Source of the DNA: Pseudarthrobacter phenanthrenivorans Sphe3
GTDB lineage: Bacteria > Actinomycetota > Actinomycetes > Actinomycetales > Micrococcaceae
Assembly: GCF_000189535.1 (NCBI RefSeq)
Contig: NC_015145.1
Location: 3,348,001-3,412,000, forward strand
Direction of reading: 5' to 3'
Length of the DNA: 64,000 nucleotides
The notes below the pieces were generated by a model. It saw only the letters and a program-made list of their open reading frames with translations, ran no database searches and had not been told where the DNA came from. A program made the translations under genes and the position numbers. This document shows, in pieces, positions 1 to 64,000 of this stretch. The first letter of the stretch is position 1. Every line of letters begins with the position of its first letter.

Positions 1-1355
1 CCCGGCACTACTTTGAACAGGTGCTCGTCATTGCTCCAGCCGGCGATTGTTTGGGAGCCGGCGGCGTTGGAGATTGAGAGGCTCCCGTTGTCCCCGTTGC
101 CGGCGGGTTCCCGCGCAAACCCTGCGGCCTGGTTTGGATCGCCGCCGCTGGTCCACTCATGCCAGTCCAGGATGGTCTCGGCGTTGAGCTCATCACGGAC
201 CACTTCACGGAGCTGCTTCCCGTCCGGCCCGTGCTCGGTCACAACGAGCGTGTCGAAGTACGCGGTGCCCCGCATCCCTCCCTTGGCCGTAACAACGGGC
301 ATGGCAGCGACCGCCGATTTGTCTGTCAGGGGGATCAGCCCGCTGTCGTACACCTTCCAGTCAGAGCTGCCGGCGTCCAGCGGCGGGGTGGCCACCGTGC
401 TCTGCGGCAACAGGGTGCGCTGGCCGGTGGGAAGGATCACGCCGGGATCCGGGTACCGCCCGCCGTCCTGGATGGGCCCTTCCACCCACGAGGCGTACTG
501 GTGCGTGTACTTGATGGGCTCGTAGAAGTGCAAGTCGTACACCACGTTCGTGTCATCCACCAGGAAATGGGGGTCGATGCCGGCGGTGCCGTACCGCCCG
601 TTGACCCCGTAGATCCCACCCACCACCAGCAGGTGGTTCCGGTCCACGGAACGGACCGCTGCGACGAGCTTTTGCGCCAGGTCCTTCCATTGCTGTCCGG
701 TGGCGTCCGTGGTGACGGGCTCGTTCAGGAGGTCGTAGGCGGCAATGACGGGTTCATCCTTGTAGCGTTCGGCAATGACGCGCCACAGGTCGGCGTTCTG
801 GTCCTGCAGCCGGGGCTGGGACCAAAGGTCGAAGCTCACGGCGTCGCTGGTGGGGTCCAGCCAGAAACCGCCGATCGGGGTGTGCAGGTCCAAAATCAGT
901 TTGACCTGGTGCTGGCGCGCCCAGGCCACGTTCCGGTCCAGCCACTCCATGAAGACCTTCGGGTCATCCACGTACCAGTCCCCATCGAAGGCGAAGCGGA
1001 CGCTGTTGAATCCCAGCTCCTTCACGCGGGCAAAGTCCTGCTCTGAATGGTGCGGGGAGTCCAGGAGCTCGGACCCTTTGAGGTTCCGGTGGTAGAAATT
1101 GGAGAAGTTCACGGCCTTGAGCCGGGTGGGGGCGCCGTCCAGCACCAGCTCGCGGCCCTCCGCCCCCACGAACCCCGGGAGACGGGACTGTCCGCCATCA
1201 TTGCTGCCGCCAAGCGTGAACCCGGCCAGGACCAGCAGGGGGACAGCCAGCAGCAGGACAGGGACCAGCCATAACGGCAGCCGGCGCTTCCCCGCTGCCT
1301 GCCGGGGGCCTGACGGCGCCTCCGGCTCCCTTGGTCGATCTGCATCTCCGGGCAT
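1..1355 (-). CDS. Glycoside hydrolase family 5 (cellulase-like) protein, 3' end cut by window edge
   Basis: This reading frame starts at ATG 1355 behind a good ribosome site (GGGAGGAC) and runs off the left edge still open. It begins with a basic stretch and one hydrophobic segment (about residues 26-47), so the enzyme is secreted or membrane-anchored. A TIM-barrel fold follows, with the GH5 motif YDLLNEP whose Glu (about residue 212) is the predicted acid/base. The later HFYEP strand is also typical of GH5. After that strand comes a stretch of about 130 residues (DWHEW...SLSIS...GW) that looks like a carbohydrate-binding beta-sandwich inserted in the barrel. The nucleophile Glu would lie outside the window. 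It should cleave a beta-linked polysaccharide outside the cell; the exact substrate cannot be read from the sequence. Confidence 0.82.
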   Translation of the reverse strand, partial: MPGDADRPREPEAPSGPRQAAGKRRLPLWLVPVLLLAVPLLVLAGFTLGGSNDGGQSRLPGFVGAEGRELVLDGAPTRLKAVNFSNFYHRNLKGSELLDSPHHSEQDFARVKELGFNSVRFAFDGDWYVDDPKVFMEWLDRNVAWARQHQVKLILDLHTPIGGFWLDPTSDAVSFDLWSQPRLQDQNADLWRVIAERYKDEPVIAAYDLLNEPVTTDATGQQWKDLAQKLVAAVRSVDRNHLLVVGGIYGVNGRYGTAGIDPHFLVDDTNVVYDLHFYEPIKYTHQYASWVEGPIQDGGRYPDPGVILPTGQRTLLPQSTVATPPLDAGSSDWKVYDSGLIPLTDKSAVAAMPVVTAKGGMRGTAYFDTLVVTEHGPDGKQLREVVRDELNAETILDWHEWTSGGDPNQAAGFAREPAGNGDNGSLSISNAAGSQTIAGWSNDEHLFKVVP

Positions 1356-1557
1356 GAAGTCCTCCCGTGGCTCGTCCTGAGACGCTTAGCCTAACCAGTC
1401 CCACCCACCATGTCTCGGGGACTCCGGCAATTGTTTCCTGGCCGCAACCCTTCCACGTAAGGCGGCCGGCGCCGTCGTCCGTTATTTTCCCGGCCCGCGG
1501 GGTACGCCGCTGGTAGTGTTCCTGCATTCGACCGGAACTCAGACGGGGTGATTTTCT

Positions 1558-2334
1558 GTGAACGAGGATGCGCTGACAGAGGCTGTCCAGGAAGCCGGGG
1601 CGGTGGAGCTGCTGCTGATCCGCCACGGCGAGAGCGAGGGCAACGTTGCGGCCACCGAGGCCCGGCTGGCCGGGGCGGAGGTCATCGCCGTACCGGCCCG
1701 TGATGCTGATGTGAACCTGTCCGTTACCGGCCAGGAGCAGGCCAAGGCCCTGGGTGCCGCGCTTGCACGCATCGCCGAGGAATTCCGCCCAGACGCCGTG
1801 GTTTCCTCACCTTATGAGCGTGCCCGGCAGACGGCGGAGATAGCGGTGGAAACGGCGGGCTGGCCTGTGCAGGTCCGCACCGATGAACGGCTGAGGGACC
1901 GCGAACTGGGAATCCTGGACCGGCTCACCCGGATGGGCGTGGAGCAGCGTTTCCCCGAGGAAGTGGAGCGCCGGGAGTGGCTGGGCAAGCTGTACTACCG
2001 TCCGCCTGGCGGGGAATCGTGGGCCGACGTGGCGCTGCGGCTCCGCTCGGTGCTGTCCGAGCTGAACAACCTGGGCACGGGCCACCGGGTGATGCTGGTC
2101 TGCCACGATGCGGTAATCATGCTGTTCCGGTATGTGCTCGAAGGGTTGAGCGAACGGGAGCTCCTGGACCTTGCCGCCACCACCTCGGTACTGAATGCCT
2201 CCATGACCCGTTACGTGCGTCCGGCCGGCCAGGGCCCATGGACGCTGGAGAGCTTCAACGTGGCGGACCACCTCACCGAGCAGGGAGTCACGGTGACAGA
2301 ACATGGCGGGGATACCAGTGTCCACCCGCGGTAA
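1558..2334 (+). CDS. Histidine phosphatase family protein (phosphoglycerate mutase-like)
   Basis: This 258-residue protein starts with GTG. It carries the catalytic LIRHGESEGN motif (His23), a second Arg/Glu set in the middle (SSPYERARQTAE) and the second catalytic His in VMLVCHDAV. These define the histidine phosphatase superfamily, which transfers phosphate through a phospho-histidine. The substrate could be a phosphosugar, phosphoglycerate or another small phosphoester; the sequence does not decide. The last 32 bases overlap the start of the NAD(P)H-hydrate dehydratase gene, so the two are probably co-transcribed and translationally coupled. Confidence 0.85.
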   Translation: MNEDALTEAVQEAGAVELLLIRHGESEGNVAATEARLAGAEVIAVPARDADVNLSVTGQEQAKALGAALARIAEEFRPDAVVSSPYERARQTAEIAVETAGWPVQVRTDERLRDRELGILDRLTRMGVEQRFPEEVERREWLGKLYYRPPGGESWADVALRLRSVLSELNNLGTGHRVMLVCHDAVIMLFRYVLEGLSERELLDLAATTSVLNASMTRYVRPAGQGPWTLESFNVADHLTEQGVTVTEHGGDTSVHPR

Positions 2335-3247
2335 GAACGGGGCTGCGTGGCCCACCCTGGTCACGCCGTCCCTGCTGCGCGACTGGCCGCTGCCCGCCCC
2401 GGGAGAGGACAAGTACTCGCGGGGATCGGTCCTGGTGATCGGCGGTGCCCGGGCCACGCCCGGCGCAGCCCTGCTGGCCGGCACTGCGGCGCTGCGCGCC
2501 GGCGCGGGAAAACTCACCCTCGCAGTGGGGGAATCCGTGGCAGTCCAGCTGGGGGTTGCCCTGCCCGAATGTGGTGCGATGGGCCTGCCGGAAACCCCCG
2601 ATGGATCGGTGACAGCTGAGGGACTGGACCGGATTTCCTCCTACCTGGACCGGTCGGACGCCATTCTGGTCGGCCCCGGCCTGGATGATCCGGACCTGGC
2701 CGAGGAACTCCTGCGGGCCCTCCTGGAACGGGAGGAAGGCCGAGGTGGGCCGGGGGCGGCGGGAGGTCCCGCCGTCGTGCTCGATGCCTACGCCCTGGGC
2801 GGACTGGTAAAGGTAGGGGACCTGCTGGAGCCGTGGATGGGCCGGCTGATCCTCACCCCGAACCCCAAGGAGGCCGCCGTGCTGCTGGGCCGGGAGGTGG
2901 AGGACCTGGAGGCGGACGTGGCCGAGATCGCCGCGAAGTACCGGGCGGTGGTGAGCTGCCAGGGACTGATTGCGCGGCCGCCGGGCGACGCGCCGGAGGA
3001 GCCTGAGCTGTGGAAGATCACCACCGGGTACGGCGGACTGGGGACGTCCGGCAGCGGCGACGTCCTGGCCGGTGCGATCGCCGGCCTGCGCGCCAGGGGA
3101 ACCAGCGAAGCGCAGGCAGCGTGCTGGGGAACGCACCTTCATGCCGCGGCGGCGGACCGGCTGGCCAGCCGGCTGGGACCCCTGGGCTTCCTGGCCCGGG
3201 AGCTCGCCGATGAAGTGCCCGCCCTGATGCTGGAGCTGAACACCTGA
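2303..3247 (+). CDS. nnrD: ADP-dependent NAD(P)H-hydrate dehydratase
   Basis: This is the YjeF C-terminal / ribokinase-like repair enzyme that dehydrates damaged NADHX and NADPHX with ADP. Recognisable features are KYSRGSVLVIGGARATPGAA near the N-terminus, LTPNPKEAAVLLGR in the middle and the nucleotide-binding GTSGSGDVLAGAIAG near residues 247-262. At 314 residues it is the stand-alone dehydratase; the NAD(P)HX epimerase half is not fused to it and is not in the window. It starts inside the 3' end of the histidine phosphatase gene. Confidence 0.9.
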   Translation: MAGIPVSTRGKNGAAWPTLVTPSLLRDWPLPAPGEDKYSRGSVLVIGGARATPGAALLAGTAALRAGAGKLTLAVGESVAVQLGVALPECGAMGLPETPDGSVTAEGLDRISSYLDRSDAILVGPGLDDPDLAEELLRALLEREEGRGGPGAAGGPAVVLDAYALGGLVKVGDLLEPWMGRLILTPNPKEAAVLLGREVEDLEADVAEIAAKYRAVVSCQGLIARPPGDAPEEPELWKITTGYGGLGTSGSGDVLAGAIAGLRARGTSEAQAACWGTHLHAAAADRLASRLGPLGFLARELADEVPALMLELNT

Positions 3248-3277
3248 TTCCCCCTGCCCTCTGCGGGCATGAGACGA

Positions 3278-3297
3278 CCCCCGGCCGAAGCCGGGGG
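3278..3297. terminator. GC-rich hairpin after nnrD
   Basis: An 8-bp perfect stem CCCCCGGC / GCCGGGGG with a CGAA loop lies 30 bases after the nnrD stop. No T-tract follows on either strand, so it is a terminator-like hairpin rather than a canonical intrinsic terminator. It sits between nnrD and the end of the convergent hsp20 gene. Confidence 0.5.
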
Positions 3298-3419
3298 CCG
3301 CCATATCGGGAAGTGCGGGCGTAGGCTGCCGGTGCGCTTTAAGCGCTGTGGCGTGCATACTTCGCGATCCGCCCTAAAGGCAGTCAGCAAATGCCCGACG
3401 TCCCGATCCTGTGTTGAAA

Positions 3420-3842
3420 CTAGGCGGCTATCTCCTGCTTTGCCCCCTTCGTCTCAATTTCGATCTTGCGCGGCTTGGCCTTTTCGGCGACAGGAATCCG
3501 CAGCGTCAGGACACCGGCGTCGTAGGTAGCCTTAACATTCTCGGTATCCAAGGTGTCCCCGAGGATCAGCTGGCGGCTGAAGACGCCGCTCGGCCGCTCG
3601 GAGGCGATCAGCTCGGTGTCCTTGCCCGCGGGTTCGGGACGCTCGGCCCGTACCGTCAGGACGTTCCGTTCCACATCCAGATTCACAGAATCCAGTGCGA
3701 CGCCAGGCAGATCAAAGGCCACCACAAATTCCTGGTCCTCCCGCCACGCGTCCATAGGCATCGCTGCCGGGCGCGCCGCCGTGCCGAGGACCTGCTGGGC
3801 CAGCCTGTCCAGCTCGCGGAACGGATCGGTTCGCATCAACAT
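3420..3842 (-). CDS. Hsp20/alpha-crystallin small heat-shock protein
   Basis: This 140-residue ATP-independent holdase chaperone has an alpha-crystallin domain over most of its length. It includes the conserved tail motif [20 protein letters not shown] (A-x-x-x-G-V-L-x-x-x-x-P type). I chose ATG 3842 because AGGAGGGAAGCC precedes it; the frame stays open upstream to an ATG at 3884 that has no ribosome site. A perfect 9-bp inverted repeat lies about 40 bp upstream and is a likely operator. It probably protects unfolding proteins in the cytosol under stress. Confidence 0.9.
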
Positions 3843-3882
3843 GGCTTCCCTCCTCGTAAGAGACGGTCCAACACTTGTTTTC

Positions 3883-3910
3883 ATATCAGCCGATCTGTAT
3901 TGGCTGATAT
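3883..3910. promoter_or_regulatory. Perfect palindrome upstream of hsp20 (candidate operator)
   Basis: ATATCAGCC and GGCTGATAT form a perfect 9-bp inverted repeat with a 10-base spacer, 41 bp upstream of the hsp20 start. It does not match the HAIR element of HspR or the CIRCE element of HrcA. A dimeric regulator of a different family is the likely user. The role is inferred from position and symmetry only. Confidence 0.5.
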
Positions 3911-3993
3911 AGATTTTTTAGCACTGCCAAAGCAGGTCTGCAAGGGGTCCAGGGAAGAATTTTTTCCTGGTTTTCGGGCAGTGGCCGGACGTG

Positions 3994-4032
3994 GTTGAGG
4001 GGCCCTCCGCAGCATGCGGAGAGCCCCTCAAC
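3994..4032 (-). terminator. Hairpin downstream of the proline-rich small gene
   Basis: A stem of roughly 17 bp (GTTGAGGGGC...CTCCGCA against TGCGGAG...GCCCCTCAAC, one bulge) begins 11 bases after the stop of the proline-rich gene. The minus strand lacks a strong T-run after it. It probably ends that transcript before the hsp20 promoter. Confidence 0.5.
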
Positions 4033-4042
4033 TCCCGCCGGA

Positions 4043-4225
4043 TCAGCTCCGGGTGGGATCTGGACGCAGCGGCGCCGGGCCAGGATCCGGCACCGGGAGG
4101 GGCCCCGGGGGCTGCGGCGTGGGGAACGGATTAGGGCCGGGGTGGCCGGGGTGGGCGGGATCAGGCTGATCCGGGCCAGGCTCCGGCGGGAACGGCTCGG
4201 GCTCGTGCACTGGCGGGATGGTCAT
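4043..4225 (-). CDS. Small proline-rich protein of unknown function
   Basis: This 60-residue frame starts at ATG 4225 with GAGAGGGG 7 bases upstream and is followed by a hairpin. About 40 percent of its residues are Pro, in repeating P-x-P units with Asp, Glu and Gly, so it should be disordered and extended. There is no signal peptide or membrane segment. The ribosome site and terminator argue that it is real; low-complexity composition makes homology a poor guide. It reads away from the FAD monooxygenase operon. Confidence 0.5.
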   Translation of the reverse strand: MTIPPVHEPEPFPPEPGPDQPDPAHPGHPGPNPFPTPQPPGPLPVPDPGPAPLRPDPTRS

Positions 4226-4295
4226 CGACTTTCCCCTCTCACGTTTGATGGACGTGCCTTGGCGTGAACAGGATACGCCTGCCGCCTCAAGCCCA

Positions 4296-5918
4296 CTAGG
4301 CCCGCCAGTCCCCGACCGCGCCCGCCAGCCGGAGCCAGGCACCCAACTGCTGCAGGTCCGCCTCCCCGCAGCGGAACCCGACATGGCCGTCCGGACGCAC
4401 CCCCACAATGCCCCGACCGGGGTGGCTGGTGAGCCTATGGACGTGAACCCTGCTGCTGGAGAAGGCTGGACCGGCACCCAAGGTGTCCCACCCGGCGTCG
4501 CGCTCCACGAAGACATGGAGGCCCGGCGTGGCAGTCAGCTCGTGAAGCCGCGTGCATTGCCCGCCCTCCACAGCAGCAGCCGCATCCGGCAACCTGTCCC
4601 CCGGCCGCGGCCACCCTGCGGCAGGCGGGGTCCCTTCCAGGGAAATCGGGCTCTGCCGGTACCTCACGAAAGGCTGGGCCAGCAGCCTGATGCCGACGGC
4701 GGTGAGGCGCCGCTGCCGCAGGAGCACCGGCAGCAACGGGGCGGATAGCGGCAGGACGCTGCGGAGGAGACGGGCGAGGGGGTGGGGTGATGCCTCGCCG
4801 AAGAAGATAACGTGCGTCAGGGCCAGGACGCGCCGGGCCGCCAGGCGCCGTTCGTGGTCGTAGGAGTCCAGCAACTCCCGGTGCTCTCCACCGGCTGAGG
4901 CAAGGCCCAGCTTCCAGCCGAGGTTCAGCCCATCCAGGATGCCGTTGTTCATTCCCTGCCCGCCGGCTGGGGAATGGGCGTGCGCCGCGTCGCCTGCCAG
5001 GAACAGGGGTCCGCTGCGGAACCTGCTCGCGAGCCTGTGCTGCAGCGGGACCTGGGCGGACCAGCGCACCTCCCGGACTGTTGCCCCCAGCCCAGAGCCG
5101 TCCACCAGCTCCGCGACGTCCTTCCAGGGAACCGCCGGCCCCAGCTGCCCGAATGGCCCGGCAGGATGTGGCCCGGCCGGGCGGGTGGCGAGCATTCGCC
5201 AGGTTGCCCCTTCCCCGAGTGCGAAAAGGAACACCAGCCCCGGACCTGCAACGGCGGCGTGAAGGAGTCCGGGATCGAGGGGGCCGTCGAGTTCAAGGTC
5301 CGCCAGGACGGCCTCCACCCGGTACGGCGCGCCGCGCCATTCGGCGCCGACCAGGCCCCGCGCGATACTTGACTGCCCGTCGCAACCGGCGAGGTAACGG
5401 CATTCATGCTGTTCCAGGCGCCGGTCCGTGCGGGTATGTCCCGGGTCCGTGCCGGCCAGCGCCAGCTCCGCACGTACCCCGCCGTCCCTGCCGGACGCGC
5501 CATCCCTGCCATGGCCTTCCAGGCCGCGGAACTCAACTCCCCAGTCCACCGGCACGTCCCTGGCCTGGAGGGCGTGCCAGAGAACGTCCTCGACGTCGGC
5601 CTGCCGGACCAGCGTCAGGTGCGGGAAGGCAGTGTCAGGAAGGTCGGCGTGGCCGAGCTTGGCCTGCACCACCCGTTTCCCCAAGTGGATCCTCGCTTCG
5701 GGCGTGGTGTCCGCCCTGTTGAGCAGCTCGTCCGTGACGCCCAGCGGCCGAAGCCCTTCCAGCGCCCGGGCATGGAGCATCAAGGCTCGAGAGGGCCGGA
5801 CCCGCTCCGACCGCCTGTCGACGATGCGGACCGTGGCTCCGTGGGCATGGGCCTGAAGTGCTGTCGCCAGGCCGGCAGGGCCGGCGCCGACCACCAGGAT
5901 GTCGCTCTGGGCGCTCAT
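4296..5918 (-). CDS. FAD-dependent aromatic-ring monooxygenase (PHBH fold)
   Basis: This 540-residue flavoprotein has the N-terminal dinucleotide fold (VVGAGPAGLATALQA), the central CDGQSS motif and the FAD-ribityl motif LFLAGDAAHAHSPAGGQGMN. It ends with a thioredoxin-like tail. These features define the PheA/TetX type of hydroxylase that adds one oxygen to a phenol or polyketide-like ring using NAD(P)H. ATG 5918 overlaps the upstream stop in ATGA, which favours it over a GTG at 5942. No ring-cleavage genes adjoin, so the substrate is unknown. Confidence 0.85.
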   Translation of the reverse strand: MSAQSDILVVGAGPAGLATALQAHAHGATVRIVDRRSERVRPSRALMLHARALEGLRPLGVTDELLNRADTTPEARIHLGKRVVQAKLGHADLPDTAFPHLTLVRQADVEDVLWHALQARDVPVDWGVEFRGLEGHGRDGASGRDGGVRAELALAGTDPGHTRTDRRLEQHECRYLAGCDGQSSIARGLVGAEWRGAPYRVEAVLADLELDGPLDPGLLHAAVAGPGLVFLFALGEGATWRMLATRPAGPHPAGPFGQLGPAVPWKDVAELVDGSGLGATVREVRWSAQVPLQHRLASRFRSGPLFLAGDAAHAHSPAGGQGMNNGILDGLNLGWKLGLASAGGEHRELLDSYDHERRLAARRVLALTHVIFFGEASPHPLARLLRSVLPLSAPLLPVLLRQRRLTAVGIRLLAQPFVRYRQSPISLEGTPPAAGWPRPGDRLPDAAAAVEGGQCTRLHELTATPGLHVFVERDAGWDTLGAGPAFSSSRVHVHRLTSHPGRGIVGVRPDGHVGFRCGEADLQQLGAWLRLAGAVGDWRA

Positions 5919-6484
5919 GTGCGGCTGAGGAGCCGCCACCACCCCTGCCCGGAACCCGACACCATGTCCTGCATCCGTTCCGGGTTGGCCAGCACCTCAT
6001 CCCGGCGCAGCCCCGGCAGAACCTTGTAACTGATGGAGCCTGGAACGCTGACCAGTTCCAGGACCCGCCACAGCGACGACGCGTAGTGGCGGGCCCTGGC
6101 TGCGCCATCCCATTCGTAGAGCCCCCGATAAACTCCACGACTGTCATGCGCGCACCAGAGCTTGGACACGAATCCCGGGAACCCGACGAACAGCGGCGTG
6201 TTAAGCAGGCTTTCCGCCTCAAAGAAACGGTGCGCGCGTCCCCGCACCAGCCTGAGCGTGAATGCGACCACCAGCACACACGGCTCAACGGGCCCACCGC
6301 CGTCAACGGTGGTCTCCCGGTAAACCCTTGTGGTGCTGCCGTCCGCAAACTGCAGGATCCTTCCCACATTTTCCTTGGGCAGGTGGACCTGCCGGCGGGC
6401 GAGCATTACTGCGCTCCTTCCCGCACAACGGGCCACTGCTTTCCAAGCACGTGCCCTGGGCGCCGGACCCGAATCGCTGGACAT
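5915..6484 (-). CDS. Conserved protein of unknown function coupled to the monooxygenase
   Basis: This 189-residue protein starts at ATG 6484 after GGAAGGGAGAAACC; an in-frame extension to 6556 lacks a ribosome site. It is basic at the N-terminus, then has an alternating hydrophobic core (VLVVAFTLRLV, LFVGFPGFVSKLW) and YRGLYEWDG. It has no signal peptide, clear membrane helix or catalytic motif that I recognise. The 4-base overlap with the FAD monooxygenase start indicates one operon and suggests a partner or accessory role in the same reaction. Confidence 0.7.
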   Translation of the reverse strand: MSSDSGPAPRARAWKAVARCAGRSAVMLARRQVHLPKENVGRILQFADGSTTRVYRETTVDGGGPVEPCVLVVAFTLRLVRGRAHRFFEAESLLNTPLFVGFPGFVSKLWCAHDSRGVYRGLYEWDGAARARHYASSLWRVLELVSVPGSISYKVLPGLRRDEVLANPERMQDMVSGSGQGWWRLLSRT

Positions 6485-6665
6485 CGGTTTCTCCCTTCCT
6501 GCCCGGTCCAAGCGGCCGGCCTGGTCCAACCGGCCTACTTCCCCACCCTCCCGCACCCCGCGGCCCCGGACCTAGGGTCTTTGGCCCTCTTTCGCCGGCC
6601 CCCGCGCCCCGGGATGCTGGGTAATCGTCCGGTAGCGAACGGCGGGTGAATTGTCCGGGCGGCTC

Positions 6666-6680
6666 TATATATTGAAGGAA
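6666..6680 (+). promoter_or_regulatory. Candidate -10 element placing the transcript start at the ptrB ATG
   Basis: TATATATT at 6666-6673 ends seven bases before the A of the ptrB start codon. A transcript starting there would be leaderless. The only purine-rich stretch (GAAGGA) directly abuts the ATG and is too close to work as a ribosome site. No convincing -35 hexamer is visible. Confidence 0.35.
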
Positions 6681-8911
6681 TGACCCAGACTCCGCTGCAG
6701 GACTCCGCCGCCACGTCCGCTCCCATGCCTCCGGTCGCCAAGAAGGTCCCCACTGAACGGCGCCACCACGGGGACGTTTTCGTGGATAACTACGAGTGGC
6801 TGCGGGACAAGGAATCCCAGGAGGTGGTGAAACACCTGAAAGCAGAGAATGCCTACCAGGAGGCGGTGACGGCCCACCAGGAGCCGTTGCGGGAGGCGAT
6901 TTTCCAGGAAATCAAAGGCCGCACGCAGGAGACCGACCTGTCAGTGCCGCACCGCAAGGACGGCTGGTGGTACTTCAGCCGCTCCGTGGAGGGCAAGGAA
7001 TACGGCATCCACTGCCGGGTCAGGGCCGCGGACACGGAGGACAAGATCGCCGACTGGACGCCGCCCGCAGTGCAGCCCGGCGTCGGCATTCCCGGCGAGG
7101 AGATCCTCCTGGACTGCAACGTGGAGGCCGAAGGCAAGCCCTTCTTCTCGGTAGGCGGCTCCGCCGTGACCGTGGACGGGAACCTCTACGCCTACGCCGT
7201 GGACAACTCCGGGGACGAACGCTTCACCCTCCGCATCAAGGACCTCCGGACCGGCGAACTGCTCCCCGACGTCATTGAAAACATCTTTTACGGCGTCGCC
7301 TTCTCCCCCGACGGCACCCGGCTTTTCTACACTGTGGTGGACGATTCCTGGCGCCCGTACCAGGTCAAGGCCCACACCCTGGGCACGCCGGTGGCCGATG
7401 ACGTGGTCATCTACCAGGAGGACGACGCCGCCATGTGGCTGGGCTTCGAACTTTCCTCTGACCGGCGCTACCTCGTGCTGGGGATCGGCTGCTCGGAGTA
7501 CAGCGAGACGCGCCTGCTCCGCTTCGACGATCCCGCGCAGGAGGTCACCACTGTCATTCCGCGGGACGAGCGGGTGCTGTACGAGGCTGAGCCGTTCCTG
7601 CTGCCCGGGCCGGACGGGCAGAAGAGCGAGCGGATCCTGATCACGCACAACCGCGGCGCCGTGAACTCCATGGTTTCCCTGGCGGACCCGGCCGGGCTTG
7701 CCAAGCCGCTGGCCGAGCAGGAGTGGGTCACCGTCGTCGAACATTCCGACGACGTCCGCGTCAACGGCGCCGGCGTCACCTCCACGCACCTGGTGGTTTC
7801 CATCCGCAAGGACACCATTGAACGGGTGCAGTTCATTGGCCTGGCCGGGTTGGGCACGCCCGCGCAGGAGGTTCCGGTGGAGCCGGCCTTCGACGAGGAG
7901 CTCTACACCGCCGGGGTGGGCGGATCCGACTATGAGGCGCCGGTCATCAGGCTGGGCTACACGTCCTACTTCACGCCCTCCCGGGTGTATGACTTCGTGC
8001 TGCCCACCGAGGACAAGCCCGCCGGTGAGCTCCTGCTGCGCAAGGAAAGTCCGGTCCTGGGCGGGTATGACGGCAGCGACTACATTGCCACCCGCGAATG
8101 GGCCGATGCCGCTGACGGCACCAGGATCCCGCTCTCGGTGCTGCGGCACAAGGCCGTCAAGCAGGATTCGACGGCGGCCGGCCTGGTGTACGGGTACGGC
8201 TCCTATGAGATGAGCATGGATCCCGGTTTCGGCATCGCCCGGCTGTCGCTCCTGGACCGCGGCGTGGTATTCGTGATCGCCCACATCCGCGGCGGCGGCG
8301 AGCTGGGCCGGCACTGGTACGAGAACGGCAAGAAGCTGGAGAAGAAAAACACCTTCACCGATTTTGTGGACGCCACCGACTGGCTCGCGGACTCGGGCTG
8401 GGTGGATCCGACGCGGATCGCTGCCCTGGGCGGCTCGGCAGGCGGACTACTGATGGGCGCGGTGGCGAACATGGCTCCGGAAAAGTACGCCGTCATTGTG
8501 GCGCAGGTGCCGTTCGTGGATCCGCTCACGAGCATCCTGGATCCGGAGCTTCCGCTCTCTGCGCTCGAGTGGGAGGAATGGGGGAATCCCATCACGGATC
8601 CCGAAGCCTACGCGTACATGAAGTCCTACTCCCCTTATGAGAACGTGCGGGCGGCTGCCTACCCCAAGATCGCCGCCGTCACGTCCTTCAATGACACCCG
8701 GGTGCTCTACGTGGAACCGGCCAAGTGGGTGCAGGAGCTGCGGAACAAGACCACCGGCACCGAACCGATCGTGATGAAGATCGAGATGGACGGCGGCCAC
8801 GGCGGCGCCTCCGGCCGTTACGTGCAATGGCGCGAGCGCGCCTGGGATTACGCCTTCATCGCCGATTCCCTCGACGCCACCGAGCTGCTGCCGGGTGCCG
8901 GGCTGAAGTAG
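6680..8911 (+). CDS. ptrB: Oligopeptidase B (S9 family serine peptidase)
   Basis: This 743-residue cytosolic prolyl-oligopeptidase-family enzyme cleaves short peptides after Lys or Arg. The N-terminal DNYEWLRDKE motif and beta-propeller are followed by the alpha/beta-hydrolase domain. Its triad is Ser586 (GGSAGG), Asp672 (FNDTRVLY) and His707 (GGHGG). Length and motif order fit PtrB better than prolyl endopeptidase. It stands alone, with a possible leaderless start. Confidence 0.92.
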   Translation: MTQTPLQDSAATSAPMPPVAKKVPTERRHHGDVFVDNYEWLRDKESQEVVKHLKAENAYQEAVTAHQEPLREAIFQEIKGRTQETDLSVPHRKDGWWYFSRSVEGKEYGIHCRVRAADTEDKIADWTPPAVQPGVGIPGEEILLDCNVEAEGKPFFSVGGSAVTVDGNLYAYAVDNSGDERFTLRIKDLRTGELLPDVIENIFYGVAFSPDGTRLFYTVVDDSWRPYQVKAHTLGTPVADDVVIYQEDDAAMWLGFELSSDRRYLVLGIGCSEYSETRLLRFDDPAQEVTTVIPRDERVLYEAEPFLLPGPDGQKSERILITHNRGAVNSMVSLADPAGLAKPLAEQEWVTVVEHSDDVRVNGAGVTSTHLVVSIRKDTIERVQFIGLAGLGTPAQEVPVEPAFDEELYTAGVGGSDYEAPVIRLGYTSYFTPSRVYDFVLPTEDKPAGELLLRKESPVLGGYDGSDYIATREWADAADGTRIPLSVLRHKAVKQDSTAAGLVYGYGSYEMSMDPGFGIARLSLLDRGVVFVIAHIRGGGELGRHWYENGKKLEKKNTFTDFVDATDWLADSGWVDPTRIAALGGSAGGLLMGAVANMAPEKYAVIVAQVPFVDPLTSILDPELPLSALEWEEWGNPITDPEAYAYMKSYSPYENVRAAAYPKIAAVTSFNDTRVLYVEPAKWVQELRNKTTGTEPIVMKIEMDGGHGGASGRYVQWRERAWDYAFIADSLDATELLPGAGLK

Positions 8912-8967
8912 GAGGGAACCGTACGCCTTTATTTCTCCATCAGTTGTTCTATAACGGCGGATTTTAG

Positions 8968-8986
8968 TTAGGTAAGGCTTAACTAA
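8968..8986. promoter_or_regulatory. Iron box (DtxR/IdeR-type operator)
   Basis: TTAGGTAAGGCTTAACTAA matches the 19-bp DtxR/IdeR consensus TTAGGTTAGGCTAACCTAA at 16 positions. It ends 12 bases before the next start codon and overlaps the likely -10 element TAATAC (8984-8989). Fe(II)-bound repressor should therefore shut off the following gene when iron is plentiful. Confidence 0.8.
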
Positions 8987-8998
8987 TACCATCGTCGG

Positions 8999-11524
8999 AT
9001 GACCACGCAGCTTGACTTCGCGCGGGTTTCTTTCGCTGCCGATCTTGCGAGCTACGGAAACAGACCTGCCATCCTTGCCGACGGGCTGACCCTGACCTAC
9101 CGGGAACTCGCCGCCCGCGTCGACGCTTTTGCCCGGAAGCTGGGCACTGAACGGCGCCTTGTCGCCCTCGCGGCCTCGAACGACGTCGAGTCCCTGGTGG
9201 CATACCTGGGTGCCCTCGTGTCCGGGCACCCCCTGCTCCTCCTGCCCGAAGACAAGCCGGCAGCACTGGAATCCCTCGTGGCGGCCTACGACGCTGACGT
9301 GGTGGTCCGGTCGGCCAACGGCGAGTGCCTCCTGGACGAGCGCAGGCCGGGGACCGCGCATGAGCTCCACCCGGACCTCGCGCTCCTCCTGAGCACGTCA
9401 GGGTCAACCGGTTCCCCGAAGCTGGTGCGGCTGTCCCACGCCAACCTGCAGGCGAACGCCGAGTCCATCGCCACCTACCTCGGTATCACGCCTGAGGACC
9501 GGGCCGCCACAACCCTGCCCATGTCCTACTGCTACGGACTCTCGGTCATCAACAGCCACCTGCTCCGCGGCGCCGGGCTGGTCCTGACCGGCCTTTCCGT
9601 GGTGGATCCATGCTTCTGGGATGCGTTCCGGAGCGGAGGTGCCACCTCGTTCGCGGCCGTTCCCTACACGTTCGAATTGCTGGAACGCGTAGGCTTCGCG
9701 GACATGGATTTGCCCCGCCTCCGCTATGTCACCCAGGCCGGCGGGAAGCTTGCCCCGGAAGCTGTTCGCCACTATGCCGAACTGGGCAGCCGGCAGGGCT
9801 GGGACCTGTTCGTCATGTATGGCGCCACGGAGGCCACCGCACGGATGGCGTACCTCCCCCCGGACCTGGCCGCGGCCAACCCGGGCGCTATTGGCGTTCC
9901 GGTTCCCGGCGGATACTTCCGCATTGAGCCAGTGCCGGGCCTGGAGCACGGCGAACTGGTATACACGGGACCCAACGTGATGCTGGGCTATGCGGAGTCC
10001 CCGCAGGACCTGGCGCTGGGCCGGACCGTCACGGAACTCCGCACCGGAGACCTCGCCCGGAAGAACGCTGCAGGCCTTTACGAGGTCTGCGGGCGGCGCA
10101 GCCGGTTCGTCAAGATCGTGGGACTACGCGTTGACCTGGGACAGGTGGAACGCATCCTGGCGGACCTGGGCGTGAAGGCGGCCAGCGCCGGAACTGACCA
10201 GGGGCTGGTGGTCGCCGTCGAGGGGACCCAGGACACGCGGCTGCTCACCAAAGTCCTGGCCCAGGGCCTCGGTCTGCCGCGGGCCGCCGTCGAACTCCAT
10301 ACCGTGGACGAACTCCCCCGCCTGGCCACGGGCAAGGTGGACTACCCGGCCGTGGCAGCCCTGACAAAGAGGCAGGACAGCCAGGACGCGCCAAGGACCA
10401 CCACGCCTGAGACCATTGACGCCCGCCCCGATACTGTCCGCAGGATCTTCGAAGAGACCCTGGAGCAGCCCGAAATCGCCGACACCGACACCTTCGTTTC
10501 GCTCGGCGGCGATTCGCTCTCCTTTGTGGCAGCCTCGGTCCGGCTGGAGCAGGCGCTGGGCCACCTGCCGCCCGACTGGCACATCACTCCCGTCAAGAAC
10601 CTGAAGCCGAGGCCGGCCAGCAAACCGGCCAGGGACAGGGTTGCCCGGCTGCTTGCCCCGGTAGACACCAGCGTCGTCCTCCGGGCGGTGGGAATCTTCC
10701 TTATCGCCGGCACTCATATTGGCCTGCTCAGCTGGCAGGGCATGGCCCACGTGCTCATCGCGGCGGCCGGGTTCAACTTTGCCCGCTTCCAGCTCGCCGG
10801 CGAACGGCTGCCCCGCCTGCGCCGCCAGCTCACCAGCGTGGCCCGGATCGCGGTTCCCAGCATGGTGTTCATCGCCTTCGCCGACCTCATCACGGACCGC
10901 TACGGGCTGGTGAACATCCTCCTCCTGAACTCCATGCTGGGAGACGAGCAGGTGACCACACAGTGGCATTTCTGGTTCATCGAGGTGATGGTCTACATCC
11001 TGCTCGCCATGACGGCCCTGCTCTCCATCCCGTGGCTGCACCGCGCCGAGCGCCGGTTCCCCTTCGTTTTTCCGCTGATCCTGTTCGGCGGCGGGTTGCT
11101 GACCCGGTACGAGATCGTGGAACCCGGCGTCCCCTATACGGTCCCGGCCCTGTGGCTGTTCGCGCTCGGTTGGGCGGTGGCCCGCTCGCGCACACTGGCC
11201 CAGCGCTGCGTCGTCTCCGCCCTGGCCGTGCTCACCGTTCCGGGATTCTTCACGGACCCCACGCGCGACCTCACCGTGATGGCCGGAATCCTGCTGCTGG
11301 CCTGGCTGCCCACCCTGCCGGTGCCGCGGGCGCTGAGCCGGATTCTGGTCCTGCTGGCCAGCGCGTCCATGCATATCTACCTCGTGCACTGGCTGGTCTA
11401 CCCGCCGTTGACGGGGCTGGGCCTGCCGCTGGCGCTGGCCGCCTCGCTGGCGGCCGGGATTGCCTACTGGGCCCTCTGCAACAGGATCGCGGGGGCAGCG
11501 CAACGCCTGCTGGCGCGGAAGTAA
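8999..11524 (+). CDS. NRPS-like fusion: adenylation - carrier - acyltransferase-3 membrane domain
   Basis: This 841-residue polypeptide has three parts. Residues 1-440 form an adenylation domain (STSGSTGSPKLVRLSH, MYGATEAT, RTGDLAR, GLRVDLGQVE, LATGK). Residues 475-545 form a carrier domain whose Ser506 in LGGDSLS would carry phosphopantetheine. Residues 555-841 are a multi-helix acyltransferase-3/OafA-like domain (IAGTHIGLL, WFIEVMVYILL, MHIYLVHW). It should activate a carboxylic acid, hold it as a thioester and pass it across or at the membrane to an acceptor. The usual amino-binding Asp region is not evident, hinting at a non-amino acid. The gene follows an iron box and seems nearly leaderless, with no siderophore genes adjacent. 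Confidence 0.85.
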   Translation: MTTQLDFARVSFAADLASYGNRPAILADGLTLTYRELAARVDAFARKLGTERRLVALAASNDVESLVAYLGALVSGHPLLLLPEDKPAALESLVAAYDADVVVRSANGECLLDERRPGTAHELHPDLALLLSTSGSTGSPKLVRLSHANLQANAESIATYLGITPEDRAATTLPMSYCYGLSVINSHLLRGAGLVLTGLSVVDPCFWDAFRSGGATSFAAVPYTFELLERVGFADMDLPRLRYVTQAGGKLAPEAVRHYAELGSRQGWDLFVMYGATEATARMAYLPPDLAAANPGAIGVPVPGGYFRIEPVPGLEHGELVYTGPNVMLGYAESPQDLALGRTVTELRTGDLARKNAAGLYEVCGRRSRFVKIVGLRVDLGQVERILADLGVKAASAGTDQGLVVAVEGTQDTRLLTKVLAQGLGLPRAAVELHTVDELPRLATGKVDYPAVAALTKRQDSQDAPRTTTPETIDARPDTVRRIFEETLEQPEIADTDTFVSLGGDSLSFVAASVRLEQALGHLPPDWHITPVKNLKPRPASKPARDRVARLLAPVDTSVVLRAVGIFLIAGTHIGLLSWQGMAHVLIAAAGFNFARFQLAGERLPRLRRQLTSVARIAVPSMVFIAFADLITDRYGLVNILLLNSMLGDEQVTTQWHFWFIEVMVYILLAMTALLSIPWLHRAERRFPFVFPLILFGGGLLTRYEIVEPGVPYTVPALWLFALGWAVARSRTLAQRCVVSALAVLTVPGFFTDPTRDLTVMAGILLLAWLPTLPVPRALSRILVLLASASMHIYLVHWLVYPPLTGLGLPLALAASLAAGIAYWALCNRIAGAAQRLLARK

Positions 11525-11528
11525 GCGC

Positions 11529-11555
11529 ACGACGGCGGCCGCGTGCCGCCGTCGT
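11529..11555 (+). terminator. GC-rich hairpin after the adenylation-acyltransferase gene
   Basis: ACGACGGCGG and CCGCCGTCGT form a perfect 10-bp stem with a 7-base loop, five bases after the stop codon. There is no T-tract. The next gene has its own promoter-like motif at 11639, so this is a probable transcript end. Confidence 0.55.
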
Positions 11556-11638
11556 CCGCTCACCAGCGTCTTCGCCCGGCAGAGTCTCCCCCCGTCTGCC
11601 CGCCCAGACCCCGGGCAAAGGGACGGTGCCCCGGAAGC

Positions 11639-11655
11639 TAACCATGCTTACTATT
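11639..11655 (+). promoter_or_regulatory. Shared motif TAANNATGCTTNNTRTT, copy 1 (upstream of DUF2945 gene)
   Basis: The sequence TAACCATGCTTACTATT lies 61 bases upstream of the DUF2945 start codon. The same pattern occurs upstream of the HtrA-like gene (21889) and csbD (35600) at a similar distance. It may be a promoter for an alternative sigma factor or an activator site. Confidence 0.45.
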
Positions 11656-11716
11656 GTGGAGCAGTTGTTTTCCGTCCCGGGCGCGAGCGTTTCCGGGCCC
11701 ACTTGAAGGAGCAGGG

Positions 11717-11938
11717 ATGCCGCTACGCAAGGGAACGTCCGTGGAATGGAACACCCCGCAGGGCAAGACCCACGGCAAGATCGTGGAGAAGAAAACCAGC
11801 GACTTTGAACTGGACGGGAACACCCACCGGGCCAGCGGGGACGAACCGCAGTACGTGGTGGAATCCGCCAAGACCGGGGCACGGGCGGCACACAAGGCCT
11901 CTGCCCTGACCGAAGCCAGCCAGAACGAGAAGAAGTAG
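11717..11938 (+). CDS. DUF2945 / hypervirulence-associated TUDOR-like small protein
   Basis: This 73-residue protein starts at ATG 11717 behind AAGGAGCAGGG. The sequence matches the DUF2945 pattern: a KGTSVEWNTPQGKTHGKIVE beta-barrel start, then YVVESAKTGARAAHK and a polar tail. Family members are small cytosolic proteins of unclear function, often stress-associated. It is followed after 4 bases by the SQR-like flavoprotein gene. Its upstream motif is shared with an htrA-like gene and csbD, which supports a stress role. Confidence 0.85.
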   Translation: MPLRKGTSVEWNTPQGKTHGKIVEKKTSDFELDGNTHRASGDEPQYVVESAKTGARAAHKASALTEASQNEKK

Positions 11939-11942
11939 CACC

Positions 11943-13139
11943 ATGGCCGCGCAGCACGAGGTGGTCGTCATCGGCGGCGGCAACGCAGGGGTATCCCTGG
12001 CCGCCCGCCTGGAGCGCTACGGGGTGAAGGATGTCGCCATTGTCGAGCCCAAGGACCACCACTTCTACCAGCCGCTGTTCTCGCACATCGCCGGGGGACG
12101 GGCCCAGGCCCAGGAGGCCGTCCGCTCGCAGGAATCCGTGACGCCTTCCGGAGTCACCTGGATCCGGGACGCCGCGGTGGATGTGGACACCGACGCCAAC
12201 ACCGTAGCCCTGGCCTCAGGCTCCGCCGTGTCCTATGGCCAGCTGGTGGTCTGCCCCGGGCTGCAGTACGACTGGGACGCCGTGCCGGGGATGGCGGAAG
12301 CGGTTCATTCGCCCCACGGTACGTCGCATTACGAGTTCGAACTGGCGTCCAAGGCGTGGACCCTGCTGAGCGGCCTCACCTCCGGCACGGCCGTGTTCAC
12401 TATGCCCTCAGGTCCCATCAAATGCGGCGGCGCCAGCCAGAAACCTATGTACCTTGCCTGCGACTACTGGCGCGAACAGGGCGTGCTGGACAAGATCCGG
12501 GTGGTGATGGTCCAGCCCTATCCCACGGCGTTCGGGGTGCCGGAGGTGGACCGGGAGCTGGACCGGAAGATTGCGGAGTACGGCATCGAACTGTGGACCA
12601 ACAGCGAACTGGTGGCCGTGGACGCGGCCGGACAGGCAGCGACAATCCGGAACCTTGAGGCGGGCACGGAGGAAAGCCTGCACTACGACGTCCTCAACGC
12701 CGTCCCTCCCCAGTCCGCCCCTGACTGGCTCAAGGCAACCGACCTGCCGGCAGCGGGAGACGCCGGAGGTTTCGTGGAGGTTGACCGCCAGACGCTCCGG
12801 CACATCCGGTTCCAGAACGTCTGGTCGCTGGGAGACGCGGCCGGGACCACCAACTCCAAATCCGGGGGCGCCCTGCGGAAGCAGACCAAGGTCCTGGCCA
12901 GGAACCTGGTGGCCGCGCGGAAAGGCAAACCTCTGCGGGCCAAGTACAACGGCTACTCGGTATGCCCTTTCACGGTATCCCGGGACACTGTGGTGTTCGC
13001 GGAGTTCGACGACCGCTACCGGCCCATGCCCACCATCCCGCGGGTGCCCACGTGGAACGAGAGCAGGCTGTCCTGGTTGGTGGACCGGGACATTTTTCCG
13101 CAGGTTTACTGGAACATGATCCTCAAGGGCCGCGCCTGA
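11943..13139 (+). CDS. Sulfide:quinone oxidoreductase-like FAD/NAD(P)-binding protein
   Basis: This 398-residue flavoprotein has an N-terminal VVIGGGNAGVSLAA fold, DHHFYQPLFSH, and the type II (HMT2-like) SQR signature PSGPIKCGGASQKP. Cysteines in VCPGLQ, IKCGGA and SVCPFTV are candidates for the redox/persulfide pair. A second FAD-contacting segment is SLGDAAGTTNSKSGGA. SQRs oxidise sulfide and reduce membrane quinone, here menaquinone. It may instead be another quinone-linked oxidoreductase of the family. It starts 4 bases after the DUF2945 gene, so the two are co-transcribed. Confidence 0.8.
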   Translation: MAAQHEVVVIGGGNAGVSLAARLERYGVKDVAIVEPKDHHFYQPLFSHIAGGRAQAQEAVRSQESVTPSGVTWIRDAAVDVDTDANTVALASGSAVSYGQLVVCPGLQYDWDAVPGMAEAVHSPHGTSHYEFELASKAWTLLSGLTSGTAVFTMPSGPIKCGGASQKPMYLACDYWREQGVLDKIRVVMVQPYPTAFGVPEVDRELDRKIAEYGIELWTNSELVAVDAAGQAATIRNLEAGTEESLHYDVLNAVPPQSAPDWLKATDLPAAGDAGGFVEVDRQTLRHIRFQNVWSLGDAAGTTNSKSGGALRKQTKVLARNLVAARKGKPLRAKYNGYSVCPFTVSRDTVVFAEFDDRYRPMPTIPRVPTWNESRLSWLVDRDIFPQVYWNMILKGRA

Positions 13140-13197
13140 CCTGAGAGAGCATCCGGGGAAAACCCACATCGAGTGAGCGAGCGTCCGGGGGCTGGGT

Positions 13198-14352
13198 TTA
13201 ACCGCTGACGACGGCGGCCGTCGCCTCCGCGATGGCGCGTTCCTCGTCCGTGGGAACCACCAGGACGGGAATGGCGGACTGTGGGGTGGAAATGACCCGC
13301 GGCTCCTTGGACCGCTCAGTGTTCAGGCCGGCGTGGAGCTCGATGCCGAGCGCGCCCAGCCTGTCCGCCACCAGGGCGCGGAACTGGTGCGAGTTCTCGC
13401 CGATTCCGGCCGTGAACACGAGCGCTTTCGCCCCGCCGACGGCCACGTGGTACCCGCCGATGTACTTGGCAAGCCGGTAGGACGTGACCGCGAGCGCCAT
13501 GGCGGCCCTGGCGTCGCCGGACTCGGAAGCCTCCACCACGGAGCGCATGTCGTTGTTGCCGGCCAGGCCCTTGAGCCCGGATTCGCGGTTGAGCATGGTG
13601 TCGATGTCTTCCGGTGTCCAGCCTGCCCGGCCCAGGAACACGAGGATGGACGGGTCCAGGTCCCCGGAGCGGGTGCCCATCACCAGGCCTTCGAGCGGGG
13701 TGAAGCCCATGGAGGTGTCCACTGACTGGCCGCCCCTGATGGCCGTGACGGAGGCGCCGTTGCCCAGGTGGGCGATCACGCCGTCGAACTCCTCCACGGG
13801 GAGGTCCAGCAGCGCTGCGGCGCGGCGCGTGACGTACTCGTGGGAGGTGCCGTGGAAGCCGTAGCGGCGGATGCCGTGGTTGGTGTACAGCTCGTCCGGG
13901 ACGGCGTAGCGCCAGGCGTGCTCAGGGAGGGTGCGGTGGAAGGCGGTGTCGAAGACGGCCACCTGCGGCATGTCCGGCCACTTCTTGGTGATGGCCCGGA
14001 TGCCCAGCACGTTGGCCGGGTTGTGCAGCGGCGCCAGCGGGTTCAGCCGCTCGATGGCGCGCGTGATCTCGTTGTCGATCAGCACGGGCTCGGCGAAGCG
14101 CTCGCCGCCGTGCACCACCCGGTGCCCCACCGCGGCCAGCTCCAGGTCGCCCAGCTCCTGGTGGATGGCTGCTTCCACCTGCTCCAGGGCCTCCGCGTGG
14201 TCCCGCGGGCCCTCGATCTCGCCATCCCCGCCGCCGCCGTTGCCCATGCCGATCTTCTCGATCAGCCCCTCGGTCAGGACGCTCCCGGCTGCGACGTCGC
14301 GCACCTGGTACTTGAGCGAGGACGAGCCGGAGTTGATGACGAGCACGAGCAT
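13198..14352 (-). CDS. ackA: Acetate kinase
   Basis: This 384-residue enzyme interconverts acetyl phosphate plus ADP with acetate plus ATP. Signatures are the N-terminal LVLVINSGSSSLKYQ, GHRVVHGG, the catalytic-region AVFDTAFH, GYHVAVGG and the C-terminal FTAGIGENS. ATG 14352 follows AGGAGG. Its partner pta lies upstream on the same strand, but an unrelated plus-strand gene sits between them, so ackA needs its own promoter. Confidence 0.96.
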   Translation of the reverse strand: MLVLVINSGSSSLKYQVRDVAAGSVLTEGLIEKIGMGNGGGGDGEIEGPRDHAEALEQVEAAIHQELGDLELAAVGHRVVHGGERFAEPVLIDNEITRAIERLNPLAPLHNPANVLGIRAITKKWPDMPQVAVFDTAFHRTLPEHAWRYAVPDELYTNHGIRRYGFHGTSHEYVTRRAAALLDLPVEEFDGVIAHLGNGASVTAIRGGQSVDTSMGFTPLEGLVMGTRSGDLDPSILVFLGRAGWTPEDIDTMLNRESGLKGLAGNNDMRSVVEASESGDARAAMALAVTSYRLAKYIGGYHVAVGGAKALVFTAGIGENSHQFRALVADRLGALGIELHAGLNTERSKEPRVISTPQSAIPVLVVPTDEERAIAEATAAVVSG

Positions 14353-14489
14353 GCGGGGCCTCCTGAGCCTTGCTTCTGCAGTTCAAACCCCACTATAGGT
14401 GGGCGCGCCTGCCGTTTCCTTGCGGTGGGGGCCCGGCTGCGCCTAGAGTCGGGGCGGACAGGCTGGACCACGCGCGAGAGGACACTGCC

Positions 14490-14795
14490 ATGACGAACGA
14501 ACCAACGTCGATTGACGAGAATGATCCCACCAACACGGGATCCAGCAGCACCGCTCCCCTGAATGCCCAGGCGGATTCGGACACCGGGACCGGCTCCGGG
14601 ACCAAGGACCCCACCGGCGTCGAGGGCGCCAACCCGGCCCTGGATGACACCGGCAACCTCAAGGCCGCCGAAACCGGCGAAGCCCCTGAAGCCCCGGAGA
14701 ACACCGAGGACCTGGACCTCACCCCGCAGGGCCTTTCGGACGAACCCGCCAAGCAGGAGGACGACGAGAGCCTCGCCAAGCCGGACAACAGCTAA
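14490..14795 (+). CDS. Small acidic hydrophilic protein, function unknown
   Basis: This 101-residue protein starts at ATG 14490 after GAGAGGAC. It is rich in Asp, Glu, Thr, Ser, Pro and Gly with almost no hydrophobic clusters, so it should be disordered. There is no signal or membrane segment. A clear terminator follows 15 bases after the stop. The composition resembles the small acidic gene at 23078. Its position between pta and ackA, on the opposite strand, is unusual. Confidence 0.65.
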   Translation: MTNEPTSIDENDPTNTGSSSTAPLNAQADSDTGTGSGTKDPTGVEGANPALDDTGNLKAAETGEAPEAPENTEDLDLTPQGLSDEPAKQEDDESLAKPDNS

Positions 14796-14810
14796 GACCT
14801 GCACAAGGAC

Positions 14811-14850
14811 GACGGCGGCACCCACGCGGGTGCCGCCGTCGCCCTTTTTG
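14811..14850. terminator. Intrinsic terminator between convergent genes
   Basis: GACGGCGGCACCC and GGGTGCCGCCGTC form a perfect 13-bp stem with an ACGC loop, followed by GCCCTTTTTG. It ends the small acidic gene on the plus strand and could also serve the convergent pta gene. Confidence 0.85.
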
Positions 14851-14855
14851 TTGGC

Positions 14856-16934
14856 TCAGGAAGCGGGCGCCTGCGCCTGGATCGCAGTGATGGCCACCGT
14901 GTTCACGATGTCCTCGACGGTGCAGCCGCGCGAGAGGTCGTTGACCGGCTTGCGCAGCCCCTGCAGCACGGGTCCCACAGCCACGGCGCCCGAGCTCTGC
15001 TGCACCGCCTTGTACGTGTTGTTGCCGGTGTTCAGGTCTGGGAAGATGAACACCGTGGCCTGCCCGGCCACCGAGGACCCCGGCATTTTGGACTGCGCAA
15101 TCGAGGCGTCCACCGCGGCGTCGTACTGGATAGGCCCTTCGACGGCGAGGTCCGGGCGGCGCTGGCGCACCAGTTCGGTTGCCTGCCGCACCTCGTCCAC
15201 GGCTTCGCCGGAGCCGGAACCGCCCGTTGAGTAGGACAGCATGGCCACCCGCGGCTCCACGCCGAACTGTTCCGCGGTTTCAGCCGAGGCCAGGGCGATA
15301 TCCGCCAGCTGCTCCACGTTGGGATCGGGATTCACGGCGCAGTCCCCGTACACCAGCACCCGGTCCGGCATGAGCATCAGGAATACCGAGGACACGATCT
15401 TCACGCCGGGGCGGGTCTTCACGAACTCCAGGGCGGGCCGGATGGTGTGCGCCGTGGTGTGCGCCGCTCCCGAGACCATCCCGTCCACCACCCCCAGCTG
15501 GACCATCATGGTGCCGAAGTAGCTGACGTCCTGCATGATTTCCAGCGCCTTCGCCAGGTCCACGCCCTTGTGTGCCCTCAGCTCGGCATACTTTTCGGCG
15601 AACTTCTGCCGCAGGTCCGAGGTGGCCGGGTCCACGATGTTGATCCCGGTGAGGTCGATGCCGTTCGCTGAGGCGAGTTCGCGGACGTCAGGTTCCGGGC
15701 CCAGGACTGTCAGGTCGCAGACGTCGCGGCGGTGCAGGATTTCCGCCGCCCGGAGGATCCGCACGTCCGTGCCTTCGGGGAGAACCACGTGCCGGCGCTG
15801 CGAGCGGGCCCTTTCGATAAGGTCATGCAGGAAGCGCAGCGGCGTCATCCGCTCAGCCCGCGGCAGGTGAAGGCGTTCCACCAGCTCGGTCTCATCAACC
15901 CGCCGGGACCACAGGCCCAGGGCGGAGGCCACTTTGCGGCGGTGCCCGGACCAGATCTCGCTCCGGACCTCCGATACCCGGCGGGCCGTGGTGTACGTGT
16001 CCTCCTTGGCGGCGAACACGGGGAACGGCGCCTGCGCCAGGAGCGGGTAGATGTTGGCGTCCGGGGCGAGCCCGCCCGTGAGGATGAGCGCGGACGCCAC
16101 GGGAAACTCGGGCGAGAACGACGCCGCCAGGCAGGCCACCATCACGTCCGCGCGGTCCCCCGGCACGATGACCAGGGCACCGTCGTCGAGCACGTTCAGG
16201 AAGTTGCCAACGTTCATGGCCGCCACCTTGATGTCCTTCACGTCGCGCTCCATGTCCCGGCGCCCGGCGATCTGCCGCACGCCCAGCGCGGTGGCCACCT
16301 CGCCGGTGGTGGGGCGTGCGATCTCCTCCAGCTCAGGCAGGACGTATACGGGACGCTTGGAGGCGCCGGGCTTCACTTCCGCAGCGATGCCTTCCACGTC
16401 CTCCGGGTCCGCGCGGTTCACCAGGATGGCCAGCAGCGTGCAACGTTCAGCGGCGAGTTCCTTGCGGGCGACCTCGACAGCGGCGGCGGCCTCGGCAACA
16501 GTCAGTCCTTTGGCACCCACCACGGCCACCACGGGGGTGGCCAGGTTGTTGGCCAACCGGGCATTGAGGTCGAATTCGACGGCGGAGTCCTGGCCCACGA
16601 GGTCCGTCCCCTCCACGATCACCACGTCGCAGTGGCGTGAGATGTCAGCGAAGATCTCCACGCAGCGGGCGTCGATCTCGGCCCGGTTTCCCTCCGCCAG
16701 CAGGTTCCGGACTTCGGTGTAAGTCAGGCCGCCGCGGCACCGCTCATCCTCCAGCGCGAAGCGGGACTTCATCAGCGCCACCATGGGATCGGCCGCGGCA
16801 TCCGGGCCGTGGACCACCGGCTTGAAGAAGCCGATCCTGTCCGCGTGCCGGTGCAGGGTGTCCGCCAGACCCAGGGCCACGAGTGACTTGCCCGAGCCGG
16901 GGGTGGTTGCGCTGACATAGATGCCTTTGGCCAT
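14856..16934 (-). CDS. pta: Phosphate acetyltransferase (long form)
   Basis: This 692-residue enzyme interconverts acetyl-CoA and acetyl phosphate. The N-terminal P-loop ATPase-like domain (SATTPGSGKS near residues 7-16) and the middle DRTGG region are regulatory. The C-terminal third is the PTA catalytic domain (VVLPEGTDVRILRAAE, STGGSGSGEAVDEV, VFIFPDLNTGNNTYK). I chose ATG 16934 behind AAAGGGCGG; the frame extends upstream to 17204 but that part has no protein character. It works with AckA for acetate overflow and acetate use. Confidence 0.94.
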   Translation of the reverse strand: MAKGIYVSATTPGSGKSLVALGLADTLHRHADRIGFFKPVVHGPDAAADPMVALMKSRFALEDERCRGGLTYTEVRNLLAEGNRAEIDARCVEIFADISRHCDVVIVEGTDLVGQDSAVEFDLNARLANNLATPVVAVVGAKGLTVAEAAAAVEVARKELAAERCTLLAILVNRADPEDVEGIAAEVKPGASKRPVYVLPELEEIARPTTGEVATALGVRQIAGRRDMERDVKDIKVAAMNVGNFLNVLDDGALVIVPGDRADVMVACLAASFSPEFPVASALILTGGLAPDANIYPLLAQAPFPVFAAKEDTYTTARRVSEVRSEIWSGHRRKVASALGLWSRRVDETELVERLHLPRAERMTPLRFLHDLIERARSQRRHVVLPEGTDVRILRAAEILHRRDVCDLTVLGPEPDVRELASANGIDLTGINIVDPATSDLRQKFAEKYAELRAHKGVDLAKALEIMQDVSYFGTMMVQLGVVDGMVSGAAHTTAHTIRPALEFVKTRPGVKIVSSVFLMLMPDRVLVYGDCAVNPDPNVEQLADIALASAETAEQFGVEPRVAMLSYSTGGSGSGEAVDEVRQATELVRQRRPDLAVEGPIQYDAAVDASIAQSKMPGSSVAGQATVFIFPDLNTGNNTYKAVQQSSGAVAVGPVLQGLRKPVNDLSRGCTVEDIVNTVAITAIQAQAPAS

Positions 16935-17069
16935 GGTCCGCCCTTTGCTGTGCTGGTGCCGGTCCCTCCATCCTTGCACTTCGCGCCCCGCGGGATGGCA
17001 CTTCACCGCAATGTCCGCCGCCTTGTCCGCCGCTACGTGCCATCTCACGGTTAGGTGCGCGCCGCGACA

Positions 17070-17178
17070 GTGCGTTCCTGCCCAGTTGCTTTTCCCCACA
17101 CCGGGCGGCGCGCCGCGTACGACGGCGTGTCCCGGCCCCAGCACGCCGGCCCGCCGAAGTAAGTGGGCAGGAAGGCAC
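17070..17178. repeat. Inverted-repeat element B, copy 1 (109 bp)
   Basis: GTGCGTTCCTGCCCAGTT at the left end and AAGTGGGCAGGAAGGCAC at the right end are inverted at 16 of 18 positions. The 73-base interior is GC-rich. A second element with almost the same ends but a different interior is at 39263-39357, so this is a dispersed repeat and not a simple terminator. Confidence 0.75.
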
Positions 17179-17197
17179 GCCCCGGAGCCGCATCCCC

Positions 17198-17243
17198 TTG
17201 ACACCGGACCCCCTTATGGGATTACCTAATGAACATTCGGTAA
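17198..17243 (+). promoter_or_regulatory. paaIK promoter with PaaR-type operator (site 1)
   Basis: TTGACA (17198-17203) is a consensus -35. About 18 bases on, the -10 region is buried in a 22-bp near-palindrome at 17222-17243 (TTACC...GGTAA ends, 20 of 22 positions symmetric). The same 22-bp pattern occurs before the tetR gene, paaZ and the thiolase operon. It resembles the known PaaR motif of Corynebacterium (ACTNACCGNNCGNNCGGT core). Repressor binding would block RNA polymerase. Confidence 0.8.
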
Positions 17244-17265
17244 ATAAAGCTGGAGGCAATGACGC

Positions 17266-17748
17266 ATGGCTGAAACCGCCCTTTCCGGGCCCACACACCA
17301 GATACTCGAGAACGACTATGCCTCCGAGTGGATGGGAATCCAGGTCCTCGCCCTCAGCGACGGGCATGCCACCATCCGGATGACCCTCCGGCAGGAAATG
17401 CTCAACGGCTTCGGCATGGCCCATGGCGGAATGATCTTCGCCTTCGGTGACACCGCTTTCGCCCTCGCCTGCAACCCAGCGGTGCCGGTGCCAGGTGAGG
17501 AGAACAGCATCACCGTGGCCTCCGGCGTTGACATCAATTTCCTCAAGCCGGCCTTCCGCGGCCAAGTGCTCACCGCCGTCGCAGACCGCCGTTCCAGCGC
17601 CGGACGCAGCGGCCTGTACGACATCCAGATTTTCGCCACCGACGCGGAGACCCAGGCGTCCGCCGAGCCAGGCCAGCCCACCCCGAACCAGCCCGGCGAG
17701 CTCATTGCCGAGTTCCGCGGACGCAGCCGCACCATCCCCAAGAAGTAG
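17266..17748 (+). CDS. paaI: Phenylacetic acid degradation thioesterase PaaI (hotdog fold)
   Basis: This 160-residue hotdog-fold acyl-CoA thioesterase carries the family motif LNGFGMAHGGMIFAFGDTAF. PaaI releases CoA from dead-end hydroxyphenylacetyl-CoA species and so protects the pathway. GGAGG lies 9 bases before ATG 17266. The gene is 6 bases upstream of paaK and directly behind the PaaR-type operator, which confirms the assignment. A second hotdog thioesterase of the same regulon is at 26194. Confidence 0.9.
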   Translation: MAETALSGPTHQILENDYASEWMGIQVLALSDGHATIRMTLRQEMLNGFGMAHGGMIFAFGDTAFALACNPAVPVPGEENSITVASGVDINFLKPAFRGQVLTAVADRRSSAGRSGLYDIQIFATDAETQASAEPGQPTPNQPGELIAEFRGRSRTIPKK

Positions 17749-17754
17749 GAAACC

Positions 17755-19110
17755 ATGACCCTGCACGCCCCTGAATCCCCCGCAGCCACCACAGCAGCCG
17801 GCGCCGGACTGGACCGCGAGGAGACCATCTCCCGCGACGAGCTCGAGGCCCTCCAGCTCAGCCGGCTGCAGCACACCGTCGCCTACGCCTACGAGCGGGT
17901 GCCCCTGTACAAGCGGAAGTTCGACGACGCCGGCATCCACCCCAACGACCTGCGCGAACTGGACGACCTGGGTAACTTCCCCTTCACCACCAAGGATGAC
18001 CTGCGCGAGGAATACCCGTTCGGCATGTTCGCGGTGCCGCAAAACCAGGTGGCACGCGTCCACGCCAGCTCGGGCACCACGGGCCGGCCCACCGTCGTCG
18101 GCTACACCAAGCAGGACCTGGCCGACTGGGCCAAGTTGGTGGCACGCAGCTTCCGCGCCTCCGGCATCCGCCCCGGCATGAAGGTCCACAACGCCTACGG
18201 CTACGGCCTCTTCACCGGCGGCCTGGGCGCCCATGCCGGCGCCGAGGCCCTGGGGTGCACCGTCATCCCCATCTCCGGCGGCCAGACCGAACGCCAGATC
18301 CAGCTGATCCAGGACTTCAAGCCCGATGCGATCCTGGCCACCCCCACCTACCTGCTGACCATCGCGGACGCCATGGCGCACATGGGCATCGACCCCGCCT
18401 CCACGTCCCTGAAATACGCCGTGCTGGGCGCGGAGCCGTGGACGGAGGAGATGCGGCACGAGCTGGAGGTGACCATGAACCTCAAGGCTTGCGACATCTA
18501 CGGTTTGTCCGAGGTCATGGGCCCCGGCGTGGCCGGCGAAGCAGTGGAAACGCAGGACGGCAGCCACATCTGGGAGGACCACTTCCGCCCCGAAATCATC
18601 GACCCCTTCAACCCCGTGGTGGGCAAGGAGAACGTCCTGCGCGACGGCGAGCACGGCGAGCTGGTCTTCACGTCGCTCACCAAGGAAGCGCTGCCGATCA
18701 TCCGCTACCGCACCAAGGACCTCACCCGCCTGCTCCCCGGTTCGGCCCGACCGGCCCACCGCCGGATGGGACGGATCACCGGCCGCAGCGACGACATGAT
18801 TATCCTGCGCGGCGTGAACCTGTTCCCGTCGCAGATCGAGGAAATCGCCTTGCGGATCCCCGAGCTAAGCCCGCACTTCCAGCTGGAACTCACGCGGCCC
18901 GAGGGCCAGCGGATGGACCAGATGACGGTGAAGATTGAGCGCCGCGATTCGGTCACCGTGGAGCAGAGTGCGACGGCGGCGCGCACCTTGAAGGAGCAGA
19001 TCAAGATCCACGTGGGTTCTTCATGCGCGGTGGATGTTGTGGAGCCGGGGTCGCTGGAGCGGTCCAACGGCAAGCTGCGCCGCATCTACGACCTGCGCCC
19101 CAAGGCGTAG
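17755..19110 (+). CDS. paaK: Phenylacetate-CoA ligase
   Basis: This 451-residue AMP-forming ligase converts phenylacetate, CoA and ATP to phenylacetyl-CoA, the first step of the aerobic paa pathway. Visible motifs are the nucleotide loop HASSGTTGRPTVVGYT, GYGLFTGGLGAHAGAE, YGLSEVMGPGVAGE and the hinge region GRSDDMIILRGVN. Length is normal. It is the second gene of the paaI-paaK unit. The ring epoxidase genes paaABCDE are not in this window. Confidence 0.95.
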   Translation: MTLHAPESPAATTAAGAGLDREETISRDELEALQLSRLQHTVAYAYERVPLYKRKFDDAGIHPNDLRELDDLGNFPFTTKDDLREEYPFGMFAVPQNQVARVHASSGTTGRPTVVGYTKQDLADWAKLVARSFRASGIRPGMKVHNAYGYGLFTGGLGAHAGAEALGCTVIPISGGQTERQIQLIQDFKPDAILATPTYLLTIADAMAHMGIDPASTSLKYAVLGAEPWTEEMRHELEVTMNLKACDIYGLSEVMGPGVAGEAVETQDGSHIWEDHFRPEIIDPFNPVVGKENVLRDGEHGELVFTSLTKEALPIIRYRTKDLTRLLPGSARPAHRRMGRITGRSDDMIILRGVNLFPSQIEEIALRIPELSPHFQLELTRPEGQRMDQMTVKIERRDSVTVEQSATAARTLKEQIKIHVGSSCAVDVVEPGSLERSNGKLRRIYDLRPKA

Positions 19111-19182
19111 CGCTTCAGGTGGCGCCGGCGGCTTCGGCTGCCGGCGCCTTCGCGTTTCCGTGGGGTCTGTTGCTGCCGGCCG

Positions 19183-20982
19183 TCAGGAGTTTTCCGACAG
19201 CAGGACGAGGTTTCCGACGACGTCCCCGCCTTCCAGCCGGGCGTGCGCCTCTTTTGCCCTGGACAGCGGGAACCGGTCCGCGATCACGGGCCTGATCTTC
19301 CCGTCCTCGAGGAGCGAGTACAGCGTAGCCCACGCGTCCATCAGCGGTTTCCGGTCCAGCCGCCAGGACGTTGTTCCGTACAGGCGGATCCGCCTTCCCT
19401 TCGGAACCAGCTTCCGGCCCAGGGCCCGCAGCATGAGACGCACAGTTGCACCGGGGCTCCCCGGGTTGGCATATTCCACCAGCACCCCGCCCGGCCGCAG
19501 GACCACCAGGCCGGTGTCCACCCAGCTCCCGCCTGCTCCGTCCAGAACGGCATCCACGCCGGAGGGCTCCATGCTTTGCAGTGCCTTGACCACGTCCTCC
19601 GGTGACGGGTCCAGCGGCACCACCCCGTGCTCGCTAAGCCACGGGTGCTTTGCTGGGATATCCACGCCGTACATCCGGAGCTCCAACAACTGGCCGAGCT
19701 GGACAAGCGCTGTTCCGATCCCGCCGGCCGCGCCGAGAATGAGGATCGCCTGGCCACGCCGAATCCGGGCACCCCGTGACAGCGCCTGGTGGGCCACCAG
19801 GTAGTTCAGCGCCACCGCCACCACGTCCCCTGCGTCCAGGCCGGCGGGAATGCGCATCATTGGGTGCGAACTGACAAAGACGTACTCGGCGTACCCGCCC
19901 TTCTCGGTCATCACCACCACCCTGTCACCGGCGGCCACCGCAGTGACACCCGGTCCTACTGCGTCCACCACGCCCACCACGGCGTAACCGGGCACAAACG
20001 GGAATTGTGGCGGGTAGGTGGAGAGACCGTTCCGCGCCTGCACGTCGACGGCGCTCACGCTGCAGGCCTCGACCCGCACCCTGGCCTCGCCCCGGCGCGG
20101 CGCCCTCAGCCGCCGTCGTACAACTTCCAGTACTTCCGGCCCGCCCATCCTGGCGGCGGCCACGCAAAGATAATCGGCAGGCGCCGCAGAGGCGGGACCG
20201 GCGGGACCGCGCGCCGCACTCCGGGAAGCGAGCTCGTCCAGCTGCCGCGCGGCTTCCTGCCCGCTCATTGCGGGACCATGCCCGCTGGCCAGCACCCGCG
20301 GCTTAAGCCGCGCCAGCGCACGCACCGAAGCCTCCGCCGTCGGCCAGTCCCAGGTGGCGATCCAGGGCGGACCGCTGACCCTCGGCGTGCGTCCCAGGAG
20401 GCCGCGCACCGAGTTCAGGTCCGTGGTCAGCAGGGCGTCGCCTGTAAGCAGCACGCCGTCGGACTCGCGAAAGAGTGCGACATGTCCCGGCGTGTGCCCG
20501 GGCGTGGGCACGCACGTCCAGTCCCGCAGCCCCGGCACCCCGCCGGCCGGATCGAAGGGGCGCACCACACCGCTCATGTCCGTCGCCGGCATGGTCCCTG
20601 GCGGCAGGACCTTCAGCAACGGCCTCAGCACCCACCGGTCCAGGGGGTTCGCATACTCATCAAGCAGCTGTCCGGGAGCTTGCGGCAGCTCAGCAGGGTG
20701 GACGTGGACGGGCAGGTTCCACCGCCGGGCCAGTTCCGGGGCGGCACCGGAATGGTCGGGGTGGATATGCGTCAGGACTATCGCCGCCGGCACGTCCGCG
20801 CCGAAAAGGGATTTCGCCGCCGCCACGATCTGCTCTGCGGCATTCGGCCAGCCTGTATCCACCAGGACCCACCCCTGGCCGGAGCGCACCAGGTAAACGT
20901 GGGAGGCGAGCCGGCCCCTTCCGGTGCTGAGCTGGTACACGCCGTCCGCGACGGCGGTGGGCTGGGGCATTGCGGGGTCCAT
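19183..20982 (-). CDS. Fusion of metallo-beta-lactamase-fold hydrolase and zinc-free MDR quinone oxidoreductase
   Basis: This 599-residue protein starts at ATG 20982 behind AGGAAGG. Residues 1-260 form an MBL-fold hydrolase with the full metal set: THIHPDHSG, GHTPGH, TGDALL and SGHGP. Residues 290-599 form a medium-chain dehydrogenase/reductase with FVPGYAVVGVV and the NADP-binding GAAGGIGTALVQLGQ. It lacks the cysteines of zinc alcohol dehydrogenases, so it is quinone-oxidoreductase-like. The frame is continuous with a disordered Ala/Pro linker. Such a hydrolase-reductase fusion may act in sequence on a thioester or lactone product; the substrate is unknown. Confidence 0.85.
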   Translation of the reverse strand: MDPAMPQPTAVADGVYQLSTGRGRLASHVYLVRSGQGWVLVDTGWPNAAEQIVAAAKSLFGADVPAAIVLTHIHPDHSGAAPELARRWNLPVHVHPAELPQAPGQLLDEYANPLDRWVLRPLLKVLPPGTMPATDMSGVVRPFDPAGGVPGLRDWTCVPTPGHTPGHVALFRESDGVLLTGDALLTTDLNSVRGLLGRTPRVSGPPWIATWDWPTAEASVRALARLKPRVLASGHGPAMSGQEAARQLDELASRSAARGPAGPASAAPADYLCVAAARMGGPEVLEVVRRRLRAPRRGEARVRVEACSVSAVDVQARNGLSTYPPQFPFVPGYAVVGVVDAVGPGVTAVAAGDRVVVMTEKGGYAEYVFVSSHPMMRIPAGLDAGDVVAVALNYLVAHQALSRGARIRRGQAILILGAAGGIGTALVQLGQLLELRMYGVDIPAKHPWLSEHGVVPLDPSPEDVVKALQSMEPSGVDAVLDGAGGSWVDTGLVVLRPGGVLVEYANPGSPGATVRLMLRALGRKLVPKGRRIRLYGTTSWRLDRKPLMDAWATLYSLLEDGKIRPVIADRFPLSRAKEAHARLEGGDVVGNLVLLSENS

Positions 20983-21125
20983 GAGCGGGCCTTCCTGGTC
21001 AGCCTTTTCCTGGGTCAGTCCTTAGTCAGGCGTGCGCGGGAGGCGGCAGCGGCCTCCCCAACCAGCGTGGCCGCCCGGCCAAGGGGGGCCCAGAGTCCAA
21101 GGTCCCGATCAACTAATAACGCTAA

Positions 21126-21147
21126 TTACCGAACGTTCATGAGAAAA
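21126..21147. promoter_or_regulatory. PaaR-type operator (site 2) over the tetR start
   Basis: TTACCGAACGTTCATGAG begins a 22-bp match to the operator pattern of the paa genes. It contains the perfect 8-bp palindrome GAACGTTC. It overlaps the region just before the tetR start codon, with TAATAA/TAATTA -10-like sequences beside it, which fits autorepression. Confidence 0.65.
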
Positions 21148-21764
21148 TGGCCGGTATGTCCACAACTGATGCACCCACCAAGCGCGGCCGCCCGGGATAC
21201 GACCAGCAATCGGTGCTGCGCATCGCCGTCGACGTCTTCAACCGGCACGGCTACGACGCGACGTCCATGGGCATCCTTGCCGACAACCTCGGCATTTCCA
21301 AGTCTGCCATCTACCACCACGTCCCCTCCAAGGGCGACCTGCTCAAACTGGCCCTGGACCACGCACTCGGTGGGCTGGAAGCCATTCTGGAAGAACCCGC
21401 CGCCACTTCCGGCGCGGCCGACGCGCGCCTTGAGTTCGTGCTCCGCCAAACGGTGGCCGTCCTGGTGGAGAGGCTGCCGTTCGTTACGCTGCTCCTGCGC
21501 CTGCGCGGCAATACCGAGATCGAGCGGGATGCCCTGGAACGCCGCCGGACGTTCGACCACAAGGTGGCCGCACTGATCTCCGCGGCGCGCGACGAAGGAT
21601 CACTGCGCCAGGACATCGATCCGCGCACCGTCACCCGCCTGTTGTTCGGCATGATCAACTCGATCGTGGAATGGTACAAACCAGGCGGCTCGCTCTCCCC
21701 GCAGCGGCTGGCCGACGACGTGATCACCATGGCGTTCGACGGCCTGCACTCCACTAAGCCTTAA
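21147..21764 (+). CDS. paaR: TetR-family repressor, probable PaaR
   Basis: This 205-residue protein has an N-terminal HTH (GILADNLGISKSAIYHHVPSK, about residues 39-59) and an all-helical C-terminal ligand-binding domain. It was assigned as the phenylacetyl-CoA-responsive repressor because its own start carries the same operator found before paaI, paaZ and the thiolase operon. ATG 21156 is an alternative start; neither has a strong ribosome site, so the transcript may have a very short leader. Confidence 0.8.
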   Translation: MAGMSTTDAPTKRGRPGYDQQSVLRIAVDVFNRHGYDATSMGILADNLGISKSAIYHHVPSKGDLLKLALDHALGGLEAILEEPAATSGAADARLEFVLRQTVAVLVERLPFVTLLLRLRGNTEIERDALERRRTFDHKVAALISAARDEGSLRQDIDPRTVTRLLFGMINSIVEWYKPGGSLSPQRLADDVITMAFDGLHSTKP

Positions 21765-21768
21765 TCAC

Positions 21769-21834
21769 CCCAACTAGGTAGCGCTAAGTGTCGTTTTGAC
21801 CGCCCAAAACGACACTTAGCGCTACCTAGTTGGG
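21769..21834. repeat. Inverted-repeat element A, copy 1 (perfect 30-bp arms)
   Basis: Two perfectly complementary 30-base arms (CCCAACTAGGTAGCGC... and its inverse) flank a 6-base loop. A second 66-bp copy lies at 47138-47203, with an identical right arm and two changes in the left arm. There is no T-tract. It sits 4 bases after the tetR stop and may act as a transcription barrier, but its duplication marks it as a dispersed repeat. Confidence 0.85.
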
Positions 21835-21888
21835 CTGGGCACCTCCTGCTGGGCGTCCCCGGATCGGAACAGCGCCCCTCGAAAATAA

Positions 21889-21905
21889 TAAGGATGCTTG
21901 GTATT
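21889..21905 (+). promoter_or_regulatory. Shared motif TAANNATGCTTNNTRTT, copy 2 (upstream of htrA-like gene)
   Basis: TAAGGATGCTTGGTATT ends 56 bases before the start codon of the lipoprotein protease. All ten fixed positions of the motif seen at 11639 and 35600 are kept. Confidence 0.45.
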
Positions 21906-21961
21906 TCTGCAGATCCCCGACTACGGTGGTAGGACCAGCCAGGATCCGCAGGAGGTTGTCA

Positions 21962-23065
21962 ATGAGCACCAGCAGCAGCCGAACATCACGCCCGCGCGTC
22001 CGCTTCCGCGCGGCAGCCGGAGCAGCGGTCCTGGCGGCGTCGCTGACCCTGGCCGCCTGCACCGGCTCCACCCCTCCCCCGACGCCCAGCGGATCCTCCC
22101 CGGGAGCAACCTCCACGGCCACCCCCGGCAGCACCGCCGCGGCCCCGGCACCCGCCGCCGCCGGCGACATCCCGCAGCTCGTGGAGAACCTGGCTCCCTC
22201 CGTGGTGACCATCTTCACCGAGGGCGGACTGGGCAGCGGCGTGGTCTACTCGGAGGACGGCCTCATCCTCACCAACGAGCACGTGATCCGGGGCAACGAG
22301 AGGGTGGAAGTAGCCTTCGCGGACGGCCAGCGGGTGGAGGGCACCGTCAGGGCCACCGATCCCGTCACGGACCTCGCCCTGGTCCAGGCCAACCGCACCG
22401 GACTCCCCAAACCCGTGTACCAGACCGACCTGCCGCGCGTGGGCGAAGGCGCCCTGGTCCTCGGTTCCCCGCTCGGCTTTGAAAACACCGCCACGTCCGG
22501 CATTATCTCGGGACTGCACCGCTCCATTCCCGGGTCTGCCTCCAACAGCCTGTCCCTGGTGGACCTGATCCAGACCGACGCGCCCATCAGCCCGGGCAAT
22601 TCCGGCGGCGCCGTGATCAACATGCGCGGGGAGATCATCGGCATCAGCGAGGCCTACATTCCGCCCTCTGCCGGCGCAGTGTCGCTCGGCTTCGCGATTC
22701 CCGCAGCCACCGCCGTGGAGGTCGCGGAGGAACTGCTTGCGGACGGCACCGCCGAACACGCCTACCTGGGCCTCACTCCCGGCGAACTGACCGCCCAGAT
22801 AGCCGAGCAGTTGGGCATCGAGGCCACCACCGGCGTGGTGGTCCTGGCAGTGGACGACGACGGCCCCGCAGGACGTGCGGGCATCCGCCCCGGCGACGTC
22901 CTGGAGTCCATGGAAGGCGTGGAACTCAATGTCCCTGAGAAGCTGCTGGCTGAACTCCGCAACCGCAACCCCGGCGATACCGTAGGCTTCAAGGTCAAGC
23001 GGAATGGCCAGAGCCTCGACCTTAAGGCGGACCTCATCGCCCGGCCAACAAGTAACACCCGATAG
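21962..23065 (+). CDS. Lipoprotein HtrA/DegP-like trypsin-family serine protease with PDZ domain
   Basis: This 367-residue protein starts at ATG 21962 behind AGGAGG. It has a lipoprotein signal with the lipobox LTLAAC, then an Ala/Pro/Thr linker, an S1C protease domain and one C-terminal PDZ domain (ELTAQIAEQLGIEATTGVVV). The triad is His107 (NEHV), Asp137 (TDLAL) and Ser214 (GNSGGAV). It should be tethered outside the membrane and remove damaged exported proteins. The shared upstream motif supports stress induction. A small acidic gene follows after 12 bases. Confidence 0.9.
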   Translation: MSTSSSRTSRPRVRFRAAAGAAVLAASLTLAACTGSTPPPTPSGSSPGATSTATPGSTAAAPAPAAAGDIPQLVENLAPSVVTIFTEGGLGSGVVYSEDGLILTNEHVIRGNERVEVAFADGQRVEGTVRATDPVTDLALVQANRTGLPKPVYQTDLPRVGEGALVLGSPLGFENTATSGIISGLHRSIPGSASNSLSLVDLIQTDAPISPGNSGGAVINMRGEIIGISEAYIPPSAGAVSLGFAIPAATAVEVAEELLADGTAEHAYLGLTPGELTAQIAEQLGIEATTGVVVLAVDDDGPAGRAGIRPGDVLESMEGVELNVPEKLLAELRNRNPGDTVGFKVKRNGQSLDLKADLIARPTSNTR

Positions 23066-23077
23066 GAAGGTAAGAAA

Positions 23078-23383
23078 ATGAGCCACCCCAAGGAAGAACC
23101 GGACGCCGGCTACATCATTCCGGACCCCTCCCAGGTCCGGGAGGACATCCCCGGCGACGCCGGTGACGAGGCCAACGTAATCCGCTTCAGCGAAGAACAG
23201 GCCCTGATCGAGGAACAGTCCCACGGCATCCGGCCGGACACCTACAGCGTCCCCTCCGGCGGCCCCACCATGGCCGAGGCCCGCGGCAACATGGACCTCT
23301 CGGACCAGAGCGAAAGCGGGCACGGGACCGGGCCTGAGGATGACAGCAGTGACGACGGCCTGCACGGCGGCGCCGAGTCCTGA
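23078..23383 (+). CDS. Small acidic protein of unknown function, co-transcribed with the HtrA-like protease
   Basis: This 101-residue protein starts 12 bases after the protease stop, behind ATAGGAAGG. It is strongly acidic and hydrophilic (many Asp, Glu, Ser, Gly), with no signal, membrane segment or recognisable domain. The middle part (VIRFSEEQALIEEQSHGIRP) could form a helix. A strong bidirectional terminator follows. Being in the protease operon is the only hint of function. Confidence 0.7.
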   Translation: MSHPKEEPDAGYIIPDPSQVREDIPGDAGDEANVIRFSEEQALIEEQSHGIRPDTYSVPSGGPTMAEARGNMDLSDQSESGHGTGPEDDSSDDGLHGGAES

Positions 23384-23399
23384 CCCTCGTTCAGTACTG

Positions 23400-23452
23400 A
23401 AGGCAACGGCAGGGGCCCTCCGGTTATCCGGAAGGGCCCCTGCCGTTGCCTT
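23400..23452. terminator. Long bidirectional hairpin terminator
   Basis: A stem of about 24 bp (AAGGCAACGGCAGGGGCCC...CCGG against its inverse, one mismatch) with a TTAT loop lies between two convergent genes. The closing AA/TT ends give short T-runs on both strands. Confidence 0.8.
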
Positions 23453-23464
23453 GCGTTATGCCCT

Positions 23465-23872
23465 TTACAGCTCGTATTCAGCCTGCACGCCGAGCTTCTC
23501 ATGCACGCAGAGGATGTTGTGCTCCGTGTCCATGAACCAGGCGCACTTTTCCGAGTCCGTGGTGCAGATATGGTTCTCTGTCTTCAGGTTCGGCAGGTCG
23601 TAGTCCTGGAACTGCACGCCCCTGGACTCCATGTCGCGGACGGTTTTCTCGATGTCCGTGACCTCGAAGCTCAAGGCCGTATGGTCGGAGTGCTTCCCGT
23701 CCGAAACCGGCATCAACTGCAGCATCGGACCGCCGTCGCTGCCGAGTAGTTCGCTACCGTCATCTGCCTTGCCGCGGTGCGGGAGTCCGAGTTTTTCGGT
23801 GTAGAACCTGCGGGCCCGCGCCGGATCATCGACCGGCAGGACGGTTGTGACTGTGTTCAATCTAAGGCTCAT
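23465..23872 (-). CDS. VOC-superfamily (glyoxalase/bleomycin-resistance fold) protein
   Basis: This 135-residue protein has the paired beta-alpha-beta-beta-beta modules of the VOC fold (VLPVDDPARARRFYTEKLGLP, then HTALSFEVTDIEKTVRDMES, and a C-terminal FMDTEHNILCVHE). A metal site from His and Glu is possible. VOC proteins include lyases, isomerases, dioxygenases and drug-binding proteins, and nothing here singles out one. It is convergent with the protease operon and follows paaZ on the same strand, 66 bases away. Confidence 0.85.
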   Translation of the reverse strand: MSLRLNTVTTVLPVDDPARARRFYTEKLGLPHRGKADDGSELLGSDGGPMLQLMPVSDGKHSDHTALSFEVTDIEKTVRDMESRGVQFQDYDLPNLKTENHICTTDSEKCAWFMDTEHNILCVHEKLGVQAEYEL

Positions 23873-23938
23873 CTAGCCACCTCCTACGGGCAGAATTTTA
23901 CGCTTCTGCCCGCGAAAAAATACCCCGCAAGGGTGGGG

Positions 23939-26050
23939 CTACTTCTCCACGAGGGTGAGGACGTCGTAGGTGGCCACGATCTCGTCGTTCTGGTTCGTGA
24001 GGACTGCGTCCCAGGCCACCTCGCCGTACTCGTCCGTTTCGCGGGGGGTGATCTTCTTGGCGGTCAGGGTCACGCGGATGGAGTCCCCTGCGGCCACCGG
24101 AGTGATGAAGCGCAGGTTTTCCAGGCCGTAGTTGGCCAGGACAGGGCCCGGCGCCGGCTCCACGAACAGTCCCGCGCCCCACGCGAGCAGCAGGTAGCCA
24201 TGCGCCACAATCCCCGGGAAGAACGGATTGGCTTCCGCGGCCTCCTGGTTGGTGTGGGCGTAGAACGTGTCCCCGGTGGAGTTGGCGAACGCGGTGATGT
24301 CCTCCAGCATGACCTGCCGCAGGTCGGACCGGACGGCGTCGCCGATCCGCAGCGTCTCCAGCGACTTCCGGAACGGGTGCGTCCCCTCGGTCTCAACCGT
24401 GAAGTTGCGGTCCGCGCCGGCATGCCAGACGCCGGTGACTGCGGTGAGCATGTTGGGCGAGCCTTGGATGGCGGTGCGCTGCATGTGGTGCATCACCGAC
24501 CGGATGCCGCCCAGTTCCTCGCCGCCGCCGGCGCGGCCGGGGCCGCCGTGGACCAGGTGCGGGACCGGCGAGCCGTGGCCGGTGGAGCTGCGGGCGTCCT
24601 CCCGGTTGAGCATGAGCACGCGGCCGTGGTGGGCTGCGATGCCGGTGACCAGTTCGCGCGCCACCTCGGGATCGTTGGTGCAGACGGTGGCCACCAGGGA
24701 GCCGCTGCCGCGGGCGGCGAGGCGGACGGCGTCGGCAAGGTCCTTGTAGCCGATCACCGATGAGACGGGACCGAACGCCTCCAGTGAGTGGACTTCCTCC
24801 GCTTCGGGGTCCTGCCAGTTCAGCAGGACCGGCGCCATGAACGCGCCGCCTTCCACCACTCCGGTGGTTCCGTCGGCAGAGGTGACCGACGGCGAATCGA
24901 GCGTTCCGTACGCAAGCTCACCTCCGGCGTCGAGCATTGATTGGACGGCAGCCCGGACGTCATTGAGCTGCTCCACAGAGGCGAGTGCGCCCATGGTCAC
25001 GCCGTCTGCCCGCGGATCGCCCAGGACAATCCGCTCACTGATGCGCTTGCCGACGGCAGCGGACACTGCCGGGACCAGGTCCTGCGGCACGATGGCCCGG
25101 CGGATGGCGGTGCACTTCTGGCCTGCCTTGGCGGTCATTTCCGTGACCACGGACTTGACGAAGGCGTCGAACTCGGGGGTGCCCTCCACGGCGTCAGGGC
25201 CAAGGATGGCGGCGTTCAGAGAGTCTGTTTCGGAGGTGAACCGGACTCCGCCCTGGACCACGTTGGGATGGGACTTCAGGGACAGCGCCGTGGAGGCGGA
25301 GCCGGTGAAGGCCACCAGGTCCCGGTAGTCCAGCACGTCCAGGAGCCCCCGGACAGAGCCGGAAATCAGTTGCAGCGAGCCCTTGGGCAGGATGTTGGAT
25401 TCGACGATCGCCTTGACCACGGCTGCGGCCACATACCCGGTGGGCGTGGCCGGCTTGACGATAGTGGGCACACCGGCGATGAAGGCAGGCGCGAATTTCT
25501 CCAGCATCCCCCAGACCGGGAAGTTGAAGGCGTTGATCTGCACGGCCACGCCCGGGATGCGTGTGTAGATGTGCTCGCCGGCGAAGGATCCGTCCTTGGA
25601 CAGCACCTCCATGGGCCCGTCCACCACCACCTGGGAGTTGGGGAGCTCGCGCCGGCCCTTGGACCCGAAGGTGAAGAGGACGCCGATGCCGCCGTCGATA
25701 TCGATCAGGTTGTCCACTTTGGTGGCACCGGTCTGCGCCGAGAAGGTGTAGAAGTGCTCGCGCCGGGCGTGCAGGTACTGCGCCAGTTCCTTGAGCTTGA
25801 GGGCGCGCTGGTGGAAGGTCAGCCGTCCCAGTTCCTCCTGGCCGGTGGTCCGGCCGTAGTCGACCACCTCGGCCAGGTCCAGCCCTTCGGTACTCACCTT
25901 GGCCAGGACTTCCCCGGTGCTCGCATCCCTGACGGGCGTCGCGGACGCGGCCGATCCGGCGTCGGGCGTCCACCAGGAATCCAGGACGAAGCTGGGCACT
26001 GTCTCGACGGTGTCGACCGTGGCCTCGGGAGCTGTGGCAGTGGTGGTCAT
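23939..26050 (-). CDS. paaZ: Bifunctional oxepin-CoA hydrolase / semialdehyde dehydrogenase PaaZ
   Basis: This 703-residue protein has an N-terminal aldehyde dehydrogenase domain (about 1-520) with the AGQKCTAIRRA cysteine region. The C-terminal MaoC-like hotdog hydratase domain (about 545-700) carries NPFFPGIVAHGYLLLAW. Together they open the oxepin-CoA ring and oxidise the resulting semialdehyde in phenylacetate breakdown. ATG 26050 has GGAAGGA upstream; the frame runs on to 26209 but that part crosses the PaaR operator and is not coding. It is divergent from the second thioesterase gene. Confidence 0.93.
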   Translation of the reverse strand: MTTTATAPEATVDTVETVPSFVLDSWWTPDAGSAASATPVRDASTGEVLAKVSTEGLDLAEVVDYGRTTGQEELGRLTFHQRALKLKELAQYLHARREHFYTFSAQTGATKVDNLIDIDGGIGVLFTFGSKGRRELPNSQVVVDGPMEVLSKDGSFAGEHIYTRIPGVAVQINAFNFPVWGMLEKFAPAFIAGVPTIVKPATPTGYVAAAVVKAIVESNILPKGSLQLISGSVRGLLDVLDYRDLVAFTGSASTALSLKSHPNVVQGGVRFTSETDSLNAAILGPDAVEGTPEFDAFVKSVVTEMTAKAGQKCTAIRRAIVPQDLVPAVSAAVGKRISERIVLGDPRADGVTMGALASVEQLNDVRAAVQSMLDAGGELAYGTLDSPSVTSADGTTGVVEGGAFMAPVLLNWQDPEAEEVHSLEAFGPVSSVIGYKDLADAVRLAARGSGSLVATVCTNDPEVARELVTGIAAHHGRVLMLNREDARSSTGHGSPVPHLVHGGPGRAGGGEELGGIRSVMHHMQRTAIQGSPNMLTAVTGVWHAGADRNFTVETEGTHPFRKSLETLRIGDAVRSDLRQVMLEDITAFANSTGDTFYAHTNQEAAEANPFFPGIVAHGYLLLAWGAGLFVEPAPGPVLANYGLENLRFITPVAAGDSIRVTLTAKKITPRETDEYGEVAWDAVLTNQNDEIVATYDVLTLVEK

Positions 26051-26097
26051 CGTTGACGGGTCCTTCCAACAAAGGGGCAGACAGAAGCGGCCACTGA

Positions 26098-26119
26098 TTA
26101 CTGACCGTCCGTTCGGTAA
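26098..26119. promoter_or_regulatory. PaaR-type operator (site 3) between paaZ and the second thioesterase
   Basis: A 22-bp site with TTACTGACCG at one end and CGGTAA at the other lies between two divergent genes, 48 bases from the paaZ start and 75 from the thioesterase start. It is the closest of the four to the published PaaR pattern, so one repressor can control both directions. Confidence 0.8.
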
Positions 26120-26193
26120 TATATTCACCATACATGAAGTGCCGTGCCGCACACTAGAAGGCCGGGACTGATTCCGCCACCCAAAGGAGAACC

Positions 26194-26637
26194 ATGAGCG
26201 CGCCGTCACCCAAGGAAACTGCGGAAGAGCAGCAGCCTGCCCACGAGCTGTGGAAGATCACCCTCGGCGAGCTGGACGAGAAAATGGGCGTGAAGATCGT
26301 CGAGGAGTCCGTGGAGCGGGTAGTGGCCACCATGCCGGTGGAGGGGAACCGGCAGTCCTTCGGCCTGCTGCATGGCGGGGCGTCCTTGGCCGTGGGCGAA
26401 GCGGTGGGTTCCTGGGCCGCGGTCATCCACGCAAGCACCATGGGCAAGACGGCGGTGGGCGTGGACGTCTCGGCCACGCATCACCGTTCCGCCCGGGAAG
26501 GGCTGGTGACCATCACGGCAACGCCCATCCATCTGGGCGGCACCCTCACCACCCACGAGGTGCTCATCACCAACGAGGCGGGCCAGCGGCTCTGCACCCT
26601 GCGCATCACCAACCTGCTGATGCGGCGCCACAAGTAG
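26194..26637 (+). CDS. Hotdog-fold acyl-CoA thioesterase (second of the paa regulon)
   Basis: This 147-residue protein has the hotdog motif FGLLHGGASLAVGEAVGSWAA and VGVDVSATHHRSAREG, like PaaI/YdiI/EntH-type thioesterases. AAAGGAG precedes ATG 26194. It differs clearly from PaaI at 17266, so it is not a recent duplicate. Its divergence from paaZ around the PaaR operator suggests release of a CoA ester in phenylacetate breakdown. A DHNA-CoA-like thioesterase role in menaquinone synthesis is an alternative. Confidence 0.85.
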   Translation: MSAPSPKETAEEQQPAHELWKITLGELDEKMGVKIVEESVERVVATMPVEGNRQSFGLLHGGASLAVGEAVGSWAAVIHASTMGKTAVGVDVSATHHRSAREGLVTITATPIHLGGTLTTHEVLITNEAGQRLCTLRITNLLMRRHK

Positions 26638-26640
26638 CTG

Positions 26641-28644
26641 CTACCTGGCCGAATGCTGCTTCCGGCGACGGACCAGCACCATCAGCAGGGCGCCCACCAG
26701 GATCGCAGCTGCCGCGGCACCTGCTGCCGGAAGCGCGCTGGCACCTGTGTAGGCCAGGTCGCCTGTGGTACCCCTGCTTCGGCGGTCGTACCCGGTGTCC
26801 ACCAGGTCAGCAGGAGGGGTGTTGACGGGGGAAGGTACGACGGCGGTGCTGCCGCCCCCGTCCTCCGTCCCCGCGGGGGACGGGGCGGGGTTGGTTCCAG
26901 CTGGGGGCGTGACCGGGGGCGCAGGCCGGGCAGGCACCGCGGAGGCGAACTCAAATGCCGCAGTGCCCGAAGCGCTGTACCCATTGACTGTTTCTGCCGT
27001 GAAACGGAGCGTTTCGTTACTGTCCGGCGCTGTGAAGCTCCAACTGCCGTCAGCGCCCACCGGGACCTCGAACGGATCCTGTCCCTCAATGGTGATCCGC
27101 ACTGCTGAGTTTGCCGGGACGTCAGAGGCGGGGGCGGCGGGAACCTTCCCGCTGATAACCTGCCCGCCTTCATACGTGCCACCCGGCGCCGGTGACGAAA
27201 CGGCCGGTTTGTTCAGGAACAACTCCAGTTCATAGCCAGGCAGGACCGCGAGGCCGTCTTTCAGCGTTGCCCCGATAGCCACATTGGCCGAACCCGCCGT
27301 CTCACCTGCTGCATGCGTTCCCACGGCATAGTTTCCGCTCACCCAGGGACCGCCCGAGTCTCCGCCGCTGGACTGGACATCGTAGGAAGCGAAACCACGG
27401 AAAGCCCGCAAGTCCAGGGAGTCCTGGGCGTAGTTCGGGCCGGGCACCACGATAATGCCCACCCCTGCAATCGTGCCGCAGGACCAGAAGGACGACCGTC
27501 CCGACCTGCAGACCTCCATTCCCGCAACCGGATCCGCAGTGCCGATGATCTTGACGTCAGGTTCCGGCTCCGACGGGTCACCCCAGGTACTGGCGGCCGG
27601 AATCGGATCAAGGTCGGCGCGCAGGGATTCCACCACGGCCACATCCGTACCTACATTGCCCAGGTTGTCCGGGTCCAGCGGATCTTCCACCACCGGAGAG
27701 TTCCCCGGACCGCCGAACTGGCTGAAGCCGAACCGGCCCAGCAGGCCTGTGCGGTTGAACTGGAACTCCAGTTCGGCCGTCTGGGCGGTGCCGTCAGAAG
27801 TGCAGTGGCCCGCGGTCAGGACGGACGGCAGGCCGGCCGGATCGAAGGCGGAAAAACCGGTGGAGCAGACCCACCCGGTGTCGGCGATGTAACCCACTCC
27901 CCCGGGAACGTCGGCCTCAGGCCCAAGGGGCGCGCCGCCGTCGAGCTCCACGTTGGCGAACCGCGCCACGAACTCTGCCGGCGAGATCTTGCCTGGGGCG
28001 GCGGCGCCGGGCGTGGTGGAGGGCGTTCCGCCCGCGTCCTTTCCGGCTTCTGCGGAGTTGTCGGCTCCGGTCCGGATGACAAACTTGCCGCCAGCCGAAA
28101 GCACCGCCTGCAAGCCACGCGGCCCCACTTCGTCGAGGTACGCCTTGAAGAGCTGTTCAGTGCTCAGTGCCAGCTTGGAACCCGGATCCGGGACGGGCTG
28201 TGGAGTCTCTTCCGGGGCGGGCTGCGGAGTCTCTTCCGGGACCGGCGGAGCTTCAACGGTGAGTCCTGGGACATCCGCAGCGAGCGCGGCCACCGCCGCG
28301 TGCAGTTCGTCCCCGGATCCGGACACCACAATCCTGCCGTCCTGCAGCCGGATTCCCAGGTATCCCGGAACGTCGCGGAGCTTCCCCGCAGCAGCGGCCG
28401 CCTGGGTCCCCCGCTCACCGGCAGCAGCGAACTCTTCGGGCGTCAGGCCAAGGTCCCGGGCAACAGCTTCCTCAAGGGCCGCCTCGGACAAGCCTGGGCT
28501 GCTAGTGGGCTGCGTGGCAGTGGCTGAAGGGGCCGGGAGTTCGGAACCGTCGGCGGCCCGGACGGGACCGGCGGCGAAGCCGGATGAAGCGAGCAGTCCC
28601 GCCGCGGCGCCGGCAGTGAGCAAACGCGCCAGGCCGGCCCTCAC
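26641..28644 (-). CDS. Secreted S1-family serine protease with Ig-like domain and LAxTG wall-sorting signal
   Basis: This 667-residue preproprotein has a signal peptide (to about residue 30), then an alpha-lytic-protease-like prodomain (LSEAALEEAVARDLGL...). The protease domain has His in LTAGHC, Asp in VGTDVAVVE and Ser in SGGDSGGPW. A bacterial Ig-like domain and a Pro/Thr linker follow. The C-terminus is LAYTG, a hydrophobic helix and RRRK, the substrate signal of class E sortases of high-GC actinobacteria. GTG 28644 overlaps the upstream phosphatase stop (GTGA). Alternative TTG start: 28665. Confidence 0.88.
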   Translation of the reverse strand: MRAGLARLLTAGAAAGLLASSGFAAGPVRAADGSELPAPSATATQPTSSPGLSEAALEEAVARDLGLTPEEFAAAGERGTQAAAAAGKLRDVPGYLGIRLQDGRIVVSGSGDELHAAVAALAADVPGLTVEAPPVPEETPQPAPEETPQPVPDPGSKLALSTEQLFKAYLDEVGPRGLQAVLSAGGKFVIRTGADNSAEAGKDAGGTPSTTPGAAAPGKISPAEFVARFANVELDGGAPLGPEADVPGGVGYIADTGWVCSTGFSAFDPAGLPSVLTAGHCTSDGTAQTAELEFQFNRTGLLGRFGFSQFGGPGNSPVVEDPLDPDNLGNVGTDVAVVESLRADLDPIPAASTWGDPSEPEPDVKIIGTADPVAGMEVCRSGRSSFWSCGTIAGVGIIVVPGPNYAQDSLDLRAFRGFASYDVQSSGGDSGGPWVSGNYAVGTHAAGETAGSANVAIGATLKDGLAVLPGYELELFLNKPAVSSPAPGGTYEGGQVISGKVPAAPASDVPANSAVRITIEGQDPFEVPVGADGSWSFTAPDSNETLRFTAETVNGYSASGTAAFEFASAVPARPAPPVTPPAGTNPAPSPAGTEDGGGSTAVVPSPVNTPPADLVDTGYDRRSRGTTGDLAYTGASALPAAGAAAAAILVGALLMVLVRRRKQHSAR

Positions 28645-29339
28645 CGGGCCACCCCCGCTCCGCAAAGGGCGAGGACTGCATCCAACTCCGCCGCGGTCAG
28701 CCCGTGATCAAGGAGGAACCCGCGGGTATCCAGTTCACGGACGAAGCGGGCAACGGCCTGTCCGCGCGCCTCAAGCAGCGGCGCAAGTTCGTCCTCGGCG
28801 AGGTAGCGCTCCCGGTCGTGGGGCGGGCCATGGGTCCGGTAGCGCTCGTTGATGCCGCGGGCCGCGCGCCGGTATGCCTCGGCAATGTCCTGGTCGGAAT
28901 CCCCCGCGAGGTCCTGCACCATGGCGGCCACCATGCCGCTGCGGTCGCGCCCTGCTGCGCAATGCAGCACCACGGCGCCCCGGACCGAGGCGGCAGCCAG
29001 CTCCCGGAAAACCCCCGCGAGCTTCTCCGGGAAGATCCGGGCATTCTCCGCATAATGGGCAGGATCGTTGAGGTAGGGTCCGGTCACTGCAGTGAGCCGC
29101 GGATCGCCAGGCTCCTCCGTGGGCGCCGAAACCACCGTCATTCCGGACCACGCAGCGCCATTGACCACGGGGTCCGTGTCCCTCCGGCGCGCCTCTGCAC
29201 TGTTGCGGAGATCGATCACGGTCCTGACGCCGTCGTCGTATGCCTGGCGCCATCCTCTTTCCGTGAGCCATTCCCGCCGGCCCATGCGGTAGACGCCGCC
29301 CGCCACATGCCACGCGTTGACAGCACCATCCCAGTCCAT
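28641..29339 (-). CDS. Tyrosine-protein phosphatase (dual-specificity-like)
   Basis: This is a cytosolic phosphatase of about 232 residues with the active-site loop VVLHCAAGRDRSGM, where Cys is the nucleophile and Arg binds phosphate. The N-terminal WHVAGGVYRMGRREWLTERG and TVIDLRN fit the bacterial tyrosine phosphatase group that also includes lipid phosphatases such as LipA. I prefer ATG 29339 (GGGCAGG upstream); ATG 29360 and GTG 29366 are in-frame alternatives. It overlaps the S1 protease start by 4 bases, so the two are coupled. Confidence 0.8.
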   Translation of the reverse strand: MDWDGAVNAWHVAGGVYRMGRREWLTERGWRQAYDDGVRTVIDLRNSAEARRRDTDPVVNGAAWSGMTVVSAPTEEPGDPRLTAVTGPYLNDPAHYAENARIFPEKLAGVFRELAAASVRGAVVLHCAAGRDRSGMVAAMVQDLAGDSDQDIAEAYRRAARGINERYRTHGPPHDRERYLAEDELAPLLEARGQAVARFVRELDTRGFLLDHGLTAAELDAVLALCGAGVAR

Positions 29340-29507
29340 GGACCTGCCCGGTTTCTCCATTCGCACAGCTAATCACATAGGCCACATTGGTCGCACGCCA
29401 CATAGGGCGCATGGGGAACAAAGGGCACAAAGGCCCCAGCGCTTTGGCCACCCCCGGAGTACGGTGACGGTACCGATTTCAGTGCGGACATTCAAAGGAG
29501 AATTATC

Positions 29508-30407
29508 TTGAGACAAACAGCAGCACGACGGCGTCACTCGGCTTTTGCAGCGGGCCTCGCCAGCCTTGTCATGGCGATGGGCTTTACAGCAATTCCCGCG
29601 GATGCGGCACCCCAGACCAAAGCTGAATACGTGGCGCTGGGCGACTCCTACACGGCCGGGACTGGTGCAGGCGCGGCAGAACGGCCACTTGGAGTTGACT
29701 GCTGGCAGAGCACTCCGGGATATGTAAACAATGTGGCGAAGACGGGCAACGTGAACCTGGCCGCCAACGCGGCATGTCATGGCGCTGTGCTTTCCCGATT
29801 CAGCCCTTTTTATGACCAGGTGCTTTTGACGCCGACCGTGCACGAGCAGATCGACTCGCTTGTAATGGACGGACGCCTTTCCGGAGACACTGACCTTGTG
29901 TCCATAACTGCAGGAGCCAACGACCTTGGTTTTGCCTACGTCCTGGGCGTGTGCGCCTTCTATAGCGACATTGAATGCCAGGGAGCAGTGGCTCAGGCCA
30001 CTTCAGGTGACTCCCTCGCGCTGCTAACTGGGGGTCTCGTGCAAACCTACAGGACCATTCGTGCAGTTGCCCCAAATTCGCAAATCACTGCGCTGGGCTA
30101 CCCGCTTCTGTTTGATCCCAATAGCTCATTTGCTCCCCTTCCAGCGGCCAAACAAATGCTCATCAATCAGGCCACGCTGGTCGTGAACTCCACTATTGCA
30201 AACGCGGCCGCCGCCGCCGACGTGCAGTATGTCGATGTGACCGGACGGTTCGCCGGGCACGAAGTGAACTCCTCAGATCCGTGGCTGCAGCTATCCCCAA
30301 CGGACTTCACAGCAGACTACAACTTCCACCCCACGCCCGAAGGCCATCGCGCCTATGCCGCCGGACTTCTCGCCGCAGTCAAGCCCGGACAACTGGCACG
30401 ACGATAA
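29508..30407 (+). CDS. Secreted SGNH/GDSL-family esterase
   Basis: This 299-residue protein starts with TTG behind AAAGGAG. It has a Sec signal peptide ending near ADAA (about residue 34), the block I motif VALGDSYTAGTG with the nucleophile Ser, block III AGANDLGF and a C-terminal FHPTPEGH holding Asp/His. Five or more cysteines suggest disulfides outside the cell. The substrate is a lipid or carbohydrate ester. Codon third positions are less GC-rich than in the neighbours, hinting at later acquisition. Confidence 0.88.
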   Translation: MRQTAARRRHSAFAAGLASLVMAMGFTAIPADAAPQTKAEYVALGDSYTAGTGAGAAERPLGVDCWQSTPGYVNNVAKTGNVNLAANAACHGAVLSRFSPFYDQVLLTPTVHEQIDSLVMDGRLSGDTDLVSITAGANDLGFAYVLGVCAFYSDIECQGAVAQATSGDSLALLTGGLVQTYRTIRAVAPNSQITALGYPLLFDPNSSFAPLPAAKQMLINQATLVVNSTIANAAAAADVQYVDVTGRFAGHEVNSSDPWLQLSPTDFTADYNFHPTPEGHRAYAAGLLAAVKPGQLARR

Positions 30408-30421
30408 CTAGGACAACGGCT

Positions 30422-31030
30422 TCACCCGCGCCGGGCGAGCCTGTACTCCAGGCCCGCCCGGACCATGGGCCATTCGTGCTCAAGGATGGAGAACACCACG
30501 GTGTCCCGCAGGAGTCCGTCCCGGGTGCGGGAGTGGCTGCGAAGGATGCCGTCCTGTTTGGCGCCAAGCCGCTCGATGGCCGCCCTCGACTGGTGGTTGA
30601 GCCAGTGGGTCCGGAACTCCACCGCCGGGCAGCCAAGCACCTCAAACGCATGGCGCAGGAGCAGCAGCTTTGAGTCGGCGTTGGTCCCTGTTCCCTGCGC
30701 AGAAGCCGCATTCCAGGTGGAGCCGATCTCCAGGCGGGGCGTCCCGGCGTCGATATTCATGTAGGTGGTCATCCCGATGACCCGGCCGGGGCCACCGGTG
30801 GCGGGATCGATCAGCCGGGTGGTAAAGGGCAGCATGGACCCCTGCTCCTGCAACGCGAGCCGCCGCTGGATCTCGGCTGCCATCTCCTCGGGCGACGGCA
30901 CAGATGTGTACCAAAGCCGCCACAGCTCGCCGTCCCGGGAAGCGTCCACAAGTGCGTCGTGATGCTCACCGGACAGTGGTTCCAGGATTACGTGCCGCCC
31001 GGTGAGGGTAAGGGGTTCTAGGAAAGTCAC
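30422..31030 (-). CDS. GNAT-family N-acetyltransferase (RimJ/RimL type)
   Basis: This 202-residue protein has an N-terminal LTGRHVILEPLSGEH, central IGMTTYMNID and LEIGSTWNAASAQGTGTN strands, and the late block LGCPAVEFRTHWLNHQSRAAIERLGA. That order is the RimJ/RimL subgroup of acetyl-CoA-dependent N-acetyltransferases. Targets may be a protein N-terminus, an amino acid or a small amine. It is convergent with the GDSL esterase and stands alone. Confidence 0.88.
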   Translation of the reverse strand: MTFLEPLTLTGRHVILEPLSGEHHDALVDASRDGELWRLWYTSVPSPEEMAAEIQRRLALQEQGSMLPFTTRLIDPATGGPGRVIGMTTYMNIDAGTPRLEIGSTWNAASAQGTGTNADSKLLLLRHAFEVLGCPAVEFRTHWLNHQSRAAIERLGAKQDGILRSHSRTRDGLLRDTVVFSILEHEWPMVRAGLEYRLARRG

Positions 31031-31104
31031 TGCACCAGCCTAGGTCCAACAAGAAGGGCCGGTTAGGCTGGGAAAGCACCAGGACGGCGAGCTAGGGAGT
31101 CATT

Positions 31105-31338
31105 GTGTCAGGAAGCAATCCGGATCCGGAAGAAGACAAGATCACAGGCCTGGAGCCGGGCGGCGGGGTTCCGCCAGGGGAAACGCCCCCAGGGGAAGCC
31201 TCCACCACCACCACGCAGGGGCACGACGAACACGGCACGAAGAAAAGCACCCAGGTCTTCTGGATCGCCATCATCGCGGCGGTAGTCCTGCTCTCGCTCC
31301 TATATTTCGTCGGCTACATCGTCGGGTTCTTCGACTAG
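31105..31338 (+). CDS. Small single-pass membrane protein (DUF6480-like)
   Basis: This 77-residue protein starts with GTG 31105 after AGGGAG. The N-terminal half is polar and Gly/Pro/Glu-rich (GLEPGGGVPPGETPPGE), followed by a C-terminal transmembrane helix (about residues 52-74). The GLEPGGGVPPGETPP signature matches small actinobacterial proteins grouped as DUF6480. Function is unknown; topology suggests a cytosolic acidic tail on a membrane anchor. Confidence 0.75.
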   Translation: MSGSNPDPEEDKITGLEPGGGVPPGETPPGEASTTTTQGHDEHGTKKSTQVFWIAIIAAVVLLSLLYFVGYIVGFFD

Positions 31339-31356
31339 CCCGCCCTGCTGGCCCCC

Positions 31357-32232
31357 TTACTGGCCGGGCCAGTCAAAAAAGCCCTTACCGGTCTTGCGTC
31401 CCAGTTCTCCCCGGGCCACTTTGTCCCGAAGGATCCGGGGCGGGGCAAAACGCTCGCCGAGGGTCGAGTGCAGGTATTCCGCGATCCCCAGGCGGACATC
31501 CAGGCCCACGATATCCGTGGTCCGCAGCGGGCCGGTGGGGTGCTTGTAGCCCAGGACCATGGCAGCATCGATGTCCTCCGCGGACGCCACCCCCTCCTCC
31601 ACCATGCGCATGGCCTCCAGGGCAATGGCTACGCCCAGCCGGGAGGAGGCAAATCCGGGAGCATCATTCACGACGACGGCGGTCTTGCCGAGTGCCTCCA
31701 CCCACCCTTTCGCGGCGGCAGCGAGCTCGGGAGACGTGCGCTCGCCCAGCACCACTTCGATGAGCGTGGACGCCGGTACGGGGTTGAAGAAATGCAGTCC
31801 CAGGAAGTTCTCCGGCCGCTTCAGCTCCCCGGCCAGGCCGTTGACGGAAAGCGAGGACGTGTTGGAGGCAAGGAATGCGTCGTGGCCCAGCCGCTCCTCG
31901 ATGCCCCGCAGCGAGGTGACTTTCAGGTCCCAGTCCTCGGGGACGGCCTCCACCACGAGCTGACGGTCCGCGAACGCGTCATAGTCCACGCCGACGGCCA
32001 GCCGGGACACCATCTCGTCCAGGTTGGCGTCCGTCATTCCGCGCTCAATGCTCTTGGCAGCGGCGGATTCAACCCGTTCCCGGGCCGCTTCCGCAGACTG
32101 GTCGTCCCGCTCCACCACCAGTACATCGGCGCCCTTGACCAAGAAGGCGTGGGCGATGCCGGCACCCATGCGTCCGCCGCCCAGGACACCTACGCGTGCT
32201 GGCAGGCCGGCGGCAGGTTTCGGTAGGTTCAT
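31357..32232 (-). CDS. paaH: 3-hydroxyacyl-CoA dehydrogenase (PaaH-type)
   Basis: This 291-residue NAD-dependent enzyme has the N-terminal GVLGGGRMGAGIAHAF fold and the helical C-terminal domain (FFNPVPASTLIEVV, APGFASSRL). It oxidises 3-hydroxyadipyl-CoA-type intermediates to 3-oxoacyl-CoA. ATG 32232 shares its A with the stop of the hydratase gene (TGATG), so translation is coupled. The operon thiolase - hydratase - dehydrogenase under a PaaR operator fits the lower phenylacetate pathway. Confidence 0.9.
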   Translation of the reverse strand: MNLPKPAAGLPARVGVLGGGRMGAGIAHAFLVKGADVLVVERDDQSAEAARERVESAAAKSIERGMTDANLDEMVSRLAVGVDYDAFADRQLVVEAVPEDWDLKVTSLRGIEERLGHDAFLASNTSSLSVNGLAGELKRPENFLGLHFFNPVPASTLIEVVLGERTSPELAAAAKGWVEALGKTAVVVNDAPGFASSRLGVAIALEAMRMVEEGVASAEDIDAAMVLGYKHPTGPLRTTDIVGLDVRLGIAEYLHSTLGERFAPPRILRDKVARGELGRKTGKGFFDWPGQ

Positions 32233-33044
32233 CAGTTCTTCTCTCCGGTCTCGGTGTCGGCTTTCCTGTCGGCCTTCTTGGCAGCGTTTCTGTCCAGGAA
32301 CTGCTGCATCCGGTGGAACTTGGCCTCGGATTCGAAGAGGATGCCCTGGGCCAGCTGGTCGATCAGCGGATGCGCCTCTGCCGGTGCGTGGAACACGGAC
32401 TTGGTGATCCGTACAGCCAGGGGATCCTGCCGCCCGATCCTGTCCGCCAGGTTGTGCGCCGCATCCAGAAGCTCCGCTGGGGCATGGATCTCGGTGATGA
32501 GGTTGACGGCCAGGGCCTCGTCGGCGCCGAGGACCTTGCCGGCGAGCAGGATCTGTTTGGCCACGGGCTCCCCCACCAGTTCCTTGAGCCGCCAGCTGGC
32601 GCCGGCGGCGGCGAGGATGCCCAGCCCTGTTTCCGGGTTGCCGATCCGAACACCTGGCGTCGCGATCCTGAAGTCGGCTGCATAGGCGAGCTCGGCGCCG
32701 CCGCCCAGGCAGTACCCGTCCAGGGCGGCAATCACGGGCATGGGCAGTTTGGCGATCCGGACGAAGATGGTGGAATTGATGCCTTGCAGGGCGTCGTCCC
32801 GGCGCCGCTCGCGCAGCTGCCCGATGTCCGCCCCCGAGGCGAATACACCGTCCGCCCCGGCGATGATCAGCACCTTGGGGTTCTGCTCCAGGGCGGTGCA
32901 GACCACGTGCAGTTCGTCCACCATTTGCTGGTCGATGGCGTTGCGCACCTCCGGCCGGTTCAGCAGCACCACCACCCGGTCGCTGCGCTCCTCCACCAGG
33001 AGGGCGTGGAACTTCTCGGCGGCCAGGTCGACGGCGCCCGGCAT
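32232..33044 (-). CDS. Enoyl-CoA hydratase/isomerase (PaaF/PaaG-type)
   Basis: This 270-residue crotonase-fold protein has an oxyanion-hole segment GVFASGADIGQL and a second motif DGYCLGGGAELAYAADFRIA, with the catalytic Glu in GNPETGLGI. It hydrates or isomerises an enoyl-CoA of phenylacetate breakdown; PaaF against PaaG cannot be settled here. ATG 33044 (GGAGAAGG upstream) overlaps the thiolase stop as TGATG. The C-terminal 20 residues are unusually charged (Lys/Asp/Glu). Confidence 0.88.
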   Translation of the reverse strand: MPGAVDLAAEKFHALLVEERSDRVVVLLNRPEVRNAIDQQMVDELHVVCTALEQNPKVLIIAGADGVFASGADIGQLRERRRDDALQGINSTIFVRIAKLPMPVIAALDGYCLGGGAELAYAADFRIATPGVRIGNPETGLGILAAAGASWRLKELVGEPVAKQILLAGKVLGADEALAVNLITEIHAPAELLDAAHNLADRIGRQDPLAVRITKSVFHAPAEAHPLIDQLAQGILFESEAKFHRMQQFLDRNAAKKADRKADTETGEKN

Positions 33045-34270
33045 CAGACCTTCTCCAGCAGCATGGCGGTGCCCTGCCCCACGCCAATGCACATGGTGGC
33101 CAGGCCCACCTTGGCGTCCTCACGCTCCATCCGGCCCAGCAGGGTGATGGCGATCCGTGCCCCGCTGGAACCCAGCGGATGCCCCAGGGCGATCGCGCCG
33201 CCGTCGTTGTTCACGATGTCCGGCTCCAGCCCAAGGCGCCGGATGCAGGCAAGGGACTGCGTGGCAAAGGCTTCATTGAGTTCGACGGCGTCCAGGTCAC
33301 CGACGCTGAGGCCGCTCCGCTTGAGGACCTTCTGCGTGGCAGGAACGGGGCCGATCCCCATAATCTCAGGCTCGCAGCCTGCGGAGGCGCCGTCGATGAT
33401 CCGCGCACGGGGCGTCAGGCCCAGCCGCTCGATGGCCGCTTCCGATGCCACGATAATGGCCGACGCTCCGTCGTTGAGGGAGGAGGAGTTGCCGGCGGTG
33501 ACCACGGATCCGCCGTGGGTGACGGGCTTGAGCCCGGCGAGGACGTCCATGCTGGTGTCTGCTCGGGGTCCTTCGTCCGTGTCCACCACGGTCTCGGACT
33601 TCCGGCTCTTCACGGTGACGGGAACGATCTCGTCCTTGAACCTTCCGGCTGCTATCGCGTCCAGGGCACGCTGGTGCGAGCGGACGGCGAAAGCGTCGGC
33701 GTCGTCGCGGGAAATACTGTCAACGCGGGCCACTTCTTCAGCGGTTTCCGGCATCGAGTAGGTCATCTTGCCGTCCCGGGACAGGGCGCCGTGCTGGAAG
33801 TGGGGATTGGTGAACCGCCAGCCGATGGAGGTGTCAAAGATCTGGCCCGGTTTGGCGAAGGCGGCGGCGGGCTTCTCCTGGACCCAGGGGGCCCGGCTCA
33901 TGGACTCCACCCCGCCCGCGATCACGATGTCAGCCGCGCCGGCCTTGATCATGTGGCTGGCCTGGATGATGGCGCTCAATCCTGATGAGCACAAGCGGTT
34001 CACGGTGATGCCTGGAATATGGAGGGGAAGACCCGCCAGGAGTGTAGCCATGCGGGCCACGTTGCGGTTCTCTTCCCCGGCACCGTTGGCGTTGCCCAGG
34101 ATGACTTCGTCGATGCTGTCCGGATCCAGGCCCGCACGCTGCACGGCCTCGCGGAGCACCAGGGCTGCGAGGTCGTCGGGACGGACTGACGAGAGCGCCC
34201 CGCCGTATTTGCCCACTGGCGTTCGGACCCCGCCAACAAGGAAAGCCTGCGGACCTGCGGTTGCAGCCAT
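33044..34270 (-). CDS. paaJ: Acetyl-CoA C-acyltransferase (3-oxoadipyl-CoA thiolase, PaaJ-type)
   Basis: This 408-residue thiolase has catalytic Cys in NRLCSSGLSA, His in GGAIALGHPLGSSGAR and the second Cys in ATMCIGVGQG. It splits 3-oxoadipyl-CoA to succinyl-CoA and acetyl-CoA, the end of the pathway. ATG 34270 has AAGGGTG upstream. As first gene of the operon it lies 57 bases from PaaR site 4. A general beta-oxidation thiolase is the alternative, but the operator favours paa. Confidence 0.9.
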   Translation of the reverse strand: MAATAGPQAFLVGGVRTPVGKYGGALSSVRPDDLAALVLREAVQRAGLDPDSIDEVILGNANGAGEENRNVARMATLLAGLPLHIPGITVNRLCSSGLSAIIQASHMIKAGAADIVIAGGVESMSRAPWVQEKPAAAFAKPGQIFDTSIGWRFTNPHFQHGALSRDGKMTYSMPETAEEVARVDSISRDDADAFAVRSHQRALDAIAAGRFKDEIVPVTVKSRKSETVVDTDEGPRADTSMDVLAGLKPVTHGGSVVTAGNSSSLNDGASAIIVASEAAIERLGLTPRARIIDGASAGCEPEIMGIGPVPATQKVLKRSGLSVGDLDAVELNEAFATQSLACIRRLGLEPDIVNNDGGAIALGHPLGSSGARIAITLLGRMEREDAKVGLATMCIGVGQGTAMLLEKV

Positions 34271-34326
34271 GGAAACACCCTTCACGCGATAAACGGCACT
34301 GTCATCGGCGGCCGGCAGCGCCCCAC

Positions 34327-34348
34327 TTACCGACCGTTCGTTCTGTAA
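34327..34348. promoter_or_regulatory. PaaR-type operator (site 4) upstream of the thiolase operon
   Basis: The 22-bp site starts TTACCGACCGTTCG and ends TGTAA. It keeps the TTACCGA half and the distal GTAA of the other three sites. Preceding bases AC extend the match to the published PaaR motif. Confidence 0.75.
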
Positions 34349-34396
34349 ATAGTACACGGGAGCGGTCTTTTGTGGATACCGCCCTGCGTTTGGGGA

Positions 34397-35074
34397 CTAG
34401 CGGACCGTCACTCCGAGGTGAGCTGCCAGCAGCGGCGCCAGCAGCCCCAACTGGTACTCGTCAATGACGGCGCCGGCCATGCTGCCGAGGCCGCTCAGGC
34501 CGCGAAACTCGCTGCCGCGAAGATCGAAGTCCTTGAGCTTGGCACCGCTGACGTCCAGGGAGCCGATGGTGCAGTCCTTCAAGACCACCCGGGTTGCCGT
34601 GGCGGAGCCGAGATCGAGCTCGTTGATGATGCAGCCGGTGACCAGGACGTCGGTGAGCTTGGCGCCGCGCAGGTTGAGGAAGTCCACCTTGCCGCCGTCG
34701 ATATGGACGGACTGCCAACCGCTCTCATACAGCTCAGCCGAGCCCAGTCGGGGATTCCGGAGCTCCACCTCCTTCCAGGTGGAGCGCGCCGCCCGGAAAA
34801 CCGGTGCGTACAGCTCTGCGAGAATGCAGTCCCGGAAGGTGGACCCGCGGAGCTGGGCCTCATTGAACGAGGCGCCCTGGAACACGCACTCAGCAAAGTC
34901 GGTGCCGCCCAGGTCCAACCCGTCGGCGCGGACGCGGCTGTACCGCTCGCCGTCGTACCTTTCACCCCTCTGAAAGTGGGGCTCATCCACGTCCACGAGG
35001 TCCTGAAGCAGCACGGGCACCAACCGGGGCGCCGCGGCGTCCGGCCTGCCGCTCCCCGGGACACGGGCGCCCAT
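34397..35074 (-). CDS. Pentapeptide-repeat protein
   Basis: This 225-residue protein has tandem A(D/N)LxX-type pentapeptides across its middle (GLDLGGTDFAECVFQGASFN, LRGSTFRDC, LNLRGAKLTDV, LDVSGAKLKDFDLRGSEF). These form a right-handed beta-helix. There is no signal peptide. Some family members mimic DNA and protect gyrase, but most have no known role. ATG 35074 overlaps the upstream SRPBCC gene stop (TAATG), showing one operon. Confidence 0.85.
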   Translation of the reverse strand: MGARVPGSGRPDAAAPRLVPVLLQDLVDVDEPHFQRGERYDGERYSRVRADGLDLGGTDFAECVFQGASFNEAQLRGSTFRDCILAELYAPVFRAARSTWKEVELRNPRLGSAELYESGWQSVHIDGGKVDFLNLRGAKLTDVLVTGCIINELDLGSATATRVVLKDCTIGSLDVSGAKLKDFDLRGSEFRGLSGLGSMAGAVIDEYQLGLLAPLLAAHLGVTVR

Positions 35075-35532
35075 TAGAGCGTTTCGGCCTTGGCCGCTAT
35101 CTCAGCAAGATCCTTGGCGAGGGCCTTGCGGGTGGCAGCCATGCCCATCCTGCCGAAGAGCAGCATCAGGATACGGCCGCCTACCGTGGGCTTGAGGACC
35201 TCCGCGCCGAAGGTGAGGGTGAGGTCCGTGCCGCCGTCCCTGGGCGCCAGGGTGAAACGGGTGGTGTAGTCCGCACCGCCCTGCAGAGCCTTGACCGTGG
35301 TGCTGCGGTTCGGCTCGGCTTCGGCCACCCACATCTCCACCGTCTCGGATCTGCCCATCATCTTCCTGGTTTCCTTCCAACGGGTACCTTCGCCATAGGG
35401 GCCGTCCGTCAGCAACTGGACGGAGTCCACCCCGGACAGCGTGGCCGCCGAACCCGGAATGTCCGTGATGACGGACCAGACTTTCTCCGGAGTTGCTTTG
35501 ATGTGCTGCGTGAGGCTGGTGCTGTGGTCCAT
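35074..35532 (-). CDS. SRPBCC-fold (START/Bet v 1-like) protein
   Basis: This 152-residue protein has the SRPBCC pattern: SLTQHIKATPEKVWSVITD at the N-terminus, RWKETRKMMGRSETVEMWV in the sheet and a long C-terminal helix (MAATRKALAKDLAEIAA). The fold binds a hydrophobic ligand in a deep cavity. It is cytosolic and the ligand is unknown. It is the first gene of a pair with the pentapeptide-repeat gene. Confidence 0.85.
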   Translation of the reverse strand: MDHSTSLTQHIKATPEKVWSVITDIPGSAATLSGVDSVQLLTDGPYGEGTRWKETRKMMGRSETVEMWVAEAEPNRSTTVKALQGGADYTTRFTLAPRDGGTDLTLTFGAEVLKPTVGGRILMLLFGRMGMAATRKALAKDLAEIAAKAETL

Positions 35533-35599
35533 TGTTTGAGCCTAGCCCGGGGCACCGACATCGGACAGGATCCAGGCGGTCCGGGACGGCTTGAATTAG

Positions 35600-35616
35600 T
35601 AAGCATGCTTCGTGTT
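35600..35616 (+). promoter_or_regulatory. Shared motif TAANNATGCTTNNTRTT, copy 3 (upstream of csbD)
   Basis: TAAGCATGCTTCGTGTT ends 50 bases before the csbD start codon. It keeps all fixed positions seen in copies 1 and 2. CsbD genes are general-stress genes in other Gram-positives. Confidence 0.45.
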
Positions 35617-35666
35617 AGGGTGAAAATGCACTGTTTGATCAATGGAAACGAAAGGAGGCCACCACC

Positions 35667-35843
35667 ATGGGCCTCGGAGACAAGATCAGTAACGCAGCAG
35701 AAGACATCGGCGGCAAGGCCAAGGAAGCAACCGGCAATGCCACCGACAATGACCGGCTGAAGGCTGAAGGCCAGACCGACCAGGTCAAGGCAGACGCCAA
35801 GAAGGTGGGCGAAAGCGTGAAGGACGAGTTCAAGCGCGACTAG
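35667..35843 (+). CDS. CsbD-family stress protein
   Basis: This 58-residue protein starts at ATG 35667 with AAAGGAGG upstream. It is the typical CsbD sequence: MGLGDKISNAAEDIGGKAKE, then GNATDNDRLKAEGQ and a KADAKKVGESVKD tail, all amphipathic helix. CsbD proteins are small cytosolic general-stress proteins (sigma-B regulated in Bacillus) whose biochemical role is unknown. A strong terminator follows, so it is monocistronic. Confidence 0.92.
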   Translation: MGLGDKISNAAEDIGGKAKEATGNATDNDRLKAEGQTDQVKADAKKVGESVKDEFKRD

Positions 35844-35889
35844 CCTCTCCTGCGGCAGCAGCCCTCACGGGCAGGCTGTGACAGAGCGA

Positions 35890-35930
35890 AACGGCGGCGG
35901 ATCCCAAGGGATTCCGCCGCCGTTCTGTTT
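35890..35930 (+). terminator. Intrinsic terminator after csbD
   Basis: AACGGCGGCGGATCC and its near-inverse GGATTCCGCCGCCGTT form a long stem with a short loop, followed by the T-rich CTGTTTG. It lies 46 bases after the csbD stop. Confidence 0.8.
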
Positions 35931-35977
35931 GTCCGCCCGACGAAGAAGAATCCCGGGGCCCGCCGAACTGCTTCGAG

Positions 35978-36580
35978 CTAGAGCGAATTCTCCACCTCGT
36001 CGACAAACTCTTTCGCGACCTGCGACATCAGGTTCAGAGCCTCCTCCGCACTAATCGCCATGCCCGTGTTTGCGCCCATGTCCAAAGACACCGTTCCGGC
36101 CAGGACGCGGAGCCCGACCCCAGTAGCGTTCCCGCCAAAGGATTCCTTGGTTACATAGGCCTTCTCCCCGATGTCCGGACCCGGAAGAAGCTGGATCGTC
36201 ATCTTCTGGGGTCCGGTGGCTCCGGAGACCGTTTGGTCGAACGTGGCACAGCGAACCATCAGCTCCTGGCTGTAATCAAAGTCGGCTTTGGCGAGCCTCT
36301 CCCTGGGAGCGCTTCTTACATCGAAGAGGATCATTCCGGTGCCATGAGCGCCAACGTCAAAAATCTCCGCCACCGCGAAGCCCATGGAGGGATCCAATTG
36401 CGCCTCGTGTTGCCAGGACCTATGGAAGACGTTGCATTCAGCCGGTTCGGTAGGGCCCAGGATGGACGAAGGTGAAGCAGACGCTGGCGGCTGGGTCATT
36501 AAGGCATAAGACTTTCGGGCCATGGCTGTGTCTCCCACTCTTCCGCCGTGCGGCTCCAGCACCTTGCTGCTGATTGCCAT
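35978..36580 (-). CDS. Downstream part of a split lipoprotein (sensor-like domain)
   Basis: Read alone, this 200-residue frame starts at ATG 36580 with AGGAG three bases before it. It has two cysteines (PAECNVF, VRCATF), an amphipathic sheet-like pattern and a C-terminal helix (ISAEEALNLMSQVAKEFVDE), as in the extracytoplasmic domains of actinobacterial lipoproteins. It has no signal peptide of its own. The short lipoprotein frame upstream supplies one: a +1 shift at TTT-TAG joins them into a 278-residue protein with the junction QEVF-RDQEL. See the frameshift site at 36594. Confidence 0.65.
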   Translation of the reverse strand: MAISSKVLEPHGGRVGDTAMARKSYALMTQPPASASPSSILGPTEPAECNVFHRSWQHEAQLDPSMGFAVAEIFDVGAHGTGMILFDVRSAPRERLAKADFDYSQELMVRCATFDQTVSGATGPQKMTIQLLPGPDIGEKAYVTKESFGGNATGVGLRVLAGTVSLDMGANTGMAISAEEALNLMSQVAKEFVDEVENSL

Positions 36581-36593
36581 GAGCTCCTGGTCC

Positions 36594-36607
36594 CTAAAAG
36601 ACCTCCT
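36594..36607 (-). promoter_or_regulatory. Candidate +1 ribosomal frameshift site (prfB-like)
   Basis: On the minus strand AGGAGG is followed by TC, then TTT TAG G. This resembles the prfB arrangement: a Shine-Dalgarno-like sequence a few bases before a slippery codon and a slow stop codon. tRNA-Phe can slip from TTT onto the next TTT with full pairing. Continuing with AGG enters the downstream lipoprotein frame exactly. A single-base mutation or sequencing error in the T4 run is the alternative. Confidence 0.45.
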
Positions 36608-36815
36608 GCGGCGTGGCAGTAGCGTCAGCCGACGGCGAAGCGGTAGCACTGGAAGGTGCAGTCGTGCTGCTGGCGTCGCTGGGCGCTGTGGTGCCAGGTG
36701 GCTCACCCGGTCCGCATGCCGTGAGGAACAGCAGTCCAGCAATCACTGCGGCGGACCGACGGACGCGGCCCGGGGAAGGCTGCATCTTCACGCATCTTCC
36801 GGCTTCTGGATGCAT
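36594..36815 (-). CDS. Upstream part of a split lipoprotein (signal peptide and linker)
   Basis: This 73-residue frame starts at ATG 36815 with an excellent GGAGGAGG site. It contains a basic n-region, a hydrophobic core and the lipobox FLTAC, then only a Thr/Ser/Ala/Pro linker up to a TAG stop. A lipoprotein that ends in its linker would have no function. The natural continuation is the domain encoded from 36593 downward in the +1 frame. It follows the lipoprotein gene ending at 36876 by 60 bases. Confidence 0.65.
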   Translation of the reverse strand: MHPEAGRCVKMQPSPGRVRRSAAVIAGLLFLTACGPGEPPGTTAPSDASSTTAPSSATASPSADATATPQEVF

Positions 36816-36875
36816 CAGGGTCCTCCTCCGATTCGTTCCGCGAAGAGTTTGTTGGGGCGGCGTGCATGGGCTGGG

Positions 36876-37955
36876 TCAGAAGTCGATCCCCTTGACCAGC
36901 GTGACGAACTGTTCCTTGACCTGCTCTTCCGTGGGCCCAGCTGGTGAGATCAGGATCTCTGCGACGAATATGGCCATGTTCTGGCCGCGGGTCACCATCA
37001 GTGACATGTACGTGACCGGTACATCGCTTGGCGGCCGTAGCGCTTTTGGTCCGCCGGGATCTGACCGGATAACCAGGACAGCTTTATCGCCAACACCTTC
37101 GATGCTTTGGCCGTCCGGCGGCAAAGGCCCTGAGAGCGCGGACGCACCGCCCTGATGGAGCTCGATGGCGAATTTAAGCGAGTCCGGCCCAGGAGTTCCC
37201 AGTGCGCTAAACAGGTATCGGCAGTTGCCCTCACCCGGGAGAACCTGCGCCTGGGTTGTGGCACCAAACGCCTGCTTGAGCGCATCGGCGCTGACCAGGG
37301 CACAAACGGGGCTGTTTGTCTCAGTCTGCGGACCGACAGACGGCGCAGGCGGAACACGGAGCTCTGCCCCGTTGCCCCACCCGCCCTCGACAAGTGCCTG
37401 GGCAAGCGCGAGGGCCGTGGCGTCACCGTCCGGTACCGGGAACTCCGGGGAGTCGACTATGCGCAGGTCAAGGGACTCGTTGCCCCGGACAGCCTTGAGC
37501 ACCGTGTTTGCTGATGCCCCACCCGGCTCGCCGCGGAACCAGCCCGTCCACTGCATGCATGCGAAGTCACCGATGCCATCCACTGCTGAGCAGTCCGGAG
37601 TCTTTTTCGTTTCGGCGATCTCCGCAGCCGAGGCCGGCGATGCCAGCGAGACGGAGAGAGCCCGGCTCTTGCTCGATTTACTCATGTAGCTGCACAAGTA
37701 TGCCGGGCTCCCTGCCGGTTTGCCCCCCGGGCCCATCTGGGCCAGCTCAGGATCGATCTTCGCGGCGATGTCCGGGGTGATCAGGTCACAGGCCGGGCTG
37801 CCGGACACCGTTGAGGGGGACTGCGTTGGTTCAGATGACGCTGACTTTGTTGGGGACGAAGGTGTGCCACCTTGCGCACAACCCCCAAGGAGCAGGGCCA
37901 GTGCCGCGGAAAGCATAAGAATGCTTCGAGAGACAAGCTTCCGGTCAGAGCACAT
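36876..37955 (-). CDS. Lipoprotein with two DUF3558-like domains
   Basis: This 359-residue protein starts at ATG 37955 after AGAGGG (a TTG at 37979 is in frame). The lipobox is LLLGGC, followed by a Ser/Thr/Pro linker. Two similar halves follow, each with a CDLIT/VCALVS start and a second Cys (AYLCSYM, GNCRYLF), as in DUF3558-type actinobacterial lipoproteins. It should lie on the outer face of the membrane. Function is unknown. Third-position GC is lower than in most neighbours, as in the split lipoprotein next to it. Confidence 0.75.
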   Translation of the reverse strand: MCSDRKLVSRSILMLSAALALLLGGCAQGGTPSSPTKSASSEPTQSPSTVSGSPACDLITPDIAAKIDPELAQMGPGGKPAGSPAYLCSYMSKSSKSRALSVSLASPASAAEIAETKKTPDCSAVDGIGDFACMQWTGWFRGEPGGASANTVLKAVRGNESLDLRIVDSPEFPVPDGDATALALAQALVEGGWGNGAELRVPPAPSVGPQTETNSPVCALVSADALKQAFGATTQAQVLPGEGNCRYLFSALGTPGPDSLKFAIELHQGGASALSGPLPPDGQSIEGVGDKAVLVIRSDPGGPKALRPPSDVPVTYMSLMVTRGQNMAIFVAEILISPAGPTEEQVKEQFVTLVKGIDF

Positions 37956-38096
37956 TGATTCCCTCTCATCTTCTTCCAAAAGCTGCCCGAAGGGCGCCTC
38001 TCATCGCTCATGCTATGGACGTGAACGCCGAGTCATAAGAGGCTAAGGACCTGCCAGCCAGCGGAATCTGCGGACTAGATTCTCCGAACCGGCGTA

Positions 38097-38113
38097 GCCG
38101 CTATTTCAGCGGC
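38097..38113. terminator. Small hairpin near the end of dinB
   Basis: GCCGCT and AGCGGC form a 6-bp stem with loop ATTTC, 11 bases beyond the dinB stop. Weak, without a T-tract. Confidence 0.3.
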
Positions 38114-38123
38114 ACCACGCCCG

Positions 38124-39194
38124 TCACCATCCGCTGCGGGTTGGGGTGTGCCCCTGCCGGGAGTCTTCGGGCATGGTCATTTCGGCCCGCAGGCCGAGGA
38201 GCCGGATGGCGCGGCCGGGCTCGATCTTGCCAACCAGGTCCAGGGTGCGCGCGAGCACTTCCTCGGGGTCCGCCGTCTCGGGAATCTTCCGGGCATAGGT
38301 CTTGGTGGTGAAGGGGGCGTAACGGACCTTCAACGTCAGCCCGACCACCGGACGCCCTTCGGCCGCAACGTCCGCCAGGACGTGTGCAGCCAACTCCCTG
38401 ACGGCGTCGTCAACCTGCCCGGGTTCCGTCAGGTCCTGCTGGAAGGTAGTCTCACGGCTGTGCCCCCGCGCCACCCAGGGTGTGTCATCAACCACCCGCG
38501 CACCGTCGCCCCGGCCAAGCTGCGCATACCAGGGGCCCATCTTCGGGCCGAATTCGGGAACCAGGTCATCAGGGTTGGACGCCGCGAGCTGGGCCACCGT
38601 TTCTATTCCGAGCTTGGCCAGGCGGGCCGACACCCTGACTCCCACACCCCACAGTTCAATGGTGGGCCGCTCCCCCATCACCTCCAGCCAGTTGCTTTCC
38701 GTCAGCCGGAAGACGCCGGCGGGTTTGCCGAAGGTCGTGGCTACCTTGGCCCGGACCAGCGTGTCACCGATGCCCACGCTGCAGTGCAGCCGGGTCTGCG
38801 CAAGGACGGCCTGCTGAAGCCGCAGCGCGTAGGCTTCAGGATTTTCCGTCCGCACGCCAACAAACGCCTCATCCCAGCCCAGTACCTGCACCGTGGCGGC
38901 CGGCTGGGCGCGCAGCACAGACATGACTTCTTCGGAGGCAGCGAGGTAGGCCTCGTGGTCTACGGGCAGGATGACGGCGTCCGGCACTTTCCGTGCGGCG
39001 ATGCGCAGCGGCATCCCGGAGCCGACGCCGTAGGCCCGGGCCTCGTAGGACGCCGTGGACACCACCGCCCGCTCGGTGGGATCACCGCGGCCGCCAACAA
39101 TCACCGCTTTACCCGCAAGTTCGGGCCGGCGGAGCACTTCGACGGCGGCGATGAACTGGTCCAGGTCCACATGCAGCACCCACGGTTCGTCCAC
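38124..39194 (-). CDS. dinB: Y-family DNA polymerase IV, DinB2-like
   Basis: This translesion polymerase of about 356 residues starts at GTG 39194. Catalytic acids are in HVDLDQFIAAVE and GWDEAF; HhH and little-finger regions follow. In the palm motif the residue that is Tyr or Phe in ordinary DinB (the steric gate against ribonucleotides) is Ile. Mycobacterium smegmatis DinB2 has Leu there and inserts ribonucleotides readily. The WVLHVDLDQF and GWDEA phrases also match that subgroup. It stands alone, with a dispersed repeat upstream. Confidence 0.88.
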   Translation of the reverse strand: MDEPWVLHVDLDQFIAAVEVLRRPELAGKAVIVGGRGDPTERAVVSTASYEARAYGVGSGMPLRIAARKVPDAVILPVDHEAYLAASEEVMSVLRAQPAATVQVLGWDEAFVGVRTENPEAYALRLQQAVLAQTRLHCSVGIGDTLVRAKVATTFGKPAGVFRLTESNWLEVMGERPTIELWGVGVRVSARLAKLGIETVAQLAASNPDDLVPEFGPKMGPWYAQLGRGDGARVVDDTPWVARGHSRETTFQQDLTEPGQVDDAVRELAAHVLADVAAEGRPVVGLTLKVRYAPFTTKTYARKIPETADPEEVLARTLDLVGKIEPGRAIRLLGLRAEMTMPEDSRQGHTPTRSGW

Positions 39195-39262
39195 ACGCCT
39201 TAGTCTGCCCCGGCGTGGGCGCGCCGCCAAGCATGCGAAGCAGCAGGCACCGGAACTTTTAG

Positions 39263-39357
39263 GCGTTCCTGCCCAGTTACTCCCGGCGCGAGCCAGGCGC
39301 AGCCGCGGCATGGGGCTCCCCGGGCCCGCGCCGTAGCGACTAAGTGGGCAGGAACGC
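39263..39357. repeat. Inverted-repeat element B, copy 2 (95 bp)
   Basis: GCGTTCCTGCCCAGTTA at the left and TAAGTGGGCAGGAACGC at the right are inverted at 16 of 17 positions, around a 61-base GC-rich interior. The ends match copy 1 at 17070-17178, while the interiors differ. It occupies the space between dinB and the permease terminator. Confidence 0.75.
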
Positions 39358-39370
39358 ACACGGGAAAGGC

Positions 39371-39407
39371 CGACGGCGGGCCCGCCCCCAGGGGCGTCCC
39401 GCCGTCG
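39371..39407 (-). terminator. GC-rich terminator of the permease gene
   Basis: CGACGGCGGG and CCCGCCGTCG form a perfect 10-bp stem, with an inner GCCCCC/GGGGGC-like stem. It begins 20 bases after the permease stop. Confidence 0.6.
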
Positions 39408-39427
39408 TACGTACTGCTTGGGTGGAA

Positions 39428-40888
39428 CTAGCTGTACAGCTCGTTCTTCGGTTCGTTGTTGCGGACCTTCTGCCAGCCCAGCCACAGGACCAGGGCGAAG
39501 AACGGGATGGTGGCCAGGGTCCAGAGGCCCAGGTGGAACACCTCGCCCGTCTTGCTGGTCATGGTGTCGAAACCAATCAGCACCGTGATGGCGAGCAGGG
39601 CAACCAGGCCGGCCCAGCTGCTGGCGACGCCGCCGGGTGCGGGCAGGGAGGAGACCCTGCCCTTCTTCTTCCGCAGTGCGATCTGGCTGGCGAAGATGGC
39701 GCCCCAGGTGAAGATCACGCCGATGGACGCCGAGTTCAGCGCCAGGTCGAAGGCGTGCGAGCCGCCGAGCCAGATGTTAAGCATGATGCCCACAAGGTAG
39801 ACGGCGCCGATGGCCAGGATAGCGGCGTACGGCACGTGGTTCTTGGACATCCTGGTCAGCCATTCCGGTGCGTGCCCGTTGTTGGCCATGGTCCGGAAGA
39901 TGCGGCCGATCGAGTACAGGCCGGAGTTGCAGGAGGACAGCGCGGCGGTAATGACGATCATGTTCATGGCGTCGCCCATCCAGCCGAGGCCCATCTGGCC
40001 GAACACGGTGACGAACGGCGAGGTGCCGGCCACGTACTGGTCGGACGGCAACAGCATGGCCAGGAGGGTGACGGATCCGACGTAGAACACCACGATGCGG
40101 AAGACCACGGCGCGGATCGCCTTGGGAACCTCCTTGGCGGGGTCCTGCATTTCGCCGGCAGTGATGCCGACGAGTTCGATGCCGTTGTATGCGAAGATGA
40201 CGGCGTTCAGGACCAGGATCATCACCAGGGCACCCTTGGGGAACATGCCGCCCTCGGCTGCGAAGAGGTTGCTGACGGACGCATTGCCGTCACCCACCTG
40301 AGCGTTGGTGACCACCATGAACGTGCCCACCGCCAGGAAGATCACAATCGCGCCCACCTTGAGGCAGGAGGCCCAGAACTCGAACTCGCCGAATGCCTTG
40401 ACGCTGAGGAGGTTGACGCCGACGAGCAGCAGCAGTGCCGCGATGGCCGAGAGTTCCACCGGCACGTTGGGGAAGAAGAACTGGAAGTACAGCCCAATCG
40501 CAATGAGCTCGGCGATGCCGGTCATGGCCCAGTTGATGAAGTACATCCAGCCGGACAGGTAGGCGCCCTTTTTGCCGAACATTTCGCCGGCGTAGCTGAC
40601 GAAGGAACCGGACGTCTGGCGGTACATGATGAGTTCGCCGAGGGCGCGCATCAGCAGGTAGGCGATGACGCCGGCAATGGCGTAGGAGAAGATCAGGGCA
40701 GGGCCGGTGGAGGCGAGGCGGCCGCCGGCGCCCATGAACAGGCCGACGCCGATGGCGCCGCCCATGGCGATCATGGTGACCTGGCGCCCGCTCAGGGATT
40801 TTTTGTAGCCCTCGGCGCTGAGGGTCGAGTCGACGACGGAGGATGGCGGCGTCTGGCTCTTGAGTTCTGTGGGGGTACTTTGAGGCAC
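39428..40888 (-). CDS. Amino-acid permease (APC superfamily, AAT family)
   Basis: This proton-coupled transporter of about 486 residues has 12 predicted membrane helices. The first carries MIAMGGAIGVGLFMGAG, typical of the AAT group; later motifs are FVSYAGEMFGKKGAYLSGW and FAYNGIELVGITAGE. AnsP-type (asparagine) and aromatic permeases are the nearest kinds, but the substrate cannot be fixed. GTG 40888 has AAGGA six bases upstream and is preferred to ATG 40921. Confidence 0.88.
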   Translation of the reverse strand: MPQSTPTELKSQTPPSSVVDSTLSAEGYKKSLSGRQVTMIAMGGAIGVGLFMGAGGRLASTGPALIFSYAIAGVIAYLLMRALGELIMYRQTSGSFVSYAGEMFGKKGAYLSGWMYFINWAMTGIAELIAIGLYFQFFFPNVPVELSAIAALLLLVGVNLLSVKAFGEFEFWASCLKVGAIVIFLAVGTFMVVTNAQVGDGNASVSNLFAAEGGMFPKGALVMILVLNAVIFAYNGIELVGITAGEMQDPAKEVPKAIRAVVFRIVVFYVGSVTLLAMLLPSDQYVAGTSPFVTVFGQMGLGWMGDAMNMIVITAALSSCNSGLYSIGRIFRTMANNGHAPEWLTRMSKNHVPYAAILAIGAVYLVGIMLNIWLGGSHAFDLALNSASIGVIFTWGAIFASQIALRKKKGRVSSLPAPGGVASSWAGLVALLAITVLIGFDTMTSKTGEVFHLGLWTLATIPFFALVLWLGWQKVRNNEPKNELYS

Positions 40889-41061
40889 AACGATTCCTTG
40901 TGGGTTGGGGGTTGGCCGCATCCGGGGTACGAGTAACGCAGCTCACAAATTCGGTCAAAGCCCATCCAGGCTGACGATTGTGAGCGCAATTCCTCGGACA
41001 GCCGAAGCTTCACGCGGCTCATCCATCCTACAAGACGCGCCGGAGTGCTACGTGACGCGCA

Positions 41062-41385
41062 CTACAACCGCCCGGTCTCCAGCACCAGGTTCTGCCCGCC
41101 GTCCACGCTGATCCGGTAGCTTTGCAGCGGTTCTGCCCCTGTGGTGGAGCAGCCGGTCGCCAGGTCGAAGGCGTGCTGGTGCAGCGGGCAGATCACCACC
41201 TTCTGGTCAATGGTCCCGTCAGCGATTGGTCCGCCCCGGTGGGGGCAGACGCCGGACACGGCCCGCAGGGACCCGTCCCGCAGCCGGAAGACCGCTACCT
41301 GCTCCCCGTCGATGCCGAAGGCCCGCCCTTCACCGGGCGGGATCTGGTCCAGTGGGCCCAGGACGTGCACCCGGACGCCGTTCAT
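41062..41385 (-). CDS. nirD: Nitrite reductase [NAD(P)H] small subunit
   Basis: This 107-residue Rieske-type protein has the cluster ligands CPHRGG and CPLHQHAFD. The two Cys and two His needed for a [2Fe-2S] cluster are present. It is the small subunit of cytosolic assimilatory nitrite reductase. ATG 41385 overlaps the nirB stop by 4 bases. Confidence 0.93.
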   Translation of the reverse strand: MNGVRVHVLGPLDQIPPGEGRAFGIDGEQVAVFRLRDGSLRAVSGVCPHRGGPIADGTIDQKVVICPLHQHAFDLATGCSTTGAEPLQSYRISVDGGQNLVLETGRL

Positions 41386-43922
41386 CGGACCGGCACCTGC
41401 GGAAGGACAGTCAGCGGCAGCGAGGTGCGGAACTGGCCCGGGGTCTGCGGGTCATCGCGTTCCCGCCACGGATCCACGTGGCTGTCCACGGAAGACTGCA
41501 CGGCAGCATCGAGCCGGGCTGCGATCCCCTCTGCGTCCTGCACGATCACTGCGCGGAGATGCTGGATGCCCATCCGGGGCACAAAAGCGTAGGTCCGCTC
41601 CAGCCAGTTGGCGTGTTCGCGGTAGTACTGCATAAAGCGCCCGGCGAGGACCTTCACTTCTTCCGGATCGTCAACGGTGACCAGGAGATCGCCCTTGCGG
41701 ATGTGGGCACCCGCCGCTCCCCCGATGTAGATCTCCCACCGGCCGCCCTCCACGGCCACCACGCCCACGTCCTTCACCAGCGACTCGGCGCAGTTTCGCG
41801 GGCACCCGGAGACGGCGAGCTTCAGCTTGGCAGGAGCCTCAAGTCCCTGGAACCGGGACTCGATCTCAATGCCCAGCCTGGTGGAGTCGCCGGTGCCGTA
41901 GCGGCAGAAGTCCTTGCCGACGCAGGTCTTCACTGTGCGGAAGCTCTTGCCGTAGGCGTAGCCGGAGGGCATGTCCAGGTCCGCCCACACCTGCGGGAGG
42001 TCCTCCTTGCGGATTCCCAACAGGTCGATGCGCTGCCCGCCGGTGAGCTTGATCAGCGGGACCTTGTGCTTTTCAGCCACGTCCGCGATCCGGCGCAGCT
42101 GCTGGACGGACGTCACACCGCCCTTCATCTGCGGCACCACGGAGAAGGTGCCGTCCCGCTGGATGTTGGCGTGCACCCGGTCGTTGATGAAGCGGGCATC
42201 GCGTTCGTCGATGTACTGGTCCGCCAGCATCATTTTCAGCAGCGAGGCCAGGCCCATCTTGGATTTCGCGTCCTCCACGCCGCCCGGGGCCAGCGCTTGG
42301 AACACCGCCGACACGGACCGGAGGCCGCGTGTCCGGATTTCCCCCATCAGGGCCTGTTTGTCCAGGGGAATGCCAGGCACGTAGTACGCGGCGGCCGGAT
42401 CTTCTTCCACCGCACCCTCCGCCGCCCATTCCACCACTTGCCGCACCAGGAGCTTGCAGGAGCCACAGCCTTTGCCGGCCCGCGTGGCGTCCATGGCCCC
42501 GGGTACCGAGGTGCACCCGCCCTTCACCGCGTCCACCAGGTCCTTCTTGCTGACGCCGTTGCAGTTGCACACCTGTGCGTCGTCGTCGAGCTCCGCCACT
42601 CCGGCTTCCTCCGATGGGGCGCCGAGATCGAACATCAGCCCGATCCGCTCCTCGGGCAGCGGCAGCCCGCGGTCATAGGCCTGGGTCAGGTAGGCCACCT
42701 TCCGGCTGTCGCCCAGCAGCGTGGCGCCCACCATCTTGTTGTCGCGGATCACGATGGACTTGAAGACTCCGCGGCTTGGCTCGGAGAAGACGATGTGTTC
42801 GTCCGTATCGAGCTCGGGCCCCTGCAGGCCCATGGAGGCAACCTCGACGCCGGCCACTTTCAGTTTGGTGGCCGTGCGCGTTCCCAGATACGCGGCCCCG
42901 GTGTCAGTGCCGGTGACCTGGCTGGCCAGCACCGCTGCCTGCTCCCAGAGCGGTGCCACCAGGCCGTAGACCTGGCCGCGGTGCTGGACGCACTCCCCCA
43001 CGGCATAGATGTGGTCCTCGTCCTGGACCCGCATGCTGTCGTCCACCACAATCGCCCGCTCCACCGGCAGTCCGCTCAGGACCGCCAGGTCCACGTTGGG
43101 GCGGATTCCGGCCGCCATGACCACCATGTCGCAGGCAATGTCCGGCCTGTCGCGGAGCCTGACGCCGGCCACCCTGTCCGTGCCGAGCACGGCTGTGGTG
43201 CGGCTGCCGGTCAGTACCCCGACGCCCAGTGCCTCCACGCTCCTGCGCAGCACCGCGCCGCCGTCGGGCCCCATCTGCGTGCTCATCAGGTGTCCGCCGG
43301 AGTGGACCACGTCCACGCCCAGCCCGTAGCGGCGCAGGCCGGCGGCGGCCTCAAGGCCCAGCAGGCCGCCGCCGATGACCACGGCGTGCCGGTGGTGCTC
43401 GTGCTGCGCGTAGGCAACCATCCTGCGGGTGTCGTCGATGGTCCGGAACCCGAAAATCCCCGGTTTCACGGACCCTGCGGGGGTGTGGAGCCCGTCCATG
43501 GGCGGGAGGTGGGGGCGGCTTCCCGTGGCAATGATCAAAGTGTCGTAGGGCGTCACCCGCCCGTCGCTGGAAAAGACGTGCCGGGCGAAGCGGTCGATCC
43601 TTTCCGCCCTCACCCCGGCGTGCAGGGTGATGCTGTTGTCCTCGTACCAGGACAGCGGATTGAGGAAGATGTTGGCGTCGCTCTCCTCGCCGGACAGGAC
43701 GTGGCTGAGCATGATCCGGTTGTAGTTTCCGTAAGGTTCGTCGCCGAGCATGGTGATGCTGAACTGCTCCGCGCCCCCGCGCGCCAGGATTTCCTCCACT
43801 GCCCGCGCGCCGGCCATGCCGTTGCCGACCACCACCAGCCGACGGCGGTCGTCCCGCCTTCCGGGCCGCGTCCGCTCCCGGGCCTGCGGACGCACCTGCA
43901 CCCGCTCCGCCACGCTGGCCAT
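41382..43922 (-). CDS. nirB: Nitrite reductase [NAD(P)H] large subunit
   Basis: This 846-residue enzyme reduces nitrite to ammonium. An N-terminal FAD/NAD oxidoreductase (VVVGNGMAGARAVEEIL, VIGGGLLGLEAAAGL) is followed by a BFD-like [2Fe-2S] domain (CNCNG...GKGCGSCK). The C-terminal siroheme/[4Fe-4S] domain has cysteines in CVGKDFCRYG and SGCPRNCAES. Length is normal. It is the middle gene of a three-gene coupled operon. Nitrate reductase and transporter genes are not in view. Confidence 0.96.
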   Translation of the reverse strand: MASVAERVQVRPQARERTRPGRRDDRRRLVVVGNGMAGARAVEEILARGGAEQFSITMLGDEPYGNYNRIMLSHVLSGEESDANIFLNPLSWYEDNSITLHAGVRAERIDRFARHVFSSDGRVTPYDTLIIATGSRPHLPPMDGLHTPAGSVKPGIFGFRTIDDTRRMVAYAQHEHHRHAVVIGGGLLGLEAAAGLRRYGLGVDVVHSGGHLMSTQMGPDGGAVLRRSVEALGVGVLTGSRTTAVLGTDRVAGVRLRDRPDIACDMVVMAAGIRPNVDLAVLSGLPVERAIVVDDSMRVQDEDHIYAVGECVQHRGQVYGLVAPLWEQAAVLASQVTGTDTGAAYLGTRTATKLKVAGVEVASMGLQGPELDTDEHIVFSEPSRGVFKSIVIRDNKMVGATLLGDSRKVAYLTQAYDRGLPLPEERIGLMFDLGAPSEEAGVAELDDDAQVCNCNGVSKKDLVDAVKGGCTSVPGAMDATRAGKGCGSCKLLVRQVVEWAAEGAVEEDPAAAYYVPGIPLDKQALMGEIRTRGLRSVSAVFQALAPGGVEDAKSKMGLASLLKMMLADQYIDERDARFINDRVHANIQRDGTFSVVPQMKGGVTSVQQLRRIADVAEKHKVPLIKLTGGQRIDLLGIRKEDLPQVWADLDMPSGYAYGKSFRTVKTCVGKDFCRYGTGDSTRLGIEIESRFQGLEAPAKLKLAVSGCPRNCAESLVKDVGVVAVEGGRWEIYIGGAAGAHIRKGDLLVTVDDPEEVKVLAGRFMQYYREHANWLERTYAFVPRMGIQHLRAVIVQDAEGIAARLDAAVQSSVDSHVDPWRERDDPQTPGQFRTSLPLTVLPQVPVR

Positions 43923-44269
43923 CAGTGTTCCACCATGCCCAGGTCGATCACCACGGACCCGTGGACGCCCTCCGGTGCGGCCACGTACAGCTCGATGGCC
44001 GTGCCGCCGTCGATATCCTCCACCACCCGCAGCGGAACGTGGACCTCACTTCTGGCCCCGATGGGAAAGTAGCGCATGGGAACGCCGTTGCGCATGAGGA
44101 CCACCGCAATCAGTTCACTGCTGGAATTGCCGCCGCGGAAGTACAGCGCCTGGTTGATGACGCCGTCTGGGACATAGTGGGTGAGCTCGCTGTGCAGGGG
44201 CACCGGCTTTTCCATCCCGACGCCCTGGAAGTGGTAGATGCCCTGCATAAAAACGTTCCTGGTGATCAC
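43922..44269 (-). CDS. Conserved protein translationally coupled to nirBD, function unknown
   Basis: This 115-residue protein starts at GTG 44269 with AGGA seven bases upstream (TTG 44275 in frame). It is mostly beta-strand (QALYFRGGNSSSELIAVVLM, YFPIGARSEVHVPLRVVEDI), without cysteines, signal peptide or membrane segment. Its stop overlaps the nirB start as TGATG, so it is made in step with NirB. A role in nitrite-reductase assembly, regulation or nitrate assimilation is likely by position only. Confidence 0.75.
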   Translation of the reverse strand: MITRNVFMQGIYHFQGVGMEKPVPLHSELTHYVPDGVINQALYFRGGNSSSELIAVVLMRNGVPMRYFPIGARSEVHVPLRVVEDIDGGTAIELYVAAPEGVHGSVVIDLGMVEH

Positions 44270-44401
44270 GGACAAGTCCTTTCGGCCGGCGGAAAGACGG
44301 GCATGGCCCCATCTTCCGCCGCCGATGTTTCCGGCCGCCGGTCCCCCGGTAAAGACTGCTTAACGCAAATCTCACCGTTTCCCGGGCCTGGTGCTGCCCC
44401 A

Positions 44402-44487
44402 AATGCGTCACTTATGCCCTGCCCGACGGGAGCAGACCCCGCCAATCCGGGCCAACTGCGGCACGGCGAGGCCTAAAGTGACGCATT
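44402..44487. repeat. Inverted-repeat element C (86 bp, single copy here)
   Basis: AATGCGTCACTTA and TAAAGTGACGCATT are inverted ends (12 of 13 positions) around a 59-base GC-rich interior. The size and the TAAGTG/TAAAGTG ends recall elements A and B. It lies between the nirB operon and the Mn-type permease gene. Confidence 0.6.
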
Positions 44488-44497
44488 CCGGTCGGGA

Positions 44498-45373
44498 TTA
44501 CCCCGGTACCGCCGCGAGCGCCGCCGCCTTTTTGCGCCGGACTTTCGCCAGCCGGGTTCCGATCAGCCCCTGCCGCGGGCTGAAGAGGTAGACGGCGGCG
44601 AACACGATTCCCTGTGTGAGTACAACCATGGCGCCGGAGGCCGTGTCGAGGTAGTAGCTGACGTAGATGCCGGTAATGGAGCACAGGGCCGAGACCACGG
44701 GGGCGATCAACAGCATGCGGGAAAACCGGTCTGTGAGCAGGTAGGCCGTGGCGCCCGGGATGATGAGCATGGCCACCACCAGGACCACGCCCACGGTCTG
44801 CAGGGCCACCACCGATGTCAGGGCCAGCAGCCCCAGCAGCAGCGCCCCGAGCCTGCGCGGTGACAGGCCGATGGCGTGGGCATGGGTGGGGTCGAAGGCG
44901 TAGAGGGTAAGGTCGCGGCGCTTGAGGATCAGGATGACGAAAGCCACCACCCCCAGCACCAGCACCTGGATCAGGTCGGATTCACTGACGCCCAGCAGGT
45001 TGCCGAAGATAATGTGGTTCAGGTCCGTCTGGCTGGGCGTCACGGAGATCAGCACCAGGCCCAGGGCAAAGAGCGAGGAGAACACGATGCCGATCGCGGC
45101 GTCCTCCTTGACCCGGCTGGTATTGCGGACCACCCCGATCAGGGTCACGGCGATCAGCGCGAACACCAGGGCGCCGAGCGCGAAGGGGGCGCCCACAATG
45201 TAGGCCAGGACGACGCCGGGCAGCACCGCGTGGGAGACGGCGTCGCCCATGAGGGACCAGCCAATCAGCACCAGCCAGCAGCTCAGGACGGCGCAGACGA
45301 CGGCGGCGAGCGCCGTGGTGACGATGGCCCGGACCATGAAGTCGTAGCTGAGGGGCTCGAGGAGGAATTCCAC
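44498..45373 (-). CDS. Metal ABC transporter permease (manganese type)
   Basis: This 291-residue ABC-3-family permease has about eight helices. Phrases typical of Mn/Fe importers (MntB/SitC/PsaC) are MGDAVSHAVLPGVVLAYIVG, DLNHIIFGNLLGVSESDLI and FDPTHAHAIGL. It forms the membrane channel for the ATPase and binding lipoprotein encoded just upstream on the same strand (3-base gap). Zinc transport cannot be excluded. Confidence 0.9.
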   Translation of the reverse strand: MEFLLEPLSYDFMVRAIVTTALAAVVCAVLSCWLVLIGWSLMGDAVSHAVLPGVVLAYIVGAPFALGALVFALIAVTLIGVVRNTSRVKEDAAIGIVFSSLFALGLVLISVTPSQTDLNHIIFGNLLGVSESDLIQVLVLGVVAFVILILKRRDLTLYAFDPTHAHAIGLSPRRLGALLLGLLALTSVVALQTVGVVLVVAMLIIPGATAYLLTDRFSRMLLIAPVVSALCSITGIYVSYYLDTASGAMVVLTQGIVFAAVYLFSPRQGLIGTRLAKVRRKKAAALAAVPG

Positions 45374-45376
45374 GGG

Positions 45377-46120
45377 TCAGTTCCGCCCTTCCCGGTTGAG
45401 CACGTCCAGGCCGAATGCCATGGCCAGGTTTTCGGGCTGCAGCACCACGTGCGGCGGGCCGTGCATGAGGACCCGGTGCATCAGCAGCACCGCCTCGTCG
45501 CAGAGCTGCGGGAGCGCGTGCAGGTCATGGGTGGATACCAGGATGGTGCACCCGTCGGACGCCAGCTCCCGCAGGAGCCGGGTGATGGTGGCCTCGGACC
45601 GTTTGTCCACCCCGGCGAAGGGTTCGTCCAGCAGCATGGTGGTGGCGCCCTGGGCTATCCCGCGGGCAACGAAGGCCCGCTTCTTCTGCCCGCCGGAGAG
45701 TTGGCCGATCTGCCGGCCGGCATAGTCGCCAAGTTCCACCCGGTCCAGTGCCTCGTCCACGGCAGCCCGGTCCGCCTTCGACGCCCGGCGCGTGAAGCCC
45801 TGGTGGCCGTACCGGCCCATCATCACCACGTCGCGCACGGACAGCGGGAACTGCCAGTCCACTTCCTCACTCTGCGGCACATAGCCGATGCCCCCTTCCC
45901 TGCGCGCCCTGGAAGGTGACTGGCCTGCGATCCGCACCGTGCCGGCGTCGGGCTTGACCATGCCCATGATCACCTTGAACAGCGTGGACTTTCCGGAGCC
46001 GTTCATGCCCACCAGGCCACAGATCCGCGCGGGCTCAAGGGACAGTGACGCGGAGTCCAGGGCCAGAACTTCGCCGTAGTGGACGGTGACGTTGTCCACC
46101 AGGATGGCCGGGAAGGTCAT
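45377..46120 (-). CDS. Metal ABC transporter ATP-binding protein
   Basis: This 247-residue ATPase has Walker A GMNGSGKST, the signature LSGGQKKRAFVARG, Walker B TTMLLDEPFAG and the switch His in STHDLHAL. It powers the Mn-type importer. It overlaps the stop of the substrate-binding gene by 4 bases and is followed by the permease gene. Confidence 0.93.
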   Translation of the reverse strand: MTFPAILVDNVTVHYGEVLALDSASLSLEPARICGLVGMNGSGKSTLFKVIMGMVKPDAGTVRIAGQSPSRARREGGIGYVPQSEEVDWQFPLSVRDVVMMGRYGHQGFTRRASKADRAAVDEALDRVELGDYAGRQIGQLSGGQKKRAFVARGIAQGATTMLLDEPFAGVDKRSEATITRLLRELASDGCTILVSTHDLHALPQLCDEAVLLMHRVLMHGPPHVVLQPENLAMAFGLDVLNREGRN

Positions 46121-47094
46121 GGCCCAACCCCCGCGGTGAGCGCCTTGGTGATGGTCTCGGCGTCGTGCCGGATCAGGTCCAGGTAGGTGGGCACGGGCCC
46201 GTCCGCCTCGGACAGCGAGTCCACGTACAGTGTGCCGCCAAAGCGTGCGCCCGTGGCTTCCAACACCTGCTGCATGGGGGCGTTGGAAACAGTGGACTCA
46301 CAGAAGACGGCCGGGACTTTGTTGGCCTTTACGTACTCGATGGCCCGGGTGATCTGCTGGGGCGTGGCCTGCTGCTCCGCGTTCACTGCCCAGATGTAGA
46401 CCTCCTTGAGCCCGGCGTCACGGGCCAGGTAGGAGAACGCACCTTCGCAGGTCACCAGGGCGCGCTGGGCTTCAGGCACCACGGCCAGGCTGGTGGTCAT
46501 CTGGTCCTGCACGGCCTGGAGCTCGGCTTTGTAAGCATCCCCGTTGGCCTTGAAGGCGGCGGCGTTGTCCGGATCGAGTTCAGTGAAGGCGCGGACCATG
46601 TTGTCCACATAGACCTGCACATTCACCGGCGACATCCACGCGTGCGGGTTCGGCTTTCCCTGGTAGGAGTCCTCGCTGATGGGCATGGGCTCCACCCCCT
46701 CGCTCACTACGGCGTGGGGCACATCCAGGCCTTCCACGAACTGGCCGAACCAGGCCTCAAGGTTGAGGCCGTTGTCTAGGATGAGGTCGGCCTTGGAGGC
46801 CTTCCGGATGTCGCCGGGCGTGGGTTCGTAGCCATGGATCTCCGCGCCGGCCTTGGTGATGGACTCCACGGTGAGCTTGTCCCCGGCGACGTTCCGCGCG
46901 ATGTCCGCCAGGACCGTGAACGTGGTCAGCACCACTTTCTTGTTGTCCCCGCCGTTGCCGGAGGCCCCGCCACCGCAGGCGGTCAAGAGCAGGGAAAGGA
47001 CGACGGCGGCGACGGCCGCTGCCCTAAAGCGCACCATGCGCCGGGCGTTGCTCCGGGCGGCTACTTTGGCGCACCGAAAAGTAAATTTAGGCAT
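46117..47094 (-). CDS. Metal ABC transporter substrate-binding lipoprotein (MntC/PsaA-like)
   Basis: This protein of about 325 residues has a lipoprotein signal (SLLLTACGGG) and the cluster A-I fold: ADIARNVAGDKLTVESI, IHGYEPTPGDIRKASKADLI, NPHAWMSPVNVQVYVDNM. The His-rich loop of zinc-binding ZnuA is absent, favouring manganese. ATG 47094 would be at the transcript start (leaderless); ATG 47037 gives a more usual signal peptide and is a good alternative. First gene of the three-gene importer operon. Confidence 0.88.
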   Translation of the reverse strand: MPKFTFRCAKVAARSNARRMVRFRAAAVAAVVLSLLLTACGGGASGNGGDNKKVVLTTFTVLADIARNVAGDKLTVESITKAGAEIHGYEPTPGDIRKASKADLILDNGLNLEAWFGQFVEGLDVPHAVVSEGVEPMPISEDSYQGKPNPHAWMSPVNVQVYVDNMVRAFTELDPDNAAAFKANGDAYKAELQAVQDQMTTSLAVVPEAQRALVTCEGAFSYLARDAGLKEVYIWAVNAEQQATPQQITRAIEYVKANKVPAVFCESTVSNAPMQQVLEATGARFGGTLYVDSLSEADGPVPTYLDLIRHDAETITKALTAGVGP

Positions 47095-47131
47095 ACCGAA
47101 GATTCTACGGGAATCACGTTTCCGCCAGCAA
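47086..47131 (-). promoter_or_regulatory. Promoter and DtxR/MntR-like box of the metal importer operon
   Basis: On the minus strand TTGCTG (47126-47131) and TAGAAT (47102-47107) are 18 bases apart, placing the start of transcription at or next to ATG 47094. TTTAGGCATACCGAA (47086-47100, plus strand) spans that point and resembles DtxR/MntR-type operators (TTTAGG-N4-CCNAA). It would allow Mn- or Fe-dependent repression. Confidence 0.4.
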
Positions 47132-47137
47132 CGCTCT

Positions 47138-47203
47138 CCCAACCAGGTAGCGCTAAGTGTCGTTTTAGGGGCTCAAAACGACACTTAGCGCTACCTAGTT
47201 GGG
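47138..47203. repeat. Inverted-repeat element A, copy 2 (66 bp)
   Basis: The right arm is identical to that of copy 1 (21805-21834). The left arm differs at 2 of 30 positions and the 6-base loop differs (GGGGCT). Length is again exactly 66 bp. It lies between the divergent metal importer and CPBP protease genes, just upstream of the importer's -35. Confidence 0.85.
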
Positions 47204-47218
47204 GGATAGGCTGAAGCC

Positions 47219-47980
47219 ATGGCTACCGCCCACCGAACACCCCCCGCTCCGCAGCCGCAGCTGTACCGCTTCTCCCCCTTGGACGGCGCAACCCTCGTCC
47301 TGTACGTGGCCATTGCAGCGTTCTTCGCCGTGGCCGGAGAACTCCTGGCACCCTTCCTCCGCCAGATCGCCCCGACTCCGGCCGCAGCTTCCTATGCGGT
47401 GAACCTCCTCTTCTATGCGTCTGTGGGCATATTGGCGTTCCTGGCCGCCCGGAAGGTGGTGGGCCGGGACCTCAAGGTGCTCGCGACCCGGCCCTGGTTC
47501 ACCCTGCTGATGGTTCCCGCGGCGGTGATCGCCATGATGATCCTGACGGCCGTGGTGGTGGCGGCCAGCGGGGAGGCCCAGACTTCGGCAAACCAAGAAG
47601 GGCTGCAGGAGCTCATGCAGCAGGTGCCGGCCTGGCTTATGGTTCCGCTTCTGGTGGTTGTGGGGCCATTCGTGGAGGAGTACATCTTCCGCCACCTGCT
47701 GATCGGCAAGATGAGCCGCCGGGTGAACATCTGGATCTGCTGCGCGCTGTCCGTGGTCCTGTTCGCGGCCCTGCACATCGTGGGCCAGGAGGCCATTACG
47801 TTCGCGGCGCTCCTCCCGTACCTGGCCATGGGCGCCACCCTGGTCTTCGTCTACGTGTGGACCGGGAAGAACCTGATGTTCGCCTATTTCGTGCACGCCG
47901 CCAAGAACCTGCTGGCCGTGGTGTTCATCTACGCCATTCCGCCGGAAGTCTTCGAACAGCTCCAGCAGGTCCAGCCGTAG
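47219..47980 (+). CDS. CPBP-family intramembrane metalloprotease (Abi/CaaX-protease-like)
   Basis: This 253-residue membrane protein has about seven helices and the CPBP motifs: VGPFVEEYIFRHLL (EExxxR), then FAALHI with His, and the late FAYFVHAAKN. These residues form the intramembrane active site. Family members process prenylated proteins, peptides or membrane substrates, or act in bacteriocin immunity. It stands alone 16 bases after repeat element A copy 2. Confidence 0.85.
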   Translation: MATAHRTPPAPQPQLYRFSPLDGATLVLYVAIAAFFAVAGELLAPFLRQIAPTPAAASYAVNLLFYASVGILAFLAARKVVGRDLKVLATRPWFTLLMVPAAVIAMMILTAVVVAASGEAQTSANQEGLQELMQQVPAWLMVPLLVVVGPFVEEYIFRHLLIGKMSRRVNIWICCALSVVLFAALHIVGQEAITFAALLPYLAMGATLVFVYVWTGKNLMFAYFVHAAKNLLAVVFIYAIPPEVFEQLQQVQP

Positions 47981-48092
47981 GCGGCAGCGCGTGGTCATAT
48001 CAGGCCCGATAATCCGCTGTTTATCGCCGTGACCAGACCCCGCGTTGTTTCCGGACCTACCGCATCGGCGCCGGCGCCCGTACCCTGCTGGG

Positions 48093-48533
48093 ATGGGACT
48101 GAACATCCAGATCGTCGTCGACTGCAGCAAGCCTCACGAGCTCGCGGACTGGTGGGCTGAGACGCTCCAATGGGCCGTTGAACCCCAGGATGAAGGCTTC
48201 ATCCGCTCCATGATCGAGCAGGGCTTCGCCACCGAGGACCAGACCATGACCCACAAGGGCAAGCTGGTGTGGCGCGAAGGCTGCGCCATCCGCCCGCCGG
48301 AGGAACTGGAAACAAAAGCCCCCGCCCGGCGGCTCCTCTTCCAGACCGCACCGGAGGACAAGACCATCAAGAACCGGGTCCACTGGGACGTGAACCTCGC
48401 CGGCCGGGACAAGGACGAGGTCCGCCGGGAGTTGGAGGCCCGCGGCGCCACGTTCCTGTGGACGGCCAGCCAGGGACCCCACTCCTGGCACACCATGGCG
48501 GACCCGGAAGGGAACGAGTTCTGCATCAGTTGA
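48093..48533 (+). CDS. VOC/glyoxalase-like protein
   Basis: This 146-residue protein starts at ATG 48093; the frame runs back to 48045 without a ribosome site. Two VOC modules are visible: IQIVVDCSKPHELADWWAET and, after the middle, RVHWDVNLAGRDKDEVRREL with a C-terminal MADPEGNEFCIS. This is the glyoxalase-like domain common in actinobacteria. The metal site and substrate are unknown. The menB gene follows 22 bases later. Confidence 0.8.
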   Translation: MGLNIQIVVDCSKPHELADWWAETLQWAVEPQDEGFIRSMIEQGFATEDQTMTHKGKLVWREGCAIRPPEELETKAPARRLLFQTAPEDKTIKNRVHWDVNLAGRDKDEVRRELEARGATFLWTASQGPHSWHTMADPEGNEFCIS

Positions 48534-48555
48534 GGCCGATTACTAGACTTGGACG

Positions 48556-49509
48556 GTGAGCAAACAGATTCCCGCCCCCGTGTCCGACGTCTTCGACCCC
48601 ACCCGCTGGCGGACAGTGGCCGGATTCGAGGACTTCCAGGACATGACCTACCACCGGCAGGTGGAACGGGATTCCGACGGCGGCTGGGTCCGCGACCTGC
48701 CCACGGTACGGATCGCCTTCAACCGGCCCGAGGTCCGCAATGCCTTCCGCCCGGGGACAGTGGATGAGCTGTACCGGGCCATGGACCACGCCCGGATGTC
48801 CCCCGACGTGGCCACCGTCCTGCTCACCGGCAACGGCCCCTCCCCCAAGGACGGCGGCCATTCCTTCTGCTCCGGTGGGGACCAGCGGATCCGCGGCCGG
48901 GACGGCTATAAATATGCCGACGGCGAGACCCAGGAAACCATCGACCCCGCCCGCGCCGGCAGGCTCCACATCCTGGAAGTCCAGCGGCTGATGCGGACCA
49001 TGCCCAAAGTGGTCATCGCCGTCGTCAACGGCTGGGCGGCCGGCGGCGGGCACTCGCTGCACGTGGTGGCGGACCTGACCATCGCCTCGCGGCAGCACGG
49101 CAAGTTCAAGCAGACGGACGCCACGGTGGGAAGTTTCGACGCCGGCTACGGCTCGGCCCTGCTGGCACGGCAGATCGGGCAGAAGGCAGCGCGGGAGATC
49201 TTCTTCCTGGCACGCGAATATTCCGCCGAGGACATGGTCCGCATGGGCGCCGTGAACGAGGCCGTGGACCACGAACGCCTCGAGGAGGTTGCCCTTGAGT
49301 ACGCGGCGGATATCGCCCGCCAGTCGCCCCAGGCGATCCGGATGCTGAAGTTTGCGTTCAACCTGGCCGACGACGGGCTCGCCGGGCAACAGGTGTTCGC
49401 CGGCGAGGCCACACGCCTGGCCTATATGACTGACGAGGCGGTGGAGGGCAAGGAAGCCTTCCTGCAAAAACGCGAACCGGACTGGTCCACTTTCCCGCAC
49501 TACTTCTAG
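48556..49509 (+). CDS. menB: 1,4-dihydroxy-2-naphthoyl-CoA synthase
   Basis: This 317-residue crotonase-fold enzyme starts with GTG. It closes the naphthalene ring of menaquinone from o-succinylbenzoyl-CoA. Signatures are GNGPSPKDGGHSFCSGGDQRI and NGWAAGGGHSLHVVADLTIA, and the YGSALLARQIGQKAAREIFF region with the essential Tyr/Asp neighbourhood. The unusual insert-bearing N-terminus fits MenB. It is followed by menE after 13 bases. Confidence 0.94.
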   Translation: MSKQIPAPVSDVFDPTRWRTVAGFEDFQDMTYHRQVERDSDGGWVRDLPTVRIAFNRPEVRNAFRPGTVDELYRAMDHARMSPDVATVLLTGNGPSPKDGGHSFCSGGDQRIRGRDGYKYADGETQETIDPARAGRLHILEVQRLMRTMPKVVIAVVNGWAAGGGHSLHVVADLTIASRQHGKFKQTDATVGSFDAGYGSALLARQIGQKAAREIFFLAREYSAEDMVRMGAVNEAVDHERLEEVALEYAADIARQSPQAIRMLKFAFNLADDGLAGQQVFAGEATRLAYMTDEAVEGKEAFLQKREPDWSTFPHYF

Positions 49510-49522
49510 GCAGGAGCGGCAC

Positions 49523-50689
49523 ATGAACGCGCTCAACATCGAGCCGGCCCTCAGGGCCCTGGCGGCCGCCCTCCATGGCGAGGGCCCCGCCGTCGAACTT
49601 TCCATCGATGAGGACGGCGCCCTGGTGGTGGGCCACGTGGAGACTCCCGGCTGCGATGACGCGGTAGTGGTGGTCCGCACCTCGGGTTCCACCGGCGCCC
49701 CCAAGGCCACGGTCCTGACCGTCGAATCGCTGGCGGCGTCCTCCATGGCTACAGCCCTGGCGCTCAAGGGCGAGGGGCAGTGGCTCCTGGCGCTGCCCGT
49801 CCAGTACGTGGCCGGAATCCAGGTCCTGGTGCGCTCGCTGTTCGCGGGCACGCGCCCGTGGGTGATGGACATGTCCGGCGGGTTCACGCCGGAAGCCTTC
49901 ACCGAGGCGGCGCTCGAACTGACGGACAAGATCCGCTTCACCTCCCTGGTTCCCACGCAGCTGCAGCGTCTGCTCGACAATCCCTCGCCGGAAACCCTTG
50001 CCGTGCTCCGCCGCTTCAACGCCGTCCTGCTGGGCGGCGCCCCCGCCCCGGCACCACTGCTGGACGCGGCCCGCGACGCCGGAGTCCGGGTTATCACCAC
50101 CTACGGGTCCGCGGAGTCCTCCGGCGGCTGCGTCTACAACGGCTACCCGCTGGAAGGCGTCTCGGTCCGCGTGGCAGAGGACGGCAGGATCCTCCTGGGC
50201 GGGGACACAATCGCGGCGGGTTACCTGGAAGCACCGGACCAGGACACCGGAACCTTCTTCGAGGACGACGGCGTGCGCTGGTACCGGACCAGCGACCTGG
50301 GCAGCATCGACGACGACGGCCGGCTGACCGTGCTGGGCAGGGCCGACGACGTGATCATCACCGGCGGCGTCAAGGTGTCCGCGGCGCATATACAGGAGGA
50401 ACTGGAAAAGTACGACGACGTCACAGCGGCTTTCGTGGCGGGCGTTCCATCCGCGGAATGGGGGCAGGCTGTGGCCGCGTACGTGGCGTTGGCGCCGCAG
50501 GCGGCGGGTGCCGCCACGGCGGAAGGCGGGGACCACGCCGTCGTACTTGAACGCGCATGGCACCGGACCTTGGGGATCCTGGCGCCCAAGACGGTGCTGG
50601 CGGCACCCTCACTGCTGATGCTGCCCAACGGCAAACCCGACCGGCTGGCCATGACCGCCGAGCTCAACGCCCTCCACGAGGGAAAGTAA
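49523..50689 (+). CDS. menE: o-Succinylbenzoate-CoA ligase
   Basis: This 388-residue AMP-forming ligase makes the substrate of MenB. It has VVVRTSGSTGAPKATVLT, TTYGSAESSGG, WYRTSDLG, and GRADDVIITGGVKVSA, but the C-terminal domain is short, as in actinobacterial MenE. It lies between menB and menA. Confidence 0.92.
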   Translation: MNALNIEPALRALAAALHGEGPAVELSIDEDGALVVGHVETPGCDDAVVVVRTSGSTGAPKATVLTVESLAASSMATALALKGEGQWLLALPVQYVAGIQVLVRSLFAGTRPWVMDMSGGFTPEAFTEAALELTDKIRFTSLVPTQLQRLLDNPSPETLAVLRRFNAVLLGGAPAPAPLLDAARDAGVRVITTYGSAESSGGCVYNGYPLEGVSVRVAEDGRILLGGDTIAAGYLEAPDQDTGTFFEDDGVRWYRTSDLGSIDDDGRLTVLGRADDVIITGGVKVSAAHIQEELEKYDDVTAAFVAGVPSAEWGQAVAAYVALAPQAAGAATAEGGDHAVVLERAWHRTLGILAPKTVLAAPSLLMLPNGKPDRLAMTAELNALHEGK

Positions 50690-50755
50690 AGTAGACCTGC
50701 ACCACCCGGCGGGCCCCTCCCGCCGCCTTCCCCAACCACACGCGAGGTACTGACC

Positions 50756-51637
50756 GTGGCCACAGCCGCACAATGGATCCAAGGCGCCCGACTCCGGACG
50801 CTGCCCGCCGCGATTGCGCCGGTGCTGATCGGCTCCGCCGCAGCCTATGAGATGGGTTCCTTCCTCCTGCCCAACGCAATCCTCGCGGCGCTGGTGGCAC
50901 TCCTGCTCCAGGTGGGCGTGAACTTTGCCAACGACTACTCGGACGGCATCCGCGGGACCGACGATGACCGTGTCGGCCCGCTGCGGCTGGTGGGGTCCGG
51001 GGCAGCCAGCCCGGAGCACGTCAAGCGGGCCGCCTTCGGTGCGTTCGCCGCAGCCATGGTCTTCGGCCTGGTCCTGGTGGTGATCACCCAAAGCTGGTGG
51101 CTGATCCTGGTGGGGCTGGGATGCGTACTGGCCGCCTGGGGCTATACCGGCGGCAAGAACCCGTACGGCTACATGGGCCTGGGGGACGTTTTCGTGTTTG
51201 TGTTCTTCGGCCTGGTGGCCACCCTGGGCACCACCTACACCCAGGCGGGCCAGATCAACCTCCCTGCCATCATCGGCGCGATCGGCACAGGCCTCATCGC
51301 CACCGCCTTGCTGATGGCCAACAACGTCCGGGATATTCCCACCGACATGCAGGCGGGCAAGAAGACCCTGGCGGTGCGGCTGGGCGACAAGCATGCACGG
51401 GAAAGCTACGTGCTGATGCTCGCGGTGGCCATCCTGCTGGTGGTGATCCTGGCGCCCGCCCGGCCGTGGATGCTGATCGTCCTGCTGCTGATTCCGGCCT
51501 GCCTGATGCCGGCCTGGCTGATGATCAACGGCCGCAAGCGCAAGAGCCTCATCCCCGTGCTGAAGCAGACCGGCCTGATCAACCTCGGCTACAGCGTGCT
51601 GTTTTCAGCGGGACTGGTACTGACCCGCGGGTTCTAG
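50756..51637 (+). CDS. menA: 1,4-dihydroxy-2-naphthoate polyprenyltransferase
   Basis: This 293-residue UbiA-family membrane enzyme starts with GTG. It has about nine helices and the Asp-rich motif NFANDYSDGIRGTDDDR, with a second NNVRDIPTDMQAGK. It attaches the polyprenyl tail to DHNA to form demethylmenaquinone. It lies 66 bases after menE. Confidence 0.94.
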   Translation: MATAAQWIQGARLRTLPAAIAPVLIGSAAAYEMGSFLLPNAILAALVALLLQVGVNFANDYSDGIRGTDDDRVGPLRLVGSGAASPEHVKRAAFGAFAAAMVFGLVLVVITQSWWLILVGLGCVLAAWGYTGGKNPYGYMGLGDVFVFVFFGLVATLGTTYTQAGQINLPAIIGAIGTGLIATALLMANNVRDIPTDMQAGKKTLAVRLGDKHARESYVLMLAVAILLVVILAPARPWMLIVLLLIPACLMPAWLMINGRKRKSLIPVLKQTGLINLGYSVLFSAGLVLTRGF

Positions 51638-51643
51638 CCTGGA

Positions 51644-51955
51644 TCAGGCGCGCCTGCGGTCCTTGGCGTCGTTGCTGATGGATACATCCGGGTTGGCGTC
51701 CAGCAGTGCGTCCTCGGCATGGGCGTCCTGGACTTCGTTTGCGCTGCGCAGCGGTTTCGCCTTGCCGGAGAAACGGTGCTGCAGGGCGGCTGCAGCTTCA
51801 TCGCGCTGCTTCTGGAAAAACAGGTAGCTCACGGCGAAGGCGATCAGGGCTGCGCAGATGACGGACATCAGGGCGCCCAGGCCCAGGAACGTGAAAAGCA
51901 CGAACAGGGGCGCGAACAGAGCCAGGCGGATCAGGGAATATTTCAAAAAGGCCAC
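51644..51955 (-). CDS. DUF4229 small membrane protein
   Basis: This 103-residue protein has two helices (LIRLALFAPLFVLFTFLGLG and MSVICAALIAFAVSYLFF) and a charged cytosolic tail (FFQKQRDEAAAALQHRF). This is the DUF4229 pattern, commonly next to men genes in actinobacteria. Function is unknown. It is convergent with menA, 6 bases apart. Confidence 0.82.
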   Translation of the reverse strand: MAFLKYSLIRLALFAPLFVLFTFLGLGALMSVICAALIAFAVSYLFFQKQRDEAAAALQHRFSGKAKPLRSANEVQDAHAEDALLDANPDVSISNDAKDRRRA

Positions 51956-52017
51956 TATTCAAGTTTAGCCGCCTCCCGCCGGCGGCCCTTGCCCCTCCTG
52001 ACGATAGACTTAATGAC

Positions 52018-52410
52018 ATGCTCCTCCGTGTGGCTTTGGCCGTCGCAGTCCTCGCCATCTTCGTGTATGGCCTCGTGGACGTGATCCGCACCGACGGGCG
52101 CCTGACCCGAGGGATCTCCAAACCTGCCTGGATCGTGGTCATGATCGTCCTTCCCGTGGTGGGCGCCATCCTCTGGCTCCTCATCGGGCGGCCGCGCGGC
52201 ACTCCCCCGCAGCGCCAGAACTACCGCCACCCCACCGCCCCGGACGACGATCCGGACTTCCTGCGCAACCTCGAGCTGCGGCGCCGGCAGGAGGCCGAGG
52301 CGGCGCGCCTGAAGAAGCTCAAGGATGAACTCGAGGCCAAGGCCAAGGAAGACGGCGGCGGGAAAGACAAGCACCAATCAGACGAACACGACAACGACGG
52401 ACTGAAGTAG
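52018..52410 (+). CDS. PLDc_N-domain small membrane protein
   Basis: This 130-residue protein has an N-terminal helix (LRVALAVAVLAIFVYGLVDV), the phospholipase-D-nuclease N-terminal motif (AWIVVMIVLPVVGAILWLLI, then GRPRG), and a charged coiled-coil-like tail (ELRRRQEAEAARLKKLKDEL). The domain is a two-helix membrane anchor; no PLD catalytic part is present. Function is unknown. It starts 62 bases after the divergent DUF4229 gene. Confidence 0.82.
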   Translation: MLLRVALAVAVLAIFVYGLVDVIRTDGRLTRGISKPAWIVVMIVLPVVGAILWLLIGRPRGTPPQRQNYRHPTAPDDDPDFLRNLELRRRQEAEAARLKKLKDELEAKAKEDGGGKDKHQSDEHDNDGLK

Positions 52411-52420
52411 GGACGCGTTT

Positions 52421-53029
52421 ATGGCTCACGAAACTGACGGAGAAGATCGCCTGCGCACCCCTGCAGGAGCAGCCTCCCCGCCAGACGGGCCATCACCTGC
52501 GCAGCCTGCGCCGCCCCCTCGGCCCGGCCTGTCCTATGCTTCGCCGGCGCCCATCGTGGCCGTCAAAGCGGCACCGCGCAGCATCACGCTTGCCAGGACT
52601 TTGTGGCTGTTCAGCTTCGTTGCAGGCCTGGCCGTACTGGTGGGATCCTTCCTCACCCGCGACTCCCACCTGGAACGGCTTCGAACCGTGGTGCAGGACA
52701 TGGCTCCCGACGGCGATGCGGAGGCGGTTACCACTGCCGCAGGCATCGTCTTCTGGGGAAGCGTGGGAGCCCTGCTCCTGGTGATCCTCCTCCAGGCCGC
52801 CATGTTGGGCGTGGTCATGGGGCGCCAGGGCTGGGCGCGCTGGGCGCTGGTCCCGCTGCTGGCCGGGCAAGTGCTGGTGATGCTGGTGGCCGCAACCTTC
52901 CTGGTGCCCGCCGGCGATGGCGGCAGCTACGTGGTCATGCTCTGGGGGCTCCAGACCCTGCTGGCGTTCATCGGGCTGGTGCTCTTCTTCGTCCCCGCCT
53001 CCAACGCCTGGCTGAAGTCAGGCAGATAA
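52421..53029 (+). CDS. Four-helix membrane protein of unknown function
   Basis: This 202-residue protein has a disordered Pro/Ala-rich N-terminus (about 50 residues) and then four hydrophobic helices (TLWLFSFVAGLAVLVGSFL, VFWGSVGALLLVILLQAAM, WALVPLLAGQVLVMLVAAT, VVMLWGLQTLLAFIGLVLF). I recognise no known family. It starts 10 bases after the PLDc_N gene. Its last 12 bases overlap the end of the second dynamin gene on the other strand. Confidence 0.75.
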   Translation: MAHETDGEDRLRTPAGAASPPDGPSPAQPAPPPRPGLSYASPAPIVAVKAAPRSITLARTLWLFSFVAGLAVLVGSFLTRDSHLERLRTVVQDMAPDGDAEAVTTAAGIVFWGSVGALLLVILLQAAMLGVVMGRQGWARWALVPLLAGQVLVMLVAATFLVPAGDGGSYVVMLWGLQTLLAFIGLVLFFVPASNAWLKSGR

Positions 53030-54562
53030 CGGCTTAGGGTGCCGCACCGGTTCCTGCAGGGCTGAGCGCTGCGAGATCTGGCGGTGGAGTTCCCGGGCTG
53101 AGGCTTCTGCCAGGATGCCCTCGCAACTTCGGATCACCACCCGGCAGGCCTCCAGCGCAGCCCTGTCCGTCAGGGGGTTCGCGGCAAGGGCACGCCAGCG
53201 CGCCAGGTTGCTGCGGACCTCGTCTGAAAGCTGCTCAGGCGTTGCCTCCGGTTCCAGCCCCAGCCGGACGTGGGACGCCGCGCCCCAGCCCCCGATCAGG
53301 CGTTCAGCCTCGGCAGCCAGTTCCGGGTTCAGTGCCACCCCGGAGGTACGCAGCGAGGCAAGCAGCCGCAGTTCACGGAACTCGTGCGCATTGACCTGGA
53401 GCCTTTCGAGGGCGGCGGCCAAATCACCGGTGCCCTCCCGGGGAGAACTGCGCAGCAGGGAGTCCACCGCAACGAGGGCAGTCCGGGCCTTGAGGGCGTC
53501 CGCGCGGGCCTGGAACTGCCGGCCAAGCATCTCCAGCAGCGGATCCAGGCCGCTGCGGCGCGCAAGCTCGTGGGCAAGGGGCGTGGGCTCGTCAAAGCCG
53601 TTGCGGATAAGGACCACCGCCAGGCGGATCCCAAACAGGCCGTACCTTTGCAGCAGCGAGGCCCTGGCCTTCGCCGTCATTCCTTCCGGATCCGTTGCCC
53701 GGAGGAACCGGTCAGCCGAAAGCAGCATCCTTTCCCGGACCGGGCGGTCCAGCTGGGCCAGCAGCCGAAGAGAATCGAAGTCAGGCTGGCGCATGCTGCG
53801 GGCGCTTTGCGCCAGTAGTCCCGCCACCGGGACGACGCCCAGCGCCAATTTCCGCAGGTTGTGGTCCCGCCGGTACCTTTCGGCGATTTCCCCGGCGGAG
53901 AGGAGGGAATCAATCCGTCCGGCACCCACTTCGTCGGCACGGGACAGCACGGCCAGGGCATTCACCGTTCCCGACCGCCCCGCCATGGTGTCGGCGAAGG
54001 ATTCCAGGAACCTCAGGTCCGACGCATGCATGTGCCGCATCAGGTAGATGATGGCATCAGCCTCTGACGGCGCATCGGCCGGCGCCAGGAAGCTGGTGGA
54101 CCGCGCGGAGACATCCCCGGAGAGCGAGGCTATGCCGGGGGTATCTATCAGCGTCATGGCCTGGAGTGCCGGGGCGGGCCACTGCACGTCAAGGCGCTGG
54201 ACATCCTCCGCCTGCACGTCGCCCAGGACGAACACCAGCCGGCCGTCCACGCGCTTGAGCGGAAGGTTCCGGGGTTCGCCCTCTACCGGGTAGAGAGTGA
54301 TCCGGGGCGTGTGCCCGTGCCGGTACCAGGTGACGATCCGGGTGCATTCACCCGTGTCCGTGGGGGCTATCTCCTCGCCGATGATTGCGTTCAGCAAGGT
54401 GGACTTGCCGGCCTTGACCATGCCGGCAATGGCCACCCGCAACGGCTCGGACAGCCTGCGAGCATAGTCTTGGAGTGCCGCTGAGGCGGCGGGGTCATCC
54501 CGGTACACCTCAAGCGCGGCCCGGACCAGGTCCTTCGCGCCGGCGATCGTGGTGTTTTTCAT
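53018..54562 (-). CDS. Dynamin-like GTPase, IniC-like
   Basis: This 514-residue protein has the dynamin-family GTPase motifs: G1 AGMVKAGKSTLLNAIIG, a G2 Thr in TDTGECT, G3 LIDTPGIASL and G4 LSRADEVG. The rest is helical and Leu/Ala/Arg-rich without a clear membrane span. Paired bacterial dynamins remodel or repair membranes. It overlaps the upstream dynamin stop by 4 bases (ATGA). In mycobacteria the same pair is IniA-IniC behind IniB, which this operon resembles. Confidence 0.85.
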   Translation of the reverse strand: MKNTTIAGAKDLVRAALEVYRDDPAASAALQDYARRLSEPLRVAIAGMVKAGKSTLLNAIIGEEIAPTDTGECTRIVTWYRHGHTPRITLYPVEGEPRNLPLKRVDGRLVFVLGDVQAEDVQRLDVQWPAPALQAMTLIDTPGIASLSGDVSARSTSFLAPADAPSEADAIIYLMRHMHASDLRFLESFADTMAGRSGTVNALAVLSRADEVGAGRIDSLLSAGEIAERYRRDHNLRKLALGVVPVAGLLAQSARSMRQPDFDSLRLLAQLDRPVRERMLLSADRFLRATDPEGMTAKARASLLQRYGLFGIRLAVVLIRNGFDEPTPLAHELARRSGLDPLLEMLGRQFQARADALKARTALVAVDSLLRSSPREGTGDLAAALERLQVNAHEFRELRLLASLRTSGVALNPELAAEAERLIGGWGAASHVRLGLEPEATPEQLSDEVRSNLARWRALAANPLTDRAALEACRVVIRSCEGILAEASARELHRQISQRSALQEPVRHPKPLSA

Positions 54563-56547
54563 CCTACGGCCGCCACTGTCGGCGCCCCCGCTGTCCGCTG
54601 GGCCGGGTTTCGCGTTGATGACCCTGCGTTTCCCCCTCCGCCCGCACTCCGGGATGCCGTGCCTGCCGCCCCCGGCGCGGCGGGTACGGCAGTTTTGGCC
54701 GTTTCGGCGGCCACAGCCTGGGCGGCGCGGGACAGGGCGTCCACCTTCGTGAGCTCAGCTTTGATCTCCCGGATGCGGACATCCTTTTCGAGTGCGTAGG
54801 TCGTTGCCGCCTTCTGGGCTGCCGCCACCGAATCAGTAAGGGACCGGTGGTGCTCGTCCGCTATCTCGGTAAAGTGGTCGCGGGTGGAACGCTGGACCAG
54901 CCGCAGCCTGTCCTTGAGCTGCTTTCCAACCTGGAACGTGACGTCATCCAACTGCCGCCGCACCAGTGCCTTCGCTTCGGTCTGCCGGCGCTTGAGCCGG
55001 GCCTCCTGGTCTTCACGGTACGCCTTGCGCCCCAGCAGCAGGCCCGCTCCCACCGAGAGCGGATTGATCAGGGCCATGCCAAAGATGCCGGTCAGGAGCC
55101 CGAACATCAGCACACCGCCGTAGGACCCGCGCATGCCGATCAGGACCTTTTGCAGGGGTTTGATGCGGCCGTCGTCCAGTGTTGGCATCTCATCCACGGG
55201 GTCCAGGGCGTCCCCGGTATCGGACACGCGGAACACAGGCAGCGTCACTTCATCAGCTGCGAAGTGTTCTGCCACCTGGGCGGCGAGCCACTGGGCACGC
55301 TCGCTGGTCCAGACGAACGTGTCCGAGATCGCCGCCGCGGCGCACTCCTCAAGCCATTTGGTGAACTGGGGCCAGGTGGGTCCGGGATCGCCCTGGTCGA
55401 TTGCTGTTTCAGCTTCCCGCTGGATCCGGCGCAACCTGTCCCGCAGGTCGTATTCCATATCGGCGATCAGGTCGCTGATGCCGTCATTAAGGGTGATCTG
55501 CCACCGGGCGGAACGTTTCCGGAGGTCGTCGGCCTCAGCCTTGGCCAGCTCCAGCCCCGCGATCATTTGGGGTGTCCGCTCCGGGTTCTCCAAGGCTTCC
55601 AGTTCCGACTGCAATGAGAGACGGAGGTTTTCCGTGACGGACAGCAAGTCCTGGCTCACCGAGCGCCGCTGGAGGCGCTGCGCCTTCCCCACGATCTCGT
55701 TGCGGAGGTGGGTTATCAGTCCCGGGAAGCCCGACTCGGCGTTGAGTTCGGCGTCCTGCAGCCGGGAGGCCTCCAGGCGGAGGTCGGAGGAAACTGGGTA
55801 AAGCGGGATGTCCTGGGCAACCTGTGCGAGGTGCGCGCGGTCCAGTTCCTCCACGCGCCGCCAATCCGGGTAGAGGTCTGTCTTGGAGAGGATCCCCACA
55901 ACGCTGGGGGTGATCCGCATGGCCTGGCGGAGGAAGCGCAGCTCGGGTTCGGTGTATTCCTGCGAGGCGTCGCTGACCAGGAGCATGGCGTCGGCCGTGG
56001 GCAGGGCGGTGAGGGTGGTGAGGGTGTGCGACGATCCCATGCCGCCGACCCCCGGGGAGTCAATGATGGTGAGGCCGCCGGTGAGGAGCTTCCGTGGGAG
56101 GCAGACCTCCGCGGCCACCAGTTTCTTGCTGTTTCCTGGATTGCCGCGCTCTGAGACGAAGGCAGCAAGGTCGGCGATGTTGATTGGCTGCCGCTCAACG
56201 TTGCCCTCGTCCACGGCATCGGCGTCGGCCTTTGGAACCAGGATGCTTGCCGATGCCGGGTCACCGTAGCGGACCACGGTGGGGACAGAGGTTGCGATGT
56301 CATCGTCCACCGGGCACACCGGGGCGTTGACCAGTGCGTTGATCAGCTTGCTTTTGCCTTGCTTGAATTCGCCGACGACGATCACCCGGATGCTGGGATC
56401 CCTGAGCCGTACCAGGGTTTGGTCCAGGCGTTTGCGGAGGTCCGTCCGGTCCCCCGTGCCCACCAGCTGGAGGCCCTGCTCCACCAGTTTCACGAGCTGC
56501 CCCGATGTCACCGGGGTTGAAGGTTTTGCCAGTCCTGCTTCTGCCAC
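54559..56547 (-). CDS. Dynamin-like GTPase with membrane segment, IniA-like
   Basis: This 662-residue protein has G1 VGEFKQGKSKLINALVN, G2 around ATSVPT, G3 IIDSPGVGGMGSS and G4 GILSKTDLYP. A helical stalk follows and a hydrophobic paddle at about residues 473-505 (MFGLLTGIFGMALINPLSVG) that could enter the bilayer. The C-terminal 60 residues are Ala/Gly/Thr/Pro-rich. It is coupled to the second dynamin and begins 110 bases after the IniB-like gene. It should bind GTP and fuse, fission or brace membranes. Confidence 0.87.
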   Translation of the reverse strand: MAEAGLAKPSTPVTSGQLVKLVEQGLQLVGTGDRTDLRKRLDQTLVRLRDPSIRVIVVGEFKQGKSKLINALVNAPVCPVDDDIATSVPTVVRYGDPASASILVPKADADAVDEGNVERQPINIADLAAFVSERGNPGNSKKLVAAEVCLPRKLLTGGLTIIDSPGVGGMGSSHTLTTLTALPTADAMLLVSDASQEYTEPELRFLRQAMRITPSVVGILSKTDLYPDWRRVEELDRAHLAQVAQDIPLYPVSSDLRLEASRLQDAELNAESGFPGLITHLRNEIVGKAQRLQRRSVSQDLLSVTENLRLSLQSELEALENPERTPQMIAGLELAKAEADDLRKRSARWQITLNDGISDLIADMEYDLRDRLRRIQREAETAIDQGDPGPTWPQFTKWLEECAAAAISDTFVWTSERAQWLAAQVAEHFAADEVTLPVFRVSDTGDALDPVDEMPTLDDGRIKPLQKVLIGMRGSYGGVLMFGLLTGIFGMALINPLSVGAGLLLGRKAYREDQEARLKRRQTEAKALVRRQLDDVTFQVGKQLKDRLRLVQRSTRDHFTEIADEHHRSLTDSVAAAQKAATTYALEKDVRIREIKAELTKVDALSRAAQAVAAETAKTAVPAAPGAAGTASRSAGGGGNAGSSTRNPAQRTAGAPTVAAVG

Positions 56548-56657
56548 AGCGCGTCCTTTGCCTCAGGTTTCACACGGAATGCGGGATAAGCCGGGAAGAG
56601 CCCGGCAGGAGTTCTGGGTGCTCCTGCCGGGCGCTTACGGGTACCCGGGACTTGTCG

Positions 56658-57809
56658 TTAGAGGACGATCGCCGAGTCTTCGACCTCGATGTCCGCGTCG
56701 ACCTCCACCTCGGTGTTGGTGGAGTTGTCCTCGGTGTAGGTCAGCTCGTTGTCGGCGACAACAATGTTGTCCTCGACGACCGTGGTCTCTGAGTTGTCCT
56801 GGAAGGAGTCCTCGACCTCGACGTCCACATCGGTGGAGTTGTCCTGGAACGAGTCCTCGATCTCAACCTCGGTGGTCTCCGTGGTGGAGTTGTCGTTGAA
56901 GGAGTCGTTCAGTTCAACATTGGTGGAGCTGTCCTCGTTGAAGGAATCCTCGATCTCAACGTCAGTGTTGATCGAGTTGTCCGAGTTGTCGGTCAGCTCC
57001 ACGGAGTTGTCGTTGAAGGAATCCTCGACGTCCACCTCGAGATCATTCTCAACCGAGTTGTCCGAGTTGTCGTTGTAGGAGTCGTTGACCGAGTTGTCCG
57101 AGTTGTCGTTGAACGAATCCTCCACATCGACGTCCAGGTCGGTGTTGAAGGAGTCGTCGATGTCCGTCTCTTCGTTGCCGATGTTGACGTCGCCGCCGGC
57201 ACGGATGGAGTTGTCCGTGGAGTTATCCGTGGAGTTGTCCGTGTTGTAGGAATCCTCGATGTTGTTGGAGTCCTCGACGTTGGCGTCGTCGCCGGCTGCG
57301 ATGGAGCGGTCGCCGGAGGCGATGACGGAATCGTTGTCGAACCACTGCTCCACGTCGCCTTCGGCCCAGATGTTCTGGTTGACGGACTGGTCAACGATGT
57401 TGTCGCGGTCGTCCACCGTGGAGGTGTAGGAGTAGTTGTTCACCACGTGGTGGAGCTGCTGGACTGCGTGGGCGTGGTCTTCGTGGTCATGGTGACCCCC
57501 ACCGTGTCCGCCGCCGTGGTGCCCGCCGCCGCCGTGATTTCCGCCGCCGGTGCTGCCGCCGCCGCCAATGTGGCCGGTCCAGGAGGTGTTGCCGCCGGTG
57601 TTGTACTCACGGTCGAACCGGGAGGTGTTGATGGTGACGGGTGCGTAGTCCAGGACTACCGGCATTGCGGCGTCCACGTCTGCAGAGCAGACGTCACCCA
57701 GGCCGTGCTCGTCCAGTACCTTTTCCGGATCATCCAGGAAGTCCTGTGCGGCCTGGCGGTCGCCGAAGAGGTGCATCAGGAACTGGACGAGGTCGTTTGC
57801 GAGTGTCAT
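56658..57809 (-). CDS. IniB-like protein with D/N/S-rich repeat tail
   Basis: This 383-residue protein starts at ATG 57809 after GAGGA. The first 50 residues (LANDLVQFLMHLFGDRQAAQ, FLDDPEKVLDEHGL) match the IniB N-terminal domain. A Gly/His-rich stretch (about 75-112) follows, then a long acidic tail with a recurrent unit near EDSFNDNS, at least nine times with variants. The tail has very few hydrophobic side chains apart from spaced Val/Ile/Phe, which fits a beta-solenoid or extended fibre. No signal peptide is evident. It precedes two dynamin genes as iniB precedes iniA/iniC in mycobacteria. Confidence 0.8.
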   Translation of the reverse strand: MTLANDLVQFLMHLFGDRQAAQDFLDDPEKVLDEHGLGDVCSADVDAAMPVVLDYAPVTINTSRFDREYNTGGNTSWTGHIGGGGSTGGGNHGGGGHHGGGHGGGHHDHEDHAHAVQQLHHVVNNYSYTSTVDDRDNIVDQSVNQNIWAEGDVEQWFDNDSVIASGDRSIAAGDDANVEDSNNIEDSYNTDNSTDNSTDNSIRAGGDVNIGNEETDIDDSFNTDLDVDVEDSFNDNSDNSVNDSYNDNSDNSVENDLEVDVEDSFNDNSVELTDNSDNSINTDVEIEDSFNEDSSTNVELNDSFNDNSTTETTEVEIEDSFQDNSTDVDVEVEDSFQDNSETTVVEDNIVVADNELTYTEDNSTNTEVEVDADIEVEDSAIVL

Positions 57810-57976
57810 TTGATGGTCCTCAATCTTCTCTCTGAGTTGCGGATCGCCCGGCGTCGTTGCCGGGCTTGAATCAAACGTATGGTCCCGGGTGGGGACCGGG
57901 CATCGGGCCGTTTCCCCCTACCGGGAAGCACCCTGCCGGGGAACCTGAACCCCCTGGTGTTAGGGGGGTTAGGGGC
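57810..57976 (-). promoter_or_regulatory. Structured leader of the IniB-like gene
   Basis: The gap between the regulator gene and the IniB-like gene has three hairpins. AACCCCCT/AGGGGGGTT (57948-57970) would end the regulator transcript. GGTCCC/GGGACC (57881-57897) and CCCGGC/GCCGGG (57847-57864) lie in the presumed leader. No -35/-10 pair stands out. The region is a good place for the LuxR-type regulator to act. Confidence 0.4.
57948..57970 (-). terminator. Hairpin after the LuxR-type regulator gene
   Basis: AACCCCCT and AGGGGGGTT form an 8-bp stem with a 6-base loop, 7 to 29 bases before the coding end at 57977. It separates the Hsp70-LuxR part from the iniB-dynamin part. Confidence 0.45.
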
Positions 57977-60052
57977 TTATTCCTGAGGGGGATTTTCGGA
58001 GCCCAGGGCAAGGCGCAACCGTGCCAACAGGTCTGACCGGTTTTCCGCGCCCAGGCGGCGTCGCATCCTGGCGATGTGGTGTTCGGCAGTCCGGGGGGAG
58101 ATGTAGATGGCCTCACCGATCTCCCGGTACGTCTTGCCTTCGAGCACCAGCCGGGCTACTTCCTTTTCCCGTTCGCTCAGGCCGGACCCATCCTGCTGGA
58201 TGCTGCCTGCGGTTTCTGCGGCAGGCACAGCACGGGCGTCCTGTCCGGACCCTGCTCCGTTTCCTGCCGGGCCAGGCTGGGGATGGAGGTCCCGGGCGCA
58301 GGAGAGCAGCCGCACCATGTCTTTGCGTTCTTCCGCTTTTGCCGCTGCATGCCCTGCCAGCCGGGCGCCTTCCCAGGGCATGCCCACCCTGCCCAACCCC
58401 CGCGCTGCGGACTCCACGTCCGCCGTCGTGAACCTGCCGGCGAGGACGGACACCCAGGCCTTGCCCGCAGCGGCAAGGACCGCGGCGAGGTGGCTGGTAC
58501 GGGCTGCGCGCGCCAGGGCGGCAGCATGCGGGGCGAGCTGCGCCGGGCTTTCACCCAACAGCGCAGCCTGCACCGCCGCCCAGTGGAACGGGACTGCCCA
58601 CAACGGCGGATCGCCCAGCCGGTCCAGCAGCTGCCGCGCTTCATCGAGATAGTGCGCCACCCTCCGGGTCTCCCTGAGCCGGGCAGCCGTGATCATCAGC
58701 TCGCCCCAGGGGAGGAGGCTGTACAGGTCCACCGAGGTGTGCAGCATGGCTTCACGTGCCCGCTCCCATGCCATCACCAGCTCCGGAACTTCCCCGTTCC
58801 GCCGGGCCAGGCCCACTTCCAGGGCGGCCCGCAGGAATTCATCCCGGGGAACGAGGGGCCAATGGTTCGCTTTGGACGCTTCGTTGATTGCGAGCCGCGC
58901 ATCCTCGAGTTTGTCCTGCTGCATGGCAGACCATGCCTGCAGCAGGAAGAGCCGGGGCTTAGCGGCGTTGCCGCCCTGTCCAGCCGCTGTTGCCGCCCGG
59001 CAGACACCTTCCGCCAGGTGCGGCTCCCCACTGTGCAGGGCCACCAGCGCAGCCAGGGCGGCGGGGGTCTCCGGAAGCGGCAGCGCCGCGCCCGCCGCGT
59101 TGAACATGTCTGCAGCATGGATCAGCACTGGCAGCGCCTGGTACGGATCCTCCCCCAAGGAACCGAGGACGCCTTTGCCGGTCTCGGCAAGGGTGGCGGC
59201 CAAAAGGGTGGGAGAAGCGGGCGGAGCGTCCGCGCGGAACAGTGCCTCCGCGCCGGCCCTGTTGCCGCATCCCACCATGGCCACGGCAGCAAGGGGCGCG
59301 GACGGTCCCATCCGGGTAGCGCCGAGCCAGCTGTACGCATCCGCTGCCCGCGCCAGCATCCCGCGCTGGGCCCACACCGCGGCGGCCACGTCGGCACCCC
59401 GGCGGACATCCGGCGGGTTGTCGCACACCAGCAACGTATCGATGATCCGAGTGGCTGCGTCCAGGTCGCCGTCAGCCGCAGCCGCCTGGGCGCGCCGGGC
59501 TGCGGTGCCGGTCTCGTCCGCTCCGGCCAACAGGGCTTCCCCGTAGAGCTGCGAGGCCAGCGCCGGGTTGTGCTCCAGGGCCTTGTCCCCTGCGTGTTCC
59601 AGCTCAGCCGCGACGCGGGGGTCCGCCAGGCCGCCACGGGCCAGCTCGCGGGCGAAGTCGCCCAGGGGCTGCCCCTGGCTGGCGTACGCAGTTACGAGTT
59701 CCCGCTGGAGGGCGTGGACTTTGGCGGTAGGGGCGACGGTGAGCAGCGCGTGCTGTGCCGGGCCCACAACGGAGCCGTCCGCGGTCAGGAGGCCTGCCGC
59801 CTCGGCCCGTTCCACCAGGGCGGTCAGGCTTTCCACCTCGCCGCGGTCGATCTTGCCCTGCAGGTCCGCCGGAAGCGGTCCGGGCAGCGTGAAACCGACG
59901 GACAGTGCAAGCAGCAGTTCCCGGACGGCCGCGTTTTCGCCCTTGAGCTGCCGCGCCATTTGCTCGGCGGCACCCTGCGGCGGCGCGTCATTGTGCAGTT
60001 CCGGCAGCAGGGAGTCAGTCCGGTCCGAGGGCCGGTTGTGATGCCCAGTCAT
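57977..60052 (-). CDS. LuxR-type transcriptional regulator without an NTPase domain (IniR-like)
   Basis: This 691-residue protein ends in a LuxR HTH (GLSEREKEVARLVLEGKTYR to SPRTAEHHIARMRRRLG, about 615-675). The middle 450 residues are Ala/Leu-rich helical repeats of TPR type. The N-terminal 120 residues resemble the winged-helix part that follows the ATPase in LAL/MalT regulators, but no Walker A or B motif is present. It starts 2 bases after the Hsp70-like gene stop, so signal input may come from that partner. IniR of M. tuberculosis is a possible counterpart. Confidence 0.82.
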   Translation of the reverse strand: MTGHHNRPSDRTDSLLPELHNDAPPQGAAEQMARQLKGENAAVRELLLALSVGFTLPGPLPADLQGKIDRGEVESLTALVERAEAAGLLTADGSVVGPAQHALLTVAPTAKVHALQRELVTAYASQGQPLGDFARELARGGLADPRVAAELEHAGDKALEHNPALASQLYGEALLAGADETGTAARRAQAAAADGDLDAATRIIDTLLVCDNPPDVRRGADVAAAVWAQRGMLARAADAYSWLGATRMGPSAPLAAVAMVGCGNRAGAEALFRADAPPASPTLLAATLAETGKGVLGSLGEDPYQALPVLIHAADMFNAAGAALPLPETPAALAALVALHSGEPHLAEGVCRAATAAGQGGNAAKPRLFLLQAWSAMQQDKLEDARLAINEASKANHWPLVPRDEFLRAALEVGLARRNGEVPELVMAWERAREAMLHTSVDLYSLLPWGELMITAARLRETRRVAHYLDEARQLLDRLGDPPLWAVPFHWAAVQAALLGESPAQLAPHAAALARAARTSHLAAVLAAAGKAWVSVLAGRFTTADVESAARGLGRVGMPWEGARLAGHAAAKAEERKDMVRLLSCARDLHPQPGPAGNGAGSGQDARAVPAAETAGSIQQDGSGLSEREKEVARLVLEGKTYREIGEAIYISPRTAEHHIARMRRRLGAENRSDLLARLRLALGSENPPQE

Positions 60053-60054
60053 GC

Positions 60055-62166
60055 TCACGCCACCGGTTCGGCAGGCGTGACCGGGGCGACCGTCTCGGAC
60101 GGGGGTGGAGGCGGGGGCGCCTCCGTGGTCTGGGTCTGGGTAGGAACCGGCTCCACCGGCGCAGGCTCCACCGGCGCGGGCTCCACGGGTGCCGGTTCCA
60201 CGGTAGTGGGAACAGGCTCCGCAACGGGCGTGGTGGGTACCGGCTCCGGAACGGGCTCCACCGGTGTGGTGGGGGCAGGGTCCACGGGTGCCGGTTCCAC
60301 AGGTGCGGGCGTAGTTGGTACAGGCTCCTGGGTCACGGGGTCCGTGGTGCCGGGCGTTGTCGGTCCGGCAGTGCCGGTGCTTCCGGTCGGCGTTCCTGTG
60401 GGCTCCGTCGTTCCTGGGGCCGCATCGCCCGTTCCGGCAGCGGTGCCCGGCGCGGTACCCGTGCTGGTGCCTGACCCGGGCGCGGCGCTGGTGCCGTCGG
60501 ATCCCGCCGCAGCCTTCTCCCCCGCCGCTTTCTCCCCGGCGGCCTTCCCCCCGGATGCGCTGGAGGTCGGCTTGCTGGTGGGCGAAGCAGCCACTTCCAG
60601 GCCGGCCCCTCCCGCGTCCTTTTTCTTTGCGGCCGCCTCGATGCCCTTGGCCGGTGCCTGGGCCTCCACTCCCGCTCCGGCTGCTGCCTGTCCGCCCGAC
60701 CCTCCGCCGGCACCGCCGGCACCGCTGGCTGAGGCACCCTTGTCTTCGCTTGCGCCCGCGTCCGGCGTAAAAATGGCAGTCAGGCTGCTCAGGCCCTCGG
60801 GACTCTGTGCTGCCGTAGCGGACAGAACGGTGAACAAAGCCGCAGCAGCAGCGATGGCGGTGAACCGTACGCTGGGCTTGGGTGCGTGCGCACCGCCCCG
60901 CGTGCCGTGCCCGGGATGGCCGTGCCCCGGGCCCTGCGGCGCGGACCCTGCCAACGCTCCGGCCGCCGTCGTGCCCTTCCGGGACCAACTGGCCAGCCGC
61001 CCCGGCGTGTGCCCGGCCGCCTCATCAGGCTCGACGGCGGCCGCTGCTTCCGCGGCCGCCGCGGCTTCGGCAGCGGCGGCGGCCTGCCTCGCGAGCACCG
61101 CTGCCACGGCAGCTCCCAGGCAGATGGAGGACTTGGGGTCCGCGTCCACGGCGATGGGACGGTCCAGCTGCTCCGAAATCAGTTGGGCCACCAAGGGAAT
61201 CCGTGATGAGCCGCCGATCAGGAGCACGGCGGAAAGGTCTGCGGGCTGCAGCTGGAGGTCTGCCAGCGACTGTTCCAGTGCGTCCACGGTCTCCCGCAGG
61301 GGCTCTTCGATGAGCGCCTCGAATTCGGAACGGACCAGGCGCACCTGTTGCTGGAATCCGGGGAGGAGCACGGAGATACTGGCTTCGCTGTCCGCGGAGA
61401 GCGCCTCCTTTGCCTCCACGCATTCGCGCTGCAGCCTTGCAAGGGCCGCCAGGGCACCCGGGTCGGCGGGGTCCAGGGTGGCGAGGACGTCGCCGGTATG
61501 CCCGGCGACGTAGCGCAGGACGGCGGCGTCGAAATCGGCCCCGCCGAGGTTTTCAATGCCCTCCGGACGGCCGAGCAGTTCGAAGCGGCTGGTGCCGGCC
61601 TTTCTCAGGACCGCCGTGTCAAAGGTTCCGCCGCCGAGGTCGTAGACGGCAATGGTGCTTCCCTCATCAACGCGGACCTGCGAAGCGTAGTGCAGGGCGG
61701 CCGCCTCCGGCTCGGTCACCAGTGTTACGTCCTGCAGGCCCTTGGACGCCAGGGCGGCCTTCAAAAGGGTGGTCCGGTGGCTGCCCCAGGCTGCAGGGTG
61801 GGTCAGGATGATGTCCGACGGCGGCGCCCCCTCGCGCTCTTCCGCGCGGTCCGCCACCCACCGGGCCATGGTGGCGAAGACGTCCTCGGCGGGCAAGGAC
61901 AGCGCGCCCACGGAAAGCGGCACGGCGTCGCCCACACGGCGCTTGAATTCCCGCACCACCCGGGCCGGGGAGTCGAGGCCGCGGCGTTCCGCGGCTTCGC
62001 CCACCAGGACGGGGCCTTCCTCCGGGTAAAAAAGCACGGAGGGCACCGAGGCACCGCGGAGTCCGAGCGGCAGGCACTCGGGGGAAGAAGACGCTCCTTG
62101 GTCAAAACGGGCAACGGCAGCAGCTGTGAAGCTGGTCCCGACATCGATGGCGAGAACGTAGCTCAT
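60055..62166 (-). CDS. Membrane-anchored Hsp70-family ATPase with extracytoplasmic Pro/Thr tail
   Basis: This 703-residue protein starts at ATG 62166 (GAGG upstream). Residues 1-375 are a complete Hsp70/actin-type ATPase: VLAIDVGTSFTAAAVARFD, AVYDLGGGTFDTAVL and LLIGGSSRIPLVAQ. There is no substrate-binding domain. A Gly/His linker is followed by one membrane helix (about 430-450). A tail of about 250 residues, rich in Ala, Gly, Thr and Pro, has PVEPAP-type repeats and should lie outside the membrane. The architecture suggests a sensor coupling the cell surface to cytosolic ATPase state. Confidence 0.87.
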   Translation of the reverse strand: MSYVLAIDVGTSFTAAAVARFDQGASSSPECLPLGLRGASVPSVLFYPEEGPVLVGEAAERRGLDSPARVVREFKRRVGDAVPLSVGALSLPAEDVFATMARWVADRAEEREGAPPSDIILTHPAAWGSHRTTLLKAALASKGLQDVTLVTEPEAAALHYASQVRVDEGSTIAVYDLGGGTFDTAVLRKAGTSRFELLGRPEGIENLGGADFDAAVLRYVAGHTGDVLATLDPADPGALAALARLQRECVEAKEALSADSEASISVLLPGFQQQVRLVRSEFEALIEEPLRETVDALEQSLADLQLQPADLSAVLLIGGSSRIPLVAQLISEQLDRPIAVDADPKSSICLGAAVAAVLARQAAAAAEAAAAAEAAAAVEPDEAAGHTPGRLASWSRKGTTAAGALAGSAPQGPGHGHPGHGTRGGAHAPKPSVRFTAIAAAAALFTVLSATAAQSPEGLSSLTAIFTPDAGASEDKGASASGAGGAGGGSGGQAAAGAGVEAQAPAKGIEAAAKKKDAGGAGLEVAASPTSKPTSSASGGKAAGEKAAGEKAAAGSDGTSAAPGSGTSTGTAPGTAAGTGDAAPGTTEPTGTPTGSTGTAGPTTPGTTDPVTQEPVPTTPAPVEPAPVDPAPTTPVEPVPEPVPTTPVAEPVPTTVEPAPVEPAPVEPAPVEPVPTQTQTTEAPPPPPPSETVAPVTPAEPVA

Positions 62167-62319
62167 GGGAACCTCAGGAAAAACTGTTGTCTCGCCTGCA
62201 AGCTTCATCACTGGCGAACGTCACCAAGGTAGCACCACGGCCGGACGGCGAACACCCCTATTGCTACACCGAATTGTTATTTTCCGTGAGCGGTCCGCCG
62301 GATCGGAAGAAACCCCTGC

Positions 62320-63405
62320 TCAGAGGCCTGAGTACGAGTGCAGCCCGTTGAAAAACTGGTTCACGATGGTGAAGTTGAAAATGACACAAAGGTAGCCGAC
62401 AATCGAGAGCCAGGCAGCCCGGGTACCCGTCCAGCCGCGGGTGGCACGGGCGTGGAGGTAGCCTGCGTAGACCACCCAGATCACGAAGGTCCACACCTCT
62501 TTGGTGTCCCAGCCCCAGAACCGTCCCCACGCCTTTTCCGCCCAGATGGCACCGAACATCAGGGTGAAGGTCCAGCCGATGAAGGCGATCGCGTTGATGC
62601 GGTAGGACAGGTTTTCCAGGCTCAGGGCAGAGGGCACGAGGCGCATGAAACCCAGCTTGTCCGCCCCGCCCGCGGCCACCGTTTTCTGGCGGTGGGACTG
62701 GACCAGCTGCAGCGCGGACATGGCAAACGTCAGGGTGAAGAGCGCCGAGGAGAGCACGGCGATGGACACGTGGATGATCAGCCAGTAGCTCTGCAGCGCG
62801 GGAACCAGGTGGCCCACCGGCGTCCAGTACGCCACGGAGGCGGCAACCAGCATGATGATGGCCAGGCCCACCACGAAGGTGCCCAGGAAGCGCAGGTCGC
62901 GGCGGACCAGCACCAGCAGGAACACAGCCACCGCCACGAACGCGCCGGTGGTGAGGAACTCGTACATGTTGCCCCAGGGCACCCGGCCGGCGCCCAGGGC
63001 GCGGGTGACCACGCCGGCGCCGTGGATCAGCGCGCCAAGGATGGTCAGGGCCACCGCAACCCGCGCCGGAGCGCGTCGTTCCGCGGCATACCGCATGTCC
63101 GCGTCGGCGGTGGCGGCTCCCCCGCCTCCTGCGCCGGACAGAGTGGCAGTGGACGACGACGGTCGTTCAGCCCGGTCAGCAGGCCCGGCAAGGTGCGCCT
63201 CGCTGCGGGCGCCCGCTCCGGCAGCTACCGGCACCCGCCCGGCTTCGCCGGCCTGGGCGGCCTTGAGGTCGATCGCGCGCAGGGCCTTGCTGCTCTTGGC
63301 CAGGTCCCACGCGAAAGCGATAAAGGCCACCGTGTAGGTGCCCGCGGCCAGCAGCATGAAGAGTTCGCTGTACTGGCCCATGATTTCGTTGATTCCGTAC
63401 GGCAT
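62320..63405 (-). CDS. ccsB: Cytochrome c biogenesis protein CcsB/ResC
   Basis: This 361-residue membrane protein has about eight helices and the heme-handling WWD-type region near the C-terminus (EKAWGRFWGWDTKEVWTFVI), with conserved His residues in flanking loops. It works with ResB in system II to export heme and attach it to apocytochromes c. The frame runs upstream to 63489, but ATG 63405 (AAAGGA upstream) overlaps the resB stop as TAATG. An Ala/Gly-rich loop of about 60 residues follows the first helix. Confidence 0.93.
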   Translation of the reverse strand: MPYGINEIMGQYSELFMLLAAGTYTVAFIAFAWDLAKSSKALRAIDLKAAQAGEAGRVPVAAGAGARSEAHLAGPADRAERPSSSTATLSGAGGGGAATADADMRYAAERRAPARVAVALTILGALIHGAGVVTRALGAGRVPWGNMYEFLTTGAFVAVAVFLLVLVRRDLRFLGTFVVGLAIIMLVAASVAYWTPVGHLVPALQSYWLIIHVSIAVLSSALFTLTFAMSALQLVQSHRQKTVAAGGADKLGFMRLVPSALSLENLSYRINAIAFIGWTFTLMFGAIWAEKAWGRFWGWDTKEVWTFVIWVVYAGYLHARATRGWTGTRAAWLSIVGYLCVIFNFTIVNQFFNGLHSYSGL

Positions 63406-64000
63406 TACTGGTCCTTTTCGGGCCCGGTGGGGCCTGCTGGGGTGGTGGGTGAAGAAGTAGTTGCGGCCTGTTCCGGGTCCAGCTGCCATTCGTCGGCCAG
63501 CAGCTTCCGGAGGGCTGCCGCTTCGGCGGCAAGCCGGTGGTCTTCGCCGCGGGCCAGGAGCCCGTATTCAACCATGGTGCGCCCGTCCTCGTGGGTGCCT
63601 GTCCGGACCCACACGCGGCGGCGGTTGACGTAGAGCGAGAGGATCAGGCCCGCCACGGCCAGCAGCGCGAAAATCAGGGCGTAGAGCTGGCCGGGGTTGT
63701 GGTGGATGTCCACGCCGATGTAGCGCTTGACGCCGTCGAAGCTGATGGTGCCCTTGCCGTCGGGCAGGGTATAGCTGGTCCCGGGCGTCAGGGTGATGCC
63801 GCCGGCGTCGAGGTTGCGGGCGTTCAGCGGGGTGAGGTCCTGCACATCGAGTTCGAACACGTTCTGCGGGGCGCCGTCGTCCAGGCCGAGGTCGCCGTAA
63901 TAGGAGTTGAGCGTCAGCTGCGGGTTGAAGAGCTCCGGGTCCCCGCTGAAGGAGACGCCCTCGTCGGTGACGAAGGCCGTGGGCAGGAAGAAGCCCGCGA
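63405..64000 (-). CDS. resB: Cytochrome c biogenesis protein ResB, 5' end cut by window edge
   Basis: The visible C-terminal 197 residues show GDPELFNPQLTLNSYYGDLG, FDGVKRYIGVDIHHNPGQLY, a final membrane helix (LYALIFALLAVAGLILSLYV) and a cytosolic tail. This is the end of ResB/Ccs1, the partner of CcsB. The frame remains open at the right edge, so the start is not seen. The stop shares bases with the ccsB start. Confidence 0.92.
   Translation of the reverse strand, partial: AGFFLPTAFVTDEGVSFSGDPELFNPQLTLNSYYGDLGLDDGAPQNVFELDVQDLTPLNARNLDAGGITLTPGTSYTLPDGKGTISFDGVKRYIGVDIHHNPGQLYALIFALLAVAGLILSLYVNRRRVWVRTGTHEDGRTMVEYGLLARGEDHRLAAEAAALRKLLADEWQLDPEQAATTSSPTTPAGPTGPEKDQ

Follow-up and report, generated by a model that had tools for sequence, protein, structure and literature searches.

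A six-gene relative of mycobacterial iniBAC in Pseudarthrobacter phenanthrenivorans with an Hsp70-type gene coupled to an IniR-like regulator lacking the ATPase domain

Genes and promoter elements of the locus

The window analysed here, a 64,000-nucleotide stretch of contig NC_015145.1 of Pseudarthrobacter phenanthrenivorans Sphe3, contains a six-gene relative of mycobacterial iniBAC with a conserved gene neighbourhood. A first-pass annotation of the same sequence had proposed five consecutive minus-strand genes, and the list of open reading frames together with Pfam and NCBIfam domains confirms all five, encoding an Hsp70-type protein, an IniR-like regulator, an IniB-like protein, an IniA-like dynamin and a second dynamin. 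The two-base gap described between the first two genes is likewise correct, the hsp70 stop codon TGA occupying 60057–60055 and the iniR ATG beginning at 60052. Overlooked at that stage were the absence of an ATPase domain from the regulator and a sixth conserved gene at 52421–53029 on the plus strand.

The Hsp70-type protein (703 aa; 60055–62166, minus strand) consists of a nucleotide-binding domain, one predicted transmembrane segment, and a low-complexity tail. Pfam HSP70 matches it at 2.9e-43 but covers only profile positions 108–375 of 599, the DnaK structure 2v7y matches residues 1–356 (E 2.3e-37), and all five catalytic positions scored (DKEDT) are kept. The protein is without the substrate-binding domain: the Pfam match stops at residue 358, and beyond it lie only the predicted membrane segment, at approximately residues 433–451 (60814–60870, minus strand; hydropathy scan, coordinates derived by hand), and low-complexity sequence. 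The N-terminal flank of the segment is the more positively charged, with the low-complexity tail on the other side. The outside tail suggested earlier is not universal: no segment is predicted in 11 of the 117 Hsp70s, 8 of which have only 34–74 residues past the nucleotide-binding domain. Those eight short genes (L127, L137, L142, L236, L243, L245, L250, and L254) adjoin iniR, and in L142 a frameshift is possible. The genome contains DnaK and the window gene as its HSP70 matches and no others. A conserved GTGATGAAG at 62203–62211 lies in frame 45 bases ahead of the hsp70 ATG, and the real start may be further upstream. Hsp70-family genes with about 35% identity to the window nucleotide-binding domain occur on plasmids of Rhodococcus, Prescottella, and Gordonia.

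The IniR-like activator (691 aa; 57977–60052, minus strand) comprises a helical remnant, a sensor resembling MalT domain III, and a C-terminal LuxR helix-turn-helix (GerE, 1.7e-12), and is without the AAA+/STAND ATPase part. It scores 364.8 bits against the NCBIfam IniR equivalog NF038181, below the curated cut-off of 750, with the match beginning at model position 192; the AAA+ ATPase domain of IniR is N-terminal, at residues 24–247 in M. marinum (PMC5760070, available text). No P-loop is found in the window IniR by alignment, no alpha/beta P-loop fold appears in its predicted structure, and the N-terminal ATPase domain of IniR has no match in any frame of the window locus. By alignment and model alike, the nucleotide-binding oligomerisation domain (NOD) of STAND ATPases is missing from this protein. 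In the predicted structure the MalT-domain-III-like fold of the sensor was recognized by VIA re-alignment. The Foldseek list for the model holds general TPR matches only, Tom71/Tom70 first, and the link from Tom70 to Hsp70 that these could suggest was taken as coincidence. The closest named regulators are those of Arthrobacter sp. P2b (85% identity) and Pseudarthrobacter sp. GA104 (86%), each over the best segment.

The IniB-like protein (56658–57809, minus strand) has an IniB N-terminal domain (NF038175, IniB_NTERM; 67.5 bits against a cut-off of 40), a conserved middle, and an Asp/Asn/Ser-rich tail. Its model, of mean pLDDT 41.7, contains a small helical N-terminal domain (residues 1–55, pLDDT mostly 66–83) followed by a remainder mostly below 50, which suggests a small helical domain with the rest disordered. 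In the alignment the middle is strongly conserved around DDRD...SVNQNIWADGDV and the Asp/Asn/Ser tail is repetitive. The IniA-like dynamin (662 aa; 54559–56547, minus strand) matches the IniA structure 6j72 over nearly its full length (E 2e-143, residues 16–610). The second dynamin (514 aa; 53018–54562, minus strand) occupies the iniC position, a conserved place after iniA, and matches Dynamin_N (4.1e-13) as well as dynamin-like proteins in the PDB. M. smegmatis IniA shows fission activity (PMC6715688, available text), so that membrane remodelling is the likely output of the module. The sixth, convergent gene overlaps the end of the second dynamin gene by 12 bases and encodes a protein with four predicted transmembrane helices, a number predicted in 137 of 141 loci with duplicates counted in; none of six such proteins tested matches a Pfam family over the cut-off.

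The iniR–iniB intergenic region (57810–57976, minus strand), singled out in the first-pass annotation, does contain conserved boxes and is proposed as an activator-dependent promoter of iniB-iniA-iniC. A motif scan of the window places CCCCTAA on the minus strand at 57969–57975 (box 1) and at 57960–57966 (box 2), 9 nt from each other. An inverted box, reading CCCCTA on the plus and TAGGGG on the minus strand, lies at 57915–57920, and a second element conserved across promoters, CCCGATG, at 57901–57907 on the minus strand. By itself CCCCTAA is about as frequent in the window as expected (3 occurrences against 3.3 expected); two of the three are the pair spaced by 9 nt directly behind iniR, and this spacing is found in 37 pairs in the Arthrobacter-group set. 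Within 220 bp upstream of iniB, CCCCTA/TAGGGG is present in 103 of 106 promoters where no IniR ATPase domain was detected in the locus (a group that takes in incomplete IniRs) and in 48 of 54 where it was, compared with 14 of 501 random 220-bp pieces from the same loci. CCCGATG/CATCGGG is present in 89 of 106 and 28 of 54 promoters, respectively. Upstream of hsp70, CCCCTA/TAGGGG occurs in 10 of 81 loci in the Arthrobacter-group set and in 27 of 82 other loci, a set in which the region ahead of hsp70 is in some cases also that of a divergent iniB. In M. tuberculosis the DNA directly upstream of iniBAC is bound by IniR (PMC5760070), and on this ground the elements in the window are taken as candidate IniR boxes.

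Distribution and inheritance of the module

IniR was detected by profile in 27 of 296 genomes sampled across the class, 76 of 150 in the genus, and 25 of 245 in the family sample, and in 221 of 401 genomes of the family of G266. Gene neighbourhoods were retrieved for 22 of 27 class, 75 of 76 genus, and all 25 family genomes, the window among them. To these were added 80 named loci, which are the top-ranking 80 among 572 confirmed relatives, so that close ones are over-represented. Removal of 31 loci with an identical core piece from the resulting 198, window included, left 167 unique loci.

The arrangement hsp70-iniR-iniB-iniA-iniC on one strand recurs in 103 of the 167, and this strong conservation of the neighbourhood supports the earlier description of an iniBAC-like dynamin operon joined to a regulator and an Hsp70-type membrane ATPase. 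In 153 of the 167, the first module gene upstream of iniR, on the same strand, is hsp70. Elsewhere in the locus, it accompanies a full-length IniR in L117, L118, L119, L123, and L124; further non-adjacent loci have an incomplete IniR (L121) or lie at contig ends or on short contigs (L122, L125, L143, L249, L252, and L309). In L215 the two genes are separated by a run of X, with hsp70 ahead of it in the same frame, and an apparent Hsp70–IniR fusion there was rejected because the reading frame spans that run. L256 (genome G389) is the sole ATPase-less IniR with upstream sequence and no Hsp70; this locus looks to be decaying, having iniA in two pieces and no second dynamin found there. L257 (genome G370) keeps hsp70, iniR, and iniB and has no iniA match. 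Relatives of the sixth gene occur in 115 of 167 loci, adjoining the second dynamin in 114 and in the exact window order in 94, and are present in 18 of 19 fetched family loci in which the module occupies another genomic site.

A divergent order, C<A<B<H>R>, occurs in 14 of 167 loci, several of them taken as mycobacterial. The first-pass annotation had regarded Hsp70 as foreign to the mycobacterial operon, but six of the seven loci taken as Mycobacterium have hsp70 next upstream of iniR (L116, L120, L128, L129, L131, and L135, not L123). The available text of PMC5760070 likewise mentions an Hsp70-type gene beside M. smegmatis iniR; that sentence is the one mention found in the literature searched, and others may be in print. 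L120 and L131 have Hsp70-like genes on both sides of iniR.

Among the 150 congeners, iniR is found in 76, iniB in 76, hsp70 in 75, and iniA in 74; all four are present in 74 genomes, none in 74, and a partial set in two (G370 and G389). The co-occurrence of iniR and hsp70 gives a Fisher p of 1.6e-42 with relatedness ignored. Of 78 genus loci, 75 have both ccsB and menA within the retrieved stretch. In the ten ini-less congeners examined, out of 74, ccsB and PLDc_N-menA-menE are 0.1 to 3.5 kb apart in every case, and no module gene, the sixth included, is found between ccsB and the menA region at E 1e-5 in any of the ten. Within the genus the module is thus inherited or absent as a unit.

Absence of the IniR ATPase domain and the state of Hsp70

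IniRs are called full-length here when they match a custom profile of the N-terminal domain. When 89 IniR cores are placed on a tree, six changes of the ATPase-domain label are required, with ATPase-less groups comprising the Pseudarthrobacter/Paenarthrobacter clade that includes the window, an Arthrobacter agilis/echini clade, Compostimonas, one Pseudonocardiales MAG, one branch of family f10, and one genome of family f33. This tree was rapidly built and contains long branches; L133 and L126/L134 are on such branches, and six further ATPase-less f10 loci (L324–L329) are outside it. Since the other rows share a homologous domain, the changes were read as losses. A strict P-loop pattern is absent from ten full-length loci (L117, L132, L229, L234, L239, L243, L245, L250, L251, and L254), in which the N-terminal domain may, judging by sequence, be degenerate too.

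Hsp70 lies next upstream in 99 of 100 ATPase-less IniRs with upstream sequence (the 98 scored below, L215, and L256) and in 53 of 61 full-length IniRs. Adjacency alone therefore proves no dependence of one on the other, and mutual exclusion of Hsp70 and full-length IniR is rejected. The state of Hsp70 was scored at five catalytic positions against the DnaK of the same genome, with two incomplete IniRs set aside. In ATPase-less systems (n = 98) Hsp70 is intact in 92, degenerate in 5, and ambiguous in 1; in full-length systems (n = 53) the counts are 28, 22, and 3. The degenerate Hsp70s with an ATPase-less IniR are those of L126, L133, and L134, together with L193 and L257, which have one change each. 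None of the eight f10 Hsp70s keeps all five positions (L327 and L331 aligned only partly), and this includes the six that accompany an ATPase-less IniR (L324–L329). One congener, G327, contains both a full-length IniR with a degenerate Hsp70 (L155) and an ATPase-less IniR with an intact one (L156). An independent-pairs test on the tree yields six pairs, with on average 2.1 changing in the same way and 0.3 in the opposite way, and a median p of 0.5. A rule that exactly one ATPase is kept was rejected: 28 systems keep both, neither is intact in L126, L133, L134, and L324–L329, and the corrected test is not significant. It can safely be stated that, in the actinobacteria examined, IniR usually has Hsp70 as its neighbour and that in the window clade Hsp70 is the sole ATPase of the pair.

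A possible mode of control and known systems

The window IniR lacks an ATPase domain, which leaves Hsp70 as the only source of any ATP-dependence of the pair. In E. coli, MalT is restrained by direct contact with the membrane-side ATPase MalK (PMC6468293), and activation of MalT runs through its NOD (PMC4381067), both according to the available texts. With the NOD missing and a membrane-anchored ATPase gene coupled to the regulator, a MalK-like tether is the simplest reading, and the chances that it is right are judged to be about even. In this mechanism hsp70-iniR would be a coupled sensor–regulator unit with its own upstream region, and iniB-iniA-iniC the response unit. At rest the membrane-anchored nucleotide-binding domain of Hsp70 would bind IniR directly and keep it at the membrane; envelope damage, or a change of nucleotide or ligand, would release IniR, which would then bind the CCCCTAA boxes before iniB and switch on IniB and both dynamins, and these might remodel or vesiculate the membrane. 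The role in envelope stress is assigned by analogy with the mycobacterial operon. Several observations count against the tether: the arrangement with Hsp70 upstream is not obligatory (L117, L118, L119, L123, and L124), a membrane segment is not predicted in 11 of 117 Hsp70s, and a box precedes hsp70 in 27 of 82 other loci. Not all five catalytic positions are intact in 22 of the 53 Hsp70s beside a full-length IniR (3 ambiguous) or in any of the eight f10 Hsp70s, so that hydrolysis of ATP by Hsp70 cannot serve as a general mechanism. Moreover, MalK contacts both the NBD and the sensor of MalT, and the window IniR retains only the sensor side.

The main rival is a positive switch in trans, in which Hsp70 would replace the lost ATPase domain of IniR and, when bound to ATP, assemble active IniR multimers. 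The excess of intact Hsp70s in ATPase-less over full-length systems (92/98 versus 28/53) and the opposite states of L155 and L156 within one congener point this way, as does the report that iniBAC induction tracks the ATP level in M. bovis BCG (PMC6104191, available text). However, the contrast comes down to six independent pairs with a median p of 0.5, 28 systems keep both ATPases, and nothing was taken over in L126, L133, and L134, where Hsp70 is degenerate, or in L324–L329, where it is not fully intact, so that this explanation is considered unlikely. Rather doubtful, too, is a place for Hsp70 in the response instead of in sensing: the dynamins or IniB would be the targets of this membrane-anchored ATPase, and its cotranscription with the regulator would be historical. 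It would suit the loci in which hsp70 is present yet away from iniR, namely five of family f19 (L118, L119, L121, L122, and L124) and L117 and L123, but hsp70 adjoins iniR rather than the dynamins in 153 of 167 loci, including the 14 with the divergent order; the boxes are mostly absent upstream of hsp70 in the Arthrobacter-group set; and G370 retains hsp70, iniR, and iniB with no iniA match. A membrane-guarding defence module, directed for example against phage, patchy, mobile as a unit and equipped with a dynamin pair, would fit the occurrence of the genes in roughly half the congeners (iniR and iniB at least, in 76 of 150), and both dynamins weakly match the PADLOC models LeoA/LeoBC (1.5e-14 and 6.4e-10 at best). 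It is nevertheless improbable, since the module mostly occupies one site rather than a variable island (ccsB and menA in 75 of 78 genus loci), the match to IniA by far exceeds those to LeoA/LeoBC, and at 1e-3 no PADLOC model is matched by any of the remaining four proteins. That the genes are functionally unlinked neighbours by chance or genome history is scarcely credible: adjacency is missing in 14 of 167 loci, about half of these at contig ends, but the module is all-or-none in the genus and conserved across several families, also at another site.

A further reading, put forward tentatively and judged less probable than the tether, is that of a split signalling ATPase: a MalT-type activator, repeatedly stripped of its STAND ATPase, would depend on the coupled upstream gene for a membrane-anchored Hsp70 nucleotide switch, and this Hsp70 would be the general partner of IniR across actinobacteria. 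An Hsp70 fold would then control a transcription factor from the membrane. To our knowledge, Micrococcaceae are without the mycolate trehalose lipids of mycobacteria, so that the signal is probably not trehalose-lipid turnover everywhere. In mycobacteria trehalose activates iniBAC, binding not having been demonstrated (PMC5760070); as for a reading of the ATP burst by IniR through its AAA domain, PMC6104191 states that this "remains to be determined". Natural IniRs without the AAA domain, in loci with the same promoter boxes, would allow a direct test of how IniR senses envelope damage, and they draw attention to a partner so far overlooked, the coupled hsp70 gene.

Compared with known systems, the module resembles the GTPase-centred conflict systems of PMC7159879 in combining NTPases with an actinobacterial HSP70 without a peptide-binding domain, but the GTPases differ, and "dynamin" and "IniA" do not occur in the available text of that paper. 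With DnaK and other Hsp70 chaperones it shares a nucleotide-binding domain with catalytic residues; unlike them, the window protein has a membrane segment and tail in place of the substrate-binding domain, and its gene is coupled to a regulator. It differs from MalT/MalK in that the regulator lacks the NOD, the ATPase has an Hsp70 rather than an ABC fold, no transporter is involved, and the contact is putative. With mycobacterial iniR/iniBAC (Rv0339c and its target operon; PMC5760070, available text) it shares an IniR homologue, the IniB N-terminal domain, an IniA-type dynamin, a second dynamin, the order iniB-iniA-iniC, and CCCCTA boxes before iniB, which are common to loci taken as mycobacterial. 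Unlike the mycobacterial locus, it has an IniR without the ATPase domain, hsp70-iniR upstream on the same strand rather than divergent, an Hsp70 that has the catalytic residues absent from those of loci taken as mycobacterial, an IniB tail that is acidic and Asn/Ser-rich, and an extra four-helix membrane protein.
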